From NCBI RefSeq assembly GCF_014207185.1, contig NZ_JACHCP010000001.1:1-64000 (forward strand): 64,000 bases of DNA. The letters are read 5' to 3'. The position numbers and the translations under genes are program-made. Source of the stretch: Rhodanobacter sp. A1T4. GTDB lineage: Bacteria; Pseudomonadota; Gammaproteobacteria; Xanthomonadales; Rhodanobacteraceae. The notes under the pieces were generated by a model. It did not search any database. It worked only from the letters and a program-made list of their open reading frames with translations, and was not told where the DNA came from. Shown in pieces: positions 1 to 64,000 of the stretch. The first letter of the stretch is position 1; every line of letters starts with the position of its first letter.

Positions 1-24
1 AACACCTTCGACGAATCGCTTCAT
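1..24 (-). mobile_element. 5' end of a possible IS1182-type transposase (partial)
   Basis: The first 24 bases read on the minus strand as ATG plus seven codons, MKRFVEGV, and run off the window. From memory, many IS1182-family transposases begin with MKRF(I/V)EG followed by DRTQ. Eight residues are too few for a firm call. The following bases (25-120) would be the end of the element, but no terminal inverted repeat can be tested because the other end is outside the window. Confidence 0.35.
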
Positions 25-277
25 GCCCGAATCCACTCACCAAGTCAGGTTAGGATAGCGACACCATGTGGCTAGTTGTTTTCACACAGCCTCGGTCGAA
101 AGCGGACCTTACACTCTATGGATATCGTTTACCCCAAACGACCTCTCGCCTCCGTCGTAGTTCGCGTTATCGAGCTGCACAGCCTCATCCCAGACAGATG
201 AGGAGCCAGGAATGGGCCTGTCCATTTACTGTGCGGCCCACTTGCTGCCGCCGCTCGGTCTAAGACACACTTCGTGA

Positions 278-1162
278 ATGAACGACAAGCTGCTGGCGCT
301 CCGACTTTTCGTGCGCGTTGCGCGCACGGGAAGCTTCTCTGCTGCGGCGCGAGAACTTGACCTTTCACAGCCGTCAGTATCGCGGATCATTGCGGCGTTG
401 GAGGAAGACGTTGGCGCGGCCTTGGTTACCCGCACGACGCGCGCTGTCGCGCTGACTGACGTGGGCAACGACTACCTGACTCGTGTCGAAGCGATCCTGT
501 CGTCGCTTGAAGAAGCTGATCACACTGCTCGTGGATCGCAGGAACTTCGCGGGTCATTACGTGTTGCCATGCCTGCAAGCTTTGGCGTGCGCGAAATCAT
601 CCCCCTGATGCCGGGCTTTCTTGCGCGCCATCCTTCGCTAAACGTCAGCTTATTGATGAGCGATCAACGGCAAGACACCATCAAGGAAGGTGCCGATGTC
701 GCACTTCGACTCGGTGACTTGGACGATTCGAGTGCCACCGCACGCGTCATCGGTCGGACGCAGCGGTTAATTGCGGCGTCGCCGCGTTATCTAGAGGAGA
801 AGGGCACGCCCGAGGCGCCCGAAAACTTGGCCGTCCATACGGCTATCGTCGGGCCTGCCGGGACGAGCTCCGGAACATGGTCCTTTCAGAAGGATGGTCA
901 AAGCGTATCGACCCGCATCAATTGTCGCCTGACTGTTTCCTACAACGAGGCCGCAGTAGCCGCCGCTGTCGCGGGAATCGGCGTCGTGAATACATCTCTG
1001 TGGGGCTGTCGCGCCGAACTCGCCAGCGGCGCGCTGATTCGGCTGCTTCCCGACTGGAAGATCGGTGAGGTCGAAGCCCACGGCCTGTTCACCCCAGGCC
1101 GACGACCTAAGCCCTCGGCACGCGCGCTGGTCGAGTATCTGATCGCGGAGCTTGGTCGCTAG
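278..1162 (+). CDS. LysR family transcriptional regulator
   Basis: This 294-residue protein has the normal LysR length and layout. An N-terminal winged helix-turn-helix (residues about 4-62, LRLFVRVARTGSFSAAARELDLSQPSVSRIIAALE) is followed by a substrate-binding domain of the PBP2 type. It would act in the cytoplasm as an effector-responsive DNA-binding regulator. The ATG follows a 250-base gene-free leader. The nearest genes are a convergent small monooxygenase and a co-directional SDR, and the regulator probably controls one of them. The effector is unknown. Confidence 0.92.
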   Translation: MNDKLLALRLFVRVARTGSFSAAARELDLSQPSVSRIIAALEEDVGAALVTRTTRAVALTDVGNDYLTRVEAILSSLEEADHTARGSQELRGSLRVAMPASFGVREIIPLMPGFLARHPSLNVSLLMSDQRQDTIKEGADVALRLGDLDDSSATARVIGRTQRLIAASPRYLEEKGTPEAPENLAVHTAIVGPAGTSSGTWSFQKDGQSVSTRINCRLTVSYNEAAVAAAVAGIGVVNTSLWGCRAELASGALIRLLPDWKIGEVEAHGLFTPGRRPKPSARALVEYLIAELGR

Positions 1163-1268
1163 GCTTGGAGCTTACGCCGCGCACCTGTGGCGCCTCGATC
1201 GAAGCATGCCGCGAATGCGTCCATGCATCGGTTGAATGTTCGCATCGACGCGGCTCGCCGTCGGTCTG

Positions 1269-1571
1269 TCAGCCAGGCAATTTCGCCGCGAGCAGATCGA
1301 TCTTCTCAATGTTCGGTGGGGTGCTGAGCAAGGCAGCTGCGTTGGCCATCAATGCAGCCGCGATCGGGCCTCGCAGGTGGGCTTGACGACCTTCCTCGTC
1401 CGCAAAGGCGTCGAAAACGCCAAACGTCGAAGGGCCAAACTGCAACGCAAACCAAGCGACGGTGCCCAACTCGGCATTGGCGAGCGGCAGCGCGCTGGCC
1501 AGGAAGGCGGCGACGGCGGCCTCTTGGCCTGGCTTGGCTTCGAGGCGGACAAACAGGGCAAATTTGGTCAT
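1269..1571 (-). CDS. Antibiotic biosynthesis monooxygenase (ABM) domain protein
   Basis: This 100-residue single-domain protein has the ABM/YgiN pattern: it begins TKFALFVRLEAKPGQEAAVAAFL and carries a later beta strand FGVFDAFADEEGRQAHL. Family members form dimeric ferredoxin-like barrels and often oxidise quinols or polyketide aromatics without a cofactor. The substrate cannot be read from sequence. It sits between a LysR gene and an SDR gene, on the opposite strand to both, and a purine-rich AAGAGAAG lies upstream of the ATG. A second ABM gene is at 23.5 kb. Confidence 0.8.
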   Translation of the reverse strand: MTKFALFVRLEAKPGQEAAVAAFLASALPLANAELGTVAWFALQFGPSTFGVFDAFADEEGRQAHLRGPIAAALMANAAALLSTPPNIEKIDLLAAKLPG

Positions 1572-1816
1572 GGAATGCTTCTCTTGAAGTGAAGGTCACG
1601 GCTCTGCGCATCCGTGGTCGTAGGGCTTGCTCCGATGTGGACGATTCGTCCCTCTATCGACGGCCCAATGTTTGACATGTTCGCTCAGTTTGAGAGCGGG
1701 GAGCCATTCATTTGACGAATAAGTCTTAGTTGTCGACGCAGCTACTCACGCGTCCATCGATCGACGACAGTCCATCCAGACGCCACTGCGGCGCCGTCAA
1801 TTCAGGACACAAATCC

Positions 1817-2566
1817 ATGACTTCACTTACTGGCAAAGTCGCCATTGTTACAGGCGCATCCAAAGGCATCGGTGCTGGAATCGCAAAGCTATTCGCCAAG
1901 TCCGGCGCCTCGGTCGTCGTGAACTACTCGACCAGCAAGGAAGCAGCGAATGCCCTGGTTGCCGAGATCAAGAGTTCCGGTGGCAAGGCTGTGGCCATCC
2001 ACGCCGACTTCTCGAAGACCGCCGATATCCAGCGACTGTTTGAAGAGTCGAAGCACGCTTTTGGCGCACTCGACATCCTGGTGAACAACGCGGGCGTCTT
2101 CGCCTTCGCCCCCCTTCAGGACTCTACAGAGCAGGAATTCCACCGTGAGTTCAGCACGAACGTGCTCGGCTTAATCACCGCGACACAAGAGGCGGCGAAG
2201 TACTTCGGCCCGAACGGCGGCAGCATCATCAATATCAGTTCCATCGCCAGCGTCGGCTACATGCCCAACTCGGTGATCTACGCGGCATCCAAGAGCGCTG
2301 TCGACTCCGTCACGCGCGTGACCTCGGTCGAACTGGCGCCGAAGAAGATCCGCGTCAACAGCATCGCGCCGGGGGCCACCATCACCGAAGGCATTGCGGC
2401 TCTGGGTTGGCCGCAGGAGGTCGTCGAAGCCGTCGTTGCAACGATCCCGTTCGGTCGGCCGGGCACGCCGGAAGACATCGCTCGCGTGGCGCTGTTCCTG
2501 GCATCCGATGATTCGGCCTGGGTGACCGGCGAACGGATCACGGCTTCTGGTGGTCAGCGCGCTTGA
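1817..2566 (+). CDS. Short-chain dehydrogenase/reductase (classical SDR)
   Basis: This is a 249-residue classical SDR, a cytosolic NAD(P)(H)-dependent oxidoreductase. The cofactor motif TGASKGIG is at residues 12-19, NNAG at about 90-93, and the catalytic Ser142, Tyr155 and Lys159 are present (SSIASVGYMPNSVIYAASK). The ATG at 1817 was chosen because it gives the standard SDR N-terminus (MTSLTGKVAIVTGAS). A TTG 87 bases upstream would add an unrelated tail. The substrate is unknown. A cofactor preference for NADP is possible but not determined. Confidence 0.92.
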   Translation: MTSLTGKVAIVTGASKGIGAGIAKLFAKSGASVVVNYSTSKEAANALVAEIKSSGGKAVAIHADFSKTADIQRLFEESKHAFGALDILVNNAGVFAFAPLQDSTEQEFHREFSTNVLGLITATQEAAKYFGPNGGSIINISSIASVGYMPNSVIYAASKSAVDSVTRVTSVELAPKKIRVNSIAPGATITEGIAALGWPQEVVEAVVATIPFGRPGTPEDIARVALFLASDDSAWVTGERITASGGQRA

Positions 2567-2777
2567 TCGGCCTCCGTTCCAACGGTTGCTGTAGGTAATC
2601 GCTGGGACGCGTCCTTTTATCGCCGCCGTTTGATCTGCCGCCAAAGACACGCTCCCGGAGGTCACGGCACGCACGCGTTAGCGAAGTAGCAGAGTAGCCA
2701 TCTATATGGTCACGTCCGCTTCGTCGATAGCGGACATTCCCAACTTGCTGGGTCGGCTTCGCTGCGGCGACGGCCTC

Positions 2778-4163
2778 TTAGCGTTTTGTACTGATCTTCT
2801 TCGCGTGCTTTTGCTCATACATCATCGCGTCAGCGCGCGCGACAAGCTCAGCGAAAGACTCACTACCGAACACGTCGCTGCTCGCTTCGCCAACACTGAA
2901 ACTGATCAAATATCGCTTACCTTCACCAGAGGAATTGATGGTCTCAGCAGCTTCGAAAATACGCGCCAACGCAATTTGCGTGCTTGCACTATCACTCGCC
3001 GTGATCACTGCAAATTCATCGCCGCCGACTCGCGCCACGATGTCGGCCCCACGAAAATTCGCGCTAAGAAGTGCCGCCACATCTCGAACAAACTGCGAGC
3101 CAACATCATGCCCCAAGCTATCATTGACGTGTTTCAGGCCGTCCAGATCGAAGAACAGCACCGTCAGTGCACTGCGGGACCGTCGCGACTCGCGGAGCGC
3201 TTGCTCGCCGAGCAGGCTGAATCCACGTTGGTTAAGAACGCCGGTAAGCTCGTCGGTGAGCGACATCTCACGAAGATCGCGCTCCAAATCATTGATGCGC
3301 CAGGCCATCACCGCCACCGTCGCAAACAGAACTATCGAAGTAACAGCTGCGATGAGGGCCGCAGCATAGGGCTCAGAGAGCCATCCTACCAAGGTTGTGT
3401 ACGCACCACCGAGCACCAACAGAAACGGAAGCAGAAGCGCAAAAAGCAATACAGCCCGAGCGATCCGGCTACCGATTCCCATACCAACAAATACAGAAAA
3501 GTAGCCGTACTCAGCACGACGCCCGACCGCTACGAAGGCCAGCATGACCATGGACAGCAGCGTCTGCGGTGATGTAAGCGTGTGTGTTGACTGACCGAAT
3601 AACCGCGCTGCGCCGAAGCAATAGCCAGCGAGGATGACCAATGTTAAGGCCACAAACCCCATAGTCAGGGCATCAACGACAGTAGACAACGCACTCTTGC
3701 GTGCGCGAGCAAAGACCAACGACAGGCCAAGTAGCGAGAGATACGCCGCCGTTTGCAGTGACATGCGGCCAGGCATATCTGACGCTGCATCTGATGCAAG
3801 TAACGTGTCCAGACCCGTGATTCGTCCAGTCACATGCTCGAAAAGGGCTGAGCCAGCTAAGACCACCAACACTATCGCGAGTACACGACTAAGCCACAAT
3901 TGCCACTCGCTTCGTTTAGTGCGAGACAGGGCGAGGCTCCCACATCCCAAGAGCATGCAAGATGCCGTATTCACCTTCATCAAAGACCAGCCATCCGGCA
4001 ACCACGCGCCTAAGCCCCTGACCAGCCAGCCACAGAATATCGTTGCAGCGATGATCGCCACTACGCCTAGGCAAATCGCTTGTATAGCGGACAGCCGCTC
4101 AATCAACTCCAAGTCTGGCTGACTCGATGAAAGCTTCAGTTGACTGTTAGCGGGCATGCCCAT
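2778..4163 (-). CDS. Membrane-anchored diguanylate cyclase (GGDEF)
   Basis: This 461-residue inner-membrane protein has about eight hydrophobic segments (residues about 28-290) followed by a GGDEF domain (about 300-455). It makes the second messenger c-di-GMP from two GTP. The active-site GGDEF is intact at 380-384, and an RxxD product-inhibition site (RGAD, 371-374) lies exactly five residues upstream, so feedback control is expected. The N-terminal membrane region probably senses a signal; its family was not recognised. The ATG at 4163 was preferred over an upstream start that adds 49 basic, low-quality residues. It lies downstream of the lasso genes on the same strand, separated by about 350 bases. 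Confidence 0.92.
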   Translation of the reverse strand: MGMPANSQLKLSSSQPDLELIERLSAIQAICLGVVAIIAATIFCGWLVRGLGAWLPDGWSLMKVNTASCMLLGCGSLALSRTKRSEWQLWLSRVLAIVLVVLAGSALFEHVTGRITGLDTLLASDAASDMPGRMSLQTAAYLSLLGLSLVFARARKSALSTVVDALTMGFVALTLVILAGYCFGAARLFGQSTHTLTSPQTLLSMVMLAFVAVGRRAEYGYFSVFVGMGIGSRIARAVLLFALLLPFLLVLGGAYTTLVGWLSEPYAAALIAAVTSIVLFATVAVMAWRINDLERDLREMSLTDELTGVLNQRGFSLLGEQALRESRRSRSALTVLFFDLDGLKHVNDSLGHDVGSQFVRDVAALLSANFRGADIVARVGGDEFAVITASDSASTQIALARIFEAAETINSSGEGKRYLISFSVGEASSDVFGSESFAELVARADAMMYEQKHAKKISTKR

Positions 4164-4510
4164 AGGGTGCTGTAGAAGCGCCCGTTCCAGCAAGATAAAT
4201 ACATAGCTGCGCTGCGTGAAACCAATTGGATGAATGCTTTGCTTTGGTTGTAACCAACCGTGATGTACCGTGATGCTGGCACGTCGTCGCCTCCGCGCCA
4301 GAACGCGCATAGCGTCGGCAACGTGCTAAACGTAGAGACTGATCGCTGAAATGTCCGTTGTGGGTCGGCTGCTGCCGGTCAGCGGCGACATACGACTGAT
4401 CATGCTGGTTGGCGAGGTGATCATCGATCATCGGCCGTGTGATGCGTTCGGTGCGGCACACCCAAAGTGGGCATGACGGCGCGCGCTCCGTGATGTGGGC
4501 AATGCGCCCT
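4164..4510. other. Gene-free stretch between lasso C gene and GGDEF gene
   Basis: About 350 bases without a convincing coding region on either strand. It was checked for a lasso exporter, isopeptidase or second precursor, and none was found. No strong intrinsic terminator was seen. The promoter of the GGDEF gene probably lies here. Confidence 0.5.
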
Positions 4511-6238
4511 TCAGGACTGATGGCGGATCCAGTTCTCGATGGCGCACAGGTCGAATATGCGCATGAACCTGTCGTCTCTGGCGGCCAGGTCGCGGTCGAA
4601 GAACTGCCGCAACGCGTTGCAGTCGAGTAGCCCGTGCGCTTCGAGGTGACCCGTCAGCAGATAATCCCGGAGTCGACTCTTGTTCCGGCGATAGAACGCG
4701 CCGGCGTAGTTCATGAAGGTTCCTTTGCTGCGGCGGTGCAGGATGTCGGGAGGCAGAATGTCCGCAAACGCGTCGCGCGCGACAGCGCGATTTCGACCCT
4801 CCGCGATCCACATCCAGCTGGGCACCTTCAGGCAGGCTTCCATCACGGGCTGGGACAGCAGCGGCATGCGCATTTGCCACTTCGCACCGCGCGCCAGTCC
4901 ATCCCGGAAGACCTGGGTGCCGGCGAGATCGACGATGCGTTCACGGTCGCCACACAGCGCGTTGTCGGGCGCATCGAACCACGGGTGGGGTTCCAGCGTG
5001 GCCTGCGCGCAGGCGGCAGACAGAAACGACGTATCCGGCTTGCGCGGTGGCTTGGCTAAGGCGAGCCGTTTCCGCAGAGCCAACCTTCCGGCTTTCCAGA
5101 ACGTGCATTGGTGGAGTTCGGCGAGATCGCGAATGGCATGGATGCCCGCGATCGTTCCGCACTCGCGGAAGGCGTCCGCAGCCGGTGCCGCGGTTCGGGT
5201 GTAGCAGAAGACGGTATCGCCGCCACCGCCGGAGAAGAAGCTGTTGATGCCAAGCGGCGTGCCGATCGCCTCGTTCAGTTCATTGGCTGCGTGTTGCAGA
5301 AACCAGGTGCTGGGCGCGACCGCGTGCGGCGGCGGCTGAAAATCGAGATGCGTTTCATCGAAGCCGAGTTTTTCGATGTGAAGCTCAACACCGAGCAGAT
5401 CCGCCATCGACGATGCGTACCGCCGCTCGTCGGCGCCGGGCACGGGCGTGACCAGATTGCAGCACGCCACGCGCGCTTTCGCATCGCGCAGGCAAGCGGC
5501 CACGATGGAGGAGTCCAATCCGCCGGACAATTCGAGCAGAAGGGATCGATCCGTCTCTGCCCAGCGCTTCACCGTGGACGACACGGCACGCCGAACGTCG
5601 GCCTGCGCTTCGCGCCGATCGCGGTGTCTATGCGGTGGAGCGACGAAGGACCATGGCGACCATGCTTGTTCTATCGAATATTTGCTTCCGTGTATATGCA
5701 GTTCGCAACCCGGTAGCAGTTCGCGCAACCCGGAAAGACCGGTAGCACCGGCCTTATAGTGCGGGTAAACCACGTTGTTCCGGATGAAGTCCCAGTCGAT
5801 CTCCCTGCGGTAAAGGCCCGATCGCGCCGCGATCGAAATGTCGGCGGTGATGAAGCGCTCGCGCAGCGAGTAGACGCAGTCGACACCACCGGACGGGTCG
5901 CGCATAGCTGTCGCAGCATCCGAATCGTGTTCCGGCGGAAGCAGCAGCAGGTATTCGCCCCAGAACCGGTCGATGAGGTACTCGACGAGATTGTGTCGGG
6001 AGCGAAGGCTGGCGAGATCCATGGTTCCACATGCAGCGCTTTGCTCGCGCGGGAAGACGTGGCCGATAAGCGCGCCGCCGGATGCCAGAGGGAGAACGGG
6101 CGTGTCCTCGGCGGTATAGAGGTCGATGTTTCCTAAAGTCAGCCGGTGCGGAAGGCCGAGCTGGCGAAGCGTTTCATCGATTTGGCCATCGCGACCGTTG
6201 CGGCCGTGTCCGTCGAGCAAGGCGATGTATCGGTACAT
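4511..6238 (-). CDS. Lasso peptide macrolactam cyclase (asparagine synthetase-like C protein)
   Basis: This 575-residue protein resembles asparagine synthetase B and fits the lasso 'C' protein, which adenylates the side chain of an acidic core residue so that the core N-terminus can attack it and close the ring. The PP-loop ATP site SGGLDSS is at residues 238-244. A second ATP-site element, SFFSGGGGDTVF, lies further on. The N-terminal amidotransferase-like part starts MYRY and lacks the Cys2 nucleophile of true glutaminases, as expected for a cyclase. The ATG overlaps the stop of the B gene (TGATG), so translation is probably coupled. A GTG one codon upstream is possible. Standalone asparagine synthetase is unlikely given the neighbours. 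Confidence 0.92.
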   Translation of the reverse strand: MYRYIALLDGHGRNGRDGQIDETLRQLGLPHRLTLGNIDLYTAEDTPVLPLASGGALIGHVFPREQSAACGTMDLASLRSRHNLVEYLIDRFWGEYLLLLPPEHDSDAATAMRDPSGGVDCVYSLRERFITADISIAARSGLYRREIDWDFIRNNVVYPHYKAGATGLSGLRELLPGCELHIHGSKYSIEQAWSPWSFVAPPHRHRDRREAQADVRRAVSSTVKRWAETDRSLLLELSGGLDSSIVAACLRDAKARVACCNLVTPVPGADERRYASSMADLLGVELHIEKLGFDETHLDFQPPPHAVAPSTWFLQHAANELNEAIGTPLGINSFFSGGGGDTVFCYTRTAAPAADAFRECGTIAGIHAIRDLAELHQCTFWKAGRLALRKRLALAKPPRKPDTSFLSAACAQATLEPHPWFDAPDNALCGDRERIVDLAGTQVFRDGLARGAKWQMRMPLLSQPVMEACLKVPSWMWIAEGRNRAVARDAFADILPPDILHRRSKGTFMNYAGAFYRRNKSRLRDYLLTGHLEAHGLLDCNALRQFFDRDLAARDDRFMRIFDLCAIENWIRHQS

Positions 6239-6915
6239 CACACGACTCGTATCGGCGTGTGCGAGGCGACATTGCCGACGGTGTCGTTCAACACGAGGTC
6301 GTCCACCTGCACCCAGCAGTGGGCGGAGAACGAATCGAGGGCGATGCCGAAGACGATATGCGCGTGGATGCGTCGTCTAAGCAGAAATCGTGTCATCGCG
6401 ATGGCGTCGAGCAGGCAGCGCATCTCGATCGGCACGTAGAGTCGCGCACGGCGAAATACGGCGGCTGCGTCGGCGCGGCGCGGCTCCGACATGTCTGCAT
6501 GTGGTTCGATTTGCGCTGTTTGGAGATGTCTTTCGGCGGTAAGACTATCGAGTATGTGCTTGAGCGTAGAGAGCTTCATAGCGACGCGCGTGCGCAGCAC
6601 GATGGCAAAGACCTCCATCAGTTCGACGACGCGAAGATGCCGCAGCGGCTGCGGTGCTTCCACCGCACTGCGAGCAGCGGGTTCGATGTTTGGACGGCTA
6701 CGGATTGCCGTATCCGTTCGTTCGACCAATAGGGCGCGTTCGACCAATGCGTTTATCTCCGACTGCGCGCATTCGACCCCATCGAGGTAGGCGGTCAAGG
6801 CTTGCTCCAGCGAGCGGGGAAGTTGGAAGTACCGATCGCTGCCGATATCCAGAAAAACCAGTCGTTGATCGATACGGCAGTACGAGAGATCGTCACGCAG
6901 TACATAGCGGGTCAT
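6238..6915 (-). CDS. Lasso peptide B protein: leader-binding domain fused to transglutaminase-like leader peptidase
   Basis: This 225-residue protein has two parts. Residues 1-80 look like the PqqD-like RiPP recognition element that binds the leader peptide. Residues about 95-225 are the transglutaminase-like cysteine protease that removes the leader. The catalytic triad is readable as Cys167 (IEMRCLLDA), His199 (FSAHCWVQ) and Asp211 (LVLND). The spacing of 32 and 12 residues matches, from memory, McjB. It works with the C protein in the cytoplasm. Its stop overlaps the start of C by one base. A terminator-like hairpin separates it from the precursor gene. It is fused, as in most proteobacterial loci, not split into B1 and B2. 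Confidence 0.93.
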   Translation of the reverse strand: MTRYVLRDDLSYCRIDQRLVFLDIGSDRYFQLPRSLEQALTAYLDGVECAQSEINALVERALLVERTDTAIRSRPNIEPAARSAVEAPQPLRHLRVVELMEVFAIVLRTRVAMKLSTLKHILDSLTAERHLQTAQIEPHADMSEPRRADAAAVFRRARLYVPIEMRCLLDAIAMTRFLLRRRIHAHIVFGIALDSFSAHCWVQVDDLVLNDTVGNVASHTPIRVV

Positions 6916-6930
6916 GTCCGTATTCCCATA

Positions 6931-6960
6931 GAAAAGGGACGCGCCCGTTGGACGCGTCCC
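6931..6960 (-). terminator. Hairpin with short U-tract between lasso precursor and B gene (attenuator)
   Basis: On the minus strand an 8-bp GC-rich stem (GGGACGCG/CGCGTCCC, arms 6953-6960 and 6936-6943) with a 9-base loop is followed by TTTTC. It starts only seven bases after the precursor stop. It probably lets part of the transcription through, so the precursor is made in excess of the B and C enzymes, and it may also protect the short precursor mRNA. Confidence 0.75.
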
Positions 6961-6966
6961 TACGAC

Positions 6967-7104
6967 TTAGTCTTGCGAAATGCCCGCGGTGGTGAAGCCA
7001 CCGATCACCTCGTTCATCAGCGGGCCGCCTTGGGTCTCGACGCTGGCGACGCCGAGCTCGACGTCTTCCGGCGTGTCGGTGCGGATGTTCTCGTTCGTGT
7101 TCAT
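6967..7104 (-). CDS. Lasso peptide precursor, xanthomonin-like (A peptide)
   Basis: This 45-residue ORF directly precedes the B and C genes. A strong AGGAG (7111-7115) lies six bases from the ATG. The leader ends SVETQ, with the conserved Thr at position -2 from the cleavage site. The predicted core is GGPLMNEVIGGFTTAGISQD. Gly1 supplies the amine. Glu7 is the only acidic residue at positions 7-9, so a seven-residue Gly1-Glu7 macrolactam is predicted. From memory, the core follows the xanthomonin pattern GGPLxxExIGGF, including Ile9, which acts there as the plug below the ring. The C-terminal residues may be trimmed after threading. Target and activity are unknown. Confidence 0.92.
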   Translation of the reverse strand: MNTNENIRTDTPEDVELGVASVETQGGPLMNEVIGGFTTAGISQD

Positions 7105-7160
7105 GTCAGTCTCCTACGTTCACATCATGGCAGTTCCATGACGCGCGCAGCGTAGGTGTC

Positions 7161-7177
7161 GGCAATTTTCATTTGCC
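7161..7177. promoter_or_regulatory. Inverted repeat upstream of the lasso precursor (possible operator)
   Basis: GGCAA-N7-TTGCC, arms 7161-7165 and 7173-7177, lies 57 bases upstream of the precursor ATG in the only intergenic space between the GntR gene and the lasso genes. It is a reasonable binding site for the adjacent GntR regulator. The arms are short and binding is only inferred. Confidence 0.35.
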
Positions 7178-7321
7178 AATGATTATTGCGTTGTCATCCG
7201 GTGATTAACCCCGGAGTGTGACGGCGGTCGTGCTATGCCGCCTGCGCGGGCATCTTATCGGTCGACGGATGTTGCCGTTGCGCACGCAATGCGGATCGAT
7301 GGCGCGTAGCCAGCGTGCGAT

Positions 7322-7951
7322 CTAGTGGAGGTAATCGATGCGGTCGTTCAGTAAAGCCACGATGGTCGGCACGAGTTGCTTGCGGCGCTCGTGATAGTCG
7401 CGCAGTGCAGACTTCAAACTGGGGATATCGCGTGTCCGCCAATGCCGGTCCAGCTGCGAAAGCTCTTCGTCGGCGTGCTCGATCAATCCCTTTTTCGCCC
7501 GTCGTATCGGTGCCAGTCGGTCGTTGGCTCGTTTCACGGCATGGTGCAGCGACCAGTGAGTTGTCGCGCGGGCGATCGCATCGAACAGCTGCCACGTCAG
7601 CTTCACCAGATCGTCGTCGGCGGACGCGATCTCCAGCTTGGCGCTTGGCTGAAATGTCCGCGCCACACCGATATCGCAGGCCATCAACAACAGGCGCTCC
7701 ATCCAGTCGTAGAGGTCGCGCAGCGCGACTTCGGTGAGCAGCGGTACATGCAATCCGCTGCGTGCGTGATCGGCAATCAGGCCTTCACCGACGAGTCGAT
7801 ACAGCGCGAGCCGAACCGGCGTGGGGCTGGTGTTGAACTCTGCTGCAAGCCCCGACGGATCGATCCGCTGCCCAGGTGTATAGCGTCCCGATTGCAGAGC
7901 GCGTCTGACCTCTCCATACACAAATGCGCTCTTGGAATGGATTGCATCCAT
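7322..7951 (-). CDS. GntR family transcriptional regulator (FCD-type) next to lasso genes
   Basis: This 209-residue protein has an N-terminal GntR winged helix (residues about 7-70, FVYGEVRRALQSGRYTPGQRI then AAEFNTSPTPVRLALYRLVGEGL). The mostly helical C-terminal domain resembles FCD ligand-binding domains. The ATG at 7951 has AGGGAG upstream and gives a normal length; the longer frame adds 29 residues without a ribosome site. It lies on the same strand as the lasso genes, 217 bases upstream of the precursor. It is the best candidate for their regulator, but no experiment or conserved site proves it. Confidence 0.85.
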   Translation of the reverse strand: MDAIHSKSAFVYGEVRRALQSGRYTPGQRIDPSGLAAEFNTSPTPVRLALYRLVGEGLIADHARSGLHVPLLTEVALRDLYDWMERLLLMACDIGVARTFQPSAKLEIASADDDLVKLTWQLFDAIARATTHWSLHHAVKRANDRLAPIRRAKKGLIEHADEELSQLDRHWRTRDIPSLKSALRDYHERRKQLVPTIVALLNDRIDYLH

Positions 7952-8330
7952 AGCTGAACTCCCTGTCTGCTGATGATTGCTTCCCTGGGCCGGACAGTAC
8001 GAAAGATCGTCAGGCAAGGGACCGGGTTTCCGCTGCATGCGGCGTCAGGAAAAAACGCTCGAATAGGGCGACGAAGGGCGGAACCCTGGCATACGTAAAA
8101 TCTTACGGCGAAAGAATGCACTAAAACTGGTTCGGAGTCACTTTCTCGACGCGATAGCAAAAATCCGCTCTGCCCGGTTTAGAACGCAGGCCCTCGCGAT
8201 GTCCTCCGATATTGGCCGAGGCGTTAGAGCCCGATCCCCTATGATCTATGTCCATTGGGCTGCTACAGCTGCGGGGTCAGGTCAGGTGGGGGGATATTGA
8301 CCTGGCCGCACACCCGATCTTCGGAAATCC
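7952..8330. other. Intergenic region upstream of GntR and beta-lactamase genes
   Basis: About 380 bases between two divergently transcribed genes. No credible ORF, RNA gene or LysR/AmpR-type regulator was found. It must hold the promoters of both genes, but no clear -35/-10 pair could be picked by eye. Confidence 0.5.
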
Positions 8331-9338
8331 ATGAGCAAGTACATTAGATTATTCACCTGCCGCTGGTTGAACCTGTGCCTGGCACTTTCGCTAGTCACGC
8401 CTGCCATCGCTGCCGAAGCGCCAGATGCACGCCTGCAACACGCGCTGGCGCAACTCGCCGACAAGGCGCAACCCGGTGTCCTGGGCATTACCGTTGTGGA
8501 CCTGGATACGCGTGCGCGTATCCGAATCAACGCCGATCGCGCCTATCCGATGATGAGCGTGTTCAAAGCGCCGGTCGCCGCGGCGGTGCTTGCGCAGGTA
8601 GATGCGGGTCGCATTCGTTTGAGTCAGGAAGTAACGATCACCCGCGCACAAGTTGTGGATGCCACCGCCGTACCTTCCATCGGTGCGCATTTCTCGGGTG
8701 AGCAGATGCACTTCACTGCCGAGCGATTGCTGGCGGCTGCGGTGAGCGAAAGCGACAACACCGCCGTCGATGCGTTGATCCGATTGCTGGGCGGCCCGCA
8801 GGTGGTCACGGACTTCTTGCGCAAGCACGGCATCGAGGGTATGCGCGTGGACCTTGGCGAGGGCGACATCAGCCACATCTTCGACGACACGGCTAACGGA
8901 CAGACCATCCCGACCAACGAAACCGATGAAGCGGCGCTGGTACGGCGGCGGCGCGGTTATCGCGCCTATCTCAATGACCCGCGCGATCGAACGACGCCGG
9001 ACGCAGCAGCCGAGCTTCTTGAAAAGCTTTGGACGGGTCGGCTGCTCTCGGCGGATTCGAGCAAGCGGCTGCTCGATCTGATGTATGGCCAGACGAAGCC
9101 GGTTCGTTTGCGCGCTGGCCTGCCCGTTGGCGTGCGCTTTGCCGACAAGTGCGGCACTTCCTATTCGCTGGACGGCGAAACGGCCGCTTATAACGATATC
9201 GGCATCATCACTTGGCCCAACGGCCACACCGTCATCGTTGCCGCCTTTCTCACTGGATCGAAGGCTGACAAAAACACGCGAGACGCGCTTTTTGCTGAGA
9301 TTGGCAAAGACGTGAGTGGCATGTCGGGGCCGCCGTAG
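8331..9338 (+). CDS. Class A-like serine beta-lactamase
   Basis: This 335-residue protein carries a signal peptide (cut near residue 28, AIAA-E) and should act in the periplasm, hydrolysing beta-lactams through an acyl-serine. Motif 1, S76-VFK, and motif 2, SDN (141-143), are intact. The third motif is KCG (273-275) instead of KTG or KSG. The omega-loop region is longer than in TEM; the general-base Glu is probably in NETDEAAL (197 or 200), followed by a basic insert before DPRDRTTP. This suggests a divergent subfamily. No AmpR-type regulator is adjacent, so induction is not indicated. Confidence 0.9.
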   Translation: MSKYIRLFTCRWLNLCLALSLVTPAIAAEAPDARLQHALAQLADKAQPGVLGITVVDLDTRARIRINADRAYPMMSVFKAPVAAAVLAQVDAGRIRLSQEVTITRAQVVDATAVPSIGAHFSGEQMHFTAERLLAAAVSESDNTAVDALIRLLGGPQVVTDFLRKHGIEGMRVDLGEGDISHIFDDTANGQTIPTNETDEAALVRRRRGYRAYLNDPRDRTTPDAAAELLEKLWTGRLLSADSSKRLLDLMYGQTKPVRLRAGLPVGVRFADKCGTSYSLDGETAAYNDIGIITWPNGHTVIVAAFLTGSKADKNTRDALFAEIGKDVSGMSGPP

Positions 9339-9344
9339 GAACAA

Positions 9345-9420
9345 GGGTGTCAGAGACACTACCGACGGTGAGTAAGGGCTTGGATTGACAGCTCCGCGCG
9401 CTGCCTGCGGCGAGAATAGG
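9345..9420. repeat. Dispersed repeat, copy 1 (CAGAGACACTACCGACGGT family)
   Basis: Shortly after the beta-lactamase stop, the segment containing TCAGAGACACTACCGACGGT closely matches one at 14758-14845. Similarity extends through AAGGCTTGGA- and CGCGCG-containing parts over about 75 bases. A shorter related core (GTGTCCGGGACACTAC) occurs at 10009. The GTGTC/GACAC core is palindromic, as in REP-like elements mobilised by REP-associated transposases. Confidence 0.6.
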
Positions 9421-9511
9421 ACGTTCCAAACGATGGCAAAAAACTCAGGCTCAGAATGAGATAGCACATGCAACGTTCACTGATTCCCTGACAACCATGA
9501 CAACGATGACT

Positions 9512-9886
9512 TCACCCGCCCGCAGAGCTACTAGCGGCTGGTGCACTGGCGGGGGGCGGAGCAGGGGTGGTGGCTTTCTTGTGTGACTTCGCGCGCGGAG
9601 GTGAAGCCGCTGCCGCCGCTGCTTTATCTTTTTTCCTCTGGGCCTTGGCGGCCTTGCTGGCCTTTTTGGCCGCCTGCTTATTGGCTTTTTCGGCTTGCTT
9701 GGCAGCCTTCTTGGCAGCCTTGTCAGCGTTCCTGGCAGCTTTATCAGTGGCTTTGGATGTCGCACTCGGCGCCGCTGCCGCTGCGGTGGCGGAAGCGGGC
9801 TGAACTTCCTGAGCCTGCGCCAGCACCGAGCCGGAGAGAGTCACGCCAGCCGCGAGCAGCACAGCGATTACACGTTTGCGAATCAT
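9512..9886 (-). CDS. Secreted Ala/Lys-rich low-complexity protein
   Basis: This 124-residue protein has a clear signal peptide (MIRKRVIAVLLAAGVTLSGSVLAQA, cut near residue 25). The mature part is almost entirely Ala and Lys in AAKKAAKQAEK-type repeats (about 45-95), with a Pro/Ala/Ser tail. The composition is like histone H1 tails or AlgP-type proteins. It may be helical and bind acidic polymers such as DNA or polysaccharide in the envelope. No enzymatic motif is present. It is flanked by the beta-lactamase gene and a PQQ-repeat gene on opposite sides, and no operon is evident. Confidence 0.72.
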   Translation of the reverse strand: MIRKRVIAVLLAAGVTLSGSVLAQAQEVQPASATAAAAAPSATSKATDKAARNADKAAKKAAKQAEKANKQAAKKASKAAKAQRKKDKAAAAAASPPRAKSHKKATTPAPPPASAPAASSSAGG

Positions 9887-10002
9887 GATGACGAGGCCTC
9901 GGGTTTTTGAGTTGCCGCGGACCCGGCATGCTTTGCACGCACGAGCGATGGCTCATCGAGAATGCATGGATATCGGCATACCGACGCTGAATAGTCATGG
10001 GG

Positions 10003-10025
10003 AAAAGGTGTCCGGGACACTACAG
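10003..10025. repeat. Dispersed repeat core, copy 2 (GTGTCCGGGACAC)
   Basis: AAAAGGTGTCCGGGACACTA contains a perfect GTGTC-N3-GACAC palindrome. It matches the start of the repeats at 9345 and 14758; the long 3' part is not conserved here. It lies between an Ala/Lys-rich protein gene and a PQQ-repeat gene. Confidence 0.45.
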
Positions 10026-10144
10026 CTCGGGCCAACCGGGTCAGAGCCCGTTTCTGTTGTACTTTGATCTGCATCAAGTAGCTCCGACGTGCGTAACCGC
10101 GTACCGGCTCGGCACGACCAACGCTGGTAGACGCGTAACGCGCC

Positions 10145-11560
10145 TCAGCCACCCCCGGCGGGTAGGCTCCAGATATTCAGCACACCGCTGACAGCGTGAG
10201 CGTTGGCGTTGCCTTCGGGCAGGATGATCCGGCCCTGTAGCACGATCGGGCTGTTCCAGTGGCCGGCGCCGCAGGGCAGGGTGGTGAGGCGCCTGCCTGA
10301 TGCCGCGTCATAGATATTCAGTCCGCCGGCCGGGGCGTAGACGAACAGCAGGCCGCCGGCTTCGAACGGGCTGGTGCCGCCGGTATTGTTCTTCCATTGT
10401 TGCTGCAGCTTGCCGTGCTCCAGCGTCCATGCCGCCGTGCCGCCGTTATCGGCGGCGAAGATCCAGGTCTGGTCTTGGTGGCTCCAAGTCGCTGGCTGGG
10501 AAAACAGATCGGTCCCGCTGGGGGTGGAGACGATCTGCAGCTCGTGGTCCATGTGCGGCGCAACGCCGGCCATGGCCTTGCGGCTGAGCAGGCGGATTTT
10601 GCCATCTTTGCCGCCCTGGGCGATCAGGTCGCCGCCGAGCAGCACCGGTGAGCTGGAGCCCAGGTCGGCGTCATCCGCATTGAGCGCCGCGGTATTGGCC
10701 GGGGTGTAGTTGCCCAGCATGGCGGTGGCGTCAGGATTGAGCTCGATCACCGAATCGCCCCAGGCGGTCTTGCCGTCCCACGGTGCGTTGCCGGTGGAGA
10801 CAAAGATGTTGCCGCTGGCCGGCTCGATCACCGCGCCGGCGCGACCCCATATGGCCGAATCACTCTGCGGGCAGGCCGCCGGTTGGAGCAGGCCGCTGCG
10901 ATCGCTGCACAGCGAGTTCCATACGTGCAGCAGCTTGCCAGAGGCGCCATCGAGAACGGCGACGTGGCCCTGATAAGGCGGCTTGTCGCCGATATAACCG
11001 GCGGTCACGGCAACCACATCGCCTTGGTAGAACTTCAGCGGCGAGTCCATCTTCTCGCGCTTGGCCAGCAAGGTGATGGCGGTGCGCCAGACGGGATGAC
11101 CATCGCTGATCGTCAGCTTCTGCACATAACCGTCGGGCGAGGCGGCATAGATGAATTGGCGGTCTGGATCGGCCACCGGCGTGGTGTTGGTGATCTGCCG
11201 TGTGCCGGCTACTTGCTGATAACTGGCCGGCGTGTAGGTCCACAACACTGTGCCGTTAACTGCGTCGAGCGCCAGCGTCTTGCCGTAGGTGGTGGTGACG
11301 AAGATGGCGTCATGCGCGGCGCCATGGATGCTGACGCCATGCAAGTAGATGGCGCTGGCATCCACCGTGCCATCAATGGTTACCTGCTGCCGCACAAGCT
11401 GTCCGAGGTTGGCGGCCGTTATGCCGGTGGGCTCGGGGTTGGCGCTGGTGCTCTGCGCGTTGCCGCCGAACGTGGGCCAGTCCTGCGCAGGAAGATTCCG
11501 GGCAGCGGCCGGCAGGGTTACGCCAAGGCTGAGCAGCAGCATCACAAGTTGGTTTTTCAT
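10145..11560 (-). CDS. Secreted PQQ-repeat beta-propeller protein
   Basis: This 471-residue protein has a signal peptide (MKNQLVMLLLSLGVTLPAAA). The body holds repeats typical of PQQ-like eight-bladed propellers, for example DWPTFGGNAQSTSANPEP near the mature N-terminus and several blades with A-x-D-x-x-x-G-x-x-x-W (LALDAVNGTVLWTYTP, AVLDGASGKLLHVW). Such proteins include quinoprotein dehydrogenases and scaffold proteins. Without recognisable catalytic residues this one cannot be assigned a substrate. The ATG at 11560 was chosen because it begins the signal peptide. A divergent gene for an unknown secreted protein starts at 11806. Confidence 0.83.
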   Translation of the reverse strand: MKNQLVMLLLSLGVTLPAAARNLPAQDWPTFGGNAQSTSANPEPTGITAANLGQLVRQQVTIDGTVDASAIYLHGVSIHGAAHDAIFVTTTYGKTLALDAVNGTVLWTYTPASYQQVAGTRQITNTTPVADPDRQFIYAASPDGYVQKLTISDGHPVWRTAITLLAKREKMDSPLKFYQGDVVAVTAGYIGDKPPYQGHVAVLDGASGKLLHVWNSLCSDRSGLLQPAACPQSDSAIWGRAGAVIEPASGNIFVSTGNAPWDGKTAWGDSVIELNPDATAMLGNYTPANTAALNADDADLGSSSPVLLGGDLIAQGGKDGKIRLLSRKAMAGVAPHMDHELQIVSTPSGTDLFSQPATWSHQDQTWIFAADNGGTAAWTLEHGKLQQQWKNNTGGTSPFEAGGLLFVYAPAGGLNIYDAASGRRLTTLPCGAGHWNSPIVLQGRIILPEGNANAHAVSGVLNIWSLPAGGG

Positions 11561-11805
11561 AGTTGAAAGTATGTCCCCAACGTTTACCGCTGTTGTTGTC
11601 GGTTCGTGATGAACAGTCGCGCGTCCCTTGGTGGACATCATCGACGGGTGAAACTAGACCGCAAGACCAAATCCTCGCTCCGCTTCGTTTAGACGAGCGA
11701 CCGCTTTGAAACATCAGTGATCCGCTTCGGAACATTTGAGCAAAGCGTACGCCGCGTGGCCAATACAGTGTTCCTCCATGCTGCGTCAGGCGAGAGGAAG
11801 AACAC

Positions 11806-13050
11806 GTGTCAAAGGTATGCAAGTACATAAGCCGGGCAACGGCGCTTTATGGGCTACGAAGCTCGCTATTTTTTGCCTCCATCATGGGGCTCTCACAACC
11901 CATTCTTGCATTCGACGTTACCCCTATTCCGATGACACCTGCGCAATGGGTGACGAACGGTGATGTGTCGTTTCAACACGATCCGACCAAACAGGATGTC
12001 CTTGTGGTCAACAAGGGTTATGCCGAGCTGAAGAACACCAATTTCAGCAATGGCACGATGGAATTCGACACAAAATTTGTAGGTGGTCGAATTACCGGCA
12101 TCACCTTTCGCCAACACGATGACGTAGCCGATGCTTTGTATTTTCGACCCAGCGCGGACTGTGCTGTCTCGGAGGAATGCATCCAGTACATGCCTACGGC
12201 GCATCATGTGTTCGAATGGGATTTGTATGGGCAGTATCAAACGCACGCGCCCATCAATCCCGATGGTTGGAACCACATCAAGCTGGTGCTCTCCGGCGCA
12301 CGCATGAATGTTTTCATCAACGGTGCGCGTTCGCCAACGCTGGCCGTCGGAACCTTGGTCGGCGGGTTCCCCGACGGTACGATCCGGCTGCATGGGCCGG
12401 CGTCCTACGCACACCTAAGCATCGCTCCCCATATCGTCGATGGCTTGTCTGCGGTGGCCTTCAACGACCCCGCGAAGAGTGACCTCCGAGTTGTTCGCCA
12501 TTGGCTCGCTTCGACGCCGTTCGTGATGCCGAGTCGGATGGATGCCACGCTTCAGGAAAACACCGGCATCGATCCTGTTTATTCGTCGATGCCGAAAGAG
12601 ACGGCGTTGTGGAAGCCGATTACGCCCGATCCGGGTGGCCTCATCAATTTAACGCGCTGGTACGGCGATGCGCAGACCGGGCAGGCCATCGCCGGCATGT
12701 GGTTGAAGACCACGATCAACACTGACCATGATCAGATCAAGCATGTAGATATTGGATGGACCAGAGAAGTCTGGATCTTCGTCAACGGCAAGCTGGCGTT
12801 CCAAAGCAAGAATCTCTACGGCGTCAAGGGCGCGAGCAAAGAGCCGGGTGGACGCCTCTCCCTGACCAATGGATCGTTCGACCTTCCGCTGCACAAGGGC
12901 GCCAATCAAGTGGCCGTGGCTATCGACGATAACTTCGCCGGCGGTCAGCAACATTGGGGATGGGGCCTGGAGATGCGCTTGGCCAATACCGGTGGCATTC
13001 GTCCGATGGGCGATGCTGGTGCGAACGCAAATGCGGCAAATGCGCTTTGA
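11806..13050 (+). CDS. Secreted protein with LamG/concanavalin-like domain, function unknown
   Basis: This 414-residue protein begins with a GTG preceded by AGAGGAAG at good spacing. A signal segment (SSLFFASIMGLSQPILA) ends near residue 35. Residues about 45-205 resemble the jelly-roll fold of LamG or 3-keto-disaccharide hydrolase proteins (GTMEFDTKFVGGRITGITFR, GWNHIKLVLSGARMNVFING). A second beta-rich part (about 265-395) contains EVWIFVNGKLAFQSKN, like a carbohydrate-binding module. A role in binding or modifying extracellular glycans is inferred. No catalytic residues were identified. The upstream neighbour, a PQQ-propeller protein, is also exported and divergent. Confidence 0.75.
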   Translation: MSKVCKYISRATALYGLRSSLFFASIMGLSQPILAFDVTPIPMTPAQWVTNGDVSFQHDPTKQDVLVVNKGYAELKNTNFSNGTMEFDTKFVGGRITGITFRQHDDVADALYFRPSADCAVSEECIQYMPTAHHVFEWDLYGQYQTHAPINPDGWNHIKLVLSGARMNVFINGARSPTLAVGTLVGGFPDGTIRLHGPASYAHLSIAPHIVDGLSAVAFNDPAKSDLRVVRHWLASTPFVMPSRMDATLQENTGIDPVYSSMPKETALWKPITPDPGGLINLTRWYGDAQTGQAIAGMWLKTTINTDHDQIKHVDIGWTREVWIFVNGKLAFQSKNLYGVKGASKEPGGRLSLTNGSFDLPLHKGANQVAVAIDDNFAGGQQHWGWGLEMRLANTGGIRPMGDAGANANAANAL

Positions 13051-13290
13051 AACTGATAATGCTTATGATGGGGCCAGCTGGTGTTTATCGTGAGCAAACT
13101 GTTCAAACTGGAATAGGGCGGTGATGCAGCTATGGTCGGTGTAGGTGGGACGTCGCCTAGGACGAGGGTGCAGAAAATTGTCTGGTGATGTGTCTTTTCG
13201 ATTTTCTTTCTGTTTGTCCTCTATGTGCTAACTGAGAATTGGCGGTGAGGTGAAGCTGAGCGGGTCAGCTCACTCTGACCACAGTTTCAG

Positions 13291-13932
13291 CTAAGCAACG
13301 CCGCCTCGCGAAGCCGCCACCAGATACGCCCGGCACATCAGCGGAACCTGCGTACGTAGCATCACCAGCGCCGCCGGGGAGGCATCGTTTTCCAGGCCGG
13401 CTCGCACGGTTCCCACCAGCAGGGCGCGCACGGCGAACGTGACGGTGGCGATGTCGGCGAAGCCGGCGTCCGGCGCACTGGCCAGCAGACGCTCGATCGC
13501 ACGGTCGGTCCGCTGCAGCACATCGCTGATCAGGCTTGCTGTGTCCAGATCCGCGGCGACCGTATACAGGGCGAGTGAGCCGGGCAGATAACGCAGCTTC
13601 GCATCGAGGTATGCGCGGACCAAGCCGTCCGACATATCGCATAAACGCGCACCTTTGTAGCGTGCGCATGCCTCTTCGATGGCGACGACTACCTCGTCCA
13701 GATATTGATCCAGCACGGCATACAACAGCGCCTGCTTGTGCGGGAAATATTGATACATCGTGCCAACGGACACGCCGGCGCGTTGCGCCACGCGTGTCGT
13801 GGTAAGCCGGGCGATGCCATCGGACAGTAAAACCTGAATCGTCGCCTCGTGAATCGCCGTCACCGTTGCCGTCGAGCGCGTCTGACGTGGCGATTTACGT
13901 GGCTTGAGCGCGTCTGTTGGCACGACAGGCAT
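13291..13932 (-). CDS. TetR family transcriptional regulator
   Basis: This 213-residue protein has a TetR N-terminal DNA-binding domain (residues about 20-65, LTTTRVAQRAGVSVGTMYQYFPHKQALLYAVLDQYL) and a helical ligand-binding part. It is divergent from the SDR gene at 14013 with about 80 bases between them, the usual arrangement for a repressor that controls its neighbour and itself. The ligand is unknown. Confidence 0.92.
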   Translation of the reverse strand: MPVVPTDALKPRKSPRQTRSTATVTAIHEATIQVLLSDGIARLTTTRVAQRAGVSVGTMYQYFPHKQALLYAVLDQYLDEVVVAIEEACARYKGARLCDMSDGLVRAYLDAKLRYLPGSLALYTVAADLDTASLISDVLQRTDRAIERLLASAPDAGFADIATVTFAVRALLVGTVRAGLENDASPAALVMLRTQVPLMCRAYLVAASRGGVA

Positions 13933-14012
13933 ATGCGAATGTAAAAGCCGAAGGATGATTCATATATCACAGTACAGCAACACCTCCACACTCACCATCC
14001 GAAGGAATCGCC

Positions 14013-14747
14013 ATGAACACAGCAGATCGCCGTATCGCCCTGGTCACCGGCGCCAACAAGGGCATCGGCCTGGAAGTCGCGCGGCAGCTTGGCAAGGCCG
14101 GCCACCGCATACTGCTCGGTGCCCGCGACGAAGCGCGCGGCCGGGAGGCCGAGAAAACCTTGCGGAACGAAGGCATCAACGTGCGCTTTGTCGCCATCGA
14201 CCTGTCCGATACCGCATCGCTTAGTGTCGCCGCTGCCGATATCGAGGCCAATGAGGGCCGCATCGATATCCTGGTCAACAACGCAGGTGTCGCGATACAG
14301 GGCGACGGGCTGCCCGGCAGCACCGACCTTGACGTCGTGCGGCGCACGTTCGAAACGAACTTTTTCGGTACCGTCGCTGTTACCCAGGCACTGTTGCCAC
14401 TGGTGAAGAAATCTCGCGCCGGCCGCATCGTCAATGTATCCAGTGGCCTCGGCTCGATCGCGCTCAATGCCGACCCGAACTGGGCGTACGCCGCCGTCAA
14501 GCTCACTGGCTACAACGCCTCGAAGGCCGCGCTGAACATGTTCACCGTACTGCTCGCTGCCGAGCTCAAGGACACCGGCATCAAGGTGAACGCCGTCAAC
14601 CCGGGCTACACCGCCACCGACCTCAACGGAAACAGTGGCCACCAGTCGATCGAGGAAGGCGCAGCTGAAACCGTTCGGATGGCCCAGATTTCTGACGATG
14701 GCCTGACGGGTGGATTCACCAGCACGGAGGGCGTTGAACCCTGGTAA
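14013..14747 (+). CDS. Short-chain dehydrogenase (carbonyl reductase-like SDR)
   Basis: This 244-residue SDR has cofactor motif TGANKGIG (12-19), NNAG and the active-site set SSGLGS...YNASK. The TGANKGIG motif and the insert before the catalytic Tyr (ALNADPNWAYAAVKLTGYNASK) are as in carbonyl reductase-like and plant-type SDRs. AAGGA precedes the ATG. The divergent TetR gene probably represses it. Cytosolic NADP-dependent reduction of carbonyl compounds is likely; the substrate is unknown. Confidence 0.92.
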   Translation: MNTADRRIALVTGANKGIGLEVARQLGKAGHRILLGARDEARGREAEKTLRNEGINVRFVAIDLSDTASLSVAAADIEANEGRIDILVNNAGVAIQGDGLPGSTDLDVVRRTFETNFFGTVAVTQALLPLVKKSRAGRIVNVSSGLGSIALNADPNWAYAAVKLTGYNASKAALNMFTVLLAAELKDTGIKVNAVNPGYTATDLNGNSGHQSIEEGAAETVRMAQISDDGLTGGFTSTEGVEPW

Positions 14748-14757
14748 TCGATGCAAA

Positions 14758-14845
14758 GGGATCAGAGACACTACCGACGGTAGGTGAAGGCTTGGACCGA
14801 CCTCCACCCATTTCCCCCCCCGCGCGCGATTGCCTGCGCTTGAAC
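14758..14845. repeat. Dispersed repeat, copy 3
   Basis: This segment begins ATCAGAGACACTACCGACGG eleven bases after the SDR stop. It matches 9345-9420 with scattered differences, ending in a CGCGCGCGATTGCCTGCG-like part. A stable hairpin follows at once. Finding the same element 3' of two unrelated genes fits a mobile intergenic repeat. Confidence 0.6.
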
Positions 14846-14846
14846 G

Positions 14847-14874
14847 GAAAGGGAGCCGCAAGCGGCTCCCTTTC
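14847..14874. terminator. Strong hairpin between convergent genes
   Basis: A 13-bp perfect stem (GAAAGGGAGCCGC/GCGGCTCCCTTTC, arms 14847-14859 and 14862-14874) lies between the SDR gene and the convergent gene ending at 14914. The outer A/T pairs supply a short U-run in either direction. It probably terminates both transcripts. Confidence 0.75.
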
Positions 14875-14913
14875 AAACAGAATTAAACTGACTCGCTTAA
14901 ACAGCCAGCGGCA

Positions 14914-15702
14914 TCACTGGTCGACGCCGAAGTCGAACAGTCCGCCGCTGTAGAGGCCGTATTCGCCGGGCTTCAGATCCTTGGTTGGCGTCAGCTTCCA
15001 CTGGTTGCCGTTGCCCATCGAGACGGCGTCGTAGTCGATCTGGTTGTCCTTGTCCGGAGCGCCTACATTCTTCATGCCGCCCCAGAAGCGGGCATTGCCA
15101 ATCTTCAGCGAACGATCCTGGTCTCCCTTGTCCACGTCGAGCGACACGATGTAGATGCGACCTTTCGGCTGATCCGTCGAATTGACAATGAACGAGGGTC
15201 GCGTGTCGTGCGTGCGCACGCCGGCCGCCATACCCGGATAGTTGTAATGCATCAGCACCGTGACAACGGCGTTCGTCGTGCTCATGGTGCCGGATATGCC
15301 ACGCAGGTGCACATTGCCGCCATCCTTCGTGACCAGGGTGACATCGGCAGGACTGCCCGGATAATTGGCCGGGCCGGAAGCAGCGGCAGTAGTGGAAGCG
15401 CCACCACCGTCGGCACGCTTGAGCATCGCGGAAATGACGTCCTGCGAAACACCGGCGTTCTTCAGCTTGACCAGATCATCGACTTCCAGCTTGAAATTGA
15501 CCGTGGACGCCCCGTTGATCTTTTCCTTGATGATCTCCGAGCCGAAACCCAGCTTGGCCAACTTGACGACATCCGCATTGGTCATCGCAGCAGTACTCGA
15601 AGACTGTGCGTAAGCCGTGGAAGGCGTAAGCAATTGGACTGATACCGCACCCAACACGAGCATCAGTCCGGCAATGGCAATCCTGACGTAACGTGACTTC
15701 AT
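14914..15702 (-). CDS. Secreted protein with helical 'DVVKLAKLGFGSEIIKEKI' repeats, function unknown
   Basis: This 262-residue protein starts with a signal peptide (MKSRYVRIAIAGLMLVLGAVSVQLL, cut near residue 34). Two short helical repeats follow (about 40-90), TNADVVKLAKLGFGSEIIKEKI and DDLVKLKNAGVSQDVISAMLK, a pattern common in secreted proteins of acidobacteria and proteobacteria. A C-terminal beta-rich region (about 115-262) ends with a polar GEYGLYSGGLFDFGVDQ. AAGGAG precedes the chosen ATG. It is probably periplasmic. No enzyme motif was recognised. Confidence 0.8.
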   Translation of the reverse strand: MKSRYVRIAIAGLMLVLGAVSVQLLTPSTAYAQSSSTAAMTNADVVKLAKLGFGSEIIKEKINGASTVNFKLEVDDLVKLKNAGVSQDVISAMLKRADGGGASTTAAASGPANYPGSPADVTLVTKDGGNVHLRGISGTMSTTNAVVTVLMHYNYPGMAAGVRTHDTRPSFIVNSTDQPKGRIYIVSLDVDKGDQDRSLKIGNARFWGGMKNVGAPDKDNQIDYDAVSMGNGNQWKLTPTKDLKPGEYGLYSGGLFDFGVDQ

Positions 15703-15984
15703 TGAGCATCTCTCCTTGGTTGCAATGGGACAATCCACTTAATCGCCCCTTGAGTCTTGGCAGTATATGGCAACCAGCCTCTGTCCAGCCCTGGGGGCAC
15801 CTGGAATAACCCGCATTTTCGAGGTTTGACTGATGGCAACGCCGCCACGGCCAAGCATCACCGCTGAGAGCATTCGGAACAAAAAAGGAGTCGAACAAAA
15901 AGGGGGGCAGGTTCATTAAAAATGATTCTGAGGCACCCGGCGAACAACAGAGCTAACCGGGTAAGAGGCTCTTTTCCACACCTT

Positions 15985-16932
15985 TTAGCTGCGTGCGCTA
16001 ATGACCTGCTCCTGATCGTGATCCTGCACCGACGTGCGGACATACTCCCGCGCGTAATGCGTCGGTGGCTGGCCGACGTGGCGGGTGAAGGCGGTGCTGA
16101 AGGTGCTGGCCGAGCTGTAGCCGATGCGTTCGGCGATGGCGGCGACGCCGGTTTCGTTTTTTCGCAGCAGATGCTTGGCCAGGGCCATGCGCCAGGCGAG
16201 CAGGTAGGCCATCGGAGCGACGCCCACCGTGCGGTTGAAGCGCTCGAAGAACGCCGAGCGCGACAGCGCGGCTTCACTCGCCAGTTGCGCCACGGTCCAG
16301 TTGCGATCGGGCTGCGCGTGCATCGCGCGGATCGCGAGCGCGAGACGATCGTCGGCCAGCCCGCGCACGAGGCCCGGCGATGCCGTGGTGCCGGCGTTCG
16401 AGCGCAGCGCTTCGATCAGCAGCACTTCCAGCAGCCGTGCCAGCACCACCTCGCGTGCGGGCCGCTGCTCGCGTGACTCCTCGCCGACGAGGGTCATCAG
16501 CGTCGCCAGCCGCTGCTCGCCGCGGATATGCACCAGCCGTGGCAGCAGCGCGACGAGCAGGTCGGCATCCGGCGAATCAAAGCTGCAGTGGCCCACCAGC
16601 ATCCGCAGGTCGGTCGGGCCATCCTGGTCGCCAATGCGGAAAACGCCGTTGCCCTGTGCGACGGGCAGGCTCTTGATGCCCGCAGGTGGCGGTTCCAGGC
16701 TGGACATCGCGACGCCCCAGGCGGCAGGCACCAACAGAAAGTCGCCCGACTGCAGCGTCAGCGCTGCTTGCCCGTCGACCTCGACATGGCATGCACCCTC
16801 CAGCACCACGCAGTAGAACGGCTGCCCGGCATCCGAGCGGTGGATGTGCCACGGGCCGGCGCCAATCACGACCTTCGAAAACCGGGCGCCCGGCTGCAGC
16901 AGCGACACCACCTCGGCGAGTGGATCGATCAT
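15985..16932 (-). CDS. AraC family transcriptional regulator with N-terminal cupin
   Basis: This 315-residue protein has an N-terminal cupin domain (residues about 1-190) and a C-terminal AraC double helix-turn-helix (about 218-305; NWTVAQLASEAALSRSAFFERF and VAAIAERIGYSSASTFSTAFTRHVGQPPTHYARE). This is the usual layout of AraC regulators that sit next to oxidoreductase genes. It is divergent from the SDR gene at 17038 with about 100 bases between them, and probably activates that gene. Confidence 0.92.
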   Translation of the reverse strand: MIDPLAEVVSLLQPGARFSKVVIGAGPWHIHRSDAGQPFYCVVLEGACHVEVDGQAALTLQSGDFLLVPAAWGVAMSSLEPPPAGIKSLPVAQGNGVFRIGDQDGPTDLRMLVGHCSFDSPDADLLVALLPRLVHIRGEQRLATLMTLVGEESREQRPAREVVLARLLEVLLIEALRSNAGTTASPGLVRGLADDRLALAIRAMHAQPDRNWTVAQLASEAALSRSAFFERFNRTVGVAPMAYLLAWRMALAKHLLRKNETGVAAIAERIGYSSASTFSTAFTRHVGQPPTHYAREYVRTSVQDHDQEQVISARS

Positions 16933-17037
16933 GTCCGGACTCCTGACGATGAAACATGGACTCTGGATTGTAGTGAGTACGGTGTTAGCGGCCTATCGTG
17001 GCGTTATCCCCCCATGCACTACCGCAGGAGTTTCTCC

Positions 17038-17784
17038 ATGAATACCGTCCTGATCACTGGCTGCTCGTCCGGCTTCGGCGTCGAGATCGCCCGTTATTTC
17101 CTCGACCGCGACTGGCAGGTCATCGCCACCATGCGCACGCCGCGCGAAGACGTGCTGCCCCGCTCCGAGCGCCTGCGTGTGCTTGCCCTCGACATCACCG
17201 ATCCGGAAAGCATCCGGCAGGTTGTCGAGGCTGCGGGCCCCATCGACGTGCTCGTCAACAATGCCGGCTTCGGTGCGGCGTCGCCGGTCGAGCTGACGCC
17301 GATGACGACCGCGCGCGAACTGTTCGAGACCAACACCTTTGGCACCATGGCGATGACACAGGCCTTCGTGCCGCAGTTCCGTCAACGCGGGGCCGGCGTC
17401 ATCGTGAACGTGACCTCGAGCGTGACCCTGAAAGCGCTACCGCTGGTCGGCGTATACAGCGCCAGCAAGGCGGCGGTGAACGCATTCACCGCGTCGTTGG
17501 CGGCGGAAGTCGAGCCTTTCGGCGTGCGTGTACGGCTGGTGCTGCCGGGGCGCTCGCCCGAGACCCGCTTCGGCGACAACGCTCGCGCTCATATGCACGG
17601 CATGGAGCATGAGGCCTACGCCGAACTGGTGACCAGCGTGCTCGCCCGCATGCGCGGTGACTCCGGCCCGCTCACGCACTCGTCCGACGTGGCCGAGGCG
17701 GTATGGCGCGCCGCAACCGACCCATCGACCCCGCTGCGTATTCCCGCCGGTGAGGATGCCGTGGCCTGGGCCAAGGCCGGCTGA
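17038..17784 (+). CDS. Short-chain dehydrogenase (SDR)
   Basis: This 248-residue SDR begins MNTVLITGCSSGFGVEIARYF, with the cofactor motif TGCSSGFG at 8-15, then NNAGFGAASP and the catalytic YSASKAA. The TGCSSGxG form is typical of retinol dehydrogenase-like and SDR-a type reductases. GCAGGAG lies about seven bases upstream of the ATG at 17038; the frame is open far upstream but without SDR sequence. The divergent AraC gene is its likely regulator. Confidence 0.92.
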   Translation: MNTVLITGCSSGFGVEIARYFLDRDWQVIATMRTPREDVLPRSERLRVLALDITDPESIRQVVEAAGPIDVLVNNAGFGAASPVELTPMTTARELFETNTFGTMAMTQAFVPQFRQRGAGVIVNVTSSVTLKALPLVGVYSASKAAVNAFTASLAAEVEPFGVRVRLVLPGRSPETRFGDNARAHMHGMEHEAYAELVTSVLARMRGDSGPLTHSSDVAEAVWRAATDPSTPLRIPAGEDAVAWAKAG

Positions 17785-17821
17785 GGCGAGGGCGGCGAGT
17801 GGAGCCAGGTCAATTAAAATG

Positions 17822-17863
17822 AGCGGTCAGCTTGCATGCTTCGGCAGCGTGAAGTTGACCGCT
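17822..17863 (-). terminator. Probable terminator of the TIGR00266 gene
   Basis: A 12-bp stem with one mismatch (arms 17822-17833 and 17852-17863) lies 37 bases after the stop of the minus-strand gene. On that strand it is followed by CATTTTAATT. The AATTAAAATGA sequence next to it resembles one at 15910, so it may also be part of a dispersed repeat. Confidence 0.5.
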
Positions 17864-17899
17864 GTTTCTCATCACGATGAAAAAGTTGTCGGGGGCAAC

Positions 17900-18673
17900 T
17901 CAGTTGTCGTTACCGTTGAGCATCGAGCCGACGATACCGCCGAGCAGGCCACCGCCCACACCTATCGAGGCCGCCCTGCCAGCGCCGCCAGAGGGCAGAT
18001 ACTCGGCGATCTGGTGGGCGAGGCGAGAGATGGGTAGCGTCTGCAGCCATACGGTGCCGGGGCCGGTGAGCGCCGCCAGAAAGATGCCGTCGCCGCCGAA
18101 GATCGCGTTCTTGATGCCGGGCACCGTGGTGATCTGAAAACCTACCGAGGCCTGGAACGCACCGACGTGACCCGGGTGCACCCGCAAGGTTTCACCGGGC
18201 GCCAGATTCTTCTGGATGAGTTCGCCGGAGAGTTCCAGCCACGCCGTGCCGTTGCCGCCGATTTTCTGCAACAGGAAACCATCGCCGCCGAAAATGCCGG
18301 CGCCCAGCGACTGCTGAAAGCCCACGCCTAGGGTGACTTGCGGCGTGGCGCAGAGAAAACCATGCCGATGCACGAGGTACTCGTTGGAAGGACTCACCGG
18401 CACTGGCACGATATGGCCAGGTACCTTGGTGGCAAACGCGACCTCACCAGGCCTCTGCACGGCGCGGTATTCGGTCATGAAGAAACTGCCGCCACCGACG
18501 GCACGCTTGAACATGCCCATCAGTCCGCCGCCGCCGCCCATCTGCGTGTGCGTGGTCATCTGGATCGACGCGGTCATCCACGACAGCTCGCCGCTCTCGG
18601 CGAACACGCTGTCGTTGGGATCAAGCTGCACTTCCAGCACGGGCATCACCGTGCCCTGGATACGGGTCTGCAT
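17900..18673 (-). CDS. TIGR00266/AIM24 family protein
   Basis: This 257-residue protein matches the TIGR00266 (AIM24-like) family, whose members form a triple-layered beta structure. Characteristic segments are SGELSWMT near the start, GGGGGLMGMFKRAVGGGSFF, FLCATPQVTLGVGFQQSLGAGIFGGDGFLLQKI and GIKNAIFGGDGIFLAALTGPG. A glycine-rich C-terminus ends the protein. Its biochemical role is unknown, though family members have been linked to membrane or stress functions. The ATG at 18673 has AGGAG upstream; the longer frame adds 24 unrelated residues. No operon partner is present. Confidence 0.9.
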   Translation of the reverse strand: MQTRIQGTVMPVLEVQLDPNDSVFAESGELSWMTASIQMTTHTQMGGGGGLMGMFKRAVGGGSFFMTEYRAVQRPGEVAFATKVPGHIVPVPVSPSNEYLVHRHGFLCATPQVTLGVGFQQSLGAGIFGGDGFLLQKIGGNGTAWLELSGELIQKNLAPGETLRVHPGHVGAFQASVGFQITTVPGIKNAIFGGDGIFLAALTGPGTVWLQTLPISRLAHQIAEYLPSGGAGRAASIGVGGGLLGGIVGSMLNGNDN

Positions 18674-18839
18674 AAGGCATTCTCCTGATGATTGGTGGTG
18701 ACCGCTTGCCGCCCGGACACCGAGCGACAAGCGGCAGTTCGGCAATGGTCAGCGGATAGTACGCCGACACAAAAGCAAAACGCGCGGGCAAGATGGCACC
18801 CCTTTGAATTAGCATGCGTTCAAATCGAAGGAAGCAGCA

Positions 18840-18995
18840 ATGATCGAAGGCGCATGCCACTGTGGCGCAGTGCGATGGCAGTTCGATGGCGCCACGGGAT
18901 ACAACTGCACTGGTCGTGCAGCAGAAAAGCGTCGGGAATTTTCCGTAATACCCAACCCACCGCATGCGCCATCGGCTGCTACCCTGCGATCATGA
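18840..18995 (+). pseudogene. Truncated GFA (CENP-V/formaldehyde-activating-like) gene remnant
   Basis: A 51-codon ORF begins MIEGACHCGAVRWQF, the standard start of GFA-domain proteins with the first zinc-binding CxC. It then reads GYNCT, after which a second zinc cluster (CxxC) is expected. Instead the frame drifts into GRAAEKRREFS and stops at 18995. One frame over, CSRKASGIFRN gives partial continuity, which suggests a frameshift. The rest of the about 130-residue domain is missing. The remnant overlaps the start of the transglycosylase gene. Confidence 0.55.
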
Positions 18996-19591
18996 TCAGA
19001 ATATGGAACGTCACGACGGCTCGACGTCTCGGCGTCGCCCTTTTTGCTGTCGGCCTGCTGGCTCTCGGCGGATGCGCCACCGCGCCGCCTCGTAACAGCC
19101 AGAGCATCTGCCAGGTCTTCGAGCAGTACCCGAGCTGGTATCGCGATGCCCGCGCGGCGCAGAAACGCTGGGGCACCCCGGTCAATGTGTTGATGGCGTT
19201 CGTGCAGCGGGAATCCGACTTCCGCGAGAAGGCTCGCCCGGATCGGCCTCACTTTCTGTTTATTCCGTTGCCGCGCCGGTCCAGCGCCTATGGCTACGCG
19301 CAGGCGCAGGATCCGGTGTGGCAGGAGTATCTAAAGGCGAACGGCCGCTGGTTCAAGAGCCGTAAGGACATGAACAACTCGCTCGATTTTCTTGGCTGGT
19401 ACACCGACCGCATCCATCGCGAGTTGGGTATCTCCAAGTGGGACCCGAAGCAGTTGTACCTGGCTTACCACGAAGGTATCGGCGGCTACCGTAGCGGCCA
19501 GTGGCGACACGATCGCCATCTGTTGCAGACCGCCGATGTCGTCGATAACCTCGCTCGCGAGTACGGCGTACAGCTGCAGCACTGCAGGTAG
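18992..19591 (+). CDS. Lytic transglycosylase-like lipoprotein
   Basis: This 199-residue protein has a lipoprotein signal with lipobox LGGC (Cys near residue 28), so it should be anchored in the envelope facing the periplasm. The body resembles the SLT-type lytic transglycosylase fold that cleaves peptidoglycan between MurNAc and GlcNAc. The presumed catalytic Glu is in VNVLMAFVQRESDF, followed by SSAYGYAQAQDPVWQEY and a tail region LYLAYHEGIGGYRSGQW, as in EmtA-like enzymes. The ATG at 18992 was chosen because it starts the lipoprotein signal. The open frame upstream overlaps the GFA remnant. Confidence 0.85.
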   Translation: MIRIWNVTTARRLGVALFAVGLLALGGCATAPPRNSQSICQVFEQYPSWYRDARAAQKRWGTPVNVLMAFVQRESDFREKARPDRPHFLFIPLPRRSSAYGYAQAQDPVWQEYLKANGRWFKSRKDMNNSLDFLGWYTDRIHRELGISKWDPKQLYLAYHEGIGGYRSGQWRHDRHLLQTADVVDNLAREYGVQLQHCR

Positions 19592-19722
19592 TGAAAACAG
19601 GGGTCAGCCATACGTATTTGAACTGTAGGTCAGTAAGTGCGGCTAGTTGTATCCATTGCCCTCCAGTCCTCGGCATCTTGCATTGACCAAAATGCAGACA
19701 AAACCTATTGGGTCTAAACCGT

Positions 19723-20841
19723 ATGTCTGAAATGAAACGAACCAGTATCCCGGTCGTTCCATGCATTCTGGTGGCTCTTTCGTTGCTATCGAGTCCGGTA
19801 CTCGCTCAAAAAGTTTCGGCGATTGGTATCGATCGTTCCGGATTGAGTAGGGAGGACGAAGCCACACGGAAAAAGACACTGGAAGATATTCGTACGCTTC
19901 ATGCCGCTTGGTTTCGTGACGGACCGACTTCCGGATCGGCGCAGGGCGTTGCCAACTTCGTCGACGAGGTTCGACTGGCAAAACAACAAAATCTGAAAGT
20001 GCTGATAAACATCCTTCAGATGGACGAAGACTACGATGACGCACTGCCGATGAATGACCACGGCTGGAGGGCGAAGAAATTAAGCCAGATCGACTTGAAG
20101 AAGTTTTCTCAGCGATTCCGTCATCTGCTTGGGGCTTTGAAGGAAGCTAATCTTTCGATCGATGCCGTCGAATTCGGCAATGAAGACGATAGCTACTACT
20201 ACGACGCGGATGTGCCGAACGGACACAGTGCCAGTCAGACTGAGCTTCACACTTGGCTCCACGGATATGGGGAGTTCCTGAAGACCGGTGCAGAGATCCT
20301 GCACGAACCCAACGACTATCCGCAGTCGCAGATCATCACGTTTGGTATGGCGCATGGATACACCGCGCCAGGCCATCCATCACACAACCTCTCCAATCCG
20401 GCGCAGGTAGTCGCGATGCTGAAGAGTGTCGATGGCTTTAACTATCTCGACAACGCCAGCTATCACGTGACCGCTTACGGGACTCACGTTTATGCATCGC
20501 CAGCCAATGCAGGCCAAAGCGCGACCGCCTTATTGCGCCAGGATATTTGGGCATTGGGTCGAAATAAGCCGTTGTGGATTACAGAGTGGGGCTTTACCGA
20601 CGCTACCAAGTTTCCAAACGCGAAGGGGCAGACGGCCAGTCAGGGAATGAAGGAGATGCTCGATGCGTTCGATGATCTGGGGCAACGGATACCGATCGGA
20701 CCCATGTTCTTCTACTCGTACAATTCCGGACTTCAGGATGCGGAGGGAAAAGAGAGTGGGTTAGTGGATAAAAAGGGGAGCTTTGTGCCTGCGGCAAGCG
20801 TGCTGTCTGCGCGCGCAGCGCAGCCCTTACAACCGCGATAA
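19723..20841 (+). CDS. Secreted glycoside hydrolase-like protein (clan A TIM barrel)
   Basis: This 372-residue protein has a signal peptide (VPCILVALSLLSSPVLA, cut before QKV). The mature part resembles (beta/alpha)8 clan-A glycosidases such as GH39 or GH5. Two motifs stand out: AVEFGNEDDS, with an Asn-Glu pair typical of the acid/base, and PLWITEWGF, typical of the nucleophile Glu. RHLLGALKEANLSID and GFNYLDNASYHVTAYGTHVY fit intermediate strands. Polysaccharide or glycoside hydrolysis outside the cytoplasm is likely; the substrate is unknown. The start could also be the ATG at 19732. The 3' end overlaps the convergent effector gene by 15 bases. Confidence 0.78.
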   Translation: MSEMKRTSIPVVPCILVALSLLSSPVLAQKVSAIGIDRSGLSREDEATRKKTLEDIRTLHAAWFRDGPTSGSAQGVANFVDEVRLAKQQNLKVLINILQMDEDYDDALPMNDHGWRAKKLSQIDLKKFSQRFRHLLGALKEANLSIDAVEFGNEDDSYYYDADVPNGHSASQTELHTWLHGYGEFLKTGAEILHEPNDYPQSQIITFGMAHGYTAPGHPSHNLSNPAQVVAMLKSVDGFNYLDNASYHVTAYGTHVYASPANAGQSATALLRQDIWALGRNKPLWITEWGFTDATKFPNAKGQTASQGMKEMLDAFDDLGQRIPIGPMFFYSYNSGLQDAEGKESGLVDKKGSFVPAASVLSARAAQPLQPR

Positions 20842-22863
20842 CGGCGTAGCGCTTTTTTGCTGCTGCACTTCCTGCGGGTTCTGCACGGGAGTCGGTGCCT
20901 GCGCATGCGCGTGCTGCTTCTGCGTCGCCTGTTCCATCGCCGCACTGCTTTGTGCGATGGACGTTTGAACCGCCTGCGCTGTCTCCACCGGTTGTGCGAT
21001 GTGTTTAGTGGTCGATCGCAGATCGCCTTGCACGGCAAAGGCCTTGCGGCCATCGTCGCTCATTACGACGTGATCGATCTGTTTCAAGCCACTGCTGCGC
21101 GCCGCTACGGCGACGGCGGCGGATAGGTTGTCGCTGCGTTGGTCCGGAATGCGGCCGATCTGTGCGTCGACTTTGTGCACGGCGCCCCGCGCCTGCTGAT
21201 AGAGCAGGTGATCGGGATGCGCCGGATCGTCAAGGCGCACCGGCGCGGCAATAGGCGAACTGGTGGTGGCATGCGCTGCTTGTGCTTGCCGCGTGGCGTT
21301 GAGTTCGTCGCGCACGTTGCCGTTGGCGGCATTCGTGCCATAGAGCATGCCGGGCGTGTTCCACTGCCCATCAGCCGCCCGCGTGTAGGTATGGCCGTCC
21401 GAAGCCTGCACGATGTTGTCGGGTGCCTTCAATGCATGGGTCACCGCCTCGGGCATGGCGCCGTACTGGTGCCAGCCGTACTGCGTATAAGCGGCCTGAT
21501 AGCGTTGGGCCATGCCCTGTGGTGAGGCCGCGACATTCTCGGCAATGGTTTGCCGTGCCGCCTGATTGAGTTGTGTGGCACGTGCGGGGTTGGCGGTCTC
21601 CTGGTGCGTGCTGACCATGCCGTGTTCGAGTATTTGGTCGGTGACCTCGCGCGACCATGTATGCGTCTGCGCATCACGTGTCCAGGGGGCATCCCTCATG
21701 CTCGGTGTGTCACCCGCAGCAGACGCTTGCGTATAGGGACTTTTCGGCGTGCCAGGGTTCGCCAAGGCCAGTTGCACCGCGGTGCTCGACGCCTGGAAAT
21801 TCAGCTGATTGGAAAGTGTCGCATCGGCGGTCAGGGTGTGGTGTTCGTCCCGGCGTGTCCAGCCTTGCGAAGGCTGTTGCGGATCAAAGCGCCAGCTGTT
21901 CCCTTGGCTATCGGATTGGTTGTAGATGCGGTGGTGATCGATGGCATCGGCGATTTTATTGCCGCCGATCGCGCCCGCGATGCCACCGATGGCACCGGTA
22001 GCAAGCAGGCCGGGGCCAGACTCCACGCCAAGTGCTGCACCTGCAGTGGCGCCCAGCTCCGCGCCGGCCAGCATGCCTAGATTGCGGCCGCCAAAATGCA
22101 GGATTTCGGATTGACCACCTATGCGGTTACCCGCGTGGAGAAGGTCGGCGGTGCGTTGTCCGGTGGTGGCGGCGTCGTAGGCAATGGCCGCGGCGCCTAA
22201 TGCACCCAACCCTTTGCTGGCCGCGTCGGCTGACAGGCCGGTGCCGACGCTGCGCTCGGTTTGCACGGCGAGGCTGTTGTCCAGACTCTTCAGGTAGGTG
22301 GGTTCGGTATACAGGCCGCGATGCGGCACCAGATATTGTTCGGCGCCACCGGGCTTGGTTACCAGGCCACCCAGCTCGGAGGTCGGGGCGACATGATTGA
22401 CGAAAACTTCGGTAGGGGCCTTGGGCTGAATTTGATAGACGTCGTAGCGCGTTGCTTCGCTCTGGATCGGCAGGCCGAAACGGTCCGAGAGGTTGTGACC
22501 CTGGTGCAGCGCGTCTTCGAACGCGGACTGCTTGGCGAAAAACGGCGAATACGGCGAGACCTTGCTGCCGGTCGGCACGATCTTCACCAGCGGGTCGCTG
22601 TTTAGCTCCATGCGGGGAAGTTCGCGGCCGGAGATGATTTGATCCATGGCTCGGTCGGCTATTTTCGATGCCGAACTGCTCGGATCAGCTTGCACAAGCC
22701 GCTGCAAATATAAGTTGCCCTCCGGCGTCTTCAAATAACTCTTTGCCGCTTGCTCACTCACACCATGAGTAACGAAAGTTTCGCTTCGGCTGATTTCGGC
22801 GGCATGTTGCTGCTTTAGTTCCTCGGGAGTCAGGCCTTGATCAGTCACGGGCTTTCGCTCCAT
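20827..22863 (-). CDS. Putative type IV secretion antibacterial effector with XVIPCD (X-Tfe)
   Basis: This 678-residue protein has no signal peptide. Residues about 544-650 (LDDPAHPDHLLYQQARGAV, GRIPDQRSDNLSAAVAVAA, GLKQIDHVVMSDDGRKAFAVQG) match the XVIPCD. That domain docks effectors to VirD4 in the bacteria-killing T4SS of Xanthomonadales, and a Gln-rich tail after it is usual. A glycine-zipper hydrophobic segment is at 264-301. Residues about 100-195 (DRFG, YDVYQIQP, VNHVAPTSELGG, GGAEQYLVP) vaguely resemble TNT-type NAD glycohydrolase toxins, so an NAD-targeting toxin is one hypothesis. Its start overlaps the 114-residue gene by 23 bases. No T4SS genes are in the window. Confidence 0.85.
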   Translation of the reverse strand: MERKPVTDQGLTPEELKQQHAAEISRSETFVTHGVSEQAAKSYLKTPEGNLYLQRLVQADPSSSASKIADRAMDQIISGRELPRMELNSDPLVKIVPTGSKVSPYSPFFAKQSAFEDALHQGHNLSDRFGLPIQSEATRYDVYQIQPKAPTEVFVNHVAPTSELGGLVTKPGGAEQYLVPHRGLYTEPTYLKSLDNSLAVQTERSVGTGLSADAASKGLGALGAAAIAYDAATTGQRTADLLHAGNRIGGQSEILHFGGRNLGMLAGAELGATAGAALGVESGPGLLATGAIGGIAGAIGGNKIADAIDHHRIYNQSDSQGNSWRFDPQQPSQGWTRRDEHHTLTADATLSNQLNFQASSTAVQLALANPGTPKSPYTQASAAGDTPSMRDAPWTRDAQTHTWSREVTDQILEHGMVSTHQETANPARATQLNQAARQTIAENVAASPQGMAQRYQAAYTQYGWHQYGAMPEAVTHALKAPDNIVQASDGHTYTRAADGQWNTPGMLYGTNAANGNVRDELNATRQAQAAHATTSSPIAAPVRLDDPAHPDHLLYQQARGAVHKVDAQIGRIPDQRSDNLSAAVAVAARSSGLKQIDHVVMSDDGRKAFAVQGDLRSTTKHIAQPVETAQAVQTSIAQSSAAMEQATQKQHAHAQAPTPVQNPQEVQQQKSATPLSRL

Positions 22864-23185
22864 CGATCATGGCCTGAACGCTCGCAATGATCTCGTTCTC
22901 TTCCTCGTCACGCCCCCCTCGCATTTCGGCCGAGAATTCGGAATAGGCCTCGTCTACGTCTGGGTCTCTATAAGGTGTGTAAACGCCATCGCCGAAGTTA
23001 TAGGCGCCTGGAATATCTCGTCGTCCCACAGGTTCCAGCACTCTCCCTGCCTTTGCCGCTTCGATAAGCGGTAACAAAGCGCGCAACAGGCTCTGCACAT
23101 CCTCACTATCGGGATATTGCTTGAGCACCCACTCCAAATGCTCGGCACTCGCTTTGAGCTTTACGGGATCAATGGACTGCGTCAT
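22841..23185 (-). CDS. Putative immunity protein for the adjacent T4SS effector (X-Tfi candidate)
   Basis: This 114-residue acidic protein has no signal peptide. It is helical at the N-terminus (LKASAEHLEWVLKQYPDSEDVQSLLRALLPLIEAAKAG) and Asp/Glu-rich at the C-terminus (DPDVDEAYSEFSAEMRGGRDEEENEII). X-Tfe genes are normally preceded by their immunity gene, and the 23-base overlap with the effector start fits this. A cytoplasmic immunity protein would imply a toxin acting in the cytoplasm. The LEWVLKQYP and AYSEFSAEMRGG segments recall small conserved proteins next to other XVIPCD genes. This is from memory and not checked. Confidence 0.65.
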   Translation of the reverse strand: MTQSIDPVKLKASAEHLEWVLKQYPDSEDVQSLLRALLPLIEAAKAGRVLEPVGRRDIPGAYNFGDGVYTPYRDPDVDEAYSEFSAEMRGGRDEEENEIIASVQAMIDGAKARD

Positions 23186-23196
23186 AGCTTGGTTTC

Positions 23197-23376
23197 CTAA
23201 GTGAACGGAATCGACGGGTGAATAGCCTCAGTCGTCGTAAGTCGCGCCGTAATTTTCCGCAGGACTTCAAGGGATTGATCGGTTGGCAATGGGCGCATTG
23301 GCGCAGATCTATCGGCCAACTCGACGAAGTCAGTCAAGCCCGTGGAGGAATCACTCGGGGCAAAGGCAAAGCTCAT
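23197..23376 (-). CDS. Small 59-residue protein upstream of the effector/immunity pair
   Basis: A 59-codon ORF begins MSFAFAPSDSSTGLTDFVEL and ends IHPSIPFT. GGAGGG lies about seven bases upstream of the ATG, and the stop is 11 bases before the start of the 114-residue gene. The tight spacing and good ribosome site suggest a real first gene of a three-gene unit. No signal peptide, cysteines or known motif are visible. It could be a regulator, an accessory factor or a second immunity component. Confidence 0.5.
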   Translation of the reverse strand: MSFAFAPSDSSTGLTDFVELADRSAPMRPLPTDQSLEVLRKITARLTTTEAIHPSIPFT

Positions 23377-23468
23377 GAACCAGCCCTCCGTGCGGTCAAA
23401 GCGAAATTTAACTTAGCACCGGCTATATCGATCGCGCAAACTGAAACAAAGATGTCAGAGATATTTTT

Positions 23469-23499
23469 AAGCAGCCCACGCGCAATGTATGGGCTGCTT
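23469..23499. other. Hairpin downstream of ABM gene
   Basis: A perfect 10-bp stem (AAGCAGCCCA/TGGGCTGCTT, arms 23469-23478 and 23490-23499) lies 23 bases after the stop of the minus-strand ABM gene. On that strand it is followed by AAAAAT, not U residues, so it may block readthrough or stabilise mRNA rather than act as a classical terminator. Confidence 0.45.
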
Positions 23500-23521
23500 C
23501 GTACCCTTGGCGCAAGACTGG

Positions 23522-23839
23522 CTAAGCCGCCGCGTCCCGCATCACGTGCAGCACCCGGTTGGCGATCAGATCGCGGACATCCTCGCCGTACTTGCGCATA
23601 TGGTCGGTTGCGCTATGCGCGTCGAGCGCCTTTACGCTCGCCCATTTCTCGATAACGATAAATGTGTCGGATCCTGCCGGCTCGCGTGCGTCATCGAGGC
23701 CGGCGTCGTTGTCGATAATGGGGCGGTATTCGATGCAACCATCCTCCGTGTGCACGATCCGCATCACGGCGAGAAAGCGCTCAAGCAGTTCGGCACGTCG
23801 GCCGGGCTTGGCGGTCAGTATGGCGACAACATGGATCAT
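23522..23839 (-). CDS. Putative quinol monooxygenase (ABM/YgiN-like)
   Basis: This 105-residue protein has the ABM domain pattern: IHVVAILTAKPGRRAELLERFLAVM, TEDGCIEYRPI, SDTFIVIEKWASVKALDAHSATDHM. These features match YgiN-like quinol monooxygenases better than the ABM protein at 1.3 kb. It is expected to be a small cytosolic dimer without metal or flavin. It is transcribed alone, with a hairpin after the stop and a gene-free 235-base space before the VOC gene. Confidence 0.85.
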   Translation of the reverse strand: MIHVVAILTAKPGRRAELLERFLAVMRIVHTEDGCIEYRPIIDNDAGLDDAREPAGSDTFIVIEKWASVKALDAHSATDHMRKYGEDVRDLIANRVLHVMRDAAA

Positions 23840-24074
23840 CTCGGGTCACTCCTTTGTGGGTGCTCCAAGCTAGCAAAATCGTCATTGAAATAGGGTGAGT
23901 TTATTGGCAGGCATCATGCCGGCCATGTTTGAGCTTTTGGTTCACGCGTGACGCTCGAGAGGTTGCTAAGGCGGAACCGGGATCACTCATTCCGATGGAG
24001 CAAGTGATTCTGATTCCGGGTTTTTACGTTGAGCGCCAGGAGTTGGCTCTGAAGATCGTCACGCGTGCACTGGT

Positions 24075-24476
24075 TCAGTTGAAGGTGCCGCGATACGCAG
24101 GCGCAGCGTCGGCGCGAGTGTTGAGCTCGAACATCACGCCGCCGGGCGCGCGGCAGAAGAAGCGCGAGCCGCGCTCGTGGTCGATGACGCCAGTCTCCAT
24201 GATCACGCCATCCGCCACCATTTGTGCGTGGAGTGACTCGACCTCGGTGCGCGATGGCAGCTCGAAGCCGACGTGGAAGGTACTCGGCCAATGCGGTGTG
24301 TCGGCGTCAATATCTTCGATGACTACGTCGAAGCCGGGACGCTTCAGGATCCAGTGCCCCGCAGCTGGCGCGATGGTGAACCCGAGGTAGGTTTCGAAGA
24401 ACGCCGCCGTGCTGGCCGGATCGTCGGAGGGAAAGCTGAGATGGTTGAGTTTCATGGGGAAAAGCGCGTTGGACAT
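24075..24476 (-). CDS. VOC family (glyoxalase/bleomycin-resistance-like) protein
   Basis: This 133-residue protein has two beta-alpha-beta-beta-beta modules of the vicinal oxygen chelate fold (MKLNHLSFPSDDPASTAAFFETYLGF and PSTFHVGFELPSRTEVESLHAQMVADGV). Candidate metal ligands are His near KLNHLSF, His in FHVGFEL and Glu in GVMFELN. It could be a dioxygenase, lyase or resistance protein. The ATG at 24476 has a short GGAA upstream; the ATG at 24455 is an alternative. It is followed on the same strand by no close gene, and a TetR gene lies upstream. Confidence 0.82.
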   Translation of the reverse strand: MSNALFPMKLNHLSFPSDDPASTAAFFETYLGFTIAPAAGHWILKRPGFDVVIEDIDADTPHWPSTFHVGFELPSRTEVESLHAQMVADGVIMETGVIDHERGSRFFCRAPGGVMFELNTRADAAPAYRGTFN

Positions 24477-24637
24477 GGGATTTCCAGAAGTGGGCGGATC
24501 GAGCGATTCGCGGGACTTCATGATGTCGGCAGCTCTTGCGTCAGCCAACTCGCATGCGCTGCTTTACGCCTTAGCCTGCGCCGTATCAGTCGCTTCGACC
24601 GCACGGCTTTGCAGCCAATAACCGCTTTGCTCACATT

Positions 24638-25249
24638 TCAGGGTCTAGTTGACGCGCCGAGGTAGCCCAAAAGCGCGCCCAGCACACGTCGTTCAAGTTG
24701 CTCTGCATTGGATTCACCACGCACGCCAGCGGCATCCACCAGCATGCGCACCAACGAGGCGAGGTCATCGGTGGCGATCTCAGGGTTTGGTTGCGGCGGC
24801 AGATCCGATCGGTCGAGTATGGTGCGCAGCAGGCCGCGGTAGTTGCTTGCGTTCTCGACTTCTTGCTGTGCTTCCGGCCGCGTTTCCTCGACATCGAGCA
24901 GCCGTGCCAGCTCCGGACGACCGAGCTGGTGACGGACGGCAGCAGCTACCAGATGCGCCAACGCGGCGTGACCGTCGGGCGCGGCCAGCGCGGCCAGCGC
25001 ATCTTCGCCGAGGCGCTCCTTTTCGCGTCGCATCAGTGCGATCAACAGCGCGTCCTTCCCGGGAAAATACTGGTAAAGCGAACCGATGCTCACCCCGGCC
25101 CGCTCGGCCACGAGGTTGGTGTTGAAAGCACCAATCCCTTGTCCCTCGAGGATCTGCGCCGCCGCCTCCAGAATCCAGGCATAGGTTTCGACTGCGCGCG
25201 GTTGCACGGGTTTCTTGCGAGGGCGCAGCGATGGTAGTGGACGACGCAT
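24638..25249 (-). CDS. TetR family transcriptional regulator
   Basis: This 203-residue protein has a basic N-terminal arm (MRRPLPSLRPRKKPVQPRA) and a TetR helix-turn-helix (residues about 20-65, NLVAERAGVSIGSLYQYFPGKDALLIALM). The C-terminal part is a helical ligand-binding domain. The ATG at 25249 gives the usual start. It lies upstream of the VOC gene on the same strand, about 160 bases away, and divergent from the M14 peptidase gene, so either could be its target. Confidence 0.9.
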   Translation of the reverse strand: MRRPLPSLRPRKKPVQPRAVETYAWILEAAAQILEGQGIGAFNTNLVAERAGVSIGSLYQYFPGKDALLIALMRREKERLGEDALAALAAPDGHAALAHLVAAAVRHQLGRPELARLLDVEETRPEAQQEVENASNYRGLLRTILDRSDLPPQPNPEIATDDLASLVRMLVDAAGVRGESNAEQLERRVLGALLGYLGASTRP

Positions 25250-25433
25250 GGTGTGCTGGATTCTAGGGAAAAATGGCACCAGATTCATTGCCTCGCAATT
25301 TCCGTTGACCTATCCGAGGTGACCGTCGCATGTGCTTTTTGACGTGGTCCTCTTGGCAACCGGACTCCTGCAGTCCTTGCAGACCAGTGCTAAGGTGCCT
25401 CGCTTTCCTTGATACAACGACAAAGCGAGCGAC

Positions 25434-26375
25434 ATGATGACTAACGATGCACCGTATCCCATCGGTACACCCGGACATCCCTGGGGCGATGCGGAAGTGG
25501 CGACCTGGTTGTCCCGGCAAACCGTGCAGCGCAGCTATGCAGCGGACGTGCTGAGCGTGATCGAAACCTTTCGCTCGCGCTTCGACGTGTCGGAGTACGG
25601 ACGCTTGGAATACACGCCCGACAGTTATGCGCTGTTCGCGATCAAGAGTCGCGACTGGCGCGACGAGCTTCCCATCGTGTTGGTGACGGGCGGTGTGCAT
25701 GGTTATGAAACCAGTGGCGTGCACGGCGCGCTGCAGTTCATCGATCAGCAGATGTCGCGCTATGCCGGTCGCGTGAATATCATCGTCGCGCCGTGCGTCA
25801 GCCCATGGGCCTACGAGCGCATTCACCGCTGGAACGCGAAGGCGCTCGATCCGAACCGCTCGTTTCGCGATGACAGTCCGGCGCAGGAATCGGCAGCATT
25901 GATGCACCTGGTCGCGCCGATCCGCGATCGCGTATTGATGCATATCGACCTACATGAAACCACCGATACCGACGAGTCCGAGTTCCGCCCGGCACTGGCC
26001 GCGCGCGATGGCATCGCGTACGAGCCGGACGAAATCCCCGACGGCTTTTATCTGGTCGACGACAGCGAGAATCCGCAGCCCGAATTCCAGCAGGCGGTGA
26101 TCGCTGAGGTGGCCAAAGTCACCCACATTGCCCCGGCCGATAGCCGCGGCGAGATCATCGGCTCACCCACGGTCGCACCCGGTGTTATCGAGTACGCGCT
26201 CAAGCAGCTCGGTCTCTGCGCCAGCATCACCCATGCCCGCTACACCACCACCACCGAGGTCTACCCCGACAGCCCTCGCGCCACGCCCGAGCAATGTAAT
26301 GCGGCGCAGGTGGCGGCGGTGTGTGCAGCGATTGATTTTGCGCTGGCGAAGGGTGCGGGGGCTTCAGTCCAATAG
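25434..26375 (+). CDS. M14 family zinc carboxypeptidase-like protein
   Basis: This 313-residue protein has the zinc-binding set of M14/succinylglutamate desuccinylase-like enzymes: His89 and Glu92 in GGVHGYE, and His174 in HIDLHET. The N-terminus has no signal peptide, so it should act in the cytosol on a peptide or acyl-amino-acid amide bond. A C-terminal segment PGVIEYALKQLGLCASITHARYTTTTEVYP resembles the substrate-binding part of M14 enzymes. A strong terminator follows at 26401. Confidence 0.87.
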   Translation: MMTNDAPYPIGTPGHPWGDAEVATWLSRQTVQRSYAADVLSVIETFRSRFDVSEYGRLEYTPDSYALFAIKSRDWRDELPIVLVTGGVHGYETSGVHGALQFIDQQMSRYAGRVNIIVAPCVSPWAYERIHRWNAKALDPNRSFRDDSPAQESAALMHLVAPIRDRVLMHIDLHETTDTDESEFRPALAARDGIAYEPDEIPDGFYLVDDSENPQPEFQQAVIAEVAKVTHIAPADSRGEIIGSPTVAPGVIEYALKQLGLCASITHARYTTTTEVYPDSPRATPEQCNAAQVAAVCAAIDFALAKGAGASVQ

Positions 26376-26400
26376 GTATATCCGGATCATCTGAAAATCA

Positions 26401-26433
26401 AAAAAAGCCTCTCGGTCACCCAGAGGCTTTTTT
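26401..26433. terminator. Bidirectional intrinsic terminator
   Basis: A 12-bp stem with A/T outer pairs (AAAAAAGCCTCT/AGAGGCTTTTTT, arms 26401-26412 and 26422-26433) gives a U-run on either strand. It terminates the M14 gene and probably the convergent small Cys-rich gene. Confidence 0.9.
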
Positions 26434-26490
26434 GATTGATGAATCCATCAACCTAACGTGTGAGCGGTTTGTCGCGGCGTTTCGGTAAAG

Positions 26491-26748
26491 TCAGTGCGCT
26501 GCTTCTATCCACATGACTAGCGCCGTAAGCTGGATGGAGACTGGAAGCGCATTGGCCAAGCATATATCGTCCTGAATTTCGCACTCGTTGGCACTACGTC
26601 CGTTTGCTACACATTCTCGGTAGGCCTGCGCACAGTTTCGTTGGCATAGCGACAATATCCGCGCTGTAGCAACGTTGCTCGAGCCCGTCATGACACGTAA
26701 CGCTATTGCCGAAACAATAAGTGACTGCGCATATGAACTCCCTTGCAT
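26491..26748 (-). CDS. Small cysteine-containing protein, function unknown
   Basis: An 85-residue ORF ends IQLTALVMWIEAAH. Its core LCQRNCAQAYRECVANGRSA and the following NECEIQDDICLANA carry five regularly spaced cysteines that suggest a disulfide- or metal-linked helical hairpin. An N-terminal hydrophobic stretch (SLIVSAIALRVM) could be a weak signal or membrane segment. It lies between a terminator and the patatin gene and shares their strand. The start is uncertain and it may not be expressed. Confidence 0.4.
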   Translation of the reverse strand: MQGSSYAQSLIVSAIALRVMTGSSNVATARILSLCQRNCAQAYRECVANGRSANECEIQDDICLANALPVSIQLTALVMWIEAAH

Positions 26749-26804
26749 ATAGCCATGTCGACGACGATTTGAGAGGCGCCATCCCATTTTTGGCAGTCGC
26801 CCAC

Positions 26805-27734
26805 TCAGTGCCGATGTTCGTGCAGTTGCATGGGGATGTCGTCGCGATCGAGGCCGCCTTCTTCAAGCCAGTGGTGGGTATTTTCCCTGGAACGGGAGAT
26901 GAGGTTTGCCGCAGCGGAATAGTCATATGGCGACCGCTCCAGCGGACACAGGCTCGGTACGATGCGCAGCTGCACCGCGCCGCCGACTAGACGCTCGGCG
27001 TCCTGCACCAACTGGCGTGATACCAGCAGGCTCAGCGCGTGCATGGCGCGGGCAATGGCACCGCTGGGGATCTGCGTCAGCGCACAAGCGAAGCCGGTCG
27101 GCAGCACGATGACGCGCGTGGCACCCAGGCGTACCGCTGTGGAGATGGGCGTGTTGTTGGCGACACCACCGTCCACAAGCCACCGCCCATCGATACGCAC
27201 CGGCGGAAACACACCGGGGATGGCCGTGCTGGCAAGCACGGCATCGATGACGGGGCCGGATGATAAACGCACTTCGTCGCCGGTCAGCATGTCCGATGCG
27301 ACCACATGCATCGGCAGGACGGCGTCCTCCAGTTGCCCGTATGGCAAATGACTTTCCAGCAGACGTCGCAAGTACGTCGATGCCACTAGATGATCGCGTC
27401 GGCGTAACAGCCCGATTACGCTGGCCAGATTGATGGGAAATACGTCACGGCGTCGCAGTCCGCACCACAATTGCTCCAGCCGTTGCGCACCGGCCAGGGT
27501 CGGATCGGCGGCGAAATACGCGCCGTTGATTGCGCCTGCCGACGCGCCGACCACAAATGCCGGTTTCTCGCCCCAGGCTAGCAGCGCTTGCAACATGCCT
27601 ACCTCGACGGCACCGAGACTGCCGCCACCCGCCATGACAAACGCGGTGCGCCGTGCACCACCCGCGTGATTCAATGCTGTCTGTACCATGGCGTCCACCC
27701 GATGGCCGAAAAGTTTCGGCCTCTCTGATTTCAT
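26805..27734 (-). CDS. Patatin-like phospholipase
   Basis: This 309-residue protein carries all patatin motifs: the oxyanion hole GGGSLG (36-41), the nucleophile in GASAG (Ser65) and the catalytic Asp188 in VDGGVANN. It is expected to be a Ser-Asp dyad lipid acyl hydrolase acting on phospholipids. No signal peptide is present. The ATG at 27734 was chosen, with the ATG at 27689 as the main alternative. The gene lies 140 bases downstream of a PlsC-like acyltransferase gene on the same strand. Together they could deacylate and reacylate membrane lipids. Confidence 0.88.
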   Translation of the reverse strand: MKSERPKLFGHRVDAMVQTALNHAGGARRTAFVMAGGGSLGAVEVGMLQALLAWGEKPAFVVGASAGAINGAYFAADPTLAGAQRLEQLWCGLRRRDVFPINLASVIGLLRRRDHLVASTYLRRLLESHLPYGQLEDAVLPMHVVASDMLTGDEVRLSSGPVIDAVLASTAIPGVFPPVRIDGRWLVDGGVANNTPISTAVRLGATRVIVLPTGFACALTQIPSGAIARAMHALSLLVSRQLVQDAERLVGGAVQLRIVPSLCPLERSPYDYSAAANLISRSRENTHHWLEEGGLDRDDIPMQLHEHRH

Positions 27735-27874
27735 TCGCCCGGCACCTGCTTTTGGTTGCAGTGGCAGGAAGGTTGGCCCCACTTCTTGCAGGCCACTCAG
27801 GGCAGCAATTCGGGTAACTGATTCGGTGAGCCTGATCCGTTTGATTCCTTTGGCGACGCCAGGTCTTGCGAATG

Positions 27875-28720
27875 CTAGCTGTGTGCGCCGGCGACAGAGC
27901 GAAGTGAGGCATGATTGCAAGAAAGCCCCGACTCCACGATGTCATGTACTTGCGCTGCCAATGCCTTGCGATCAGTGCCGGGTGGAATCGCGATCGGTGG
28001 GTGGAAGGTCACGCGCACCAGCGCGCCCGACATGCGAAAGAATCGGCTGACGTGTGGGCCGGCTTCCATGCCACCATGGAAGGCGTAGCCGTCGCGATCG
28101 CCGCCGACTGACAAAGCGCGGCCGTCGACGGACACGATGTCCAGAGTAAACGGCTGTAGCTGCCAGGCTTGCACTGCAGCCTGTGGACCAAGGAATGGCG
28201 CAAGCAGGCTCGACTTGAATGGCGCGACTTGTTCGCCCGATGACGTGGTGCCTTCGGCGAACAGCACCACGTCGTGATCGGGTCGCATCTGCGCGGCGAT
28301 GCCAGCGGCCACGCTGGCCGTATCTTGCCGGCGTCGGCTGATGAATAGCGTTTGCCCCAGGCCACCGATAAAGCGCACACCGGGCCAGCTTTCCATTTCG
28401 TCCTTGGCGATAAAGCGCGCACGCAGAATGCTTCCCAGCAGCACGATGTCGTAATGCGAAATGTGGTTGCCGACGAACAGCGTGCCGCCGCTGTCGCGCG
28501 GTGTGCCGACGATCTCAAACCGAAGTCCCATCGCCCGACGCAGGCAGGCAAACCAGAATCGCGGCAGAACGAAGGATGCCCGCCCGCGGGTAAAGCGCAT
28601 AAACAGCCACTGCGGTGGCATCAGCACCACGCTTGCCAGCAGGATCGCTGCAACCTTGATGCTGGCGCGCAGCGAGGCGAAGGCGGAGCCAGGGACCTTG
28701 CGTGATGGATCGATGTTCAT
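27875..28720 (-). CDS. Lysophospholipid acyltransferase (PlsC-like)
   Basis: This 281-residue membrane-associated protein has an N-terminal hydrophobic helix (residues about 22-40) and the PlsC motifs HxxxxD (His86-Asp91 in NHISHYD) and EGTT (156-159), with a substrate-binding region between them. It should transfer acyl groups to the sn-2 position of lysophosphatidate or a related acceptor. It could be one of several copies, since the essential plsC usually lies elsewhere. The adjacent patatin gene suggests a role in phospholipid turnover. Confidence 0.88.
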   Translation of the reverse strand: MNIDPSRKVPGSAFASLRASIKVAAILLASVVLMPPQWLFMRFTRGRASFVLPRFWFACLRRAMGLRFEIVGTPRDSGGTLFVGNHISHYDIVLLGSILRARFIAKDEMESWPGVRFIGGLGQTLFISRRRQDTASVAAGIAAQMRPDHDVVLFAEGTTSSGEQVAPFKSSLLAPFLGPQAAVQAWQLQPFTLDIVSVDGRALSVGGDRDGYAFHGGMEAGPHVSRFFRMSGALVRVTFHPPIAIPPGTDRKALAAQVHDIVESGLSCNHASLRSVAGAHS

Positions 28721-28816
28721 GCGGGAGATACGTGTCGTCGAGTGGTGGTGGATGCAGGCAAAGGGCTGCCTGGATGATCATGCATTGTCCACTGAAGCGG
28801 CCGCTCAAAACGAAAA

Positions 28817-28853
28817 GGCCGTGTTCACTTCATCCGGCGAAGTGAACACGGCC
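28817..28853 (-). terminator. Terminator of the aldo/keto reductase-CMD-cupin operon
   Basis: A perfect 15-bp stem (GGCCGTGTTCACTTC and complement, arms 28817-28831 and 28839-28853) with a 7-base loop is followed on the minus strand by TTTTCG. It begins 43 bases after the cupin stop. Confidence 0.9.
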
Positions 28854-28895
28854 CGCTCGTTGCTTTATTCGTTTATCGACAGAGCACGGCGATGA

Positions 28896-29303
28896 TTACT
28901 GGGGCGGCCCCGCGAGGTATTCCTCGTCGGTGACTTTCTGCAGCCAGTCGACGGCCTTGCCGTCCAGTGCTTCCTGCACGGCGATATGCGTCATCGAGGT
29001 GGTGGGCGTGGCGCCGTGCCAGTGCTTGTGACCGGGCGGGCAGATGATGATGTCGCCGGCGTTGATCTCGACGATCGGCTCCCCCTCGCACTGCGTCCAG
29101 CCCTTGCCCGAGGTGACGATCAATACCTGTCCGAGCGGATGCGTGTGCCATGCACTACGCGCACCGGGCTCGAAGGTGACGATGCCGCCGGAAATCTTCG
29201 CGTCGCCCGAGCCCTTGAACGGCATGTCGATGCGCACGGTGCCGGTGAAGAATTCCTCCGGCCCTTTGACCGAGGGCTGTGAGCCGTTGCGGATAAGTTG
29301 CAT
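28896..29303 (-). CDS. Cupin domain protein
   Basis: This 135-residue single-cupin protein has the metal-binding pattern [18 protein letters not shown] followed by [10 protein letters not shown]. Related proteins bind Mn or Fe and act on small carbonyl or cyano compounds, for example as hydroxynitrile lyases. It is the last gene of a minus-strand set after an aldo/keto reductase and a carboxymuconolactone decarboxylase. The set recurs in proteobacteria next to LysR genes and probably handles small reactive organics. Confidence 0.88.
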
Positions 29304-29391
29304 GGTCGGGGTTCCTTTGGAAAGGGTGAAGGCGTTGGCGATGTGGCGAGCGCGCGATTACTCGAGATAAGTGCGCTGGCAAGGCGCGCGT

Positions 29392-30153
29392 TCACTGCCC
29401 GTGATCTTGCGTCGCCTCGTTGATGAGTCGCAGCGCATTCAACGAGCGCGGATAACCGATGAACGGCAGCAGTTGAGTGACGGTGCCGATGAGCACTTGA
29501 CGGTCGTTGCCAACGGCGAGGTTGCCGGCTATGTGGCCGGCAAGCTGCGGCTCGCAGCCGCCCAGCGCGGAGAGCATGGCAAAGGTCAGCAATTCGCGCG
29601 TTTTCAGATCCAGTCCGTTGCGCGTGTAGTAGTCGCCGAAGCAGTTGGCCGAAAGGAAGGTCTGGATGTGGATCTGATCCTTCGGTGACTTTTCATACAT
29701 CGCATCGATCTGTGCGCCGAAGATCTGCTTCTGGACGGCCAGACCTTTATCGAAGCGCGTTTCCTCCGAGGTGGTGGATTGGCCTTCCAGTGGTAGGGTG
29801 ATGCCACGGCTCAGCAATACCTCGTTTGTGGCGCCGAGAAAATCGAACAGGCGAGCCATGCCGAGATAGGGCAGCGCTTGGTAGACGATTTCCTTCACCT
29901 CGATCGGAGTGACGCCGACGTTGAGTGCAGCGCCGAGCATGGCGCGGTACTCGTTGACTGCCTGGCAGGCAATGATGGCGGCGAGCTGAAGCATCAATCG
30001 CGTGCGGATCTCGGGGCCGTCTTCGGCCAGCACATCGTCGAAGGCCCAGTTGTCGAAGATCTCGATCAGCTCAGGATCGGTGACCGCCAGCTTCGATACG
30101 TCGTTGGGGAAAAGTTTGTCGTGGTTGCGTTGCGCGGTGTCGGTGATGTTCAT
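29392..30153 (-). CDS. Carboxymuconolactone decarboxylase family protein (two-domain)
   Basis: This 253-residue protein contains two CMD/AhpD-like halves. Each has a helical core with segments such as LAAIIACQAVNEYRAMLGAALNVGVTPIEVKEIV and LLTFAMLSALGGCEPQLAGHIAGNLAVGNDRQVLIGTV. A single Cys is present in each of these segments, not the CxxC of AhpD. Activity could be decarboxylation, or a redox role is possible. The ATG at 30153 was chosen because it starts the family sequence (MNITDTAQRNHDKLF). It is the middle gene of the aldo/keto reductase-CMD-cupin set. Confidence 0.88.
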   Translation of the reverse strand: MNITDTAQRNHDKLFPNDVSKLAVTDPELIEIFDNWAFDDVLAEDGPEIRTRLMLQLAAIIACQAVNEYRAMLGAALNVGVTPIEVKEIVYQALPYLGMARLFDFLGATNEVLLSRGITLPLEGQSTTSEETRFDKGLAVQKQIFGAQIDAMYEKSPKDQIHIQTFLSANCFGDYYTRNGLDLKTRELLTFAMLSALGGCEPQLAGHIAGNLAVGNDRQVLIGTVTQLLPFIGYPRSLNALRLINEATQDHGQ

Positions 30154-30191
30154 CGATCGGGGCTCTGTGGATTGTCGTGCACTGACGGCGC

Positions 30192-31226
<1,035 letters not shown>

Positions 31227-31233
31227 TCATATG

Positions 31234-31270
31234 ATTAGACGGATAAAAGCGAATGCACTTATGATCTAAT
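31234..31270. promoter_or_regulatory. Inverted repeat between AKR operon and LysR gene
   Basis: ATTAGA (31234-31239) and TCTAAT (31265-31270) form a 6-bp inverted repeat spaced by 25 bases in the 117-base divergent promoter region. This fits a LysR-type activation region, but the arms are short and A/T-rich. Confidence 0.3.
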
Positions 31271-31292
31271 TTCATTAATCGGTAACTAGCTT

Positions 31293-32186
31293 ATGGCTCG
31301 CGAGAACTACAACGATCTCATCGCGTTTCTCGCCGTCGCCCGCGAGCGCAGCTTCACGCGCGCAGCGGCGCAGCTTGGGGTGTCGCAATCGGCGCTCAGC
31401 CACACCATGCGCGCGCTCGAGGCGCGGATCGGTTTGCGTTTGTTGACGCGTACGACGCGCAGCGTTTCGCCCACCGAAGCGGGGGAGCGTCTATTCCGTT
31501 CGCTGGAACCGAACTTCGACAATATCGACGTCGCCATCGCCGCCTTGGGCGAGCTGCGCGACAAGCCCGCCGGCACCTTGCGCATCACCACCAGCGAGCA
31601 TGCGGCGACCACGATCCTGTGGCCGGTAGTCGCCGAGCTGCTGGTGGACTACCCGGATATCAAAGTCGAAGTCATCACCGATTCGAGCCTTGTCGATATC
31701 GCAGCCGAGCGCTTCGATGCTGGCATCCGACTCGGCGAGCAGGTGGCGCAAGACATGGTGGCCGTGCCGATCGGCCCACCGATGCGCATGGCCGTTGTCG
31801 GCACGCCGGCTTACCTTTCATCACGGCCAGCAGTCAAGACGCCGCGAGACCTGACCGGACACGACTGCATCAACTTGCGCCTGATGACCCGTGGTGGTCT
31901 GTACGCTTGGGAATTCGAGAAGGGTCGGCGCGTTTTGAATGTGCGCGTCGAAGGGCGGCTCACTTTCAATAGCGCCCGTCAGGCGCTCGAAGCCGTGCGG
32001 GCCGGCTTCGGCCTCGCGTGTGTCCCGGAGGATATGGTCTCCACGCATATCCACGACGGCAGCTTGCAGCGCGTATTGGGTGACTGGTGCCCGCCCTTCC
32101 CAGGCTTCCACCTCTACTACCCCAGCCGTCGCCAACCATCACCGGCGTTTTCGCTGCTGGTGGACGCACTGCGAAGGCGGGCATGA
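31293..32186 (+). CDS. LysR family transcriptional regulator
   Basis: This 297-residue LysR regulator has an N-terminal winged helix (residues about 4-62, FLAVARERSFTRAAAQLGVSQSALSHTMRALEARIG) and a PBP2-type effector domain ending in the YPSRRQ motif common to this clade. It is divergent from the aldo/keto reductase-CMD-cupin operon and is its probable activator. Confidence 0.93.
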   Translation: MARENYNDLIAFLAVARERSFTRAAAQLGVSQSALSHTMRALEARIGLRLLTRTTRSVSPTEAGERLFRSLEPNFDNIDVAIAALGELRDKPAGTLRITTSEHAATTILWPVVAELLVDYPDIKVEVITDSSLVDIAAERFDAGIRLGEQVAQDMVAVPIGPPMRMAVVGTPAYLSSRPAVKTPRDLTGHDCINLRLMTRGGLYAWEFEKGRRVLNVRVEGRLTFNSARQALEAVRAGFGLACVPEDMVSTHIHDGSLQRVLGDWCPPFPGFHLYYPSRRQPSPAFSLLVDALRRRA

Positions 32187-32357
32187 CGCTGGCATAGGCG
32201 TATCGCGCGCGCTGCTGAATCAATCATTGCGCAAGGTGTTGATTGGGTTCGAGGATTCGAGGCGGTATCAGCAGCGCAGGCACTCTTTTGCAAACAGGCG
32301 CTATTGCGTCAGCAAAGGCCTATGCTGAGGGGGCGATCACGCCAAGAGGGTTCAGCC

Positions 32358-32579
32358 ATGGTCAATGTCTCCGGCAAGACCAGCAATGGATGCACCTATG
32401 AAGGGGATTACCGGCCCGCGAGTGCCGGTCGTGTGAATTGGTCAGCGACCTTCCGCCATAACGGCGATTACGCCGGCATGCGGCATGGCTGCGTCCATGA
32501 CATGCTCGGCGTTGACCCGATAGGCATCGATGATGCGGTCAAGGTCGACATCGAGTCGACTTGGACGCAAGCCACTTGA
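32358..32579 (+). CDS. Small hypothetical protein (73 residues)
   Basis: A 73-residue ORF begins MVNVSGKTSNGCTYEGDYRP. AAGAGGG lies upstream of the ATG at good spacing. It is polar, with two cysteines (SNGC, HGC) and a C-terminal acidic stretch. No known family was recognised and no signal peptide is present. The gene stands alone between two LysR regions. Confidence 0.55.
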   Translation: MVNVSGKTSNGCTYEGDYRPASAGRVNWSATFRHNGDYAGMRHGCVHDMLGVDPIGIDDAVKVDIESTWTQAT

Positions 32580-32845
32580 GGCGGGATTGAGGGAGGGTCG
32601 CCCGACATAGAGCTCGCTGTATTTTCTTGCGATTGCGCCGGATGCCGGCCGTACTGCACCAGCAGCGGGAATCGCCGGCCGGGAGACCATGCAGGGTACG
32701 GTTTGGCTTCATTCGTGTAGTGATTTCGGTTTGATCAGGCGTGCTTCGCTTTGGACGTTTTGGCGCAGGTGTTTGCGTCAATATTCATCTCGCATTATCA
32801 GGAGCGATACGATGCTCTTTCACTCCAATCAGCGCGGAGGTCGTT

Positions 32846-33052
32846 ATGGGAATCCTAGATGCCGTTGGTGAAATTGCAGGTGCAGTAGCAGCTGTCGAGG
32901 GCGCAGAAAAGCTCGACCCGAATGCAGGCCTTCTGACAAAAGGCATTGCGGCTGTTGCTGGTTTCAAGGGAGCTGGTGCGCTCGAGTCGCTCGTCGGAAA
33001 GAAGGAAGACGAGGCTGATTCCAGCGAAGCTGATCCGCAACCGCAAGCCTGA
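32846..33052 (+). CDS. Small acidic protein (68 residues)
   Basis: A 68-residue ORF begins MGILDAVGEIAGAVAAVEGA. GGAGG precedes the ATG and a strong terminator follows. It has an amphipathic N-terminal part with small residues, a middle AVAGFKGAGALESLVGKK and an acidic tail. Such short Ala/Gly-rich proteins are often stress-related in Xanthomonadales. The function is unknown. Confidence 0.6.
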   Translation: MGILDAVGEIAGAVAAVEGAEKLDPNAGLLTKGIAAVAGFKGAGALESLVGKKEDEADSSEADPQPQA

Positions 33053-33072
33053 TCTTCCTGATCGATCAATCC

Positions 33073-33100
33073 GGGCCAGCCACCTTTCAGGGGCTGGCCC
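33073..33100 (+). terminator. Intrinsic terminator
   Basis: Stem GGGCCAGCC/GGCTGGCCC (arms 33073-33081 and 33092-33100), followed by TTTTGTTTT. It ends the transcript of the 68-residue protein gene. Confidence 0.9.
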
Positions 33101-33150
33101 TTTTGTTTTCCATCAACTGGCTCAGTGCCCGCGATGGTTAAGCTGGGTCG

Positions 33151-34050
33151 TCAGTCGATTGTGGCCGCTGCACTGAAGCGGCTCAGCAGAAAGTCGATCA
33201 TGCTGCGCAGCTTGGCGGTCGGTCGGCGATCCGGTGCGTACAGCAAGTGCATCGGTATCGCCGGTGGTGCCCAGTCGGGCAGCACTTGCACCAGGTGGCC
33301 ACTGGACAGATCGTCTGCAAGCAGTACCTCCGGCTGCAAAACGATACCGGCATCGTGCAGCGCAGCGATGCGCAGGGCATCGCCGTTGTCCGTGGTGAGC
33401 CGACCGCGCACGGCAATGTCCTGTTCGCCATCCGGGCCGAGCAGATGCCAGTGATCGCGGTGACGCCAGTTGGACAAGCCCAGGCAGGTGTGCGCGGATA
33501 GTTCGTCGGGCCGTGTCGGCGTGCCATGCCGGGCCAGATAGACTGGCGATGCCGCCATCAGCATGCGATAGGGCCGTAGTGGACGCGCTACCAGTGCGTG
33601 GTCGCCGATCGCACCGATGCGTATCGCCAGTTCATAACCTTCCTCGACCATGTCGAAGACCCGGTTGTTCAGCGACAGGTCGACGCTGACCAGCGGATGC
33701 TGGGACAGATAATCGGAGAGCGCCGGCACCAGCCGGCGACTGCCGAAACTGAGTGGCGATGCGATGCGTAGCAGACCCCGAGGCGTGGCCTGCAATTCGT
33801 TGGCACTGGCGTCGGCGAGTTCCACGTCGGCGAGCACCTGCTTGCAGCGTTCGTAATAGAGCCGGCCCACTTCGGTCAGTTGCTGGCGCCGGGTGGTTCG
33901 ATGCAACAGTCTGGCCCCCAGCCGCTCTTCGATGGTACGTACATGCTTGCCGGCCATCGTCGGCGAGACGCCAGCGATTTCAGCGGCAGCGCTGAAACTG
34001 CCGCTTTCGACGACGCGAATAAACATCGCCATGCTGGATAGCTTGTCCAT
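33151..34050 (-). CDS. LysR family transcriptional regulator
   Basis: This 299-residue LysR regulator has the usual N-terminal helix-turn-helix (SFSAAAEIAGVSPTMAGKHVRTIEERLGARLLHRTTRRQ), and its effector domain ends in LLYAPDRRPTAKLRSMIDFLL. It is divergent from the tautomerase gene at 34175 and from the decayed SDR behind it, which were probably its targets. Confidence 0.93.
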   Translation of the reverse strand: MDKLSSMAMFIRVVESGSFSAAAEIAGVSPTMAGKHVRTIEERLGARLLHRTTRRQQLTEVGRLYYERCKQVLADVELADASANELQATPRGLLRIASPLSFGSRRLVPALSDYLSQHPLVSVDLSLNNRVFDMVEEGYELAIRIGAIGDHALVARPLRPYRMLMAASPVYLARHGTPTRPDELSAHTCLGLSNWRHRDHWHLLGPDGEQDIAVRGRLTTDNGDALRIAALHDAGIVLQPEVLLADDLSSGHLVQVLPDWAPPAIPMHLLYAPDRRPTAKLRSMIDFLLSRFSAAATID

Positions 34051-34055
34051 ATCTA

Positions 34056-34069
34056 AAACCTATAGGTTT
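34056..34069. promoter_or_regulatory. 14-bp perfect palindrome in the LysR/tautomerase promoter region
   Basis: AAACCTATAGGTTT is a perfect palindrome six bases upstream of the LysR start and 106 bases upstream of the tautomerase start. It is a good candidate for the LysR autoregulatory site or for the -10 region of one promoter. Confidence 0.45.
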
Positions 34070-34174
34070 GGAATGCATCAATGAATTGCATGTTTATCAA
34101 ATGCAGGCGCGCAATGAAACTGCTGCTCACCGAGTGATCTCATCCCTGAGACGTCGTGAACCTGGAGATATCCC

Positions 34175-34360
34175 ATGCCAACCCTGCACCTTGAAATGCA
34201 CCCCGGCCGCACGCTCGATCAAAAACGTGCCTTTGTCCGCGAAGTGACCAAAACGACCTGCGAAACGCTGGGCTGCCCGGTCGAAAGCGTGGAAATCCTG
34301 ATCAGCGAAGTTTCCCGTGAGCTATGGGCCAGCGGTGGCCAGTTGAAATCGGATCAGTAA
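34175..34360 (+). CDS. 4-oxalocrotonate tautomerase-like protein
   Basis: This 61-residue protein begins MPTLHLEMHPGRTLDQKRAF. It has the catalytic Pro directly after the initiator Met, as required by the tautomerase superfamily. The length matches 4-oxalocrotonate tautomerases, which form hexamers that move protons on keto-enol substrates. CTGGAG precedes the ATG. The next DNA holds a broken SDR gene; the pair may once have formed a small degradative unit under the divergent LysR. Confidence 0.85.
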   Translation: MPTLHLEMHPGRTLDQKRAFVREVTKTTCETLGCPVESVEILISEVSRELWASGGQLKSDQ

Positions 34361-34439
34361 GCTGTTCGCGATGGCTTGCATAACGGCGGCACGCTGCGCA
34401 ACGGCGCGCCGCAAATAACTGGGGCAGCGCAGAGATAGT

Positions 34440-34905
34440 TGATCCTTGCGCTCGACGGCTTTGAAGAGCGGATATCGGGCTGCGCTTATTCGCGGCGCCT
34501 TTGTTTCATCCAGCAGCTCGACACTTGCCATTGCGTACGGCAGCAGATACCTCAGCGAACTCACTCGCTGGGGTATCGAAACCACGATCCTCGTGCGATC
34601 ACCTTCACCAAGGCACCCGCCATTACGCGTATTCCGGCTCGCAGGCCGATGTAGCACGTGCAGCTGAATACGACACGGCTCATATGCCGATCCCTTGAGC
34701 AGAGTCTGAAAGAGCTGGCCACGCTCGAGCCCGCCGAGGCGGATGTGGGCGAGGTAGCCTGCGCGATCAGCAACGTGATCGATGCGCCATTAGCTATGCG
34801 GCCCGTTCGCGGCACATCGACTCGTCCAGCGATAGGGTGGAAATCGTCAACACATGGCCGATTTCATCGGCGCAGAAATGTCCCGCCGCATCGGTTTGAA
34901 GTTCG
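34440..34905 (+). pseudogene. Decayed short-chain dehydrogenase (C-terminal half, several frameshifts)
   Basis: Three frames of the plus strand give consecutive pieces of one SDR C-terminus: YLSELTRWGIETTILV (about 34547), RHYAYSGSQADVARAAEYD (about 34620), LKELATLEPAEADVGEVACA followed by ISNVIDAP (about 34707), then HIDSSSDRVEIVNT (about 34820) and DFIGAEMSRRIGLK (34857). The order and content match SDRs of the type that end in VxDAPFGKRPFR and EMLRRxGL. The N-terminal cofactor motif is absent. At least three frameshifts are needed, so it is not functional. Confidence 0.65.
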
Positions 34906-35089
34906 AGCAATGGCCAATCCTTGTCGGTGCAAAACTTGCCAGCTATGGATCACTTGTCGGGCGCCAGCTATTGTTGCGCGGGGTACGGTTTGTACTCGTG
35001 GTAGATGGAACGTGGTTTCGGTCAGTTAGTGACTTACGGACAAGCGAGGCGCGTCTCACGCGCCGAGAACTATCAGCAAGTATCAGGGG

Positions 35090-35932
35090 ATGGAAATGAA
35101 GAAGCTATTTTCAGTGTTGATCGCACTGCTGTTGGTGTGCGTGGGGATGTCTGCAGTGGCTCAGGGCAGCCCGATTTCCAAGTTGCCGTGGCAGAAGGGC
35201 CCCATCACCGTGAAGCTTGGTAGTAATGCCTCGCTGCAGGTGCCCGAGGGCTACATGTTTCTGGATGCCAGTGGTGCCCGGGCGTTCAACGAGATTACGC
35301 AGAACCCCAATGGCGACAAGGATGAGTACATCTTCGCGAACCGCACCGAAGGGTGGGTGGCCTATTTTTCGTACGAGGACACCGGGTACATCAAGGACGA
35401 TGAAAAGATCGATGCCGACGCCATCCTGGCGAACATCCGTACTGGCACTGAAGCGGCCAACAAGGAGCGACGCTCGCGCGGCTGGGGTGAGATGAACATC
35501 CTTGGCTGGAGTGCCAAGCCTGAATACGACACACAGCTGAAGTCGCTGACGTGGTCGATTCTGGGCGAGAACGAAAGCACACACGATAAGGTGGCGAACT
35601 ACAACGCTCGGTTGCTAGGGCGTCATGGCGTGATGGACGTAGTCTTGGCCACCTCGCCGGACAAGCTCGACATGGCCATCGAAGACTTCAAGCGAAGGGT
35701 GTCGGGTTTTCAGTTTGCACCCGGTGAAACCTATGCCGAATATCAGCCTGGCGATCACGTTGCGGCGTATGGCCTGGCAGCACTGATTACCGGTGGTGCT
35801 GTTGCGGTTGCCGCGAAGAAAGGCTTGTTCACCGTCATCGGTGGTTTCCTGGTGGCCGCATGGAAATTTGTGCTGGCTGGTTTGGTCGCGGCGAGCGCCT
35901 GGTTCAAATCCCTTTTCAAGAAAAAGAACTAG
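35090..35932 (+). CDS. DUF2167 family membrane-anchored protein
   Basis: This 280-residue protein has a signal peptide (LFSVLIALLLVCVGMSAVA) and a DUF2167 body (residues about 28-230: ITVKLGSNASLQVPEGYMFLDA, WVAYFSYEDTGYIKDDEKIDADAIL, LGWSAKPEYDTQLKSLTW, NARLLGRHGVMDVVLA). C-terminal membrane helices (about 225-272) and a basic KSLFKKKN tail end it. It should sit in the inner membrane with the DUF2167 domain in the periplasm. Its function is unknown. It is the first gene of a three-gene unit. Confidence 0.88.
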   Translation: MEMKKLFSVLIALLLVCVGMSAVAQGSPISKLPWQKGPITVKLGSNASLQVPEGYMFLDASGARAFNEITQNPNGDKDEYIFANRTEGWVAYFSYEDTGYIKDDEKIDADAILANIRTGTEAANKERRSRGWGEMNILGWSAKPEYDTQLKSLTWSILGENESTHDKVANYNARLLGRHGVMDVVLATSPDKLDMAIEDFKRRVSGFQFAPGETYAEYQPGDHVAAYGLAALITGGAVAVAAKKGLFTVIGGFLVAAWKFVLAGLVAASAWFKSLFKKKN

Positions 35933-35935
35933 CGA

Positions 35936-36652
35936 ATGACGCTGCACGATCATTGGCTGTTGATGGCTGGCATTGCGGTGCTGTACCTGTATGACTCTGC
36001 GCTGCTGCTGTTCCACAACGAGATCGTGCTGGAGACGAGGCGAACCGGTTACCTCGTCTCCGGTGGTTCGGTCATGGAATTTCGCGGCAGACATTTGTTT
36101 TTGCCGAACCCGCTGTGTCCGCATCGCGCACTTGTTCGCCTGAGCTGGGCGGCTGACGAACCGATGACTAGCGGTGCGCTACGCACGAGGGGCAGGCGCG
36201 TCAGGCTCGCGCTGGCAGTCATCGCACCGTGGACCTGTGCGCTGCTGGGTTTGTTCTTCGTGGCCCTTCCATGCGCGCTATGGGTTGGCACGGATGTGTT
36301 GCTGCTGGGTTGGCTGATACTTACCTATCTGACGATCGCGGCGATGCTTTGGCAAGTCTGGCGCGCTCGCAAGGCATTGAGCCTGTCGGGCAAAGCCGTG
36401 GTGGCGTTGGCGTTCGACGCACTGCTCTGCGCGCCGTTCGCAATCAACATGGTCAGAAAGATCAATCTGCGGCAGGAGCTGCCCAGCTTGCGCAGCGTGG
36501 CGTTGTCGAGGCTATCCCCGGCAGAGAACGTCGTGCTGTCCGGGATACTGCGCCAACGTATCGAGGCAAGTCTGGGGTTTCTGGAACCCGGCACCGAGGC
36601 CAGTAACGCGCTGCTCGCTTATCTCAAACGTTTCGAGGACGGCATGTCGTGA
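35936..36652 (+). CDS. Integral membrane protein, function unknown
   Basis: This 238-residue protein starts three bases after the DUF2167 stop. Hydrophobic segments are at about 6-26 (LLMAGIAVLYLYDSALLLF), 82-110 and 115-140. The polar stretches between them begin HNEIVLETRRTGYLVSGG. No known domain was recognised. The gene is tightly coupled to its neighbours: its stop overlaps the GTG start of the J-domain gene (GTGA). It probably forms a complex with the DUF2167 and J-domain proteins. Confidence 0.8.
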   Translation: MTLHDHWLLMAGIAVLYLYDSALLLFHNEIVLETRRTGYLVSGGSVMEFRGRHLFLPNPLCPHRALVRLSWAADEPMTSGALRTRGRRVRLALAVIAPWTCALLGLFFVALPCALWVGTDVLLLGWLILTYLTIAAMLWQVWRARKALSLSGKAVVALAFDALLCAPFAINMVRKINLRQELPSLRSVALSRLSPAENVVLSGILRQRIEASLGFLEPGTEASNALLAYLKRFEDGMS

Positions 36653-37041
36653 CCATTACCCAGATCGTTATCATCGTTGCCGGATTGGTGGCTGGCTACA
36701 AGCTCATGAGCTTGATGCTCTCGCCGGGCAACGGGGACAAGAACAAACAGTCGCCTCGGTCATCCAATGACGATCCTGGCACGAATGATCAGCGTGATCG
36801 TTCGTACGACTCGGCCTGGAGTAGCGCACCGTCCTCTTCATCCGCACCCGCGTGGTATCAGACATTGGGTGTCGCCGAATCCGCCAGCCTGGAAGAAATC
36901 GACCACGCCTACAGGGTTCAGATCAGTCAATACCATCCTGACAAGGTGGCCAAGCTCGGCGACGATATTCGCCAGCTGGCCGAGGCGCGCTCGAAAGAAA
37001 TCAATAGCGCCTACGACATCGCGGTGAGGCTTCGCCGCTAG
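36649..37041 (+). CDS. Membrane-anchored J-domain protein
   Basis: This 130-residue protein has an N-terminal transmembrane helix (residues about 4-25), a Ser/Asp-rich linker and a C-terminal J domain (about 68-130, WYQTLGVAESASLEEIDHAYRVQISQYHPDKVAKLG). The HPD motif needed to stimulate Hsp70 ATPase activity is intact. The J domain would face the cytoplasm if the N-terminus is outside. The GTG start overlaps the previous stop. It may recruit DnaK to the two membrane proteins encoded upstream. Confidence 0.88.
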   Translation: MTITQIVIIVAGLVAGYKLMSLMLSPGNGDKNKQSPRSSNDDPGTNDQRDRSYDSAWSSAPSSSSAPAWYQTLGVAESASLEEIDHAYRVQISQYHPDKVAKLGDDIRQLAEARSKEINSAYDIAVRLRR

Positions 37042-37311
37042 AGAGCTTTTGGACGGATCAGCGCCAAACGATGGGGCCAATACCGGATTCGATCGACGGA
37101 CATATTTACCCTCGAATGATCGCAGACGAGAGGAGCACTCGGCAGATTATTGCGTTCTGGCTGGCTTGGGCAGCCAGTAGATTTCCAGACATAGTCACCG
37201 TGATCGCGTGTTTTGGATGTGGCAGCAAGAGTCCCGAGACAACGGCTGGAGCGTCTGCACTGAAACAGACCCACTGCGGTTGGTGCCGAACCAAAGTGTT
37301 AGGGTGCGTGA

Positions 37312-37752
37312 ATGGGCGATCTAGCAGCTGTTGCATATTCAAGTAAAACAACTCGTCCTATGAGTTCCCGAGACCTTGAAAGCTTGCTTATCGAAGCACG
37401 CGCTTTCAACGAAAAAGTGCAGGTCACCGGCGTGCTGCTTAAGCATGAGGGTGCGTTTTTTCAATATTTCGAGGGGCCTCCTTCCGCCGTAGCCATCGTT
37501 TACGAGCGGATCAAGAAGTCTCCCCTGCATCATCATCTGGTCGAGCTGCTGAACCAGCCGGTGGACACCCGGCAATTTACGCGCTGGCACATGGCGTTTA
37601 CCAAAGCTCCCCTGACCACCTTGCAAGCTCTCAGCAATGAAATTTGGGAGATGGCATTGCCTACGCTGCACTCGCAGCAAGCCCGGTCAGCTGGCCTGGC
37701 ACTGCTGCTCAAGTTCTGGGAATCCGCCCAGCTTGGCGGCACTTCGGCCTGA
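37312..37752 (+). CDS. BLUF domain blue-light photoreceptor (short)
   Basis: This 146-residue protein has a BLUF domain at residues about 3-96. The photocycle residues are present: Tyr9 (VAYSS), Asn33 (FNEK), Gln51 (FFQYFEG), and Trp92 and Met94 (RWHMAF). It should bind FAD and change conformation in blue light. The C-terminal 45 residues form two helices and carry no output enzyme, so it signals through a partner as in other short BLUF proteins. The nearest gene is an XRE regulator on the opposite strand. Confidence 0.9.
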   Translation: MGDLAAVAYSSKTTRPMSSRDLESLLIEARAFNEKVQVTGVLLKHEGAFFQYFEGPPSAVAIVYERIKKSPLHHHLVELLNQPVDTRQFTRWHMAFTKAPLTTLQALSNEIWEMALPTLHSQQARSAGLALLLKFWESAQLGGTSA

Positions 37753-37812
37753 AACGGGTAGGGCCGTCAGTTCGCGACTAGGGTTTGATATGAGAAGAAC
37801 TGTTTCCCTTTG

Positions 37813-38655
37813 TCACTTATCACAGCACTGATTTTCCATCAATTGTGCATACCGTTCTTCGGTCTCATCGTCGGCAGGGAACAAGCATTCAATGCGCAGC
37901 TCCTGCGCGGCCACCGTTTGCGGTGTGCCGACTGTGGTGACCATGGAGAAGAAGCTGAGCACCTGGCCGTTGCTGACAAAGTTGATCGGGATCACGGGGA
38001 GCGCCGGTGTGATGCTGTTTGCACCGGCATTTTTCCATTTGGCATCAATGCCCGGATAAGCGAGCAGATCGTTCAATAGCCTGTCGGTCTCGCTGTCCAC
38101 GACATGTCCGACGGACTCGCGATGAACGCGCTGGATCAGGCTGCGCGCAACACTTTCCCAGTTGGCGATGAAGGGCCGCAGGCCATCGGGATCAAACATC
38201 ATGTGCAGCATGTTGCGCGGCTGTGGGCGCGAGGCGATGTCAATGAAGTGTCCGAAGAATTGCGGCGAAGCCGTGTTGGTCATCGGCACGTTCCAATACC
38301 GATCCATCACCATGGCCGGATAGGGCTCGTGCTGGCGCAGCATGCGCTCGAGCGCCCGTTTCACGCTCCGCATCTCTGCGGCGTCCCATGGCGCTTCTGA
38401 ATACAGTGGTGCATAGCCTGAGGCGAGCAGCAGTGCGTTGCGATCACGTAGCGGCACATCCAGCGCCTCGGCTAGATCCATCAAGGCCTGTCGGCTGGGA
38501 ACGCTGCGGCCGCTTTCGATAAAGCTCAGATGCCGCTGTGATATGCCGGTATCCAGCGATAGATCGAGCTGACTCCTGCCGCGCACGTCACGCCAGTAGC
38601 GCAGAAGATCGCCGGGCCCGGTTCCGTTTTCGTTCTTGGTGCGTGTCTGAGGCAT
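37813..38655 (-). CDS. XRE family regulator with MmyB-like ligand-binding domain
   Basis: This 280-residue protein has an N-terminal XRE helix-turn-helix (residues about 14-70, LLRYWRDVRGRSQLDLSLDTGISQRHLSFIESGRSVPSRQALMDLAEALDVPL). A MmyB-type PAS-like domain follows (about 100-275, YPAMVMDRYWNVPMTNTASPQFF). Such regulators, found in GC-rich bacteria, bind fatty-acid-like or other small ligands and often control a neighbouring oxidoreductase. It is convergent with the BLUF gene. Upstream is a 230-base space and the AhpD-like operon. Confidence 0.9.
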   Translation of the reverse strand: MPQTRTKNENGTGPGDLLRYWRDVRGRSQLDLSLDTGISQRHLSFIESGRSVPSRQALMDLAEALDVPLRDRNALLLASGYAPLYSEAPWDAAEMRSVKRALERMLRQHEPYPAMVMDRYWNVPMTNTASPQFFGHFIDIASRPQPRNMLHMMFDPDGLRPFIANWESVARSLIQRVHRESVGHVVDSETDRLLNDLLAYPGIDAKWKNAGANSITPALPVIPINFVSNGQVLSFFSMVTTVGTPQTVAAQELRIECLFPADDETEERYAQLMENQCCDK

Positions 38656-38835
38656 GGCGGGGGTGCCTGAATAGTTGAATCGATTAGAACGCCGGACTGG
38701 CGGGATGTTCTCGTGCTGATTCGATCCTATGGACGTCCATTTATTTTGATGACGCCGATGGCATAGATGCTGGCTCGCCGATTATTTGAGGTGAGCTTAC
38801 GCGGGTTGGCGCCGTTCGTGATTGCGAGGCCGAAA

Positions 38836-38861
38836 CGCCCCACGTCGTAGGACGTGGGGCG
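38836..38861 (-). terminator. Terminator of the SDR-NmrA-AhpD-like operon
   Basis: A perfect 11-bp stem (CGCCCCACGTC/GACGTGGGGCG, arms 38836-38846 and 38851-38861) with a four-base loop is followed on the minus strand by TTTC. It lies 22 bases after the AhpD-like stop. Confidence 0.85.
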
Positions 38862-38883
38862 ATCGGTAGAGCTCGGCGGACTA

Positions 38884-39435
38884 TCAGGCAGCCGATGGGA
38901 CCTGAGCCATGAAGTGATCCTCGATCGGCGTTCGGGCCAGGTTAGTGGTGGCGGCAGTCATGGTGGACAGGCCGACACTCAGAATCACTTCGAAGACCTG
39001 TTCCTTCACAAACCCGGCGGCGGTAAAGGCAGTGATTTCTCTGTCGCTGATCACACCGTGTTTTTCAAGGATGAGCCGGGCCAGCCGCGAGAGCGCCGCA
39101 TAGCGAGGATTGGCGGGCAGCCGGCCCGCGCGCAGGTCGTCGACTTCCTGCACGGTTAAGCCGTCTTCGAGCGCAAAGGTGGAGTGTGCGGCAATCGTCC
39201 ATGGACACCGCAGTGTCACGGCATTCGTCAGCAGCAGCACCTGCCGCTCGCATTCATCAAAACCGCCGCCATGGTAGGCACCGAATGCGCCGGCGAAGCC
39301 ATTGAGCAGCACCGGGTTGGCGCCCATCGTTGCCAGCACGTTGGGCAGAAAGCCGAAGTTCTCCCTCAGCGCCTGCATCGTGGGGCGCGAGGCTTCCGGG
39401 GCGGTATCGATCGTGGGAAGAGTGAACAGGGACAT
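38884..39435 (-). CDS. AhpD-like/carboxymuconolactone decarboxylase family protein, Cys-x-x-Cys incomplete
   Basis: This 183-residue protein has the AhpD/YciW-type fold (PTMQALRENFGFLPNVLATMGANPVLLNGFAGAFGA, then VLLLTNAVTLRCPWTIAAHSTFALEDGL). Family peroxidases use CxxC followed by xxH. Here the site reads CPWTIAAH: the first Cys is present but the second is Thr. Redox activity is thus doubtful and decarboxylase-like or other activity is possible. AAGGAG precedes the ATG. It is the last gene of a set after NmrA-like and SDR genes. Confidence 0.85.
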   Translation of the reverse strand: MSLFTLPTIDTAPEASRPTMQALRENFGFLPNVLATMGANPVLLNGFAGAFGAYHGGGFDECERQVLLLTNAVTLRCPWTIAAHSTFALEDGLTVQEVDDLRAGRLPANPRYAALSRLARLILEKHGVISDREITAFTAAGFVKEQVFEVILSVGLSTMTAATTNLARTPIEDHFMAQVPSAA

Positions 39436-39591
39436 GGGTATCTCCTTGATTGGGGTGATGACCATGCTAGCCACGCCAGGAATCTGCTCAATTACCTCCG
39501 AGGTAATAACGGCGTGTGGTCGACGTTGAGGCGATAGATAGATGGAGTGACTTTTGCCTTGACTCTCTACTGATGCTGACGAAGCGGTGAA

Positions 39592-40455
39592 TCAGTGGCG
39601 AGCGACCAGCTCAGCGATCACGGTATCGAGTGAGGTCGAGCCTTTGCGTACGTGCGCGTCATCGGATTCGAAGCGGATCCAGCCTTCATTGAAGCCGTCG
39701 ATCATCTGTGCGCGCGGCGTGGGGTTCTTCATGCCCTGGTGCTTGAACAGGTCGATCCAGGTGTCGCGCGGAACGATTTCAGCTTTCACCGCATGACCGA
39801 GTGCCTTGGTGAAGGCTGCGGCCAGTGCGTTGGGCGTGATCCGCCGCTGGCCTTCCAGTTCGACGATACGCGTGCCACTCCATGTTTCCTGAAGCAGTTC
39901 GGCGGCGATGGCACCGATGTCCTTCGTGGCGATCATCGGGAATGGTTTGTCGAGTGGCTGCAGGAAGCTGCGCAGCACGCCTTCGTCGCGTGCAGCCGGC
40001 ACATCCCACAATGCGTTTTCCATAAACCAGCCAGCGCGTAGAAAGGTCACCGGCGACGGCAACTCGGCAAGACACGTTTCCATGATGCCAAGCAGGTTGA
40101 GCAGGTTGGGTTGGGTGGCCTGGGCGCCGATGGTGGAAAGGCAAACGATGCGTGGCGGATGGGCTGCTGCGAGTGCGCCATGCAGTGATGCCAATATAGC
40201 CTTGGCTTCGGGAAAGCCGGGGCTGGGATCGAACACGGGTGGCATCAGCACGAACACGCCGTCTACATCGTGAAAGGCATGAGTGAGTGCGGCGACATCG
40301 TTGACGTCAGCGAGGGCTATCTCGCAGCCGCGCGCTTTCCACGTTTCGGCCTTTTCCGGATTGCGCACGACGGCGCGTACCTGGTGTCCCTGGGCAAGCA
40401 AGTTGTCGGCGACAGCGCTACCGACCTGGCCGGTGATTCCCGTGATGGCGTACAT
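39592..40455 (-). CDS. NmrA-like/atypical SDR NAD(P)-binding protein
   Basis: This 287-residue protein has the extended SDR cofactor motif TGITGQVGSAV (5-15) and an NADP-preferring segment AVVRNPEKAETW. The later sequence LRAGWFMENALWDVPAARDEGVLR resembles QOR2/NmrA-type quinone reductases, which sense or reduce quinones or NADP status. No Tyr-Lys active pair of classical SDRs is evident. It lies between the SDR and AhpD-like genes on the same strand. Confidence 0.88.
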   Translation of the reverse strand: MYAITGITGQVGSAVADNLLAQGHQVRAVVRNPEKAETWKARGCEIALADVNDVAALTHAFHDVDGVFVLMPPVFDPSPGFPEAKAILASLHGALAAAHPPRIVCLSTIGAQATQPNLLNLLGIMETCLAELPSPVTFLRAGWFMENALWDVPAARDEGVLRSFLQPLDKPFPMIATKDIGAIAAELLQETWSGTRIVELEGQRRITPNALAAAFTKALGHAVKAEIVPRDTWIDLFKHQGMKNPTPRAQMIDGFNEGWIRFESDDAHVRKGSTSLDTVIAELVARH

Positions 40456-40526
40456 GATGATATTCCTTGTGATGAAGAGTTAAGAGCGGATGGTGTAAAC
40501 CCGGTTGCTTTGCGTACGAAGGCGAC

Positions 40527-41231
40527 CTACCAGTGCACGGTGTGGCCGCGGTAATCCAGATAGCGCAGCCCCGGTGTGCCGGTGGCGTTGGTGATGGTGT
40601 CGACCACGCATGGAATGCTCTCGTCGATGGAGAGGTCGGCTTCGCTGCCGCCCATGTCAGTGCGCACCCAGCCGGGGCAGATCAGCAGCATTGCGCGTGG
40701 ATCACCGGCGCGTGCGGCCGCAAAGCTGCGCATCAGCTGATTGAGCGCGGCCTTGCTGGAGCGATAGATCGACCAGCCGCCGTGCTCGTTGTCCGCCACG
40801 CTGCCAAGTCCGGAGGACATCACACCCAGCGCGCCGGTGTTCGGCACCAGACTTTCAAAAGCCTCCAGCACGCGCAACGGTGCCAGCACGTTGGTAGTCA
40901 TTACCTGGATAAACTCCGCGTCGGAAACGTCCAGCGCGCTGACTTCCGTATCGCGTGTGGCGACGCCGGCGTTGACGAACAACAGATCGATGTGGCGCTC
41001 GGAAAGACGCTGACGCAGAGCGGTGATCTGCTTCGGGTCGGTGATCTCCATGCGTTCGATTTCGATAAGTCCGTGCGCATGCTTGGCCAGGTCGTGCAAA
41101 GGCGTACTCGCTTCGCCACGTACCGTGGCGATCACCTGCCAGCCGCGGCTGGCGTATTCCGCGACCATGGCCAGGCCGAGACCGCGCGAGGCGCCAACGA
41201 TAAGGGCGACAGGCTTGGTTGGTGTGTTCAT
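40527..41231 (-). CDS. Short-chain dehydrogenase (SDR)
   Basis: This 234-residue protein begins MNTPTKPVALIVGASRGLG with the cofactor motif GASRGLG (about 13-19). Later come FVNAGVATRD and the active-site YRSSKAALNQ. It lacks the second Asn of NNAG but is otherwise complete. The ATG at 41231 was chosen because the extra 12 residues upstream do not fit the family. It is the first gene of the SDR-NmrA-AhpD-like set and is divergent from the LysR at 41382. Confidence 0.9.
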   Translation of the reverse strand: MNTPTKPVALIVGASRGLGLAMVAEYASRGWQVIATVRGEASTPLHDLAKHAHGLIEIERMEITDPKQITALRQRLSERHIDLLFVNAGVATRDTEVSALDVSDAEFIQVMTTNVLAPLRVLEAFESLVPNTGALGVMSSGLGSVADNEHGGWSIYRSSKAALNQLMRSFAAARAGDPRAMLLICPGWVRTDMGGSEADLSIDESIPCVVDTITNATGTPGLRYLDYRGHTVHW

Positions 41232-41381
41232 GCATGGCTTCTCATTGATGGATTTCAGTGGCGACAAACGAGCCGTTCAGGCCGGTCTCTCGGATGCGGA
41301 CTCAAGGTTAGCCATCTTGGTGGGTTGACTGAAGATCATTTTTTTCAGATCTTTGATGACTCAAAGTCATGAGTGAACGCA

Positions 41382-42284
41382 ATGGCCTTCGATGGAAAAA
41401 TGCTCGCCAACCTGAGCGTGCTGGCGGCGGTGGTGGAGTCGGGTAACTTTGCCCGTGCAGCGGATGCCCTGGGTCTCACGGCGTCGGGCGTGAGCCGAGC
41501 GATCAGTCGGATGGAGGCACGCCTGGGCATTCGTTTGCTGCATCGAACGACGCGCTCAATCACGCTTACCGACGAGGGTGAACGTTTCTACGCGGAAGTG
41601 CGGCCGCTGCTGGTGGGCATTGAGGAGGCGGCATCGCATGCTGGCGGTGCCTCGCTATCGGTGCGTGGCCGTTTGCGGGTCAACGTGGATCCGCTTTTTT
41701 CGCGCCATGTGCTGGCGCCGAGGCTGCCCGAGTTCATGGCGCGCCATCCGGATCTGGAGATTGAGCTGATCACACGCGACGATCTGGGCGACATGATTGG
41801 CGAAGGCGTTGATGTAGCGGTGCGTTTTGGTTTTCCGTCATCTTCCTCGTTGGTGGCGAGACAGCTGCTGGAGACGCGCATCATCACGGTGGCGTCGCCG
41901 GCGTATCTGAAAAAGCACGGTCACCCCAGCACGCCTGCGGATATTGCCAGCCATACTTGCATCCAGTTTCGCGACTCGCAGACGCGCCGGCCATTCGACT
42001 GGGAGTTTCACAAGGGCCGCAAGGTAGTGCCGGTGACCACGCATGGTCCGCTGCTGGTGAGCGATGCGGGAACCTTGATGAGCGTCTGCATCGCCGGCGG
42101 CGGCCTGGCGCAAATGATGGCGATCGGTGTGGTGCAGGATCACCTGGCCAGGAAAAAGCTGGTACAGGTGCTGCCGGACTGGGCTGACGAGCGTTTTCCG
42201 CTGTACGCGTTCTATCCATCGCGACACCATCCGGCAGCCAAGGTCCGCAGCTTTATTGATTTCTGCCTGGAGATTCTGGCCTGA
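41382..42284 (+). CDS. LysR family transcriptional regulator
   Basis: This 300-residue LysR regulator has an N-terminal winged helix (NLSVLAAVVESGNFARAADALGLTASGVSRAISRMEARLGIRLLHRTTRS). Its effector domain is typical of the clade that ends in YPSRHHPAAKVRSFIDFCLE. A GTG nine bases upstream is an alternative start. It is divergent from the SDR-NmrA-AhpD-like operon, which is its likely target. Confidence 0.93.
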   Translation: MAFDGKMLANLSVLAAVVESGNFARAADALGLTASGVSRAISRMEARLGIRLLHRTTRSITLTDEGERFYAEVRPLLVGIEEAASHAGGASLSVRGRLRVNVDPLFSRHVLAPRLPEFMARHPDLEIELITRDDLGDMIGEGVDVAVRFGFPSSSSLVARQLLETRIITVASPAYLKKHGHPSTPADIASHTCIQFRDSQTRRPFDWEFHKGRKVVPVTTHGPLLVSDAGTLMSVCIAGGGLAQMMAIGVVQDHLARKKLVQVLPDWADERFPLYAFYPSRHHPAAKVRSFIDFCLEILA

Positions 42285-42428
42285 TAGATGGTTGAAGCAA
42301 GCATTCAGGAGGGACGTGTCGGGTCTCTCAATGCGTCGGTTTTACCTGCCAGCGGAAATAAAAGGGCGACGACGTCAGCGGCTTGTGCAAATAATCGCTT
42401 TATCTCGATCTGTTTTATCAAGGGCTTC

Positions 42429-43775
42429 ATGAATACAAAGACCGCTGCTTCCCCGCGCACCTTCTTCGGCGAGCCGATGGCGCTGGCTTTTCTCAGTTTT
42501 ACCGAAGCATGGGAGCGCTTTTCGTATTACGGCATGACGTCGATCTTGGTGCTCTACATGAGCCAGGCTTTGTTGTTGCCGGGACATGTGGAGGGTATTG
42601 CCGGCTTTTTAGCTTTTCGTGCGGGGATGGAGTCGGTATTCGGCCCCATGACAACGCTGGGTTTAGCCTCGCAGATCATGGGGTTGTACACCGGCTTTGT
42701 GTATTTCACGCCGGTACTGGGTGGCTGGGTGGCCGATCGCTGGCTCGGTCGACGGGCAGCAGTGATGATCGGCGCAATGATGATGAGTGCAGGCCAGCTG
42801 GCGATGGCATTCGATGTGTCGTTCTTGCTGGCGTTGCTGTTGCTCATCGTTGGCTGCGGTTTGCTCAAAGGCAACATCTCGACTCAGGTTGGCGAGCTGT
42901 ATGCCGAAACCGATGGTGAAGGGCGCACGCGTGCGTTTGCGATTTTCTCTATCGGCATCAATGTCGGCGCAGTCGTCGGGCCGTTGCTTTGTGGATTGTT
43001 GGCGCAGCTTTACGGTTGGCATGCAGGCTTCGGACTGGCTGGCATGCTCATGCTGATCGGCTTGTTCACCTATATCGCCGGCTTCCGCTATTTACCGAAG
43101 GATCGGCCGCGCGCCGGAGCGCGTGCAAAAACCAAGTTGACCGGCCACGAATGGCGGACGGTCGGCGCGCTGGCAGCGGTGGCGGCCATTACCATTTTTC
43201 AGTCCGTGAGCTACTACCAAAACACCAATCTGGCGCTGGTATGGATTAGCCGTAGCGTCGATCTGAATTTTCTCGGCTTCCATGTGCCTGTCGCCTGGTT
43301 CAACTCGATCGATCCACTGGCCAGCATAGTTTTCGTGCCGGTGTTGTTCGCGCTGTGGCGTTATCAAGCCGCGCGCGGCAGCGAGCCAGATGACTTGGGG
43401 AAAATCGCGACTGGTGCGTGGCTGGCGACGGCGGCAAATGCGCTGCTGGCGGTGTCATGCGTGCTTAGCGTGCGTACGCCAGTGTTGGTACCGGTGATCT
43501 ACGACGCCTTGCTTGGCATCAGTTTTCTCTACTACTGGCCAACCCTGCTGGCGCTGGTATCGCGTGCTGCGCCCGCAACGATCAAGGCGACCTTGATGGG
43601 CGCCGTTTTTCTTACACTGTTCATCAGCAATTTCATCATCGGATGGCTGGGTGGTTTTTACGAGCGCATGACACCTGCCGGTTTCTGGACCATGCACGCC
43701 AGCATCGCGGCGGTAGGTGGCGTGCTCGCCATTGCGCTGAGTCGTCCGTTGAAGCGTGTGCTGGCGGTTGATTGA
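42429..43775 (+). CDS. Proton-dependent oligopeptide transporter (POT/PTR2 family)
   Basis: This 448-residue inner-membrane protein has about twelve to fourteen hydrophobic segments. POT family signatures are visible: EAWERFSYYGMTSILVLYM in helix 1 (the ExxERFxYY proton site), GGWVADRWLGRR in the first loop and STQVGELYAE. It should import di- or tripeptides with protons. It is preceded by a short gene-free stretch after the LysR and followed by a LysR remnant; an AAGGG lies upstream of the ATG. Confidence 0.92.
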   Translation: MNTKTAASPRTFFGEPMALAFLSFTEAWERFSYYGMTSILVLYMSQALLLPGHVEGIAGFLAFRAGMESVFGPMTTLGLASQIMGLYTGFVYFTPVLGGWVADRWLGRRAAVMIGAMMMSAGQLAMAFDVSFLLALLLLIVGCGLLKGNISTQVGELYAETDGEGRTRAFAIFSIGINVGAVVGPLLCGLLAQLYGWHAGFGLAGMLMLIGLFTYIAGFRYLPKDRPRAGARAKTKLTGHEWRTVGALAAVAAITIFQSVSYYQNTNLALVWISRSVDLNFLGFHVPVAWFNSIDPLASIVFVPVLFALWRYQAARGSEPDDLGKIATGAWLATAANALLAVSCVLSVRTPVLVPVIYDALLGISFLYYWPTLLALVSRAAPATIKATLMGAVFLTLFISNFIIGWLGGFYERMTPAGFWTMHASIAAVGGVLAIALSRPLKRVLAVD

Positions 43776-43798
43776 ATAGACGTCCAGACTCCTTGTGA

Positions 43799-43925
43799 TT
43801 AACCGAGCTCCTTCAATACCTCGATAAACGCCTTCAACCCCGGCGGTACGTGGCGGGGGATGGCTTAGCGAGAAAGGTAGGCCGTAAACGGAGTCAGCGC
43901 GAGCTGGCCCTTTGGCTTTTCTCGC
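43799..43925 (-). pseudogene. LysR C-terminal remnant
   Basis: Read on the minus strand, the DNA gives KGQLALTPFTAYLSR, a stop codon, then AIPRHVPPGLKAFIEVLKEL and a final stop at 43799. The last part resembles the C-terminal helix of LysR effector domains (PSRRxxPPKVRAFIDFL). The in-frame stop and missing N-terminus show that only a decayed tail is left. Confidence 0.45.
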
Positions 43926-43992
43926 GGCATTTCTGTCTTTCCCGCAAGCGCATGGCCACCGTAGGCTGAGCGTGGATATATTTGCGTCTATG

Positions 43993-44019
43993 CAACTATT
44001 GCGTTTCAGGATATAGTTG
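43993..44019. promoter_or_regulatory. Inverted repeat at the MarR gene start (probable MarR operator)
   Basis: CAACTAT (43993-43999) and ATAGTTG (44013-44019) form a perfect 7-bp inverted repeat spaced by 13 bases, about two helical turns centre to centre. It overlaps the ribosome site and GTG start of the MarR gene. The position fits autorepression by a MarR dimer. Confidence 0.6.
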
Positions 44020-44543
44020 TGTTTATGCGTATATTAAAATCCACCGACGATTCCCTTGCTCATCGTCTTATCGCCGCCATCATGCCGCTGATCAAGGGCA
44101 GTCAGGTCGAAGTGATGTCGGCAACGGCCGACTTCGAGTTCACGATGACCCAGCTGCGGATGTTGTTCGTGCTTGAGCATGCCGGGTGCGACATGGCCGT
44201 CAATGAGTTGGCCGAACACGTGGGGCTATCCATGGCCGCCACTGGGCGTGCAGTGGACATCGTGGTTCGTACTGGCCTGCTGTCGCGGCGCGAGGACGAG
44301 AGCGACCGACGCATCAAGCGCATCGGGTTGACCGAGTCCGGGCGCAAAGCGATCGTGCAGATCGGCCAGGCGCGTCGCCGCGCGGTCGAGTCGTTCGTGG
44401 CCAAGCTCGATGGCGCCGAGCGCGCCGCGCTCGATGCTGCTGTCGCCACGCTGGGCGCGCTTACCTCCCTGCACCTTCCTCTCCCTGGCGGAATTCACGC
44501 AGCTCCATCGTGCGCCGTCACGCCTTCCAAAGTATCGAAGTGA
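44019..44543 (+). CDS. MarR family transcriptional regulator
   Basis: This 174-residue protein has a MarR winged helix (residues about 40-110, FEFTMTQLRMLFVLEHAGCDMAVNELAEHVGLSMAATGRAVDIVVRTGLLSRREDESDRRIKRIGLT). The GTG at 44019 follows AGGA at a spacing of seven; the ATG at 44025 is possible. It is followed after eight bases by a DHA2 efflux gene, so it probably represses an efflux operon that responds to its substrate. Confidence 0.9.
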   Translation: MFMRILKSTDDSLAHRLIAAIMPLIKGSQVEVMSATADFEFTMTQLRMLFVLEHAGCDMAVNELAEHVGLSMAATGRAVDIVVRTGLLSRREDESDRRIKRIGLTESGRKAIVQIGQARRRAVESFVAKLDGAERAALDAAVATLGALTSLHLPLPGGIHAAPSCAVTPSKVSK

Positions 44544-44551
44544 GTTCTCCC

Positions 44552-46054
44552 ATGTCCCCATCAAAAGCCCCTGTCGAGGCCACGCTCGATCCGCGCCTGC
44601 TGCGTATTGCGGCGGTGGTCATTCTCGGCACCTTCATGTCGATCCTCGATACGACGATCGTCAATGTCGCCATCAAGGAATTGTCGAAAAGCTTCACTGC
44701 GCCGCTGGCGACGATGCAGTGGATTTCGACCGGCTACATGCTCGCGCTGGCCACGGTGATTCCGCTCACCGGCTGGGCAGCCGATCGCTTTGGCACCAAG
44801 CGCCTGTACATGGCCTCGATCGGCATGTTCCTGCTGGGCTCGGCGCTGTCCGGCGCGGCCTGGTCGGCCGGCTCGCTGATCGTTTTCCGCGTGCTGCAGG
44901 GCCTGGGTGGCGGCATGATCATGCCCGCCGGCATGACGATATTGACCCACGCCGCCGGCCCGAAGCGGATGGGTCGAGTCATGGGCATCGTCGGTGTGCC
45001 GATGCTGCTGGCGCCGATCATCGGACCGATTCTCGGCGGTTGGTTAGTGGACGATGTGTCTTGGCGCTGGATCTTTTTCGTCAACCTGCCGATCGGTGCG
45101 ATTGCGCTGTTCGCCGCGCAGCGTGTGTTCGAGCGCGACGAGCCCAAGCCGCATCATTCGCTGGATTGGCCCGGGCTGCTGATGCTGTCGCCGGGTCTGG
45201 CGATCTTCGTTTACGGGTTGGCGGAGACCGCTGCCGGTGCGGGCCTGGATTCCGTGGGCGGTGGTGGTGCGGTGCTGCTCGGGCTGGCGCTGGTGATCGC
45301 CTTCGTGCTGCATGCGCGTGTCCGGAACGGTGCGCTGATCGACGTGAAGATGTTCGCGCAACGGGCTGTTGGTGCGCCGGCGCTCACGGTCTTTCTGTTC
45401 TGTACGGCGTTCTTCGGTGTGGCGCTGTTGATGCCGCTGTATTTTCAGGTGGTGCGCGGCGACTCGGCGCTGCATGCGGGTCTGCTGCTGGCCGCGCAAG
45501 GTATTGGCGCGATGATCTCGATGCCGATTGCCTCGCGTCTGACCGACAAGCTCGGTGCCCGTCGCATCGTAGTGGTGGGTCTGTCGCTGGTGGCGCTGGG
45601 CATGTTGAGCCTCAGCCAGATCTCGGACACCACGACCTTGTTGCAGGTCGAGCTGACACTGTTTGTGATGGGCCTGGGCATGGGTTCCACCATGATGCCG
45701 GCGATGAGTGCCGCGCTCTCCTCGATCGAGCGGCATGCGGTGGCGCGTGTCACCGCTGGGCTCAATGTGCTGCAGCGGGTCGGCGGATCGATCGGCACCG
45801 CGCTGCTGGCAGTGGTGCTGTCGCATCAGCTGGCTGTGGCCATGCCGGCAGGTCAAAGTGCGACCTTGCATGTTGGTCACGGCGTTCCCGCAGGCGCGCC
45901 TGGCCAGGTGGTTCCGGCGCTGGGCGCCGCGTTCGGTCACACGTTCATGTGGTCGTTCGCGCTGGTCATCTGTGCGTTGATTGTTGCGCTGTTTATCCGC
46001 CGGAGCCACGTGGATACGGCGGCGGCCAGTGCAGCCCATGTGATCGTCGAATAG
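44552..46054 (+). CDS. DHA2 family (EmrB/QacA-type) MFS drug efflux transporter
   Basis: This 500-residue inner-membrane protein has about fourteen hydrophobic segments, as in the DHA2 family. It carries motif D1 in helix 1 (LDTTIVNVAI), motif A (GWAADRFGTKRLYM) and motif C (VGVPMLLAPIIGPILGGWLVDD). It should expel hydrophobic drugs using the proton gradient. The ATG at 44552 was chosen because it starts eight bases after the MarR stop. No EmrA-like membrane fusion protein is present. Confidence 0.93.
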   Translation: MSPSKAPVEATLDPRLLRIAAVVILGTFMSILDTTIVNVAIKELSKSFTAPLATMQWISTGYMLALATVIPLTGWAADRFGTKRLYMASIGMFLLGSALSGAAWSAGSLIVFRVLQGLGGGMIMPAGMTILTHAAGPKRMGRVMGIVGVPMLLAPIIGPILGGWLVDDVSWRWIFFVNLPIGAIALFAAQRVFERDEPKPHHSLDWPGLLMLSPGLAIFVYGLAETAAGAGLDSVGGGGAVLLGLALVIAFVLHARVRNGALIDVKMFAQRAVGAPALTVFLFCTAFFGVALLMPLYFQVVRGDSALHAGLLLAAQGIGAMISMPIASRLTDKLGARRIVVVGLSLVALGMLSLSQISDTTTLLQVELTLFVMGLGMGSTMMPAMSAALSSIERHAVARVTAGLNVLQRVGGSIGTALLAVVLSHQLAVAMPAGQSATLHVGHGVPAGAPGQVVPALGAAFGHTFMWSFALVICALIVALFIRRSHVDTAAASAAHVIVE

Positions 46055-46125
46055 CTTGAAGCCCGCATAGCCTTTGAGGCGCAACGCCGATTTGCGCGCC
46101 ATAAATTCCCGATCCGTCGTTTCCA

Positions 46126-46155
46126 GGCCAGTCACCTGACAGTGGCTGGCCTTTT
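46126..46155 (+). terminator. Terminator of the MarR/efflux operon
   Basis: A 10-bp stem with one mismatch (GGCCAGTCAC/GTGGCTGGCC, arms 46126-46135 and 46142-46151) is followed by TTTT, about 72 bases after the transporter stop. Confidence 0.8.
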
Positions 46156-46268
46156 CACGTTTGCAGATCGAGGTTTTCCGTCACCTGGCCGGCGATATCG
46201 CTTGCTGCGTCAAGCAAACCGTGATGTCCGCTACGCCTGTCCTTCCGTAAGGCACTGTATTACGAACA

Positions 46269-46299
46269 TAAAAAAACCCGCAGAGGGGAGTCTGCGGGT
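46269..46299 (-). terminator. Strong intrinsic terminator
   Basis: Stem ACCCGCAGA/TCTGCGGGT (arms 46291-46299 and 46276-46284), followed on the minus strand by TTTTTTT. It ends either the candidate small RNA or a long 3' UTR of the gene ending at 46526. Confidence 0.92.
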
Positions 46300-46405
46300 T
46301 CGGGGGGTTCCATCTAGTTGCGTGGCAGAGGAGGGGAGCCTTAGCCACGCGGTGGGAGCGATGTCTCACGACATGGGGTTAATGTACTCGATGGTTCGTT
46401 AATGG
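46269..46405 (-). ncRNA. Candidate small RNA with C-rich loops (sX13-like architecture)
   Basis: Within the 471 bases between two convergent genes, the minus strand holds a run of hairpins: a short ATGTC/GACAT stem (46361-46374), a 7-bp stem GCGTGGC/GCCACGC (46320-46350) with loop TAAGGCTCCCCTCCTCT, and a 9-bp terminator stem (46276-46299) with loop CTCCCC. CUCCC also occurs unpaired near 46353-46358. Repeated C-rich loops are the hallmark of the Xanthomonas sX13 RNA, which pairs with G-rich ribosome sites. It could instead be the 3' UTR of the Hsp70-like gene. Confidence 0.5.
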
Positions 46406-46525
46406 AGCGTGAGCGAAAGTAAGAAAATTCGCCGGTCTGATATGTTTCGGCGGAACTTATGGCCTGCGTAGTCATCGCGTACGGTTTCCTGAGTGGCAAA
46501 ACCACGCCAAGCGCAGCAACCTTGT

Positions 46526-47920
46526 TCAACGATCAGCCTCATCCGCTGCCACCGCCAGCCCCGATACCACACCCAGTGAGGGGTCGCCCTGTACCAGCGG
46601 TATCTCTGGAAAGCAGGCTTGCACGCGTTCGCGGATCTGTGGTGAGCGCGACGTGCCCCCAGTGATGAAGACACTGGCAGGGAGTTCATCGAGATTGCTG
46701 CGTACGGTGTCCAGCGTGCGTTCCATCTGGTTGAGGAAGGTATCGATGGCGGCATGGAAATCCGCGTTGCGGAGTTCCACCGCCAGGCCGGGTTCGATGA
46801 AATCCAGTTCGGCGCGATAGTGTGGAGATGCGCTCAGAGTGATCTTGCTGCGCTCGGCGACCTGGTTGAGTCGTGTGGTGGCACCGGCCTCCTGCAGCGC
46901 GCGCAGGCGTGAACCGTAGGGCTCGTCGACAAGGCGATAGTCCTGCTGGCGAAACTCGCGCTGCTTGGGCAGGTTGTGCACACTGGCGGCGTCGACGTAG
47001 CGGTGCGCCGGCATGCTGATGATGTCCTTGCCCAGTTGCGGCATGAAGCTGTGCAGGCTCACGTTGACGTCGAGATCGGTGCCGCCCTTGGGCAGGCCCC
47101 AGCTGCGCGCGATGTGCGGCGCTTCGCCGCCGCCTAGTTGCGCATGCGCCACGTCGGTGGTGCCGCCGCCGATATCGACCACCAGCGCGTACTGCCGATC
47201 CGCCAGACTCTTGTGATAATGCATCGCTGCGGCCGCGGGTTCTTCCAGAAAGCTCACGCTGTCGAAGCCGGCGGCCGCCGCCGCTTCGCGCAGAATCTCG
47301 ATCGCCTGCAGTGAACCTTGGGCGCCCATCGAGCTACGAAATTCCACTGGTCGTCCGATGACTGCACCGCGCACGGGCGTGCCGAATTGTTGGCTGGCGG
47401 TGAGGCGAATGTGTTCGATGATGTGCGTGGCGATATGCACAATGACCTTGCGCACCTGTGGGTCGAGCCTGTAACCGAACATCGACTTGGGCGATTCGAT
47501 CAGGTTGCCGCCGCCGCTCTCCAGATAGCCTTCCACCGCGGCCTCACCGAACAGCGCATGCTGAAAGCTGGCGACCGATGCGGTGGCGTTGCGCGTCTGC
47601 TCTTCCATCCATTGTCGACGCACCACGCGCAGCGCTTCACTGCGCAGTTCGCTCTCGCTGCGCGACACCGGTGCCTGTCCGCGTGCGCTGGTCGCGGCGG
47701 TGAGCTGACGTTGCTGTTGTCTGGCCAGACGCAATTGATTTTCTACCTGCGCGTCGAGCGCCGGCGTCAGCGTGAAGTCGCTGGGGTCGGGAACCAGTTC
47801 CGGGAAAAATACCGCGGTACGAAACTGCTCGGCGTTGCCGAAGCGTACAAGCTTCAGTTCGCCGTCGATGATGGCGGCGGCAGCCGAGTAGCTGGTGCCG
47901 AAATCGATACCGATATGCAT
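46526..47920 (-). CDS. Hsp70-like ATPase (YegD-type)
   Basis: This 464-residue protein has actin/Hsp70 ATPase motifs: phosphate-1 GIDFGTSYSAAA (4-15), EEPAAAAMHYH, phosphate-2 DIGGGTTDVA and the adenosine motif FITGGTSRSPQI. It ends soon after the nucleotide-binding domain, so the substrate-binding domain and lid of DnaK are absent, as in YegD. It would be a cytosolic chaperone-like ATPase with an unknown client. The ATG at 47920 was chosen because it starts MHIGIDFG. It is convergent with the efflux operon. Confidence 0.9.
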   Translation of the reverse strand: MHIGIDFGTSYSAAAAIIDGELKLVRFGNAEQFRTAVFFPELVPDPSDFTLTPALDAQVENQLRLARQQQRQLTAATSARGQAPVSRSESELRSEALRVVRRQWMEEQTRNATASVASFQHALFGEAAVEGYLESGGGNLIESPKSMFGYRLDPQVRKVIVHIATHIIEHIRLTASQQFGTPVRGAVIGRPVEFRSSMGAQGSLQAIEILREAAAAAGFDSVSFLEEPAAAAMHYHKSLADRQYALVVDIGGGTTDVAHAQLGGGEAPHIARSWGLPKGGTDLDVNVSLHSFMPQLGKDIISMPAHRYVDAASVHNLPKQREFRQQDYRLVDEPYGSRLRALQEAGATTRLNQVAERSKITLSASPHYRAELDFIEPGLAVELRNADFHAAIDTFLNQMERTLDTVRSNLDELPASVFITGGTSRSPQIRERVQACFPEIPLVQGDPSLGVVSGLAVAADEADR

Positions 47921-47980
47921 AGGGTCACGAGATCGCTGCATGGCATCCCGTCATTATGCCGGCTGCGTCGGCAATGTTCG

Positions 47981-48889
47981 CTATGCCACCGGATCCAGGT
48001 GCGGCGTCAACACCTGCGTTATCCAGGTCATGAACGCCTGCACGCGTCGGGGCAGGTTGCGGCGGTTGGCATAAAGCAGCGATACCGACATCGGTTCGGC
48101 GCGGCAATCCGGCATGACTTCCACCAGCTGACCGGCGTCGATCAGAGGCTGCAGGCCGGCCGCGGGGCCCTGGATCAGCCCCAGCCCCGCAACGCATGCG
48201 GCGGTATAGGAGTCGCTGTTATTGACGGTGATGCTGCCGGTCATCGGCAGGCTGGCATAGCCTGTACCGTCGGGATATTCCCAGCCTGGAGAGCGCGCAC
48301 CCAGGGTGGATACGTAGTGGATAAGCTGATGTCTCGCCAGATCGTCGAGCGTCTTCGGCGTGCCGTGGCGTTTGAGGTAGGCCGGGCTGGCGCAGTTGAT
48401 GATCCGGAATACGCCAAGTGTTCGTGCGACCAGGCTGCTGTCGACCAATGGGCCGACGCGCAAAACACAGTCGAAGCCTTCGCGTACCAGATCCACCAGT
48501 CGATCCGTACTGCTCAGCTCCAGCTCGATCAGCGGATGCGCCTGAATGAATTCCGGTAGCCGCGGCAGAACGAAAATCCGCGCGACGCCGCTGGACATGT
48601 CCACACGTAGCCGTCCGCGCAACGATTGCTCGCCTTGCTGAAACATCGCCTGCAATTCATCGATGTCGGTGAGCAGATCCTTGCTGCGCTCGTAGAACGC
48701 CTGACCATCGTGCGTCATCTGCACCTTGCGGGTGGTCCGATGCAGCAGCCGCGCACCGAGCGTGGCCTCCAACTGCTGCACAGCGGTCGATGCGCTGGCT
48801 TTTGGAATGCCGAGGCTATCGGCGGCGCGGGTAAAGCTGGCCAGTTCGGCTACCCGAATGAAGATCTGCATGGCATCGAGCTGGTTCAT
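47981..48889 (-). CDS. LysR family transcriptional regulator
   Basis: This 302-residue LysR regulator has a winged helix (IFIRVAELASFTRAADSLGIPKASASTAVQQLEATLGARLLHRTTRKVQMT) and an effector domain ending in YANRRNLPRRVQAFMTWITQVL, as in the subgroup next to SDR or quinone reductase genes. It is divergent from the SDR at 49029 and probably controls it. Confidence 0.93.
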   Translation of the reverse strand: MNQLDAMQIFIRVAELASFTRAADSLGIPKASASTAVQQLEATLGARLLHRTTRKVQMTHDGQAFYERSKDLLTDIDELQAMFQQGEQSLRGRLRVDMSSGVARIFVLPRLPEFIQAHPLIELELSSTDRLVDLVREGFDCVLRVGPLVDSSLVARTLGVFRIINCASPAYLKRHGTPKTLDDLARHQLIHYVSTLGARSPGWEYPDGTGYASLPMTGSITVNNSDSYTAACVAGLGLIQGPAAGLQPLIDAGQLVEVMPDCRAEPMSVSLLYANRRNLPRRVQAFMTWITQVLTPHLDPVA

Positions 48890-48919
48890 GGTGGTGCGGT
48901 CCGGTCTGGCGAGCGGCTA

Positions 48920-48984
48920 ATTGGTCGATTTTTATGAACATACAAATCATATATCGACGATTTATCCATCACTAGTCGACCAAT
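48920..48984. promoter_or_regulatory. Spaced 9-bp inverted repeat between LysR and SDR genes
   Basis: ATTGGTCGA (48920-48928) and TCGACCAAT (48976-48984) are perfect reverse complements spaced by 47 bases. They lie in the 139-base divergent promoter. The spacing would let a LysR tetramer hold two half-sites with DNA bending. Between them are A/T-rich bases (TACAAATCATATAT) that may carry promoter elements. Confidence 0.55.
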
Positions 48985-49028
48985 AGAGTGGGTCTGCCGA
49001 ATCAGTCCCACCATTCAAGGAGCCATTC

Positions 49029-49790
49029 ATGAGCAATCCATCCATCGCCATCATTACCGGCGGCAGCCGCGGCCTGGGCCAGAACACCGCGATGAAGCTG
49101 GCCGAGCAGGGTACGGACGTCATCCTGACCTATCGCAGCGGTCAGAAAGAAGCAGCGGCCGTGGTGGCCGCTATCGAAAAGCTGGGCCGCAGGGCCGTGG
49201 CCCTGCCGCTGGACGTGGGCAAGAGCGCCAGCTTTGACGACTTTGCCGCGCAGGTTCGCGAGGCGTTGAGCAAAACCTGGCGGCGCGACAGCTTCGATTT
49301 TCTGGTCAACAACGCGGGCACAGGGCTGCACGCCAGCATCGCCGAAACCACCGAGGCGGAGTTTGACGAGTTGGTGAACGTCCACTTCAAGGGCGTGTTC
49401 TTTCTTACCCAGAAGCTGCTGCCGCTGATCGCCGATGGCGGCCGCATCGTCAATATCTCCAGCGGGCTGGCGCGCTTCACCTTGCCAGGCTCGTCGGCAT
49501 ACGCTGCGGTGAAGGGTGCTGTCGAGGTGCTCACGCGCTATCAGGCCAAGGAACTGGGTGCGCGCTGGATAGCCGTGAATACCGTGGCACCGGGCGCGAT
49601 CGAGACCGACTTCAGAGACGGTGCCGTTCGCGACAATCCCGAAATCAAAAAGATGATCGCATCGCAGACGGCGCTTGGCCGTACCGGCTTGCCGGATGAC
49701 ATCGGCGGCTTGATCGCCTTGCTGTTGCTTCCAGCCAATGGCTGGATCAATGCCCAGCGCATCGAAGCTTCGGGTGGCATGTTTATCTAA
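49029..49790 (+). CDS. Short-chain dehydrogenase (SDR)
   Basis: This 253-residue SDR has cofactor motif TGGSRGLG (about 11-18), NNAGTGLHAS and the active-site set SSGLARFTLPGSSAYAAVKGA, in which the Tyr and Lys are present (YAAVK). A C-terminal GWINAQRIEASGGMFI ends it. AAGGAG precedes the ATG. It is divergent from the LysR gene at 47981 with an inverted-repeat operator between them. The substrate is unknown. Confidence 0.92.
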   Translation: MSNPSIAIITGGSRGLGQNTAMKLAEQGTDVILTYRSGQKEAAAVVAAIEKLGRRAVALPLDVGKSASFDDFAAQVREALSKTWRRDSFDFLVNNAGTGLHASIAETTEAEFDELVNVHFKGVFFLTQKLLPLIADGGRIVNISSGLARFTLPGSSAYAAVKGAVEVLTRYQAKELGARWIAVNTVAPGAIETDFRDGAVRDNPEIKKMIASQTALGRTGLPDDIGGLIALLLLPANGWINAQRIEASGGMFI

Positions 49791-49846
49791 GCAAGCTTGT
49801 TCGAAGACGGTGCCAGCGGACGACCCCCGAATGGCCGTCTATTCAA

Positions 49847-50167
49847 CGTCGTCGGAGCGCGCTGTTGGGATTCGCGTGCCGCTCGTCCCAACCTACGATG
49901 GCATCGCGATGTCCGATGGTGAAATCTGCGGCGATGCATGATGAGGCGCAATCGCCAGGCAAAGTTGCTTTGTGACGGCGTTAGCCCGCGAGTTGATGGT
50001 CTGCTGGCATCCCGGTCGTTGCATCGCCGCGTTGGAATGGCTGTGCAAAAGAACAGTAATGCGTAGGTTGGGATGAGCATCAGCGAATCCCAACGCTGTC
50101 GGAGCGTGATGTTGGGATTCGCGTGCCGCTCATCCCAACCTACGATGGCATCGTCGATGTCCAGCGG
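49847..50167. repeat. REP-like repeat cluster (two direct copies, one inverted)
   Basis: Copy 1 (49847-49919) and copy 2 (50094-50167) share about 73 bases including TTGGGATTCGCGTGCCGCTC and CCCAACCTACGATGGCATCG. A shorter inverted copy (50061-50097) carries the same TTGGGAT and ATCCCAA arms. TTGGGAT/ATCCCAAC arms can fold into hairpins. The cluster fills most of the 441-base space between the SDR and DUF6765 genes. Confidence 0.75.
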
Positions 50168-50231
50168 GTGAGGAACCGGTGGATGTACCGTGACATGCAA
50201 GCACCATGTGAAGCGTCTGACAAAAGGTGCT

Positions 50232-51308
50232 TCAAGCCAGCCGCACTCCATGCTTCGGCAGGATGATCTGCGTCACCACGAAGCGATGTTCCTTGATGGC
50301 GTCGTGGAATTTTCGATAGTCGGATTGCTCGAAAGCTTCTGACCACACGGGCTTTTTGTCGCCATCGGCGTTGCCGTCGATGATGCCGGTGGCTTTGTCC
50401 TTCCAGGAATCAGGGCCCTTGCCGATATACGGTTTAACCGTTTCGGCGAAGCCCGGTACCTGGCCGCTGGTCAGTGCCTTGATCAGCGCATCCAGTCGCA
50501 CGCTGGGATCATCGTTGCGATTGGATGCAAGCAGTGACGCGAGCGCAGCCTTGGTTTCTTCCGGCAATCCTTCCTCCTGCGCAAACGCGGTATTGCCGTG
50601 GCGAAATCCCTTGATGGCGCGATACGCCATATCCGCCGCCTCCATGAAGATGGGCAGATTGTCACGCTGGAAGGTCAGGCCATGGCCGTTCTCGTACTGC
50701 CACTTGGCCCATGGCTGGTCAGGAAAGTGCAGCGCGGCGCCGTGGCCAAGCTTGACCACGAAATCGAGAAAATTCGATTGCGTGGTGTGCACGATATCGT
50801 CGACGAACTGCCGCAGTTTTCCAAGCCAGGTTTCATGCGAGTAGTCGTCGCTGGTGAGCGACTTCACTACGTTGTGGTCGCTGATGGTGCCGGTGAAATT
50901 CTGGTGCGCCCATGTATCAACGTAGACGTGCAGGGTCACACCCAATCGATGCAGGGCGTTCTCCGCTTGGCGATTTTCGATGGCGTGCGCGACCATGTCG
51001 CGTGCGATCGCACTGTCGGGTTTGCAGATGGACTTGTCTTCCAGCGTGCTGCCTTCGCCAGCCGGCAGGAAGTGAAACGGCGCCCAGATCCGCTTGTCGC
51101 TGGTGTCGCTGATATTCATGTAATCGAACATCTTGTGCGCGCTGGCAAAGCGTTCGTAGCTCTCGCCGCCGACGAACTCCAGCATGCCGGTGACCGTCGC
51201 GTCATCCACGTACTGGCAACAATGCGCGACGGTTTCGGCATCCGGCTTCTCGAGCCCGGCGAGTCGACTGACGAGATAGATCACACCGTAGTGGAAATCG
51301 ATATTCAT
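50232..51308 (-). CDS. DUF6765 family protein
   Basis: This 358-residue protein has an N-terminal MNIDFHYGVIYLVSRLAGL and a region HCCQYVDDATVTGMLEFVGG. Histidines and acidic residues in HKMFDYMN and LHVYVDTWAHQNFTG suggest a metal-dependent hydrolase of the zinc phospholipase C type. No signal peptide is present. The family is widespread in proteobacteria and poorly characterised. No close partner gene is present: a repeat cluster lies downstream and a LysR remnant upstream. Confidence 0.8.
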   Translation of the reverse strand: MNIDFHYGVIYLVSRLAGLEKPDAETVAHCCQYVDDATVTGMLEFVGGESYERFASAHKMFDYMNISDTSDKRIWAPFHFLPAGEGSTLEDKSICKPDSAIARDMVAHAIENRQAENALHRLGVTLHVYVDTWAHQNFTGTISDHNVVKSLTSDDYSHETWLGKLRQFVDDIVHTTQSNFLDFVVKLGHGAALHFPDQPWAKWQYENGHGLTFQRDNLPIFMEAADMAYRAIKGFRHGNTAFAQEEGLPEETKAALASLLASNRNDDPSVRLDALIKALTSGQVPGFAETVKPYIGKGPDSWKDKATGIIDGNADGDKKPVWSEAFEQSDYRKFHDAIKEHRFVVTQIILPKHGVRLA

Positions 51309-51359
51309 CGAATGGCCTTTTCCCGGGGTTTGCGTGACGTTGGCAATGTGTTGGTACCG

Positions 51360-51531
51360 CGTGATTCCTGCTGACGCAGTCTCGACCGCAGCGCCTCAAT
51401 AAAGGCTGAAAGCGCCGCGGAGTCTGTCGGCGGCTGGGGTGATAGAGGTAGTAATCGGGCAAGGTGGAGCACCAGGGCTCGATTACCCGCACCAGCCGGC
51501 CTTCGGCGATGTGCCCGGCGTGGACTGTCAT
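51360..51531 (-). pseudogene. LysR C-terminal remnant with frameshift
   Basis: The minus strand reads AGHIAEGRLVRVIEPWCSTL then PDYYLYHPSRR, the final part of a LysR effector domain. A frame change then gives DSAAFSAFIEALRSRLRQQ, the expected last helix. The N-terminal DNA-binding domain is missing. It lies upstream of the DUF6765 start and is probably the trace of a deleted regulator. Confidence 0.6.
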
Positions 51532-51587
51532 GCGTTCTTCACTTGACCGAGGCCACTTTAGCTATCCCTTTGGCCAAGGTATTTCCC

Positions 51588-51809
51588 ATGACAGGTTCCA
51601 CGCCCCAGACGCACGAACGGATTGTGGACGGCATCGCATATACCGTGGAAACCTCCCTGCACGAGCGTGGTATCTCGATCGTCGTTACCGTACCTGGCAT
51701 CGGGCCGGAGGAGGAAAATGATCGCACCTATGCTTCAGAGGACGAGGCGCTTGCCGCTGGTGACGAGATCGCACGCTTGCTGATTCATCGGCAGGGCCCC
51801 AAAAGATAA
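51588..51809 (+). CDS. Small hypothetical protein (73 residues)
   Basis: This 73-residue ORF begins MTGSTPQTHERIVDGIAYTV, with AAGG upstream of the ATG. The body SIVVTVPGIGPEEENDRTYA is followed by an acidic amphipathic helix SEDEALAAGDEIARLLIHR. It resembles the next gene in its strand-strand-helix layout and the EEALAA motif, so the two may be diverged duplicates. The function is unknown. Confidence 0.55.
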   Translation: MTGSTPQTHERIVDGIAYTVETSLHERGISIVVTVPGIGPEEENDRTYASEDEALAAGDEIARLLIHRQGPKR

Positions 51810-51854
51810 GTTGGTGTAACACGACTTGATGCAACACGACGCAAGAGGCATCCG

Positions 51855-52067
51855 ATGAGCAACGCATCCGGTTACAAGATTTTTCCTTCATGTCAGCGCG
51901 AGTCATCCAAGGATGGCCGGCTCGTCTACGAAGCTACTTATATCATCCAGGACGACCAAGGCCTGCGCGGTGAACCCATCACGGTCGCGGGCCAGTTCGA
52001 GTCCGCCGAGGAGGCGCTTGCCGCTGCCCAGGCAGCGGGCGAAAAACTGCTGTCGCAAATGCACTGA
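51855..52067 (+). CDS. Small hypothetical protein (70 residues)
   Basis: This 70-residue ORF begins MSNASGYKIFPSCQRESSKD; a purine-rich AAGAGG lies upstream. EATYIIQDDQGLRGEPITVAGQF is followed by the helix SAEEALAAAQAAGEKLLSQM. The layout matches the gene 45 bases upstream, and the two are probably co-transcribed. No known function; a small regulatory or stress protein is possible. Confidence 0.55.
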   Translation: MSNASGYKIFPSCQRESSKDGRLVYEATYIIQDDQGLRGEPITVAGQFESAEEALAAAQAAGEKLLSQMH

Positions 52068-52082
52068 GCCTCATGGTGCTGC

Positions 52083-52982
52083 TCAAGGCGTAGCCGGCAG
52101 TGACGTCGACGCAGGTTTTTCGCTGACGCGTACCTTCTGCCGGGCAGGCCATGCCAGCACGGCCACAACCGGAAAATGATCGGACGGATAGCGATCATCC
52201 TGCTGCGTGGTGACCGTCTGCGCGGTCAGCGCGCGAAAGTCACGGTAGAGAATCCAGTCGATGCGGCGATCCGGAATGCCGGTGAAATTGTGGAAGGTCT
52301 TTTCCGGTCCGCCATGGCTGCCCGCACTGATCCATGCATCGTCCAGCAGTGAGGTGAGTACCGCATGGTCGGGTTTGTCGGGCGCGCTGTTGAAGTCGCC
52401 CGTCATGACGATGGGTAGGTCGGTCGGTAACGCATTCAGGCGTGAGAGAATTTCCTGCGCCGAGCGCGTGCGCGCCAGCTCATCCTGATCGCGATACGGA
52501 AAGTGCGTGTTGCAGTAGTAGAAATGCCGGTCATCGGCTTTGCGCTCGAACAGCGCCCACGTGACCATGCGCGGATATGGGTTGCCACAGGTGATGCTGC
52601 CGGGTTTGTCGGGTGTGTCGGACAACCAGTAATTGCCGGAGTCGATCACGCGCAGGCGGTCGCTGCGATAGAACACACCCATATGCTCGTCGCCATCATC
52701 GCCGCGGCGACCGATACCGAACCAGACGTATTGCGGCAGTTTGCTGACGATGTAATCGCCCTGGAATTTGTTCAGCTCCTGCGTGCCGAGCACATCCGGA
52801 TGCTGCTCGCGGATCGTGCGCACCATGATGTCGCGTCGGTGGTTCCAGTCGTTCGGGCCATCGTTGGCGATGCCTGTGCGTACATTGAACGTCATCACAC
52901 GCAGCGTCTGCGCACGGAGCCTGGCGCTGGTCAGACCAAGCGACACAAGCAGAACGGCAATCAGCAGCTTGAAAAAACGCAT
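52083..52982 (-). CDS. Secreted endonuclease/exonuclease/phosphatase (EEP) family protein
   Basis: This 299-residue protein has a signal peptide (LLIAVLLVSLGLTSARLRA) and a complete EEP fold. Motifs are MTFNVRTG, GTQELNKFQ (metal Glu), YCNTHFPYRD (His), MTGDFNSAPD (Asp-x-Asn) and SDHFPV (catalytic His). Exported EEP proteins often act as phosphodiesterases or sphingomyelinase/nuclease-like enzymes. The substrate is unknown. GGAG lies upstream of the ATG at 52982. Confidence 0.9.
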   Translation of the reverse strand: MRFFKLLIAVLLVSLGLTSARLRAQTLRVMTFNVRTGIANDGPNDWNHRRDIMVRTIREQHPDVLGTQELNKFQGDYIVSKLPQYVWFGIGRRGDDGDEHMGVFYRSDRLRVIDSGNYWLSDTPDKPGSITCGNPYPRMVTWALFERKADDRHFYYCNTHFPYRDQDELARTRSAQEILSRLNALPTDLPIVMTGDFNSAPDKPDHAVLTSLLDDAWISAGSHGGPEKTFHNFTGIPDRRIDWILYRDFRALTAQTVTTQQDDRYPSDHFPVVAVLAWPARQKVRVSEKPASTSLPATP

Positions 52983-53177
52983 GGCGAATGCTCCGTTGAA
53001 TGCGGGAACCAGCGATCGCCGCGAACGTACCACAGCCACGCGATGGCGCAGTCACGATCACACCGAATTACCGGTATCGAAGAGACAGTGCATCGGTAAT
53101 GGCGAGCGTCGTCATGATGTGGTCGACAATCATGCTGATGTTGCAAAGCAGTGACCACGTATGCCTACGTAAAGAAG

Positions 53178-53215
53178 AAAAGCCGGATCCGAGTACCATT
53201 CCGTATCCGGCTTTT
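53178..53215. terminator. Intrinsic terminator
   Basis: Stem AAAAGCCGGAT/ATCCGGCTTTT (arms 53178-53188 and 53205-53215) with flanking A and T runs lies between the DUF1223 gene stop and the EEP gene start. On the minus strand it ends the DUF1223 transcript. Confidence 0.88.
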
Positions 53216-53253
53216 ATCGGCAGTGCTTGATCTGCTCCAACGGAGTGAATCGA

Positions 53254-53997
53254 TTAGCGAGGAACAGTACTCATTGGCACGCCGGTGTCCTTCGAGGCAC
53301 CAAGAATTGCGCCGCCGGCCTTGATCTGCACCAGTGCGGCGGTGGACAGGTCAGTCAATTTCGCTGCCGGTATGTTGAACGTCTTGGGGCTTCCATCCCA
53401 CGTGCCGAGGTTGACGAGTTCGCGCACCACGTTGCGATGGGGAAGAGTGCGACCGCCGTTTTCGCCGGCGCGAATAGCGACGTTGATCGTGCGCGGGTCG
53501 TAGCGCACCAGCCAGACATCAGCCCGTGCAGCAGGCTTGCCGGAACCCACCCGCAGTTGGCCGTTCTCCCATGACAGGGAAGGTCCTTGCGTATGCGCCT
53601 GTGCGATCACCTGATTGAGTTGTGCGCGGTCCGTGCCGACGAGATCTTGTTGTCCATTCACCACGACCTGCGGGGTGTAGACGCCATTCTGTTTCTGGTA
53701 GTGCGAGTAGTCGTATTGCCGGTCGGTAAACGCTTCGCTGGCGAAGGTGTCTTTCCAACCGAGGTTGTCCCAATAAGTGACAGCAAACGATAGCGCGAGA
53801 ATGTTTGCTTGCCCCGCGATGGCGTTGAGGTTGGCTTCGGCCGGTGGGCACGACGAACAGCCCTGGCTCTGGAATAGTTCAACCACCACAAGCGGTGCGG
53901 GCGCGGGATGATCCTGTGCGTAGCCGATTTCGTTGAAGGCAATCAGCGCAAACACGCCGAGCAGGAGTTTGGCGGGTAATTGAATGAATGTGTTCAT
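53254..53997 (-). CDS. DUF1223 family secreted thioredoxin-like protein
   Basis: This 247-residue protein has a signal peptide (LLLGVFALIAFNEIGYAQ). A thioredoxin-like fold has the redox motif CSSC (Cys47, Cys50, in QSQGCSSCPPAE). The later part (GVYTPQVVVNGQQDLVG) matches DUF1223. It is probably a periplasmic disulfide-handling protein of unknown client. It is divergent from the M48 peptidase gene, about 260 bases away. Confidence 0.9.
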   Translation of the reverse strand: MNTFIQLPAKLLLGVFALIAFNEIGYAQDHPAPAPLVVVELFQSQGCSSCPPAEANLNAIAGQANILALSFAVTYWDNLGWKDTFASEAFTDRQYDYSHYQKQNGVYTPQVVVNGQQDLVGTDRAQLNQVIAQAHTQGPSLSWENGQLRVGSGKPAARADVWLVRYDPRTINVAIRAGENGGRTLPHRNVVRELVNLGTWDGSPKTFNIPAAKLTDLSTAALVQIKAGGAILGASKDTGVPMSTVPR

Positions 53998-54259
53998 GGC
54001 GGACTCCAGCCGACACGGCGGATAGGATGAGTGCAGTGATGCGTGTCGTTACCTTTGTTCTTCGTCGGTGCACGGGGAAAGTTACCTTTCGTAGTGCTAA
54101 AGCTGACGCCCTTGGTCTTACGCCAGCGTTGAGATTCCCTCACGGCAGCAAGTCCAGTCAATGCCGCATTAGCTGGCAGGCAGCCCAAGCCTTGGTAGCG
54201 CTGGCGCACTTCGGGTGCTTCCAGTACGTTTGTGAGACTTCAGGCGCGGGGAGTCGTCC

Positions 54260-55603
54260 ATGAAATCTTTTCTAGCGATGCTGTTGGCAGTTGTCCTGGT
54301 ATTTGGCGTCACTTCTGTCTTTTCGGCACCGGCCGCTGACAGCACGCCGGTGACCGCAACAACGTCAGCGCTTGCCACCTCACCGCATTTCGATGTCGAC
54401 GAAGCTACCAACACTTACATGTCGCAGCTATCGCCGGAGGCGCGGGCGAATTCCGATGCGTATTTCGAGGGCGGCTACTGGTTGGTGCTGTGGGATTGCC
54501 TGTGGGCGTTGGGTGTGGCGTGGTTGTTGCTGGGTACGCAGTTATCGGTGCGCATGCGCAACCTGGCCGAGCGCATCACGCGCTTTCGCTGGCTGCAGAC
54601 GGCCATCTATGCAATCCAGTACATCGTGCTGACGAGCCTGCTGACGCTGCCATGGAATTTCTACGAAGACTACGTGCGTGAACACAAGTACGGCCTGTCT
54701 ACCCAGGATTTTGCGCAGTGGTCTGGCGATCAGGTGAAGGGTCTGATCGTGGCGCTGATTCTCGGTACGGTGGCGCTGGTGATCGTTTACGCGGTGATCC
54801 GCAAGGCAACGCGCACATGGTGGCTTTGGGGTTCGCTGGTGGCCATCGTGTTCATGATGTTTGTCGGCACCATCGCGCCGGTGTACATCGCGCCCGTGTT
54901 CAACACCTACACATCGTTGCCGGATAGCCAGCTCAAATCACAGATTCTGTCGATGGCCCGCGCCAACGGCATTCCAGCCACCAACGTCTACGAGTTCGAT
55001 GCGTCGAAGCAAAGCAAGCGCATCAGTGCCAATGTCAGCGGCATGTTCGGGACCACCCGTATCAGTCTCAACGACAACCTGATGAACCGCAGCACGCCGG
55101 CGGAGATCAAGGCCGTGCTCGGCCACGAAATGGGCCATTACGTGCTCAATCATGTTTATAAGGGTCTGGTGTTTTTTGCCGTCATCATCGTGATCGGCTT
55201 TGCGTTCGTGTACTGGAGCTTTGGCTGGGTCATGCGACGCTGGGGTACAGGCTGGGACATACGCGATCCGGGTGATGTGGCCGGCTTGCCGCTGTTCGCG
55301 GCGCTGTTCACGATTTTCGTTTTCGTGCTGACGCCGGTGACCAACACGATCACCCGCAGTGCCGAGGCGGAAGCCGATGCATTTGGCATCAATGCCGCGC
55401 GTCAGCCGGATGGCTTTGCCGAAGCGGCGGTGCAACTGTCCGAATATCGAAAGATGCATCCCGGCCCGATCGAGGAATTCGTGTTCTTCGACCATCCCAG
55501 CGGTTGGAACCGTATCCACCGGGCGATGGTCTGGAAGGCCGAGCATCTGGACGATGCGGATATTCGTGCTCTGCAGGTCATCACACCGGTGACTTCGCGC
55601 TGA
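54260..55603 (+). CDS. M48 family membrane metalloprotease (Ste24/CAAX-type)
   Basis: This 447-residue protein has an N-terminal signal-like helix and several hydrophobic segments (about 75-95, 112-132, 162-182, 190-212, 303-320, 345-362). The zinc site HEMGH is at 289-293, with the third ligand Glu in the EADAFG segment (near 371). It resembles Ste24 CAAX-type proteases that cleave peptides in the membrane. The ATG at 54260 follows a gene-free 260-base region. Its substrate in bacteria is unknown; roles in protein quality control have been suggested for relatives. Confidence 0.92.
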   Translation: MKSFLAMLLAVVLVFGVTSVFSAPAADSTPVTATTSALATSPHFDVDEATNTYMSQLSPEARANSDAYFEGGYWLVLWDCLWALGVAWLLLGTQLSVRMRNLAERITRFRWLQTAIYAIQYIVLTSLLTLPWNFYEDYVREHKYGLSTQDFAQWSGDQVKGLIVALILGTVALVIVYAVIRKATRTWWLWGSLVAIVFMMFVGTIAPVYIAPVFNTYTSLPDSQLKSQILSMARANGIPATNVYEFDASKQSKRISANVSGMFGTTRISLNDNLMNRSTPAEIKAVLGHEMGHYVLNHVYKGLVFFAVIIVIGFAFVYWSFGWVMRRWGTGWDIRDPGDVAGLPLFAALFTIFVFVLTPVTNTITRSAEAEADAFGINAARQPDGFAEAAVQLSEYRKMHPGPIEEFVFFDHPSGWNRIHRAMVWKAEHLDDADIRALQVITPVTSR

Positions 55604-55767
55604 GGTGCAGGGCGACCGAGTCAGGCGGCCTGTCTGCTGTTACGACTTCGGCGTCTTGTTCGGCGCGCTGCTGCTGCCGTGGTTCAGCAGGATAAGAAAA
55701 TAGCGGCTTTGGTGCCCGCGATCGACAAGTGATCGGGCGCGGCGTGGCGTGCTTGAATCAAGGGCCT

Positions 55768-56973
55768 TCAGCTTTTGCGTGTGCGCGAGACCAGGCTCGC
55801 CAGCTGCAGCACGGCGGCTTCCGACACGGCGCGATTCGGTGTTACGTCGCTATTGTTGAAGTTGCCGGTATCGCCAAACGCCTGCACCAGCAGGCCATCG
55901 CTGCGCGGCACCATGCTGATGTGCTCGCTGCTTATGCCATAAGTGACCTCGGGCTGCGGAATCAGCCGTGCCGTCTGTCCGCGCACGGGAATGATCGAGT
56001 TGTCATTGAACAAGGCCCTGGCGCCATAGCCGGTGGCATTGATCAGCGTTCGCTCGGGCAATTTCAGCAGCTCGTGCGGATGGTCGAACTCGCGCACCTC
56101 GATCTTGCCACCGGCGGTCAGGAAGTCGGTCATCAGCATGCGTGCATAGGTGCTGATGTTGAACATCATGGTTGTATAGCGATGCACGTACGGCTGGTGA
56201 AACGGATGGCTTCCGGCAGGCATGTCGATCGTGCGCGGTGTGAGATCGCGCACGCGATCGCGGAACTCGCCGTAGTCCGGCTCGTCGGATACCTCCGGCG
56301 GCTGCGGCTGATTGAATGGCGTATCCGATAGCGAGTAACCGTCGATCCATTCGATTGGTCGGCCGGGCAAACCCAGCAAGGTTTGATACATGCCGTAAGA
56401 CGTGCGCGCCATCGTTTCCCAGCGTGCGCCAAAATCCGGTGCGTGTTGGGCGTCGCAGATGCGCGAGTCGGGCGTCCATAGTCCGGAAGCACGCATCGAG
56501 TAAACGTCCGGTGGCAGTGCCTTGGCGTAAATGCACACCGACATGCCGGCACGCTGGGCCAGCAATGCCGAGGTAAGGCCGAGTGCGCCGCAACCGATGA
56601 CGCCGAGTTTATGCACGCCGGTGTCCTGTGCCATACGCAGGGCCAGCATGCTCGATCCCCACGACAGCGACCAGCCGCTGCCGCCGTGCCCGTAGTTGTG
56701 CACGATAGTTTTCTCGCCCAACCTTTGCGTTTCGATGCGCGGCCCGGCGGCGCGGAACGGTCGCGTGCAAACGTACACGCCGGTGATCCGGTCGGTCTGC
56801 GCCCGGATCGGTGCCAGCTCGACCATGCCCGGCGTGCCCGCGATCGGTGGCGAAACGAGGGTTCCCGCTTTCGATGTGGGGGCCAGGGGCTGCCGCGCGC
56901 AGGCCACCAGTCCTGCCGTTGACGCCACCGCCAGCGTTGCACCGGCGTTGCGCAGAAATTGCCGTCGTTGCAT
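55768..56973 (-). CDS. TAT-exported FAD-dependent oxidoreductase (D-amino acid oxidase-like)
   Basis: This 401-residue protein starts with a twin-arginine signal (MQRRQFLRNAGATLAVASTAGLVACA) that also contains a possible lipobox. A Rossmann FAD site, LGVIGCGALGLTSALLAQRAG, is followed by the DAO-type body (GSGWSLSWGSSMLAL before it and ERTLINATGYGARALFND, IPVRGQTARLI later). The protein should be folded with FAD in the cytoplasm and exported to the periplasm. The substrate may be a D-amino acid or an amine. GGGGA lies upstream of the ATG at 56973. It is divergent from the trehalase gene. Confidence 0.88.
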   Translation of the reverse strand: MQRRQFLRNAGATLAVASTAGLVACARQPLAPTSKAGTLVSPPIAGTPGMVELAPIRAQTDRITGVYVCTRPFRAAGPRIETQRLGEKTIVHNYGHGGSGWSLSWGSSMLALRMAQDTGVHKLGVIGCGALGLTSALLAQRAGMSVCIYAKALPPDVYSMRASGLWTPDSRICDAQHAPDFGARWETMARTSYGMYQTLLGLPGRPIEWIDGYSLSDTPFNQPQPPEVSDEPDYGEFRDRVRDLTPRTIDMPAGSHPFHQPYVHRYTTMMFNISTYARMLMTDFLTAGGKIEVREFDHPHELLKLPERTLINATGYGARALFNDNSIIPVRGQTARLIPQPEVTYGISSEHISMVPRSDGLLVQAFGDTGNFNNSDVTPNRAVSEAAVLQLASLVSRTRKS

Positions 56974-57169
56974 GGATCGATCCCCGAATGTGATTAAAAA
57001 ACCAGCCGCTGCTTCTGCAGAATGCATCGCGCCGACTCTTCTTAGCCGATCGTTCTGGCGAAATCAAAGCCTTCGTCTGGCACCGATGTGACGCGACACC
57101 TTGAGGCAACCACCGTCATACTGCCCCGATTGTGCTTCAACGCATTCGTTCAACACCGAGTTGCTGTCT

Positions 57170-58813
57170 ATGAGAACACTGTTCCGGTATGCACTGGCCT
57201 TTGCCGCGATGCTGCTCGCTACCAACGCATCGGCAGCACAGCCCGATCCACAGAAAACGCGCGCCTATATCGACCACGCCTGGGACACGCTCACACGTGC
57301 GATGGACGATTGTTCGGCGTTGCGCGAGAGCAAGGTGACCACGCATCCGGTGCTGTATCTGCCTGCAGATATGCCAACGCCGCCTGGACTCGCCGGCGTA
57401 GTGAAACACTGCAACGTCGATGTGCGCGTGTTACCGCAGGTGATTGGCAAGCTGGGTGACTTTTCGCCCGCGGCGCTCTCCAAACAGGGTCTGCTCTATC
57501 TGCCGCACCCCTATGTCGTGCCTGGTGGCTTTTTCAACGAGATGTATGGCTGGGACAGCTACTTCATCGTGCTTGGCCTGATCGCCGATCATCGCGATGC
57601 GATGGCACGCGACATGGTCGACAACGCACTGTTCGAGGTGCAGCACTACGGTGCGGTACTCAACGCCAACCGGACCTACTATCTCACGCGCTCGCAGCCG
57701 CCATTCCTCGGCGCGATGATTCGCGCGGTGCTGGATGATCCGGCCAGCTTCAAGGACAAGGCCGAAGCGCGCGCCTGGCTGGCGCAGGCGTATCCATTGG
57801 CGGTGCGCGACTACTCGACCTGGACACGCAAGGAGCATCTCGCCGGCGATACCGGCCTGGCCCGCTATTACGACTACGGTGGCTCGGCACCCGTGCTGGA
57901 GATGCAGGACAGCGACTACTTGCGCGGCGTGATCGCGTGGCTGATCGCGCATCCATCGGATGATCCCGGCTATCTGGTCAAAGCCTCCGAGCATCCTGAC
58001 GATGCGGAAGCCATGCGTCTGAAAGTCACCAGCTGCGATGTGCGTGCATCCAAGGTGTGCGCCGGTGCGTGGGTCAACGGTTATCGCCTCAGCGCTGACT
58101 ACTACCTCGGCGATCGTGCGATGCGCGAGTCGGGTTTCGACACCACCTTCCGCGTCGGTCCGTTCGGCGGTTCCACCCATCAGTACGCCACTGTCGATCT
58201 CAACAGCCTGCTGTATGGCTACGAGCGCGACCTACATGATTTCGCCGCGCAGCTCGGAAACGATGTCGACGCAAAGCGCTGGACTGCGGCGGCCGTTGTC
58301 CGTAAAGCGGCGATCGACAAATACCTGTGGCGCGCCGACAAGGGCATGTACATGGATTACGACGTGGTTACCGGTAAGCCATCGGACTACCACTTTGTCT
58401 CGACCTATTATCCGCTCTGGGCCGGTGTGGCCTCGCAGCTGCAGGCAAAGGCACTACGAGGAAACCTGGGCATCTTCGAACGTAAGGGTGGGCTGCAGAT
58501 CAGCGACCAGAGCAGCGGCGCGCAGTGGGATGCGCCGTTCGGCTGGGCGCCAACCAACTGGCTCGCCATTGCCGGCCTCGATGCCTATGGCTTTCACGAC
58601 GATGCGCGCCGCATTGCCCGCGAGTTTACCGGCACCATCGATCGCAGCCTCGCCGACGATGGCACCATCCGCGAGAAATACAACATGGTCAGCGGCAACG
58701 CCGACGTAAAAATCAGCGCAGGCTACAAGGACAATGTCATCGGATTCGGCTGGAGCAACGGCGTGTACCTGAAGCTGCAGCAGTTGTTGAACGAAACGCC
58801 CTCCGAGCATTGA
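57170..58813 (+). CDS. Periplasmic trehalase (GH37)
   Basis: This 547-residue protein has a signal peptide (ALAFAAMLLATNASA, cut near residue 22) and both trehalase signatures: PGGFFNEMYGWDSY (118-131) and QWDAPFGWAP (about 452-461). The catalytic Asp is in RESGFDTTFR and the base Glu is probably in the C-terminal EKYNMVSG. It should hydrolyse trehalose to two glucose units in the periplasm. The start at 57170 gives a normal signal peptide. It stands alone and is divergent from the FAD oxidase gene. Confidence 0.9.
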   Translation: MRTLFRYALAFAAMLLATNASAAQPDPQKTRAYIDHAWDTLTRAMDDCSALRESKVTTHPVLYLPADMPTPPGLAGVVKHCNVDVRVLPQVIGKLGDFSPAALSKQGLLYLPHPYVVPGGFFNEMYGWDSYFIVLGLIADHRDAMARDMVDNALFEVQHYGAVLNANRTYYLTRSQPPFLGAMIRAVLDDPASFKDKAEARAWLAQAYPLAVRDYSTWTRKEHLAGDTGLARYYDYGGSAPVLEMQDSDYLRGVIAWLIAHPSDDPGYLVKASEHPDDAEAMRLKVTSCDVRASKVCAGAWVNGYRLSADYYLGDRAMRESGFDTTFRVGPFGGSTHQYATVDLNSLLYGYERDLHDFAAQLGNDVDAKRWTAAAVVRKAAIDKYLWRADKGMYMDYDVVTGKPSDYHFVSTYYPLWAGVASQLQAKALRGNLGIFERKGGLQISDQSSGAQWDAPFGWAPTNWLAIAGLDAYGFHDDARRIAREFTGTIDRSLADDGTIREKYNMVSGNADVKISAGYKDNVIGFGWSNGVYLKLQQLLNETPSEH

Positions 58814-59065
58814 AGGAAGGCGGCGCCATGCCACCAGCCTGACGTCGTCGAGATGTCTGACGTGGCTTCAGTTCGTCGAGTGTGACTTGGTTTATGGTCT
58901 GCCCATGGCACTTCGTCGGCCGAGCTATATGATGGGGCGACTTAAGCACTAGACTTGTATCAAGCTTTCTTGCAGTCACTTAATCTCGGTGGCGATCGCG
59001 TTGACACAAGACACTCCTCAGAGCAGTGATTATCTGAAGGCTCTTTCGTCGGGGCTTAAACACCA

Positions 59066-59416
59066 ATGATCGCCCTGTTCTTTAAATGTCTGCTCGGCGC
59101 ACTTGCGGTTCTCGTAATCGCGTTGCTGTCCAAGTCGAAGAGTTTCTACATTGCCGGCATGGTTCCGCTGTTTCCGACGTTTGCGCTATTGGCGCATTAC
59201 ATCGTTGGGTCGGAGCGGTCGATGGTGGCGCTAAAGACAACGGCGCTATTCGGGTTGTGGTCGTTGATTCCATATGCCGTCTATCTGTTCGCCGTCTATT
59301 TGTTATGCACACGGGTCGGGCTGGTCGCGACGCTCGGTTTTGCCATGCTGGCCTGGACGGTGAGCGCAGGCATGCTTTTAATCGCGTGGTCGCGACTGCA
59401 TCCCGAAGCCGGTTGA
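59066..59416 (+). CDS. glpM: GlpM-like inner-membrane protein
   Basis: This 116-residue protein is almost wholly hydrophobic, with about four transmembrane segments. Its sequence FKCLLGALAVLVIALLSKSKSFYIAGMVPLFPTFALLAHYIVG is the conserved start of the GlpM family, named in Pseudomonas where it affects alginate production. The molecular function is unknown. It stands alone after a 250-base gap and before the YbdK-type ligase gene. Confidence 0.85.
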   Translation: MIALFFKCLLGALAVLVIALLSKSKSFYIAGMVPLFPTFALLAHYIVGSERSMVALKTTALFGLWSLIPYAVYLFAVYLLCTRVGLVATLGFAMLAWTVSAGMLLIAWSRLHPEAG

Positions 59417-59701
59417 AGGCAAGGTTCATCGAGTCTCCTTTACGCGCAGTGCTGCGGCGTAGACAAAGCCTCTCGCCTGTATAAGGCGCCGTATACGTTT
59501 ATCCAGTACGCCTGACCTGCGTACGATTGAAGCCCCGATGGTGCCCGGGCTCCCCTATTTGGCCCCGCGGGCTAAAACCTCGCGACGCGCACCAATCGAC
59601 ATCGGAGCTTGCAGATTCCGCCGCATAGTCATGTCTGGCTGTTTAACTGTGTTTGTCCCCCCTTCGAATTCACGAATGGGGTTATGGAAAGGAGTGGAAC
59701 C

Positions 59702-60829
59702 ATGATCACGTTGGGTGTGGAAGAGGAAATCCAGATAATCGACGACCAGGGACAACTGGTCGCACATGATTTTTCGTTGGATTTTGCGGAGGCGAATATT
59801 CCCGAGGGCTTGATGGATAAGGAAATCCATCGATGTGTTATCGAAACCAAGACGCGCATTTGCCGAACCGTGCCGGAGCTGCTTTCCGCGGTTCGTCTGC
59901 TGCGCGGGCAGGCACGGCGCAGGGCCGCATCGCAGGGGCAGCGCATTCTGATCGCCGGTATTCATCCTACGTCGGCGTGGCAACAGCAGCCGCTACACGA
60001 AGGGACGGACTTCCCGCACTACGCGCGGCTGATCGACGAGTACCGCGATGTGTCTCGCAGCGCGCTGAGCTTTGGCATGCACCTACACCTGGGTTTTGCT
60101 ATTGGTGCACCGCGCATGGCCATCATGAATCGGTTGCGGCATGTACTTCCAGAGGTACTTGCGTTGTCGGCCAGTTCGCCATTTTTTGAAGGCCGCGATA
60201 CCGGCCTGCATTCGTGGCGGCACAGCCTGCTGGATCGCTATCCGCGGATGGGTACGCCGGATGTGTGGGAAAGCGAACAGGATTATCAGACGCATGTGGA
60301 CCGGCTGCGCAAGGTCGGCTGCCTCGCTGAAGATCAGGGGCTGTGGCAGGACATCCGCTTGCATCATCGCTATGGCACGCTCGAAGTGCGCGTCATGGAT
60401 ACACATCCAGACCTGGCACGTATTGGCCTGATTGTGACCTTGTTGAAATGGGAGGCCGAAACGCTGCTGCTGGAGTTGCAGGCCGACAGACAGGGTCCGG
60501 TGTGGTCACGTGCATGCATCGAAGAAAACAAGTGGCGCGCGCGTCGCCACGGCTTGCACACGGAGTGGATTGACTGGAGCCGTGACAGTGTTTCCAGCAC
60601 ACCAGAGCACTTCGAGCGTTGGTGGTCACGCATCGCTCCGCGTGCCAAAGATGCCACCGAGCGCACGTACTGGGAACGACAACTTGCCGATGCGTTGATC
60701 CAGGGCACCTTTGCCGATGTGCTGCGTCAGCAGGCCCATCGGCAGGCTGACTGGCATGCCACCTTGGAATGGATGGCTGCTCTGGTTGGCGACGACATCG
60801 TCGTTCCACAGCGCGTGGAGGTGTGTTGA
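59702..60829 (+). CDS. Carboxylate-amine ligase (YbdK/GCS2 family)
   Basis: This 375-residue protein belongs to the glutamate-cysteine ligase type 2 family: it starts MITLGVEEEIQIID with the metal/nucleotide Glu pair, and HLHLGF follows later. Relatives join a carboxylate to an amine at the cost of ATP; YbdK itself shows weak gamma-glutamylcysteine activity. GGAGTGGAACC precedes the ATG. It is translationally coupled (TGATG) to the next gene, which suggests a two-step ligase pathway for an unknown small molecule. Confidence 0.9.
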   Translation: MITLGVEEEIQIIDDQGQLVAHDFSLDFAEANIPEGLMDKEIHRCVIETKTRICRTVPELLSAVRLLRGQARRRAASQGQRILIAGIHPTSAWQQQPLHEGTDFPHYARLIDEYRDVSRSALSFGMHLHLGFAIGAPRMAIMNRLRHVLPEVLALSASSPFFEGRDTGLHSWRHSLLDRYPRMGTPDVWESEQDYQTHVDRLRKVGCLAEDQGLWQDIRLHHRYGTLEVRVMDTHPDLARIGLIVTLLKWEAETLLLELQADRQGPVWSRACIEENKWRARRHGLHTEWIDWSRDSVSSTPEHFERWWSRIAPRAKDATERTYWERQLADALIQGTFADVLRQQAHRQADWHATLEWMAALVGDDIVVPQRVEVC

Positions 60830-61986
60830 TGAGCGTTTCTCCACAGGTTCGGCTTGAATTCATCGGCGCCGAACGCTTTGCACGCGCGCTATCGGATACA
60901 TGCGCGCCACATCTCCCGCAAAGCCTGTTATCCGACCACTATGCGGTCGGCAATGCGGCGTTGCGTAACGCGTTGGATATCAAGATCCAGCATCTGGTCA
61001 ACGCCTTGAAACCGCACCTGCACCCTGATCGTGTTGCATGGCCGGGCGCGCGGGCGGATGTGCTGGCGCTGGATATGGCGTTCACGGAACATCCCTCTCA
61101 GCCATTCGATCTGGCGTGGGTGGAAATCCAGGCCTTTACTTCGATGCTGCCCACTTTCCACACCATGCATCTGGCGCAGCGTCGGGTTCATGGTTTGGAC
61201 GTCCATCTGCTTCCGCACGATCCATTGCCACGCGATACCTCGTGGATTGATCATTCGCGGCAATGGCTCGCCCCACACGCCAACACCGTATTGATCGAAG
61301 ATCACCCACGCGATGGTCTCAGCTGGCCGGATCTCGACGGCGCACGCCACTGGTGGAATGTGGAAGTGCACGATTGGCGCGACGTTGTCGTCGACGATGG
61401 CTATCTATGCAGTCCCGATCACTCAAAGCGTTATACGCATGTGTGGAACCGGCTGATCTTTTCCGATCTCTCTGCCGCCGACCGCGTGCTGGCCGAAGCG
61501 AAAATGCGCGCCGCCCACAAGCTCAACTGGCACAGCCATCCGGCCTGGTACGACGGCGTGCACAAAGGAAGCCTCGCTGATCTGTCGCTGGCCGCGCACG
61601 AAGCCTGCCACTGGGTGGAAGACGATGCGCTGCGCGCTACACAGTGGAACGAGCCCGAAAGGTGGGTGGCCAAATCCGTCAGCGGCCATTCCGGCAATGG
61701 CCTGCTGCTGAATCCCACCAGCGCCGAACTGCAGGCGTTGCCGATGCCACGTCAGTGGATCGTACAGAACAAATTCCGCCAGGTACCCATCGGCAAACAT
61801 CCGCTGACCCTGCAGCCGCTGTTCGGCGAAGTCCGCTGCCTGCTTGCCCTGCAAGATGGCAAGGCGCCCTGGGTGATGGCCTGGATTTTCCGCTGCTCTA
61901 CCAATGGTATCGCCACCATGAGTGGCCGACAGACTTTGCCGGGCGAGGGCATGACGCTGTTGTACTTTGATACGGGTAGGAAGTAG
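60829..61986 (+). CDS. Protein of unknown function, possibly ATP-grasp-like
   Basis: This 385-residue protein starts MSVSPQVRLEFIGAERF and overlaps the YbdK stop by one base. The C-terminal third contains VAKSVSGHSGNGLLL, IVQNKFRQVP and GEVRCLLALQDGKAPWVM, followed by LPGEGMTLLYF. These resemble the Lys/Gly-rich loop and Glu/Arg strands of ATP-grasp ligases. The middle holds many His and Trp residues (HWWNVEVHDWRD, WNRLIF). The family was not recognised. Coupling to an amine ligase suggests a second ligase or an enzyme acting on its product. Confidence 0.72.
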   Translation: MSVSPQVRLEFIGAERFARALSDTCAPHLPQSLLSDHYAVGNAALRNALDIKIQHLVNALKPHLHPDRVAWPGARADVLALDMAFTEHPSQPFDLAWVEIQAFTSMLPTFHTMHLAQRRVHGLDVHLLPHDPLPRDTSWIDHSRQWLAPHANTVLIEDHPRDGLSWPDLDGARHWWNVEVHDWRDVVVDDGYLCSPDHSKRYTHVWNRLIFSDLSAADRVLAEAKMRAAHKLNWHSHPAWYDGVHKGSLADLSLAAHEACHWVEDDALRATQWNEPERWVAKSVSGHSGNGLLLNPTSAELQALPMPRQWIVQNKFRQVPIGKHPLTLQPLFGEVRCLLALQDGKAPWVMAWIFRCSTNGIATMSGRQTLPGEGMTLLYFDTGRK

Positions 61987-62149
61987 GGCAGGGCATGGCT
62001 GTAAGCCCGCGAACTACCGAGATCGTTGGACGCTCTACCAAGCATGATTACAGCCTTCTGGACATGTTCGTTTCAATTCGATGCGAACAGTCTGTAAGCG
62101 ACACCCATGAATCTCTGCGTTGCCGCAGGGCATCGTCCCTACGGCCAGG

Positions 62150-62767
62150 TCAACTCAGTGCGGTGCCTGCCAGGAACATTTCAACAGCGCGTTTGGCGAT
62201 TCGCCGAATTGCCGGAAGTGCTATCGGAGGTGGTTCGCGCTGATACATCCGCTTGTTCACCTCGGCAGTGATCAGCGACATGAGCTGGAGTGCGTTCACG
62301 CGTGGGTCGCTGCGGCGTAGCAGGCCATGATTCATCGATGCACCCAGCAACTTGGCGAGCGCCGTCATGCACTCGCTTGGGCCCGCATCGTGAAACAGTT
62401 CCCCAACTTCGGATCGGCCTGCCTCGGCGACGACCATCCGGTTGATGGCGACTGCCTTGGCGTCATTCGTCAGTACATGGAGGATTCCCTGGGCAAAGCG
62501 CAACAGCACGGACTTGAGTTCCGTTTTGTCATTGGCGGTTGCCGGCAATGCCCGCGCGGCTTCCGAAAGATGCTGGGTAGCAAACGATCGGACCACTGCA
62601 CCGAACAGTACCTCCTTCGACGGAAAGTACCCATAGAGCGTTGCCTTTGAACCGCCAAGCCGCTTCGCCAGCTCGTTCATGGACGCGCCTTCGTAACCAA
62701 ATTCCTGAAACAACGTCGCCGCCGTTTCGATGATGGCTTCGCGCTTCGCTTCTGTACGAACTTTCAT
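62150..62767 (-). CDS. TetR family transcriptional regulator (AcrR/AefR-like)
   Basis: This 205-residue protein has a TetR helix-turn-helix (residues about 10-55, AIIETAATLFQEFGYEGASMNELAKRLGGSKATLYGYFPSKEVLF). Its C-terminal domain (LRRSDPRVNALQLMSLITAEVNKRMYQREPP) resembles the AefR type. GGAGG precedes the ATG at 62767. The divergent promoter carries TGTACA-type repeats that are probably its operators. The divergent gene encodes a DUF3313 lipoprotein. Confidence 0.9.
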   Translation of the reverse strand: MKVRTEAKREAIIETAATLFQEFGYEGASMNELAKRLGGSKATLYGYFPSKEVLFGAVVRSFATQHLSEAARALPATANDKTELKSVLLRFAQGILHVLTNDAKAVAINRMVVAEAGRSEVGELFHDAGPSECMTALAKLLGASMNHGLLRRSDPRVNALQLMSLITAEVNKRMYQREPPPIALPAIRRIAKRAVEMFLAGTALS

Positions 62768-62791
62768 TCGGCCTCCGTAAGTGAACCCAAC

Positions 62792-62847
62792 TGTACATTT
62801 TTCTTGACAGAAGCAAAACACTATCTCTAAAGTGTACAGTACAGTAC
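62792..62847 (+). promoter_or_regulatory. Promoter with TGTACA-type operators between TetR and lipoprotein genes
   Basis: On the plus strand TTGACA (62804-62809) and TAAAGT (62828-62833) form a plausible -35/-10 pair with an 18-base spacer. It is bracketed by TGTACA (62792-62797) and by TGTACAGTACAGTAC (62833-62847), which contains overlapping GTAC palindromes. A repressor bound here would block initiation of the lipoprotein gene. Confidence 0.65.
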
Positions 62848-62948
62848 GGTTTATTTTATGGCCGGCGTTGTGCAAGCCAGCCACTTGTTCGCGATGTCTA
62901 GCTCTTCACTTGCCAGCTGAATACCTAATTTTCCATCGGAGTCATCAA

Positions 62949-63611
62949 ATGAAAGTTTCATCAATGGGGTATCAAGTGGCTTTGCTGGCCGCTTGCGTTG
63001 CGCTGGCGGCTTGCGCTGGAACTCAACCGGTTCGATACACCGGACTCGAGTCATCAACACAATTGCAGCCGAATGCGAACGACAGTTCCGGGCGCGTGCC
63101 TTACAACTATTCCTCTGGAGCGAACTGGCGGAAATACTCCAATGCCATCGTCGAGCCCGTCGTCGTTTATAGCGGCGCGGATAGTCAGTTCGAGAACGTG
63201 TCCGAAGATCAAAAACAAGAGCTGGCTGAATATATGCGCGCGCAATTTACAGAAGCGCTGAAGGAAAGATTCTCCGCGGCGAGCCAGCCGAATGCGCGTA
63301 CCTTGCTTGTGAAGCTGACGCTGACGGGTGCAAAACCCACCAAGCAGTTTATGGGTACGGTGACGAAGTTTGATCTTGCCGGTGGGCCGTATAACGCAGT
63401 GCAGTCCATCCGCGGTAAAGAGGGAATGCTGTCAGGTTCCGTCAGCTATGCCGTCGAAATCTATGATGCGTCCACCAATCAGCTTCTCAGCGCCTATGTG
63501 GCAAAGCAATATCCCAATGCCATGAATGTAAAAGCCACCTTTGGGGCAATGAGTGCATCAAAGACCGGAATAAAGAAAGGTGCAGAAGACCTGGTCGCAC
63601 GATTGAATTGA
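62949..63611 (+). CDS. DUF3313-like lipoprotein
   Basis: This 220-residue protein has a lipoprotein signal (MGYQVALLAACVALAACAG) with lipobox LAAC. The body (PYNYSSGANWRKYSNAIVEPVVVYSG, SEDQKQELAEYMRAQFTEALKERF, GSVSYAVEIYDASTNQLLSAYVAKQYP) matches DUF3313, a family of envelope proteins with a ferredoxin-like fold. Expression is likely controlled by the TetR repressor through the TGTACA sites. The start at 62949 gives the correct signal length. Confidence 0.85.
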   Translation: MKVSSMGYQVALLAACVALAACAGTQPVRYTGLESSTQLQPNANDSSGRVPYNYSSGANWRKYSNAIVEPVVVYSGADSQFENVSEDQKQELAEYMRAQFTEALKERFSAASQPNARTLLVKLTLTGAKPTKQFMGTVTKFDLAGGPYNAVQSIRGKEGMLSGSVSYAVEIYDASTNQLLSAYVAKQYPNAMNVKATFGAMSASKTGIKKGAEDLVARLN

Positions 63612-63714
63612 CGTAATTAGCTCTGTTCGTTCGATGCGCTCAGAAGCGCATCGATGCGATCTTCTGTCATCGACGCGGCCAAGCCGATAGCCGGGCCATC
63701 AGGTCTTTCATGTC

Positions 63715-64000
63715 ATGAAAACCTTTCCACATCTCATTGTCTGCGAGCATTGCGACACCGTATACCGGCGCGTCTCCCTGGAATCGGGCGATGCGGCGCG
63801 CTGTGTGGACTGCGCGGCCACCCTCTATCGCGCCAATCGCATGAACGTCGATGGCTGGTTGGCCCTCACTGTCACTGCTGCCATCGCACTCGTCATGGCG
63901 AACGTCTGTCCCGTGATCCGCATCAGCCTGCACGGACAACATAATGAAGTCACGCTCTGGCAGTCCGTCGCGGCGCTGGGGCATGGTGCGGCGGCTCCCA
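63715..64000 (+). CDS. pqiA: Paraquat-inducible protein A (PqiA) family, 5' part
   Basis: The open frame starts MKTFPHLIVCEHCDTVYRRV and runs off the window after 95 codons. A double zinc-ribbon CxxC (CEHC and CVDC) is followed by NRMNVDGWLALTVTAAIALVMANVCPVIRI and the PqiA helix region. PqiA proteins are inner-membrane components of lipid transport to the outer membrane together with PqiB and PqiC. The remaining gene and any partners are beyond the window edge. Confidence 0.85.
   Translation, partial: MKTFPHLIVCEHCDTVYRRVSLESGDAARCVDCAATLYRANRMNVDGWLALTVTAAIALVMANVCPVIRISLHGQHNEVTLWQSVAALGHGAAAP

Follow-up and report, generated by a model that had tools for sequence, protein, structure and literature searches.

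The stretch of DNA analysed here (the window) covers positions 1 to 64,000 of contig NZ_JACHCP010000001.1 of Rhodanobacter sp. A1T4. Between the convergent genes for a DHA2-type MFS transporter and an Hsp70-like protein lies a 105-nt unit on the minus strand (about 46374-46270), which is predicted to be the transcript of a small RNA (sRNA) gene and is termed the C-type RNA below. By reading, the transporter gene seems to be served by a separate terminator (46126-46155), which the terminator scan did not list. The features of the region are as follows.

44510-46054, plus strand: DHA2-type MFS transporter gene, convergent with the side of the RNA
46270-46374, minus strand: predicted C-type sRNA transcript, placed by a covariance-model match and conserved ends, with a putative start site
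46274-46301, minus strand: terminator hairpin 3, loop CUCCCC at 46285-46290, followed by a U-run to 46270
46302-46307, minus strand: C-run CCCCCC, mostly single-stranded
46309-46315, minus strand: conserved AGAUGGA, common to the short D-type RNAs described below
46320-46350, minus strand: hairpin 2, loop CUCCCCU at 46332-46338
46354-46358, minus strand: free CUCCC, unpaired probability 0.70-0.81
46361-46374, minus strand: hairpin 1, AUGUC-GUGA-GACAU, GNRA-type loop, at the 5' end
46381-46386, minus strand: -10-like element TACATT (TATAGT in Dyella-type relatives), from an alignment of 28 distinct upstream regions
46398-46413, minus strand: direct repeat CTCAC-N5-ATTAAC (consensus GTYAC-N5-ATTAAC) with an 11-bp period, in the place of a -35 box
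46526-47941, minus strand: Hsp70-like gene, its stop codon 151 nt before the putative RNA start

The initial annotation of this locus had described three minus-strand hairpins in a convergent region ending in a strong terminator, which agrees with both the sequence and the predicted fold. Its reading of two exposed CTCCCC loops and a third, free CUCCC is likewise borne out, since both loop motifs have unpaired probabilities of about 1.0 and the free motif has the value listed above. The interval given there, 46269-46405, contains the RNA, but it also takes in part of the promoter region, and the likely transcript is about 46374-46270. The 137-nt element has a minimum free energy (MFE) of -47.4 kcal/mol, whereas dinucleotide shuffles average -26.2 (sd 2.9), which gives a z of -7.3, and none of 200 shuffles did as well. 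Among 2000 further dinucleotide shuffles, 64 had a single CTCCCC apical loop and one had two or more; two CTCCCC motifs occurred anywhere in 41, and none reached the MFE of the element. The terminator of the RNA was the sole listing in a scan of 46050-46560, which by itself proves little because shuffled sequences gave 0.5 listings on average.

Comparison with relatives supports the fold. RNAalifold on a first MAFFT alignment misplaced hairpin 2 (covariation term -0.21, with the 3' arm misaligned), and the structure used here comes instead from the fold of one sequence, applied to 12 more homogeneous sequences. Because this choice favours the structure, slid and shuffled controls were applied. 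In the 12 sequences, six of the ten pairs of hairpin 2 are changed on both sides, double-changed cells number 14 versus 3.6 after shuffling, and when the partners are slid, the share of cells that are paired falls from 96% to 38-52%. Double-changed cells numbered 189 versus 47 in an alignment of 54 distinct rows fitted to the model; such a fit is biased in favour of the structure, and a few of the rows are chance matches. The loops behave differently from the stems: among 33 distinct transcripts, picked for matching a pattern that covers hairpin 1, UCCC and the terminator stem, loop 2 has CCCC in all 33 and the last 20 scored bases (loop 3) have it in 31. Constant loops on varying stems are what should be expected of loops that act by base pairing. 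The loop of hairpin 1 is GUGA or GAGA in 29 aligned rows, for which the selecting pattern demanded G-N-GA; in divergent relatives GCGA and altered loops are also present. The element thus combines the structural hallmarks of the C-rich-loop (anti-Shine-Dalgarno-like) sRNA class, namely a free-standing unit, a terminator, covarying stems and conserved unpaired C-rich loops.

Two other readings of the same letters were discarded. A coding role has no sign in its favour: the frame from the 5' ATG reads ATG TCG TGA, and the alignment contains one-base length changes. An outer helix between UCCCAYC and GAUGGA is plausible in a few Dyella-type folds, but 28 of the 33 distinct sequences place C opposite A at one position, and at another position seven have A-C or A-A and one C-U. 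The AGAUGGA element itself hardly varies in C- and D-type RNAs, and no partner for pairing with it is supported.

The distribution of the RNA was examined at several levels. BLAST with the 137 bases gave matches in 12 of 41 genomes, namely its own, ten others of the genus (a genus grouping in which one member is named Dyella sp. S184) and one of another family (G036), where the match covers the terminator only. A short-pattern scan of named genomes returned 26 stretches, 22 of which hold the element; their labels are Rhodanobacter, Dyella, higher groups containing these and one Eremiobacteraeota MAG (L051). In the matches from Streptomyces, Mycobacterium and Komeilibacteria the rest of the element is missing, and one further stretch (L048) is cut at its end. 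We also built a covariance model (R1) from 12 relatives with the window sequence left out, and the RNA of the window scores 113.9 bits against it. At E 0.001, R1 matches 61 of 233 genomes of the family, or 58 after dropping three in which the sole match looks like a chance one or a D-type RNA, a count that takes in the weak matches of G145, G151 and G161 not read by eye. Among the tail matches that were read, L116, L118 and L120 look like chance terminators and L119 is a D-type RNA. The order-level search matched 40 of 398 genomes, of which 38 belong to Rhodanobacteraceae and the two outside it give marginal matches (about 6e-4). A plasmid search for the element gave no match. Within the genus, 23 of 45 genomes have no credible match, so the C-type RNA would be dispensable unless strict filters or incomplete genomes hide copies. 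One genome (G113) has three matches, and on its contig C15 (L121) about 2.6 kb separate two C-type RNAs, one of which has an altered hairpin 1 and -10 element.

Upstream of the RNA, the 28 distinct regions share, with single-base departures, the layout GTYAC, 5 bases, ATTAAC, 11 bases, TACATT or TATAGT, 6-7 bases, RNA start; a 29th region was left out because its -10 element did not fit the pattern. A -35 consensus is absent, and a consensus promoter scan listed nothing at this RNA, the -10-like element included. Direct repeats with an 11-bp period that end 11 bases before the -10 element are typical of activators of the OmpR/PhoB type. The promoter is probably activator-dependent, as far as its sequence can tell. 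With 0-2 mismatches, the upstream motif has 12 matches in 41 genomes, ten of them at the C-type RNA and two in other families. Allowing up to three mismatches in 25 same-genus genomes gave 41 matches, compared with 57 for a reversed control, and no other convincing sites of a regulon emerged from this search. One three-mismatch match, TTTGCTRTTCATTAA at G000:C10:242655-242674, is also seen a single time in each of many same-genus genomes.

Whether the RNA has a gene of its own can be judged from its neighbourhoods, compared here at 31 loci, some of which are one genome twice. If the RNA belonged to the Hsp70-like gene as a stable 3' UTR or terminator, without its own promoter, the shared strand and the gene stop 151 nt upstream would be accounted for, as would the gene order kept in L054 and L056, where the Hsp70-like gene adjoins the RNA as it does in the window. 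However, the upstream region and the RNA stand beside other genes elsewhere: a second neighbourhood is common to L039, L045 and L046, a third neighbour is common to seven further loci, in L045 the RNA is preceded at about 170 nt by a glutamine synthetase frame and followed after about 1.1 kb by an NtrC-type regulator, and in L049 a DEAD-helicase frame follows the RNA. Conservation begins at the promoter region and not at the gene end, and it ends sharply beyond the promoter region and the RNA. A coding extension of the Hsp70-like gene is disfavoured by the one-base length changes mentioned above. Since the upstream region and the RNA travel together while their surroundings change, and recur at loci lacking the Hsp70-like gene, we rejected the 3' UTR as the main reading and regard it as very unlikely; readthrough from that gene, which the initial annotation had named as one finding that would overturn it, is made improbable by the same loci. 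Across Rhodanobacteraceae, conservation of the promoter region and transcript persists in differing neighbourhoods, the stems covary and the C-rich loops are fixed, so the RNA is very probably the product of an independent sRNA gene.

Two further explanations concern what such an independent RNA does and to which family it belongs. Its main job could be to bind a protein (RsmA/CsrA-type or another regulator) through AGAUGGA, with the C-rich loops secondary. AGAYGGA is kept between the C- and D-type RNAs, and because its pairing with UCCCAYC is unsupported, with C opposite A in 28 of 33 sequences, it may be constrained in some other way. Against this, the AGAUGGA linker has one GGA only, whereas known RsmA sponges carry many, and few unpaired parts are as constant as the C-rich loops; we consider protein binding as the main job unlikely. 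The RNA could also be this genome's orthologue of sX13, whose design the initial annotation had found matched here, naming an Rfam scan and synteny with sX13 loci as checks. The C-rich-loop design does hold, and the Rfam model RF02232 (sX13) aligns with the RNA from end to end. The identity does not, for the score of that alignment is 19.2 bits, far under the gathering score of 50, and hairpin 1, with its GUGA loop, leaves two C-rich apical loops instead of three. According to PMC3771888, sX13 homologues always lie downstream of polA. The neighbours of the RNA in the window are the Hsp70-like and MFS genes, and a distinct RNA occupies the polA position in the same genome (G000:C14:2793-2904, minus strand, 151 nt past the polA stop), where RF02232 gives 43.1 bits, also below 50. 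Although R1 scores this polA-linked RNA at 17.8 bits, a chance terminator elsewhere gets 21.4. On the Rfam score, the synteny and the separate polA-linked RNA, we rejected sX13 orthology, for which the remaining probability is very small indeed.

The preferred reading is that of an independent, trans-acting sRNA gene of Rhodanobacteraceae with its own conserved promoter and an RNA of about 105 nt, whose C-rich loops pair with GGGGAG-like sites and block translation; taken as a whole, we hold it to be likely. The initial annotation had proposed a prediction of G-rich targets. The pattern AGGGGAG-N4-9-ATG occurs 24 times in the genome, compared with 10 times for the reversed pattern, and 15 of the 24 sites open frames of at least 90 codons, including hfq and three TonB-dependent receptors. 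Hfq is encoded in the genome; the leader of its gene reads AAGGGGAGAAUAAGAAAUG, with the ribosome site AAGGGGAG at G000:C9:91285-91302. In a comparison of 30 of 39 hfq loci, AGGGGAG was found in 19 of the 22 Rhodanobacter genomes examined and GGGG in all 22, while among eight loci of other families none has AGGGGAG and five have a GGAGA-type site. The hfq site is, however, unlinked to the presence of the C-type RNA, occurring in eight of ten genomes with the RNA and 11 of 12 without it. The longest perfect complement of a loop (nine bases), GGAGGGGAG before ATG, has two matches, both at tiny frames (15 and 20 codons). A stand-alone receiver gene with an AGGGGAG site (L175) was considered as PilH-like, pilH being an sX13 target, and was rejected, its neighbours being a transporter and an S4-domain gene, with no pil genes.

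What is known of hfq in Xanthomonas bears on these sites. As reported in PMC3771888, sX13 loop 2 and a G-rich hfq motif are both required for repression of Hfq::GFP, and that motif lies downstream of the AUG. Compensatory mutants of sX13 left the weakened fusions unchanged there. Because the Rhodanobacter site is equally common in genomes without the C-type RNA and fits the polA-linked RNA as well, and because the Xanthomonas motif is placed differently, hfq supports at most a shared target code and no private target. A GGGGAG ribosome site is an ordinary one, and it would also match the genome's sX13-like RNA. As for the mechanism, a promoter that is probably activator-dependent would give a compact RNA of about 105 nt, whose stability would come from its terminator hairpin and from the GNRA hairpin at its 5' end. 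The CUCCCCU and CUCCCC loops and the free CUCCC would start pairing with GGGGAG-like Shine-Dalgarno regions, and this pairing would keep several mRNAs from being translated, among which hfq is the strongest single candidate. We infer the transcription and start site of the RNA, its target pairing and its repressing action from sequence alone.

Besides the C-type RNA, three other short RNAs with C-rich stretches were recognized in the same genome. The A-type is the polA-linked, sX13-like RNA (L024), which lies between polA and uvrD. Its same-genus copies are preceded by AACTTT, about 16 bases and then TCAAA, TCTAA or ACTAA, a layout that we take to be reminiscent of an RpoE/ECF-type promoter. 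The B-type (G000:C1:664094-664178, L025) has, like the C-type RNA, two CCUCCCCUGG stretches, and its 5' stretch CGCCGUGACGGCG could form a hairpin; its sequence and upstream region differ from those of the C-type RNA, and its next downstream frame encodes a nicotinate phosphoribosyltransferase. The D-type (G000:C1:564936-565017, L136) matches the C-type RNA in the order of its parts, i.e., a 5' GUGA hairpin, UCCC, a C-rich stretch, AGAUGGA and a terminator, but it is shorter (about 70-80 nt), its terminator loop is not C-rich and its upstream region is different. When R1 was applied at these given loci, D scored 25.2, B 20.9 and A 17.8 bits, and two sX13 loci of Xanthomonadaceae 14.6 and 13.0. 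When R1 was run over the complete genome, with E values up to 10 allowed, it listed the C-type RNA and one ordinary terminator (21.4 bits) only, without A, B or D. The resemblance of A and B to the C-type RNA is thus at chance level and may reflect shared composition, while D, by R1 scoring, is slightly above chance. Common descent of the C- and D-type RNAs is suggested mainly by the shared order of their parts.

The occurrence of the D-type RNA was compared with that of the C-type RNA in 45 same-genus genomes, leaving out matches to R2 weaker than E 1e-10. The C-type is present in 22 and a strong D-type in 20; six genomes have both, 16 only C, 14 only D and nine neither. The Fisher p of 0.036, uncorrected for kinship and incomplete genomes, is only a hint of an association. 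Eight of 12 D-type RNAs have an upstream TGTGA-N6-TCAC, which is CRP/Clp-like (L126, L127, L128, L132, L133, L138, L141 and L145). It begins 28-33 bases before the D-type hairpin in seven of these, a position that would fit repression, and L126 also has a more distant match; the D-type copy of the window's own genome is without it. In L004 (G005:C102), a C-type RNA (1531-1634, plus strand) and a D-type RNA (about 520-590, minus strand) lie about 0.9 kb apart and divergent, and G020 and G203 each have two D-type matches a few hundred bases apart.

A wider interpretation is that Rhodanobacteraceae possess a sibling set of anti-Shine-Dalgarno sRNAs, at least four in this genome (A to D), that use one C-rich code for GGGGAG sites including that of hfq, so that separate promoter inputs would act through one common translational brake, which would also adjust the amount of the RNA chaperone, with C and D as duplicates of one GNRA-capped ancestor moving with its promoter. 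R1 places only D above chance, and slightly, which weakens this interpretation; we offer it tentatively, as a possibility that is doubtful at present. A second, differently located RNA family in the sister family Rhodanobacteraceae, together with its siblings, would indicate that covering G-rich ribosome sites with loops is a regulatory solution that recurs there and no peculiarity of a single RNA. It would also make two questions testable, namely how labour is divided among RNAs with one target code and how old the control of hfq by C-rich loops is in the order.

No Rfam family reached its gathering score anywhere in the 64-kb window. Under relaxed limits, five weak matches fell on the element, including alpha-r14 (19.7 bits), sX13 (19.2 bits) and anti-hemB (14.9 bits). 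A limited search of open-licence PMC literature found, among the matches listed, neither a description of this RNA, an absence that weighs little, nor a C-rich-loop RNA of this order other than sX13. The alpha-r14/NfeR1 RNA of Rhizobiales (RF02344) is described in PMC10746234 as having hairpins that expose an anti-Shine-Dalgarno C-rich motif, and the hairpins of the C-type RNA are likewise predicted to expose a C-rich, anti-Shine-Dalgarno-like motif. In alpha-r14, the motif is CCUCCUCCC and is found in all three hairpins, whereas the C-type RNA has CUCCCCU and CUCCCC in two of three. The score of 19.7 bits is far from the gathering score of 58.8, the C-type motif is not CCUCCUCCC, and alpha-r14 is alphaproteobacterial, unlike the RNA of the window.

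The closest known system is sX13, for which PMC3771888 reports C-rich motifs in all three loops. The C-rich loops of sX13 repress mRNAs with 4G motifs, for which Hfq is not needed. Like sX13 (115 nt), the C-type RNA (105 nt) is small and structured, with three stem-loops ending in a terminator; it has 4C/5C motifs in apical loops, and pairing with G-rich motifs near translation starts is proposed for it as well. Unlike sX13, it lies away from polA and has another upstream region, a GUGA-capped hairpin 1, and a free CUCCC and an AGAUGGA linker, and hfq, a demonstrated target of sX13, is only a predicted one here. By sequence, the C-type RNA resembles sX13 in design and is not a member of its family. 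It would represent a new family within the known kind of C-rich-loop sRNAs, and apparently one of a set.
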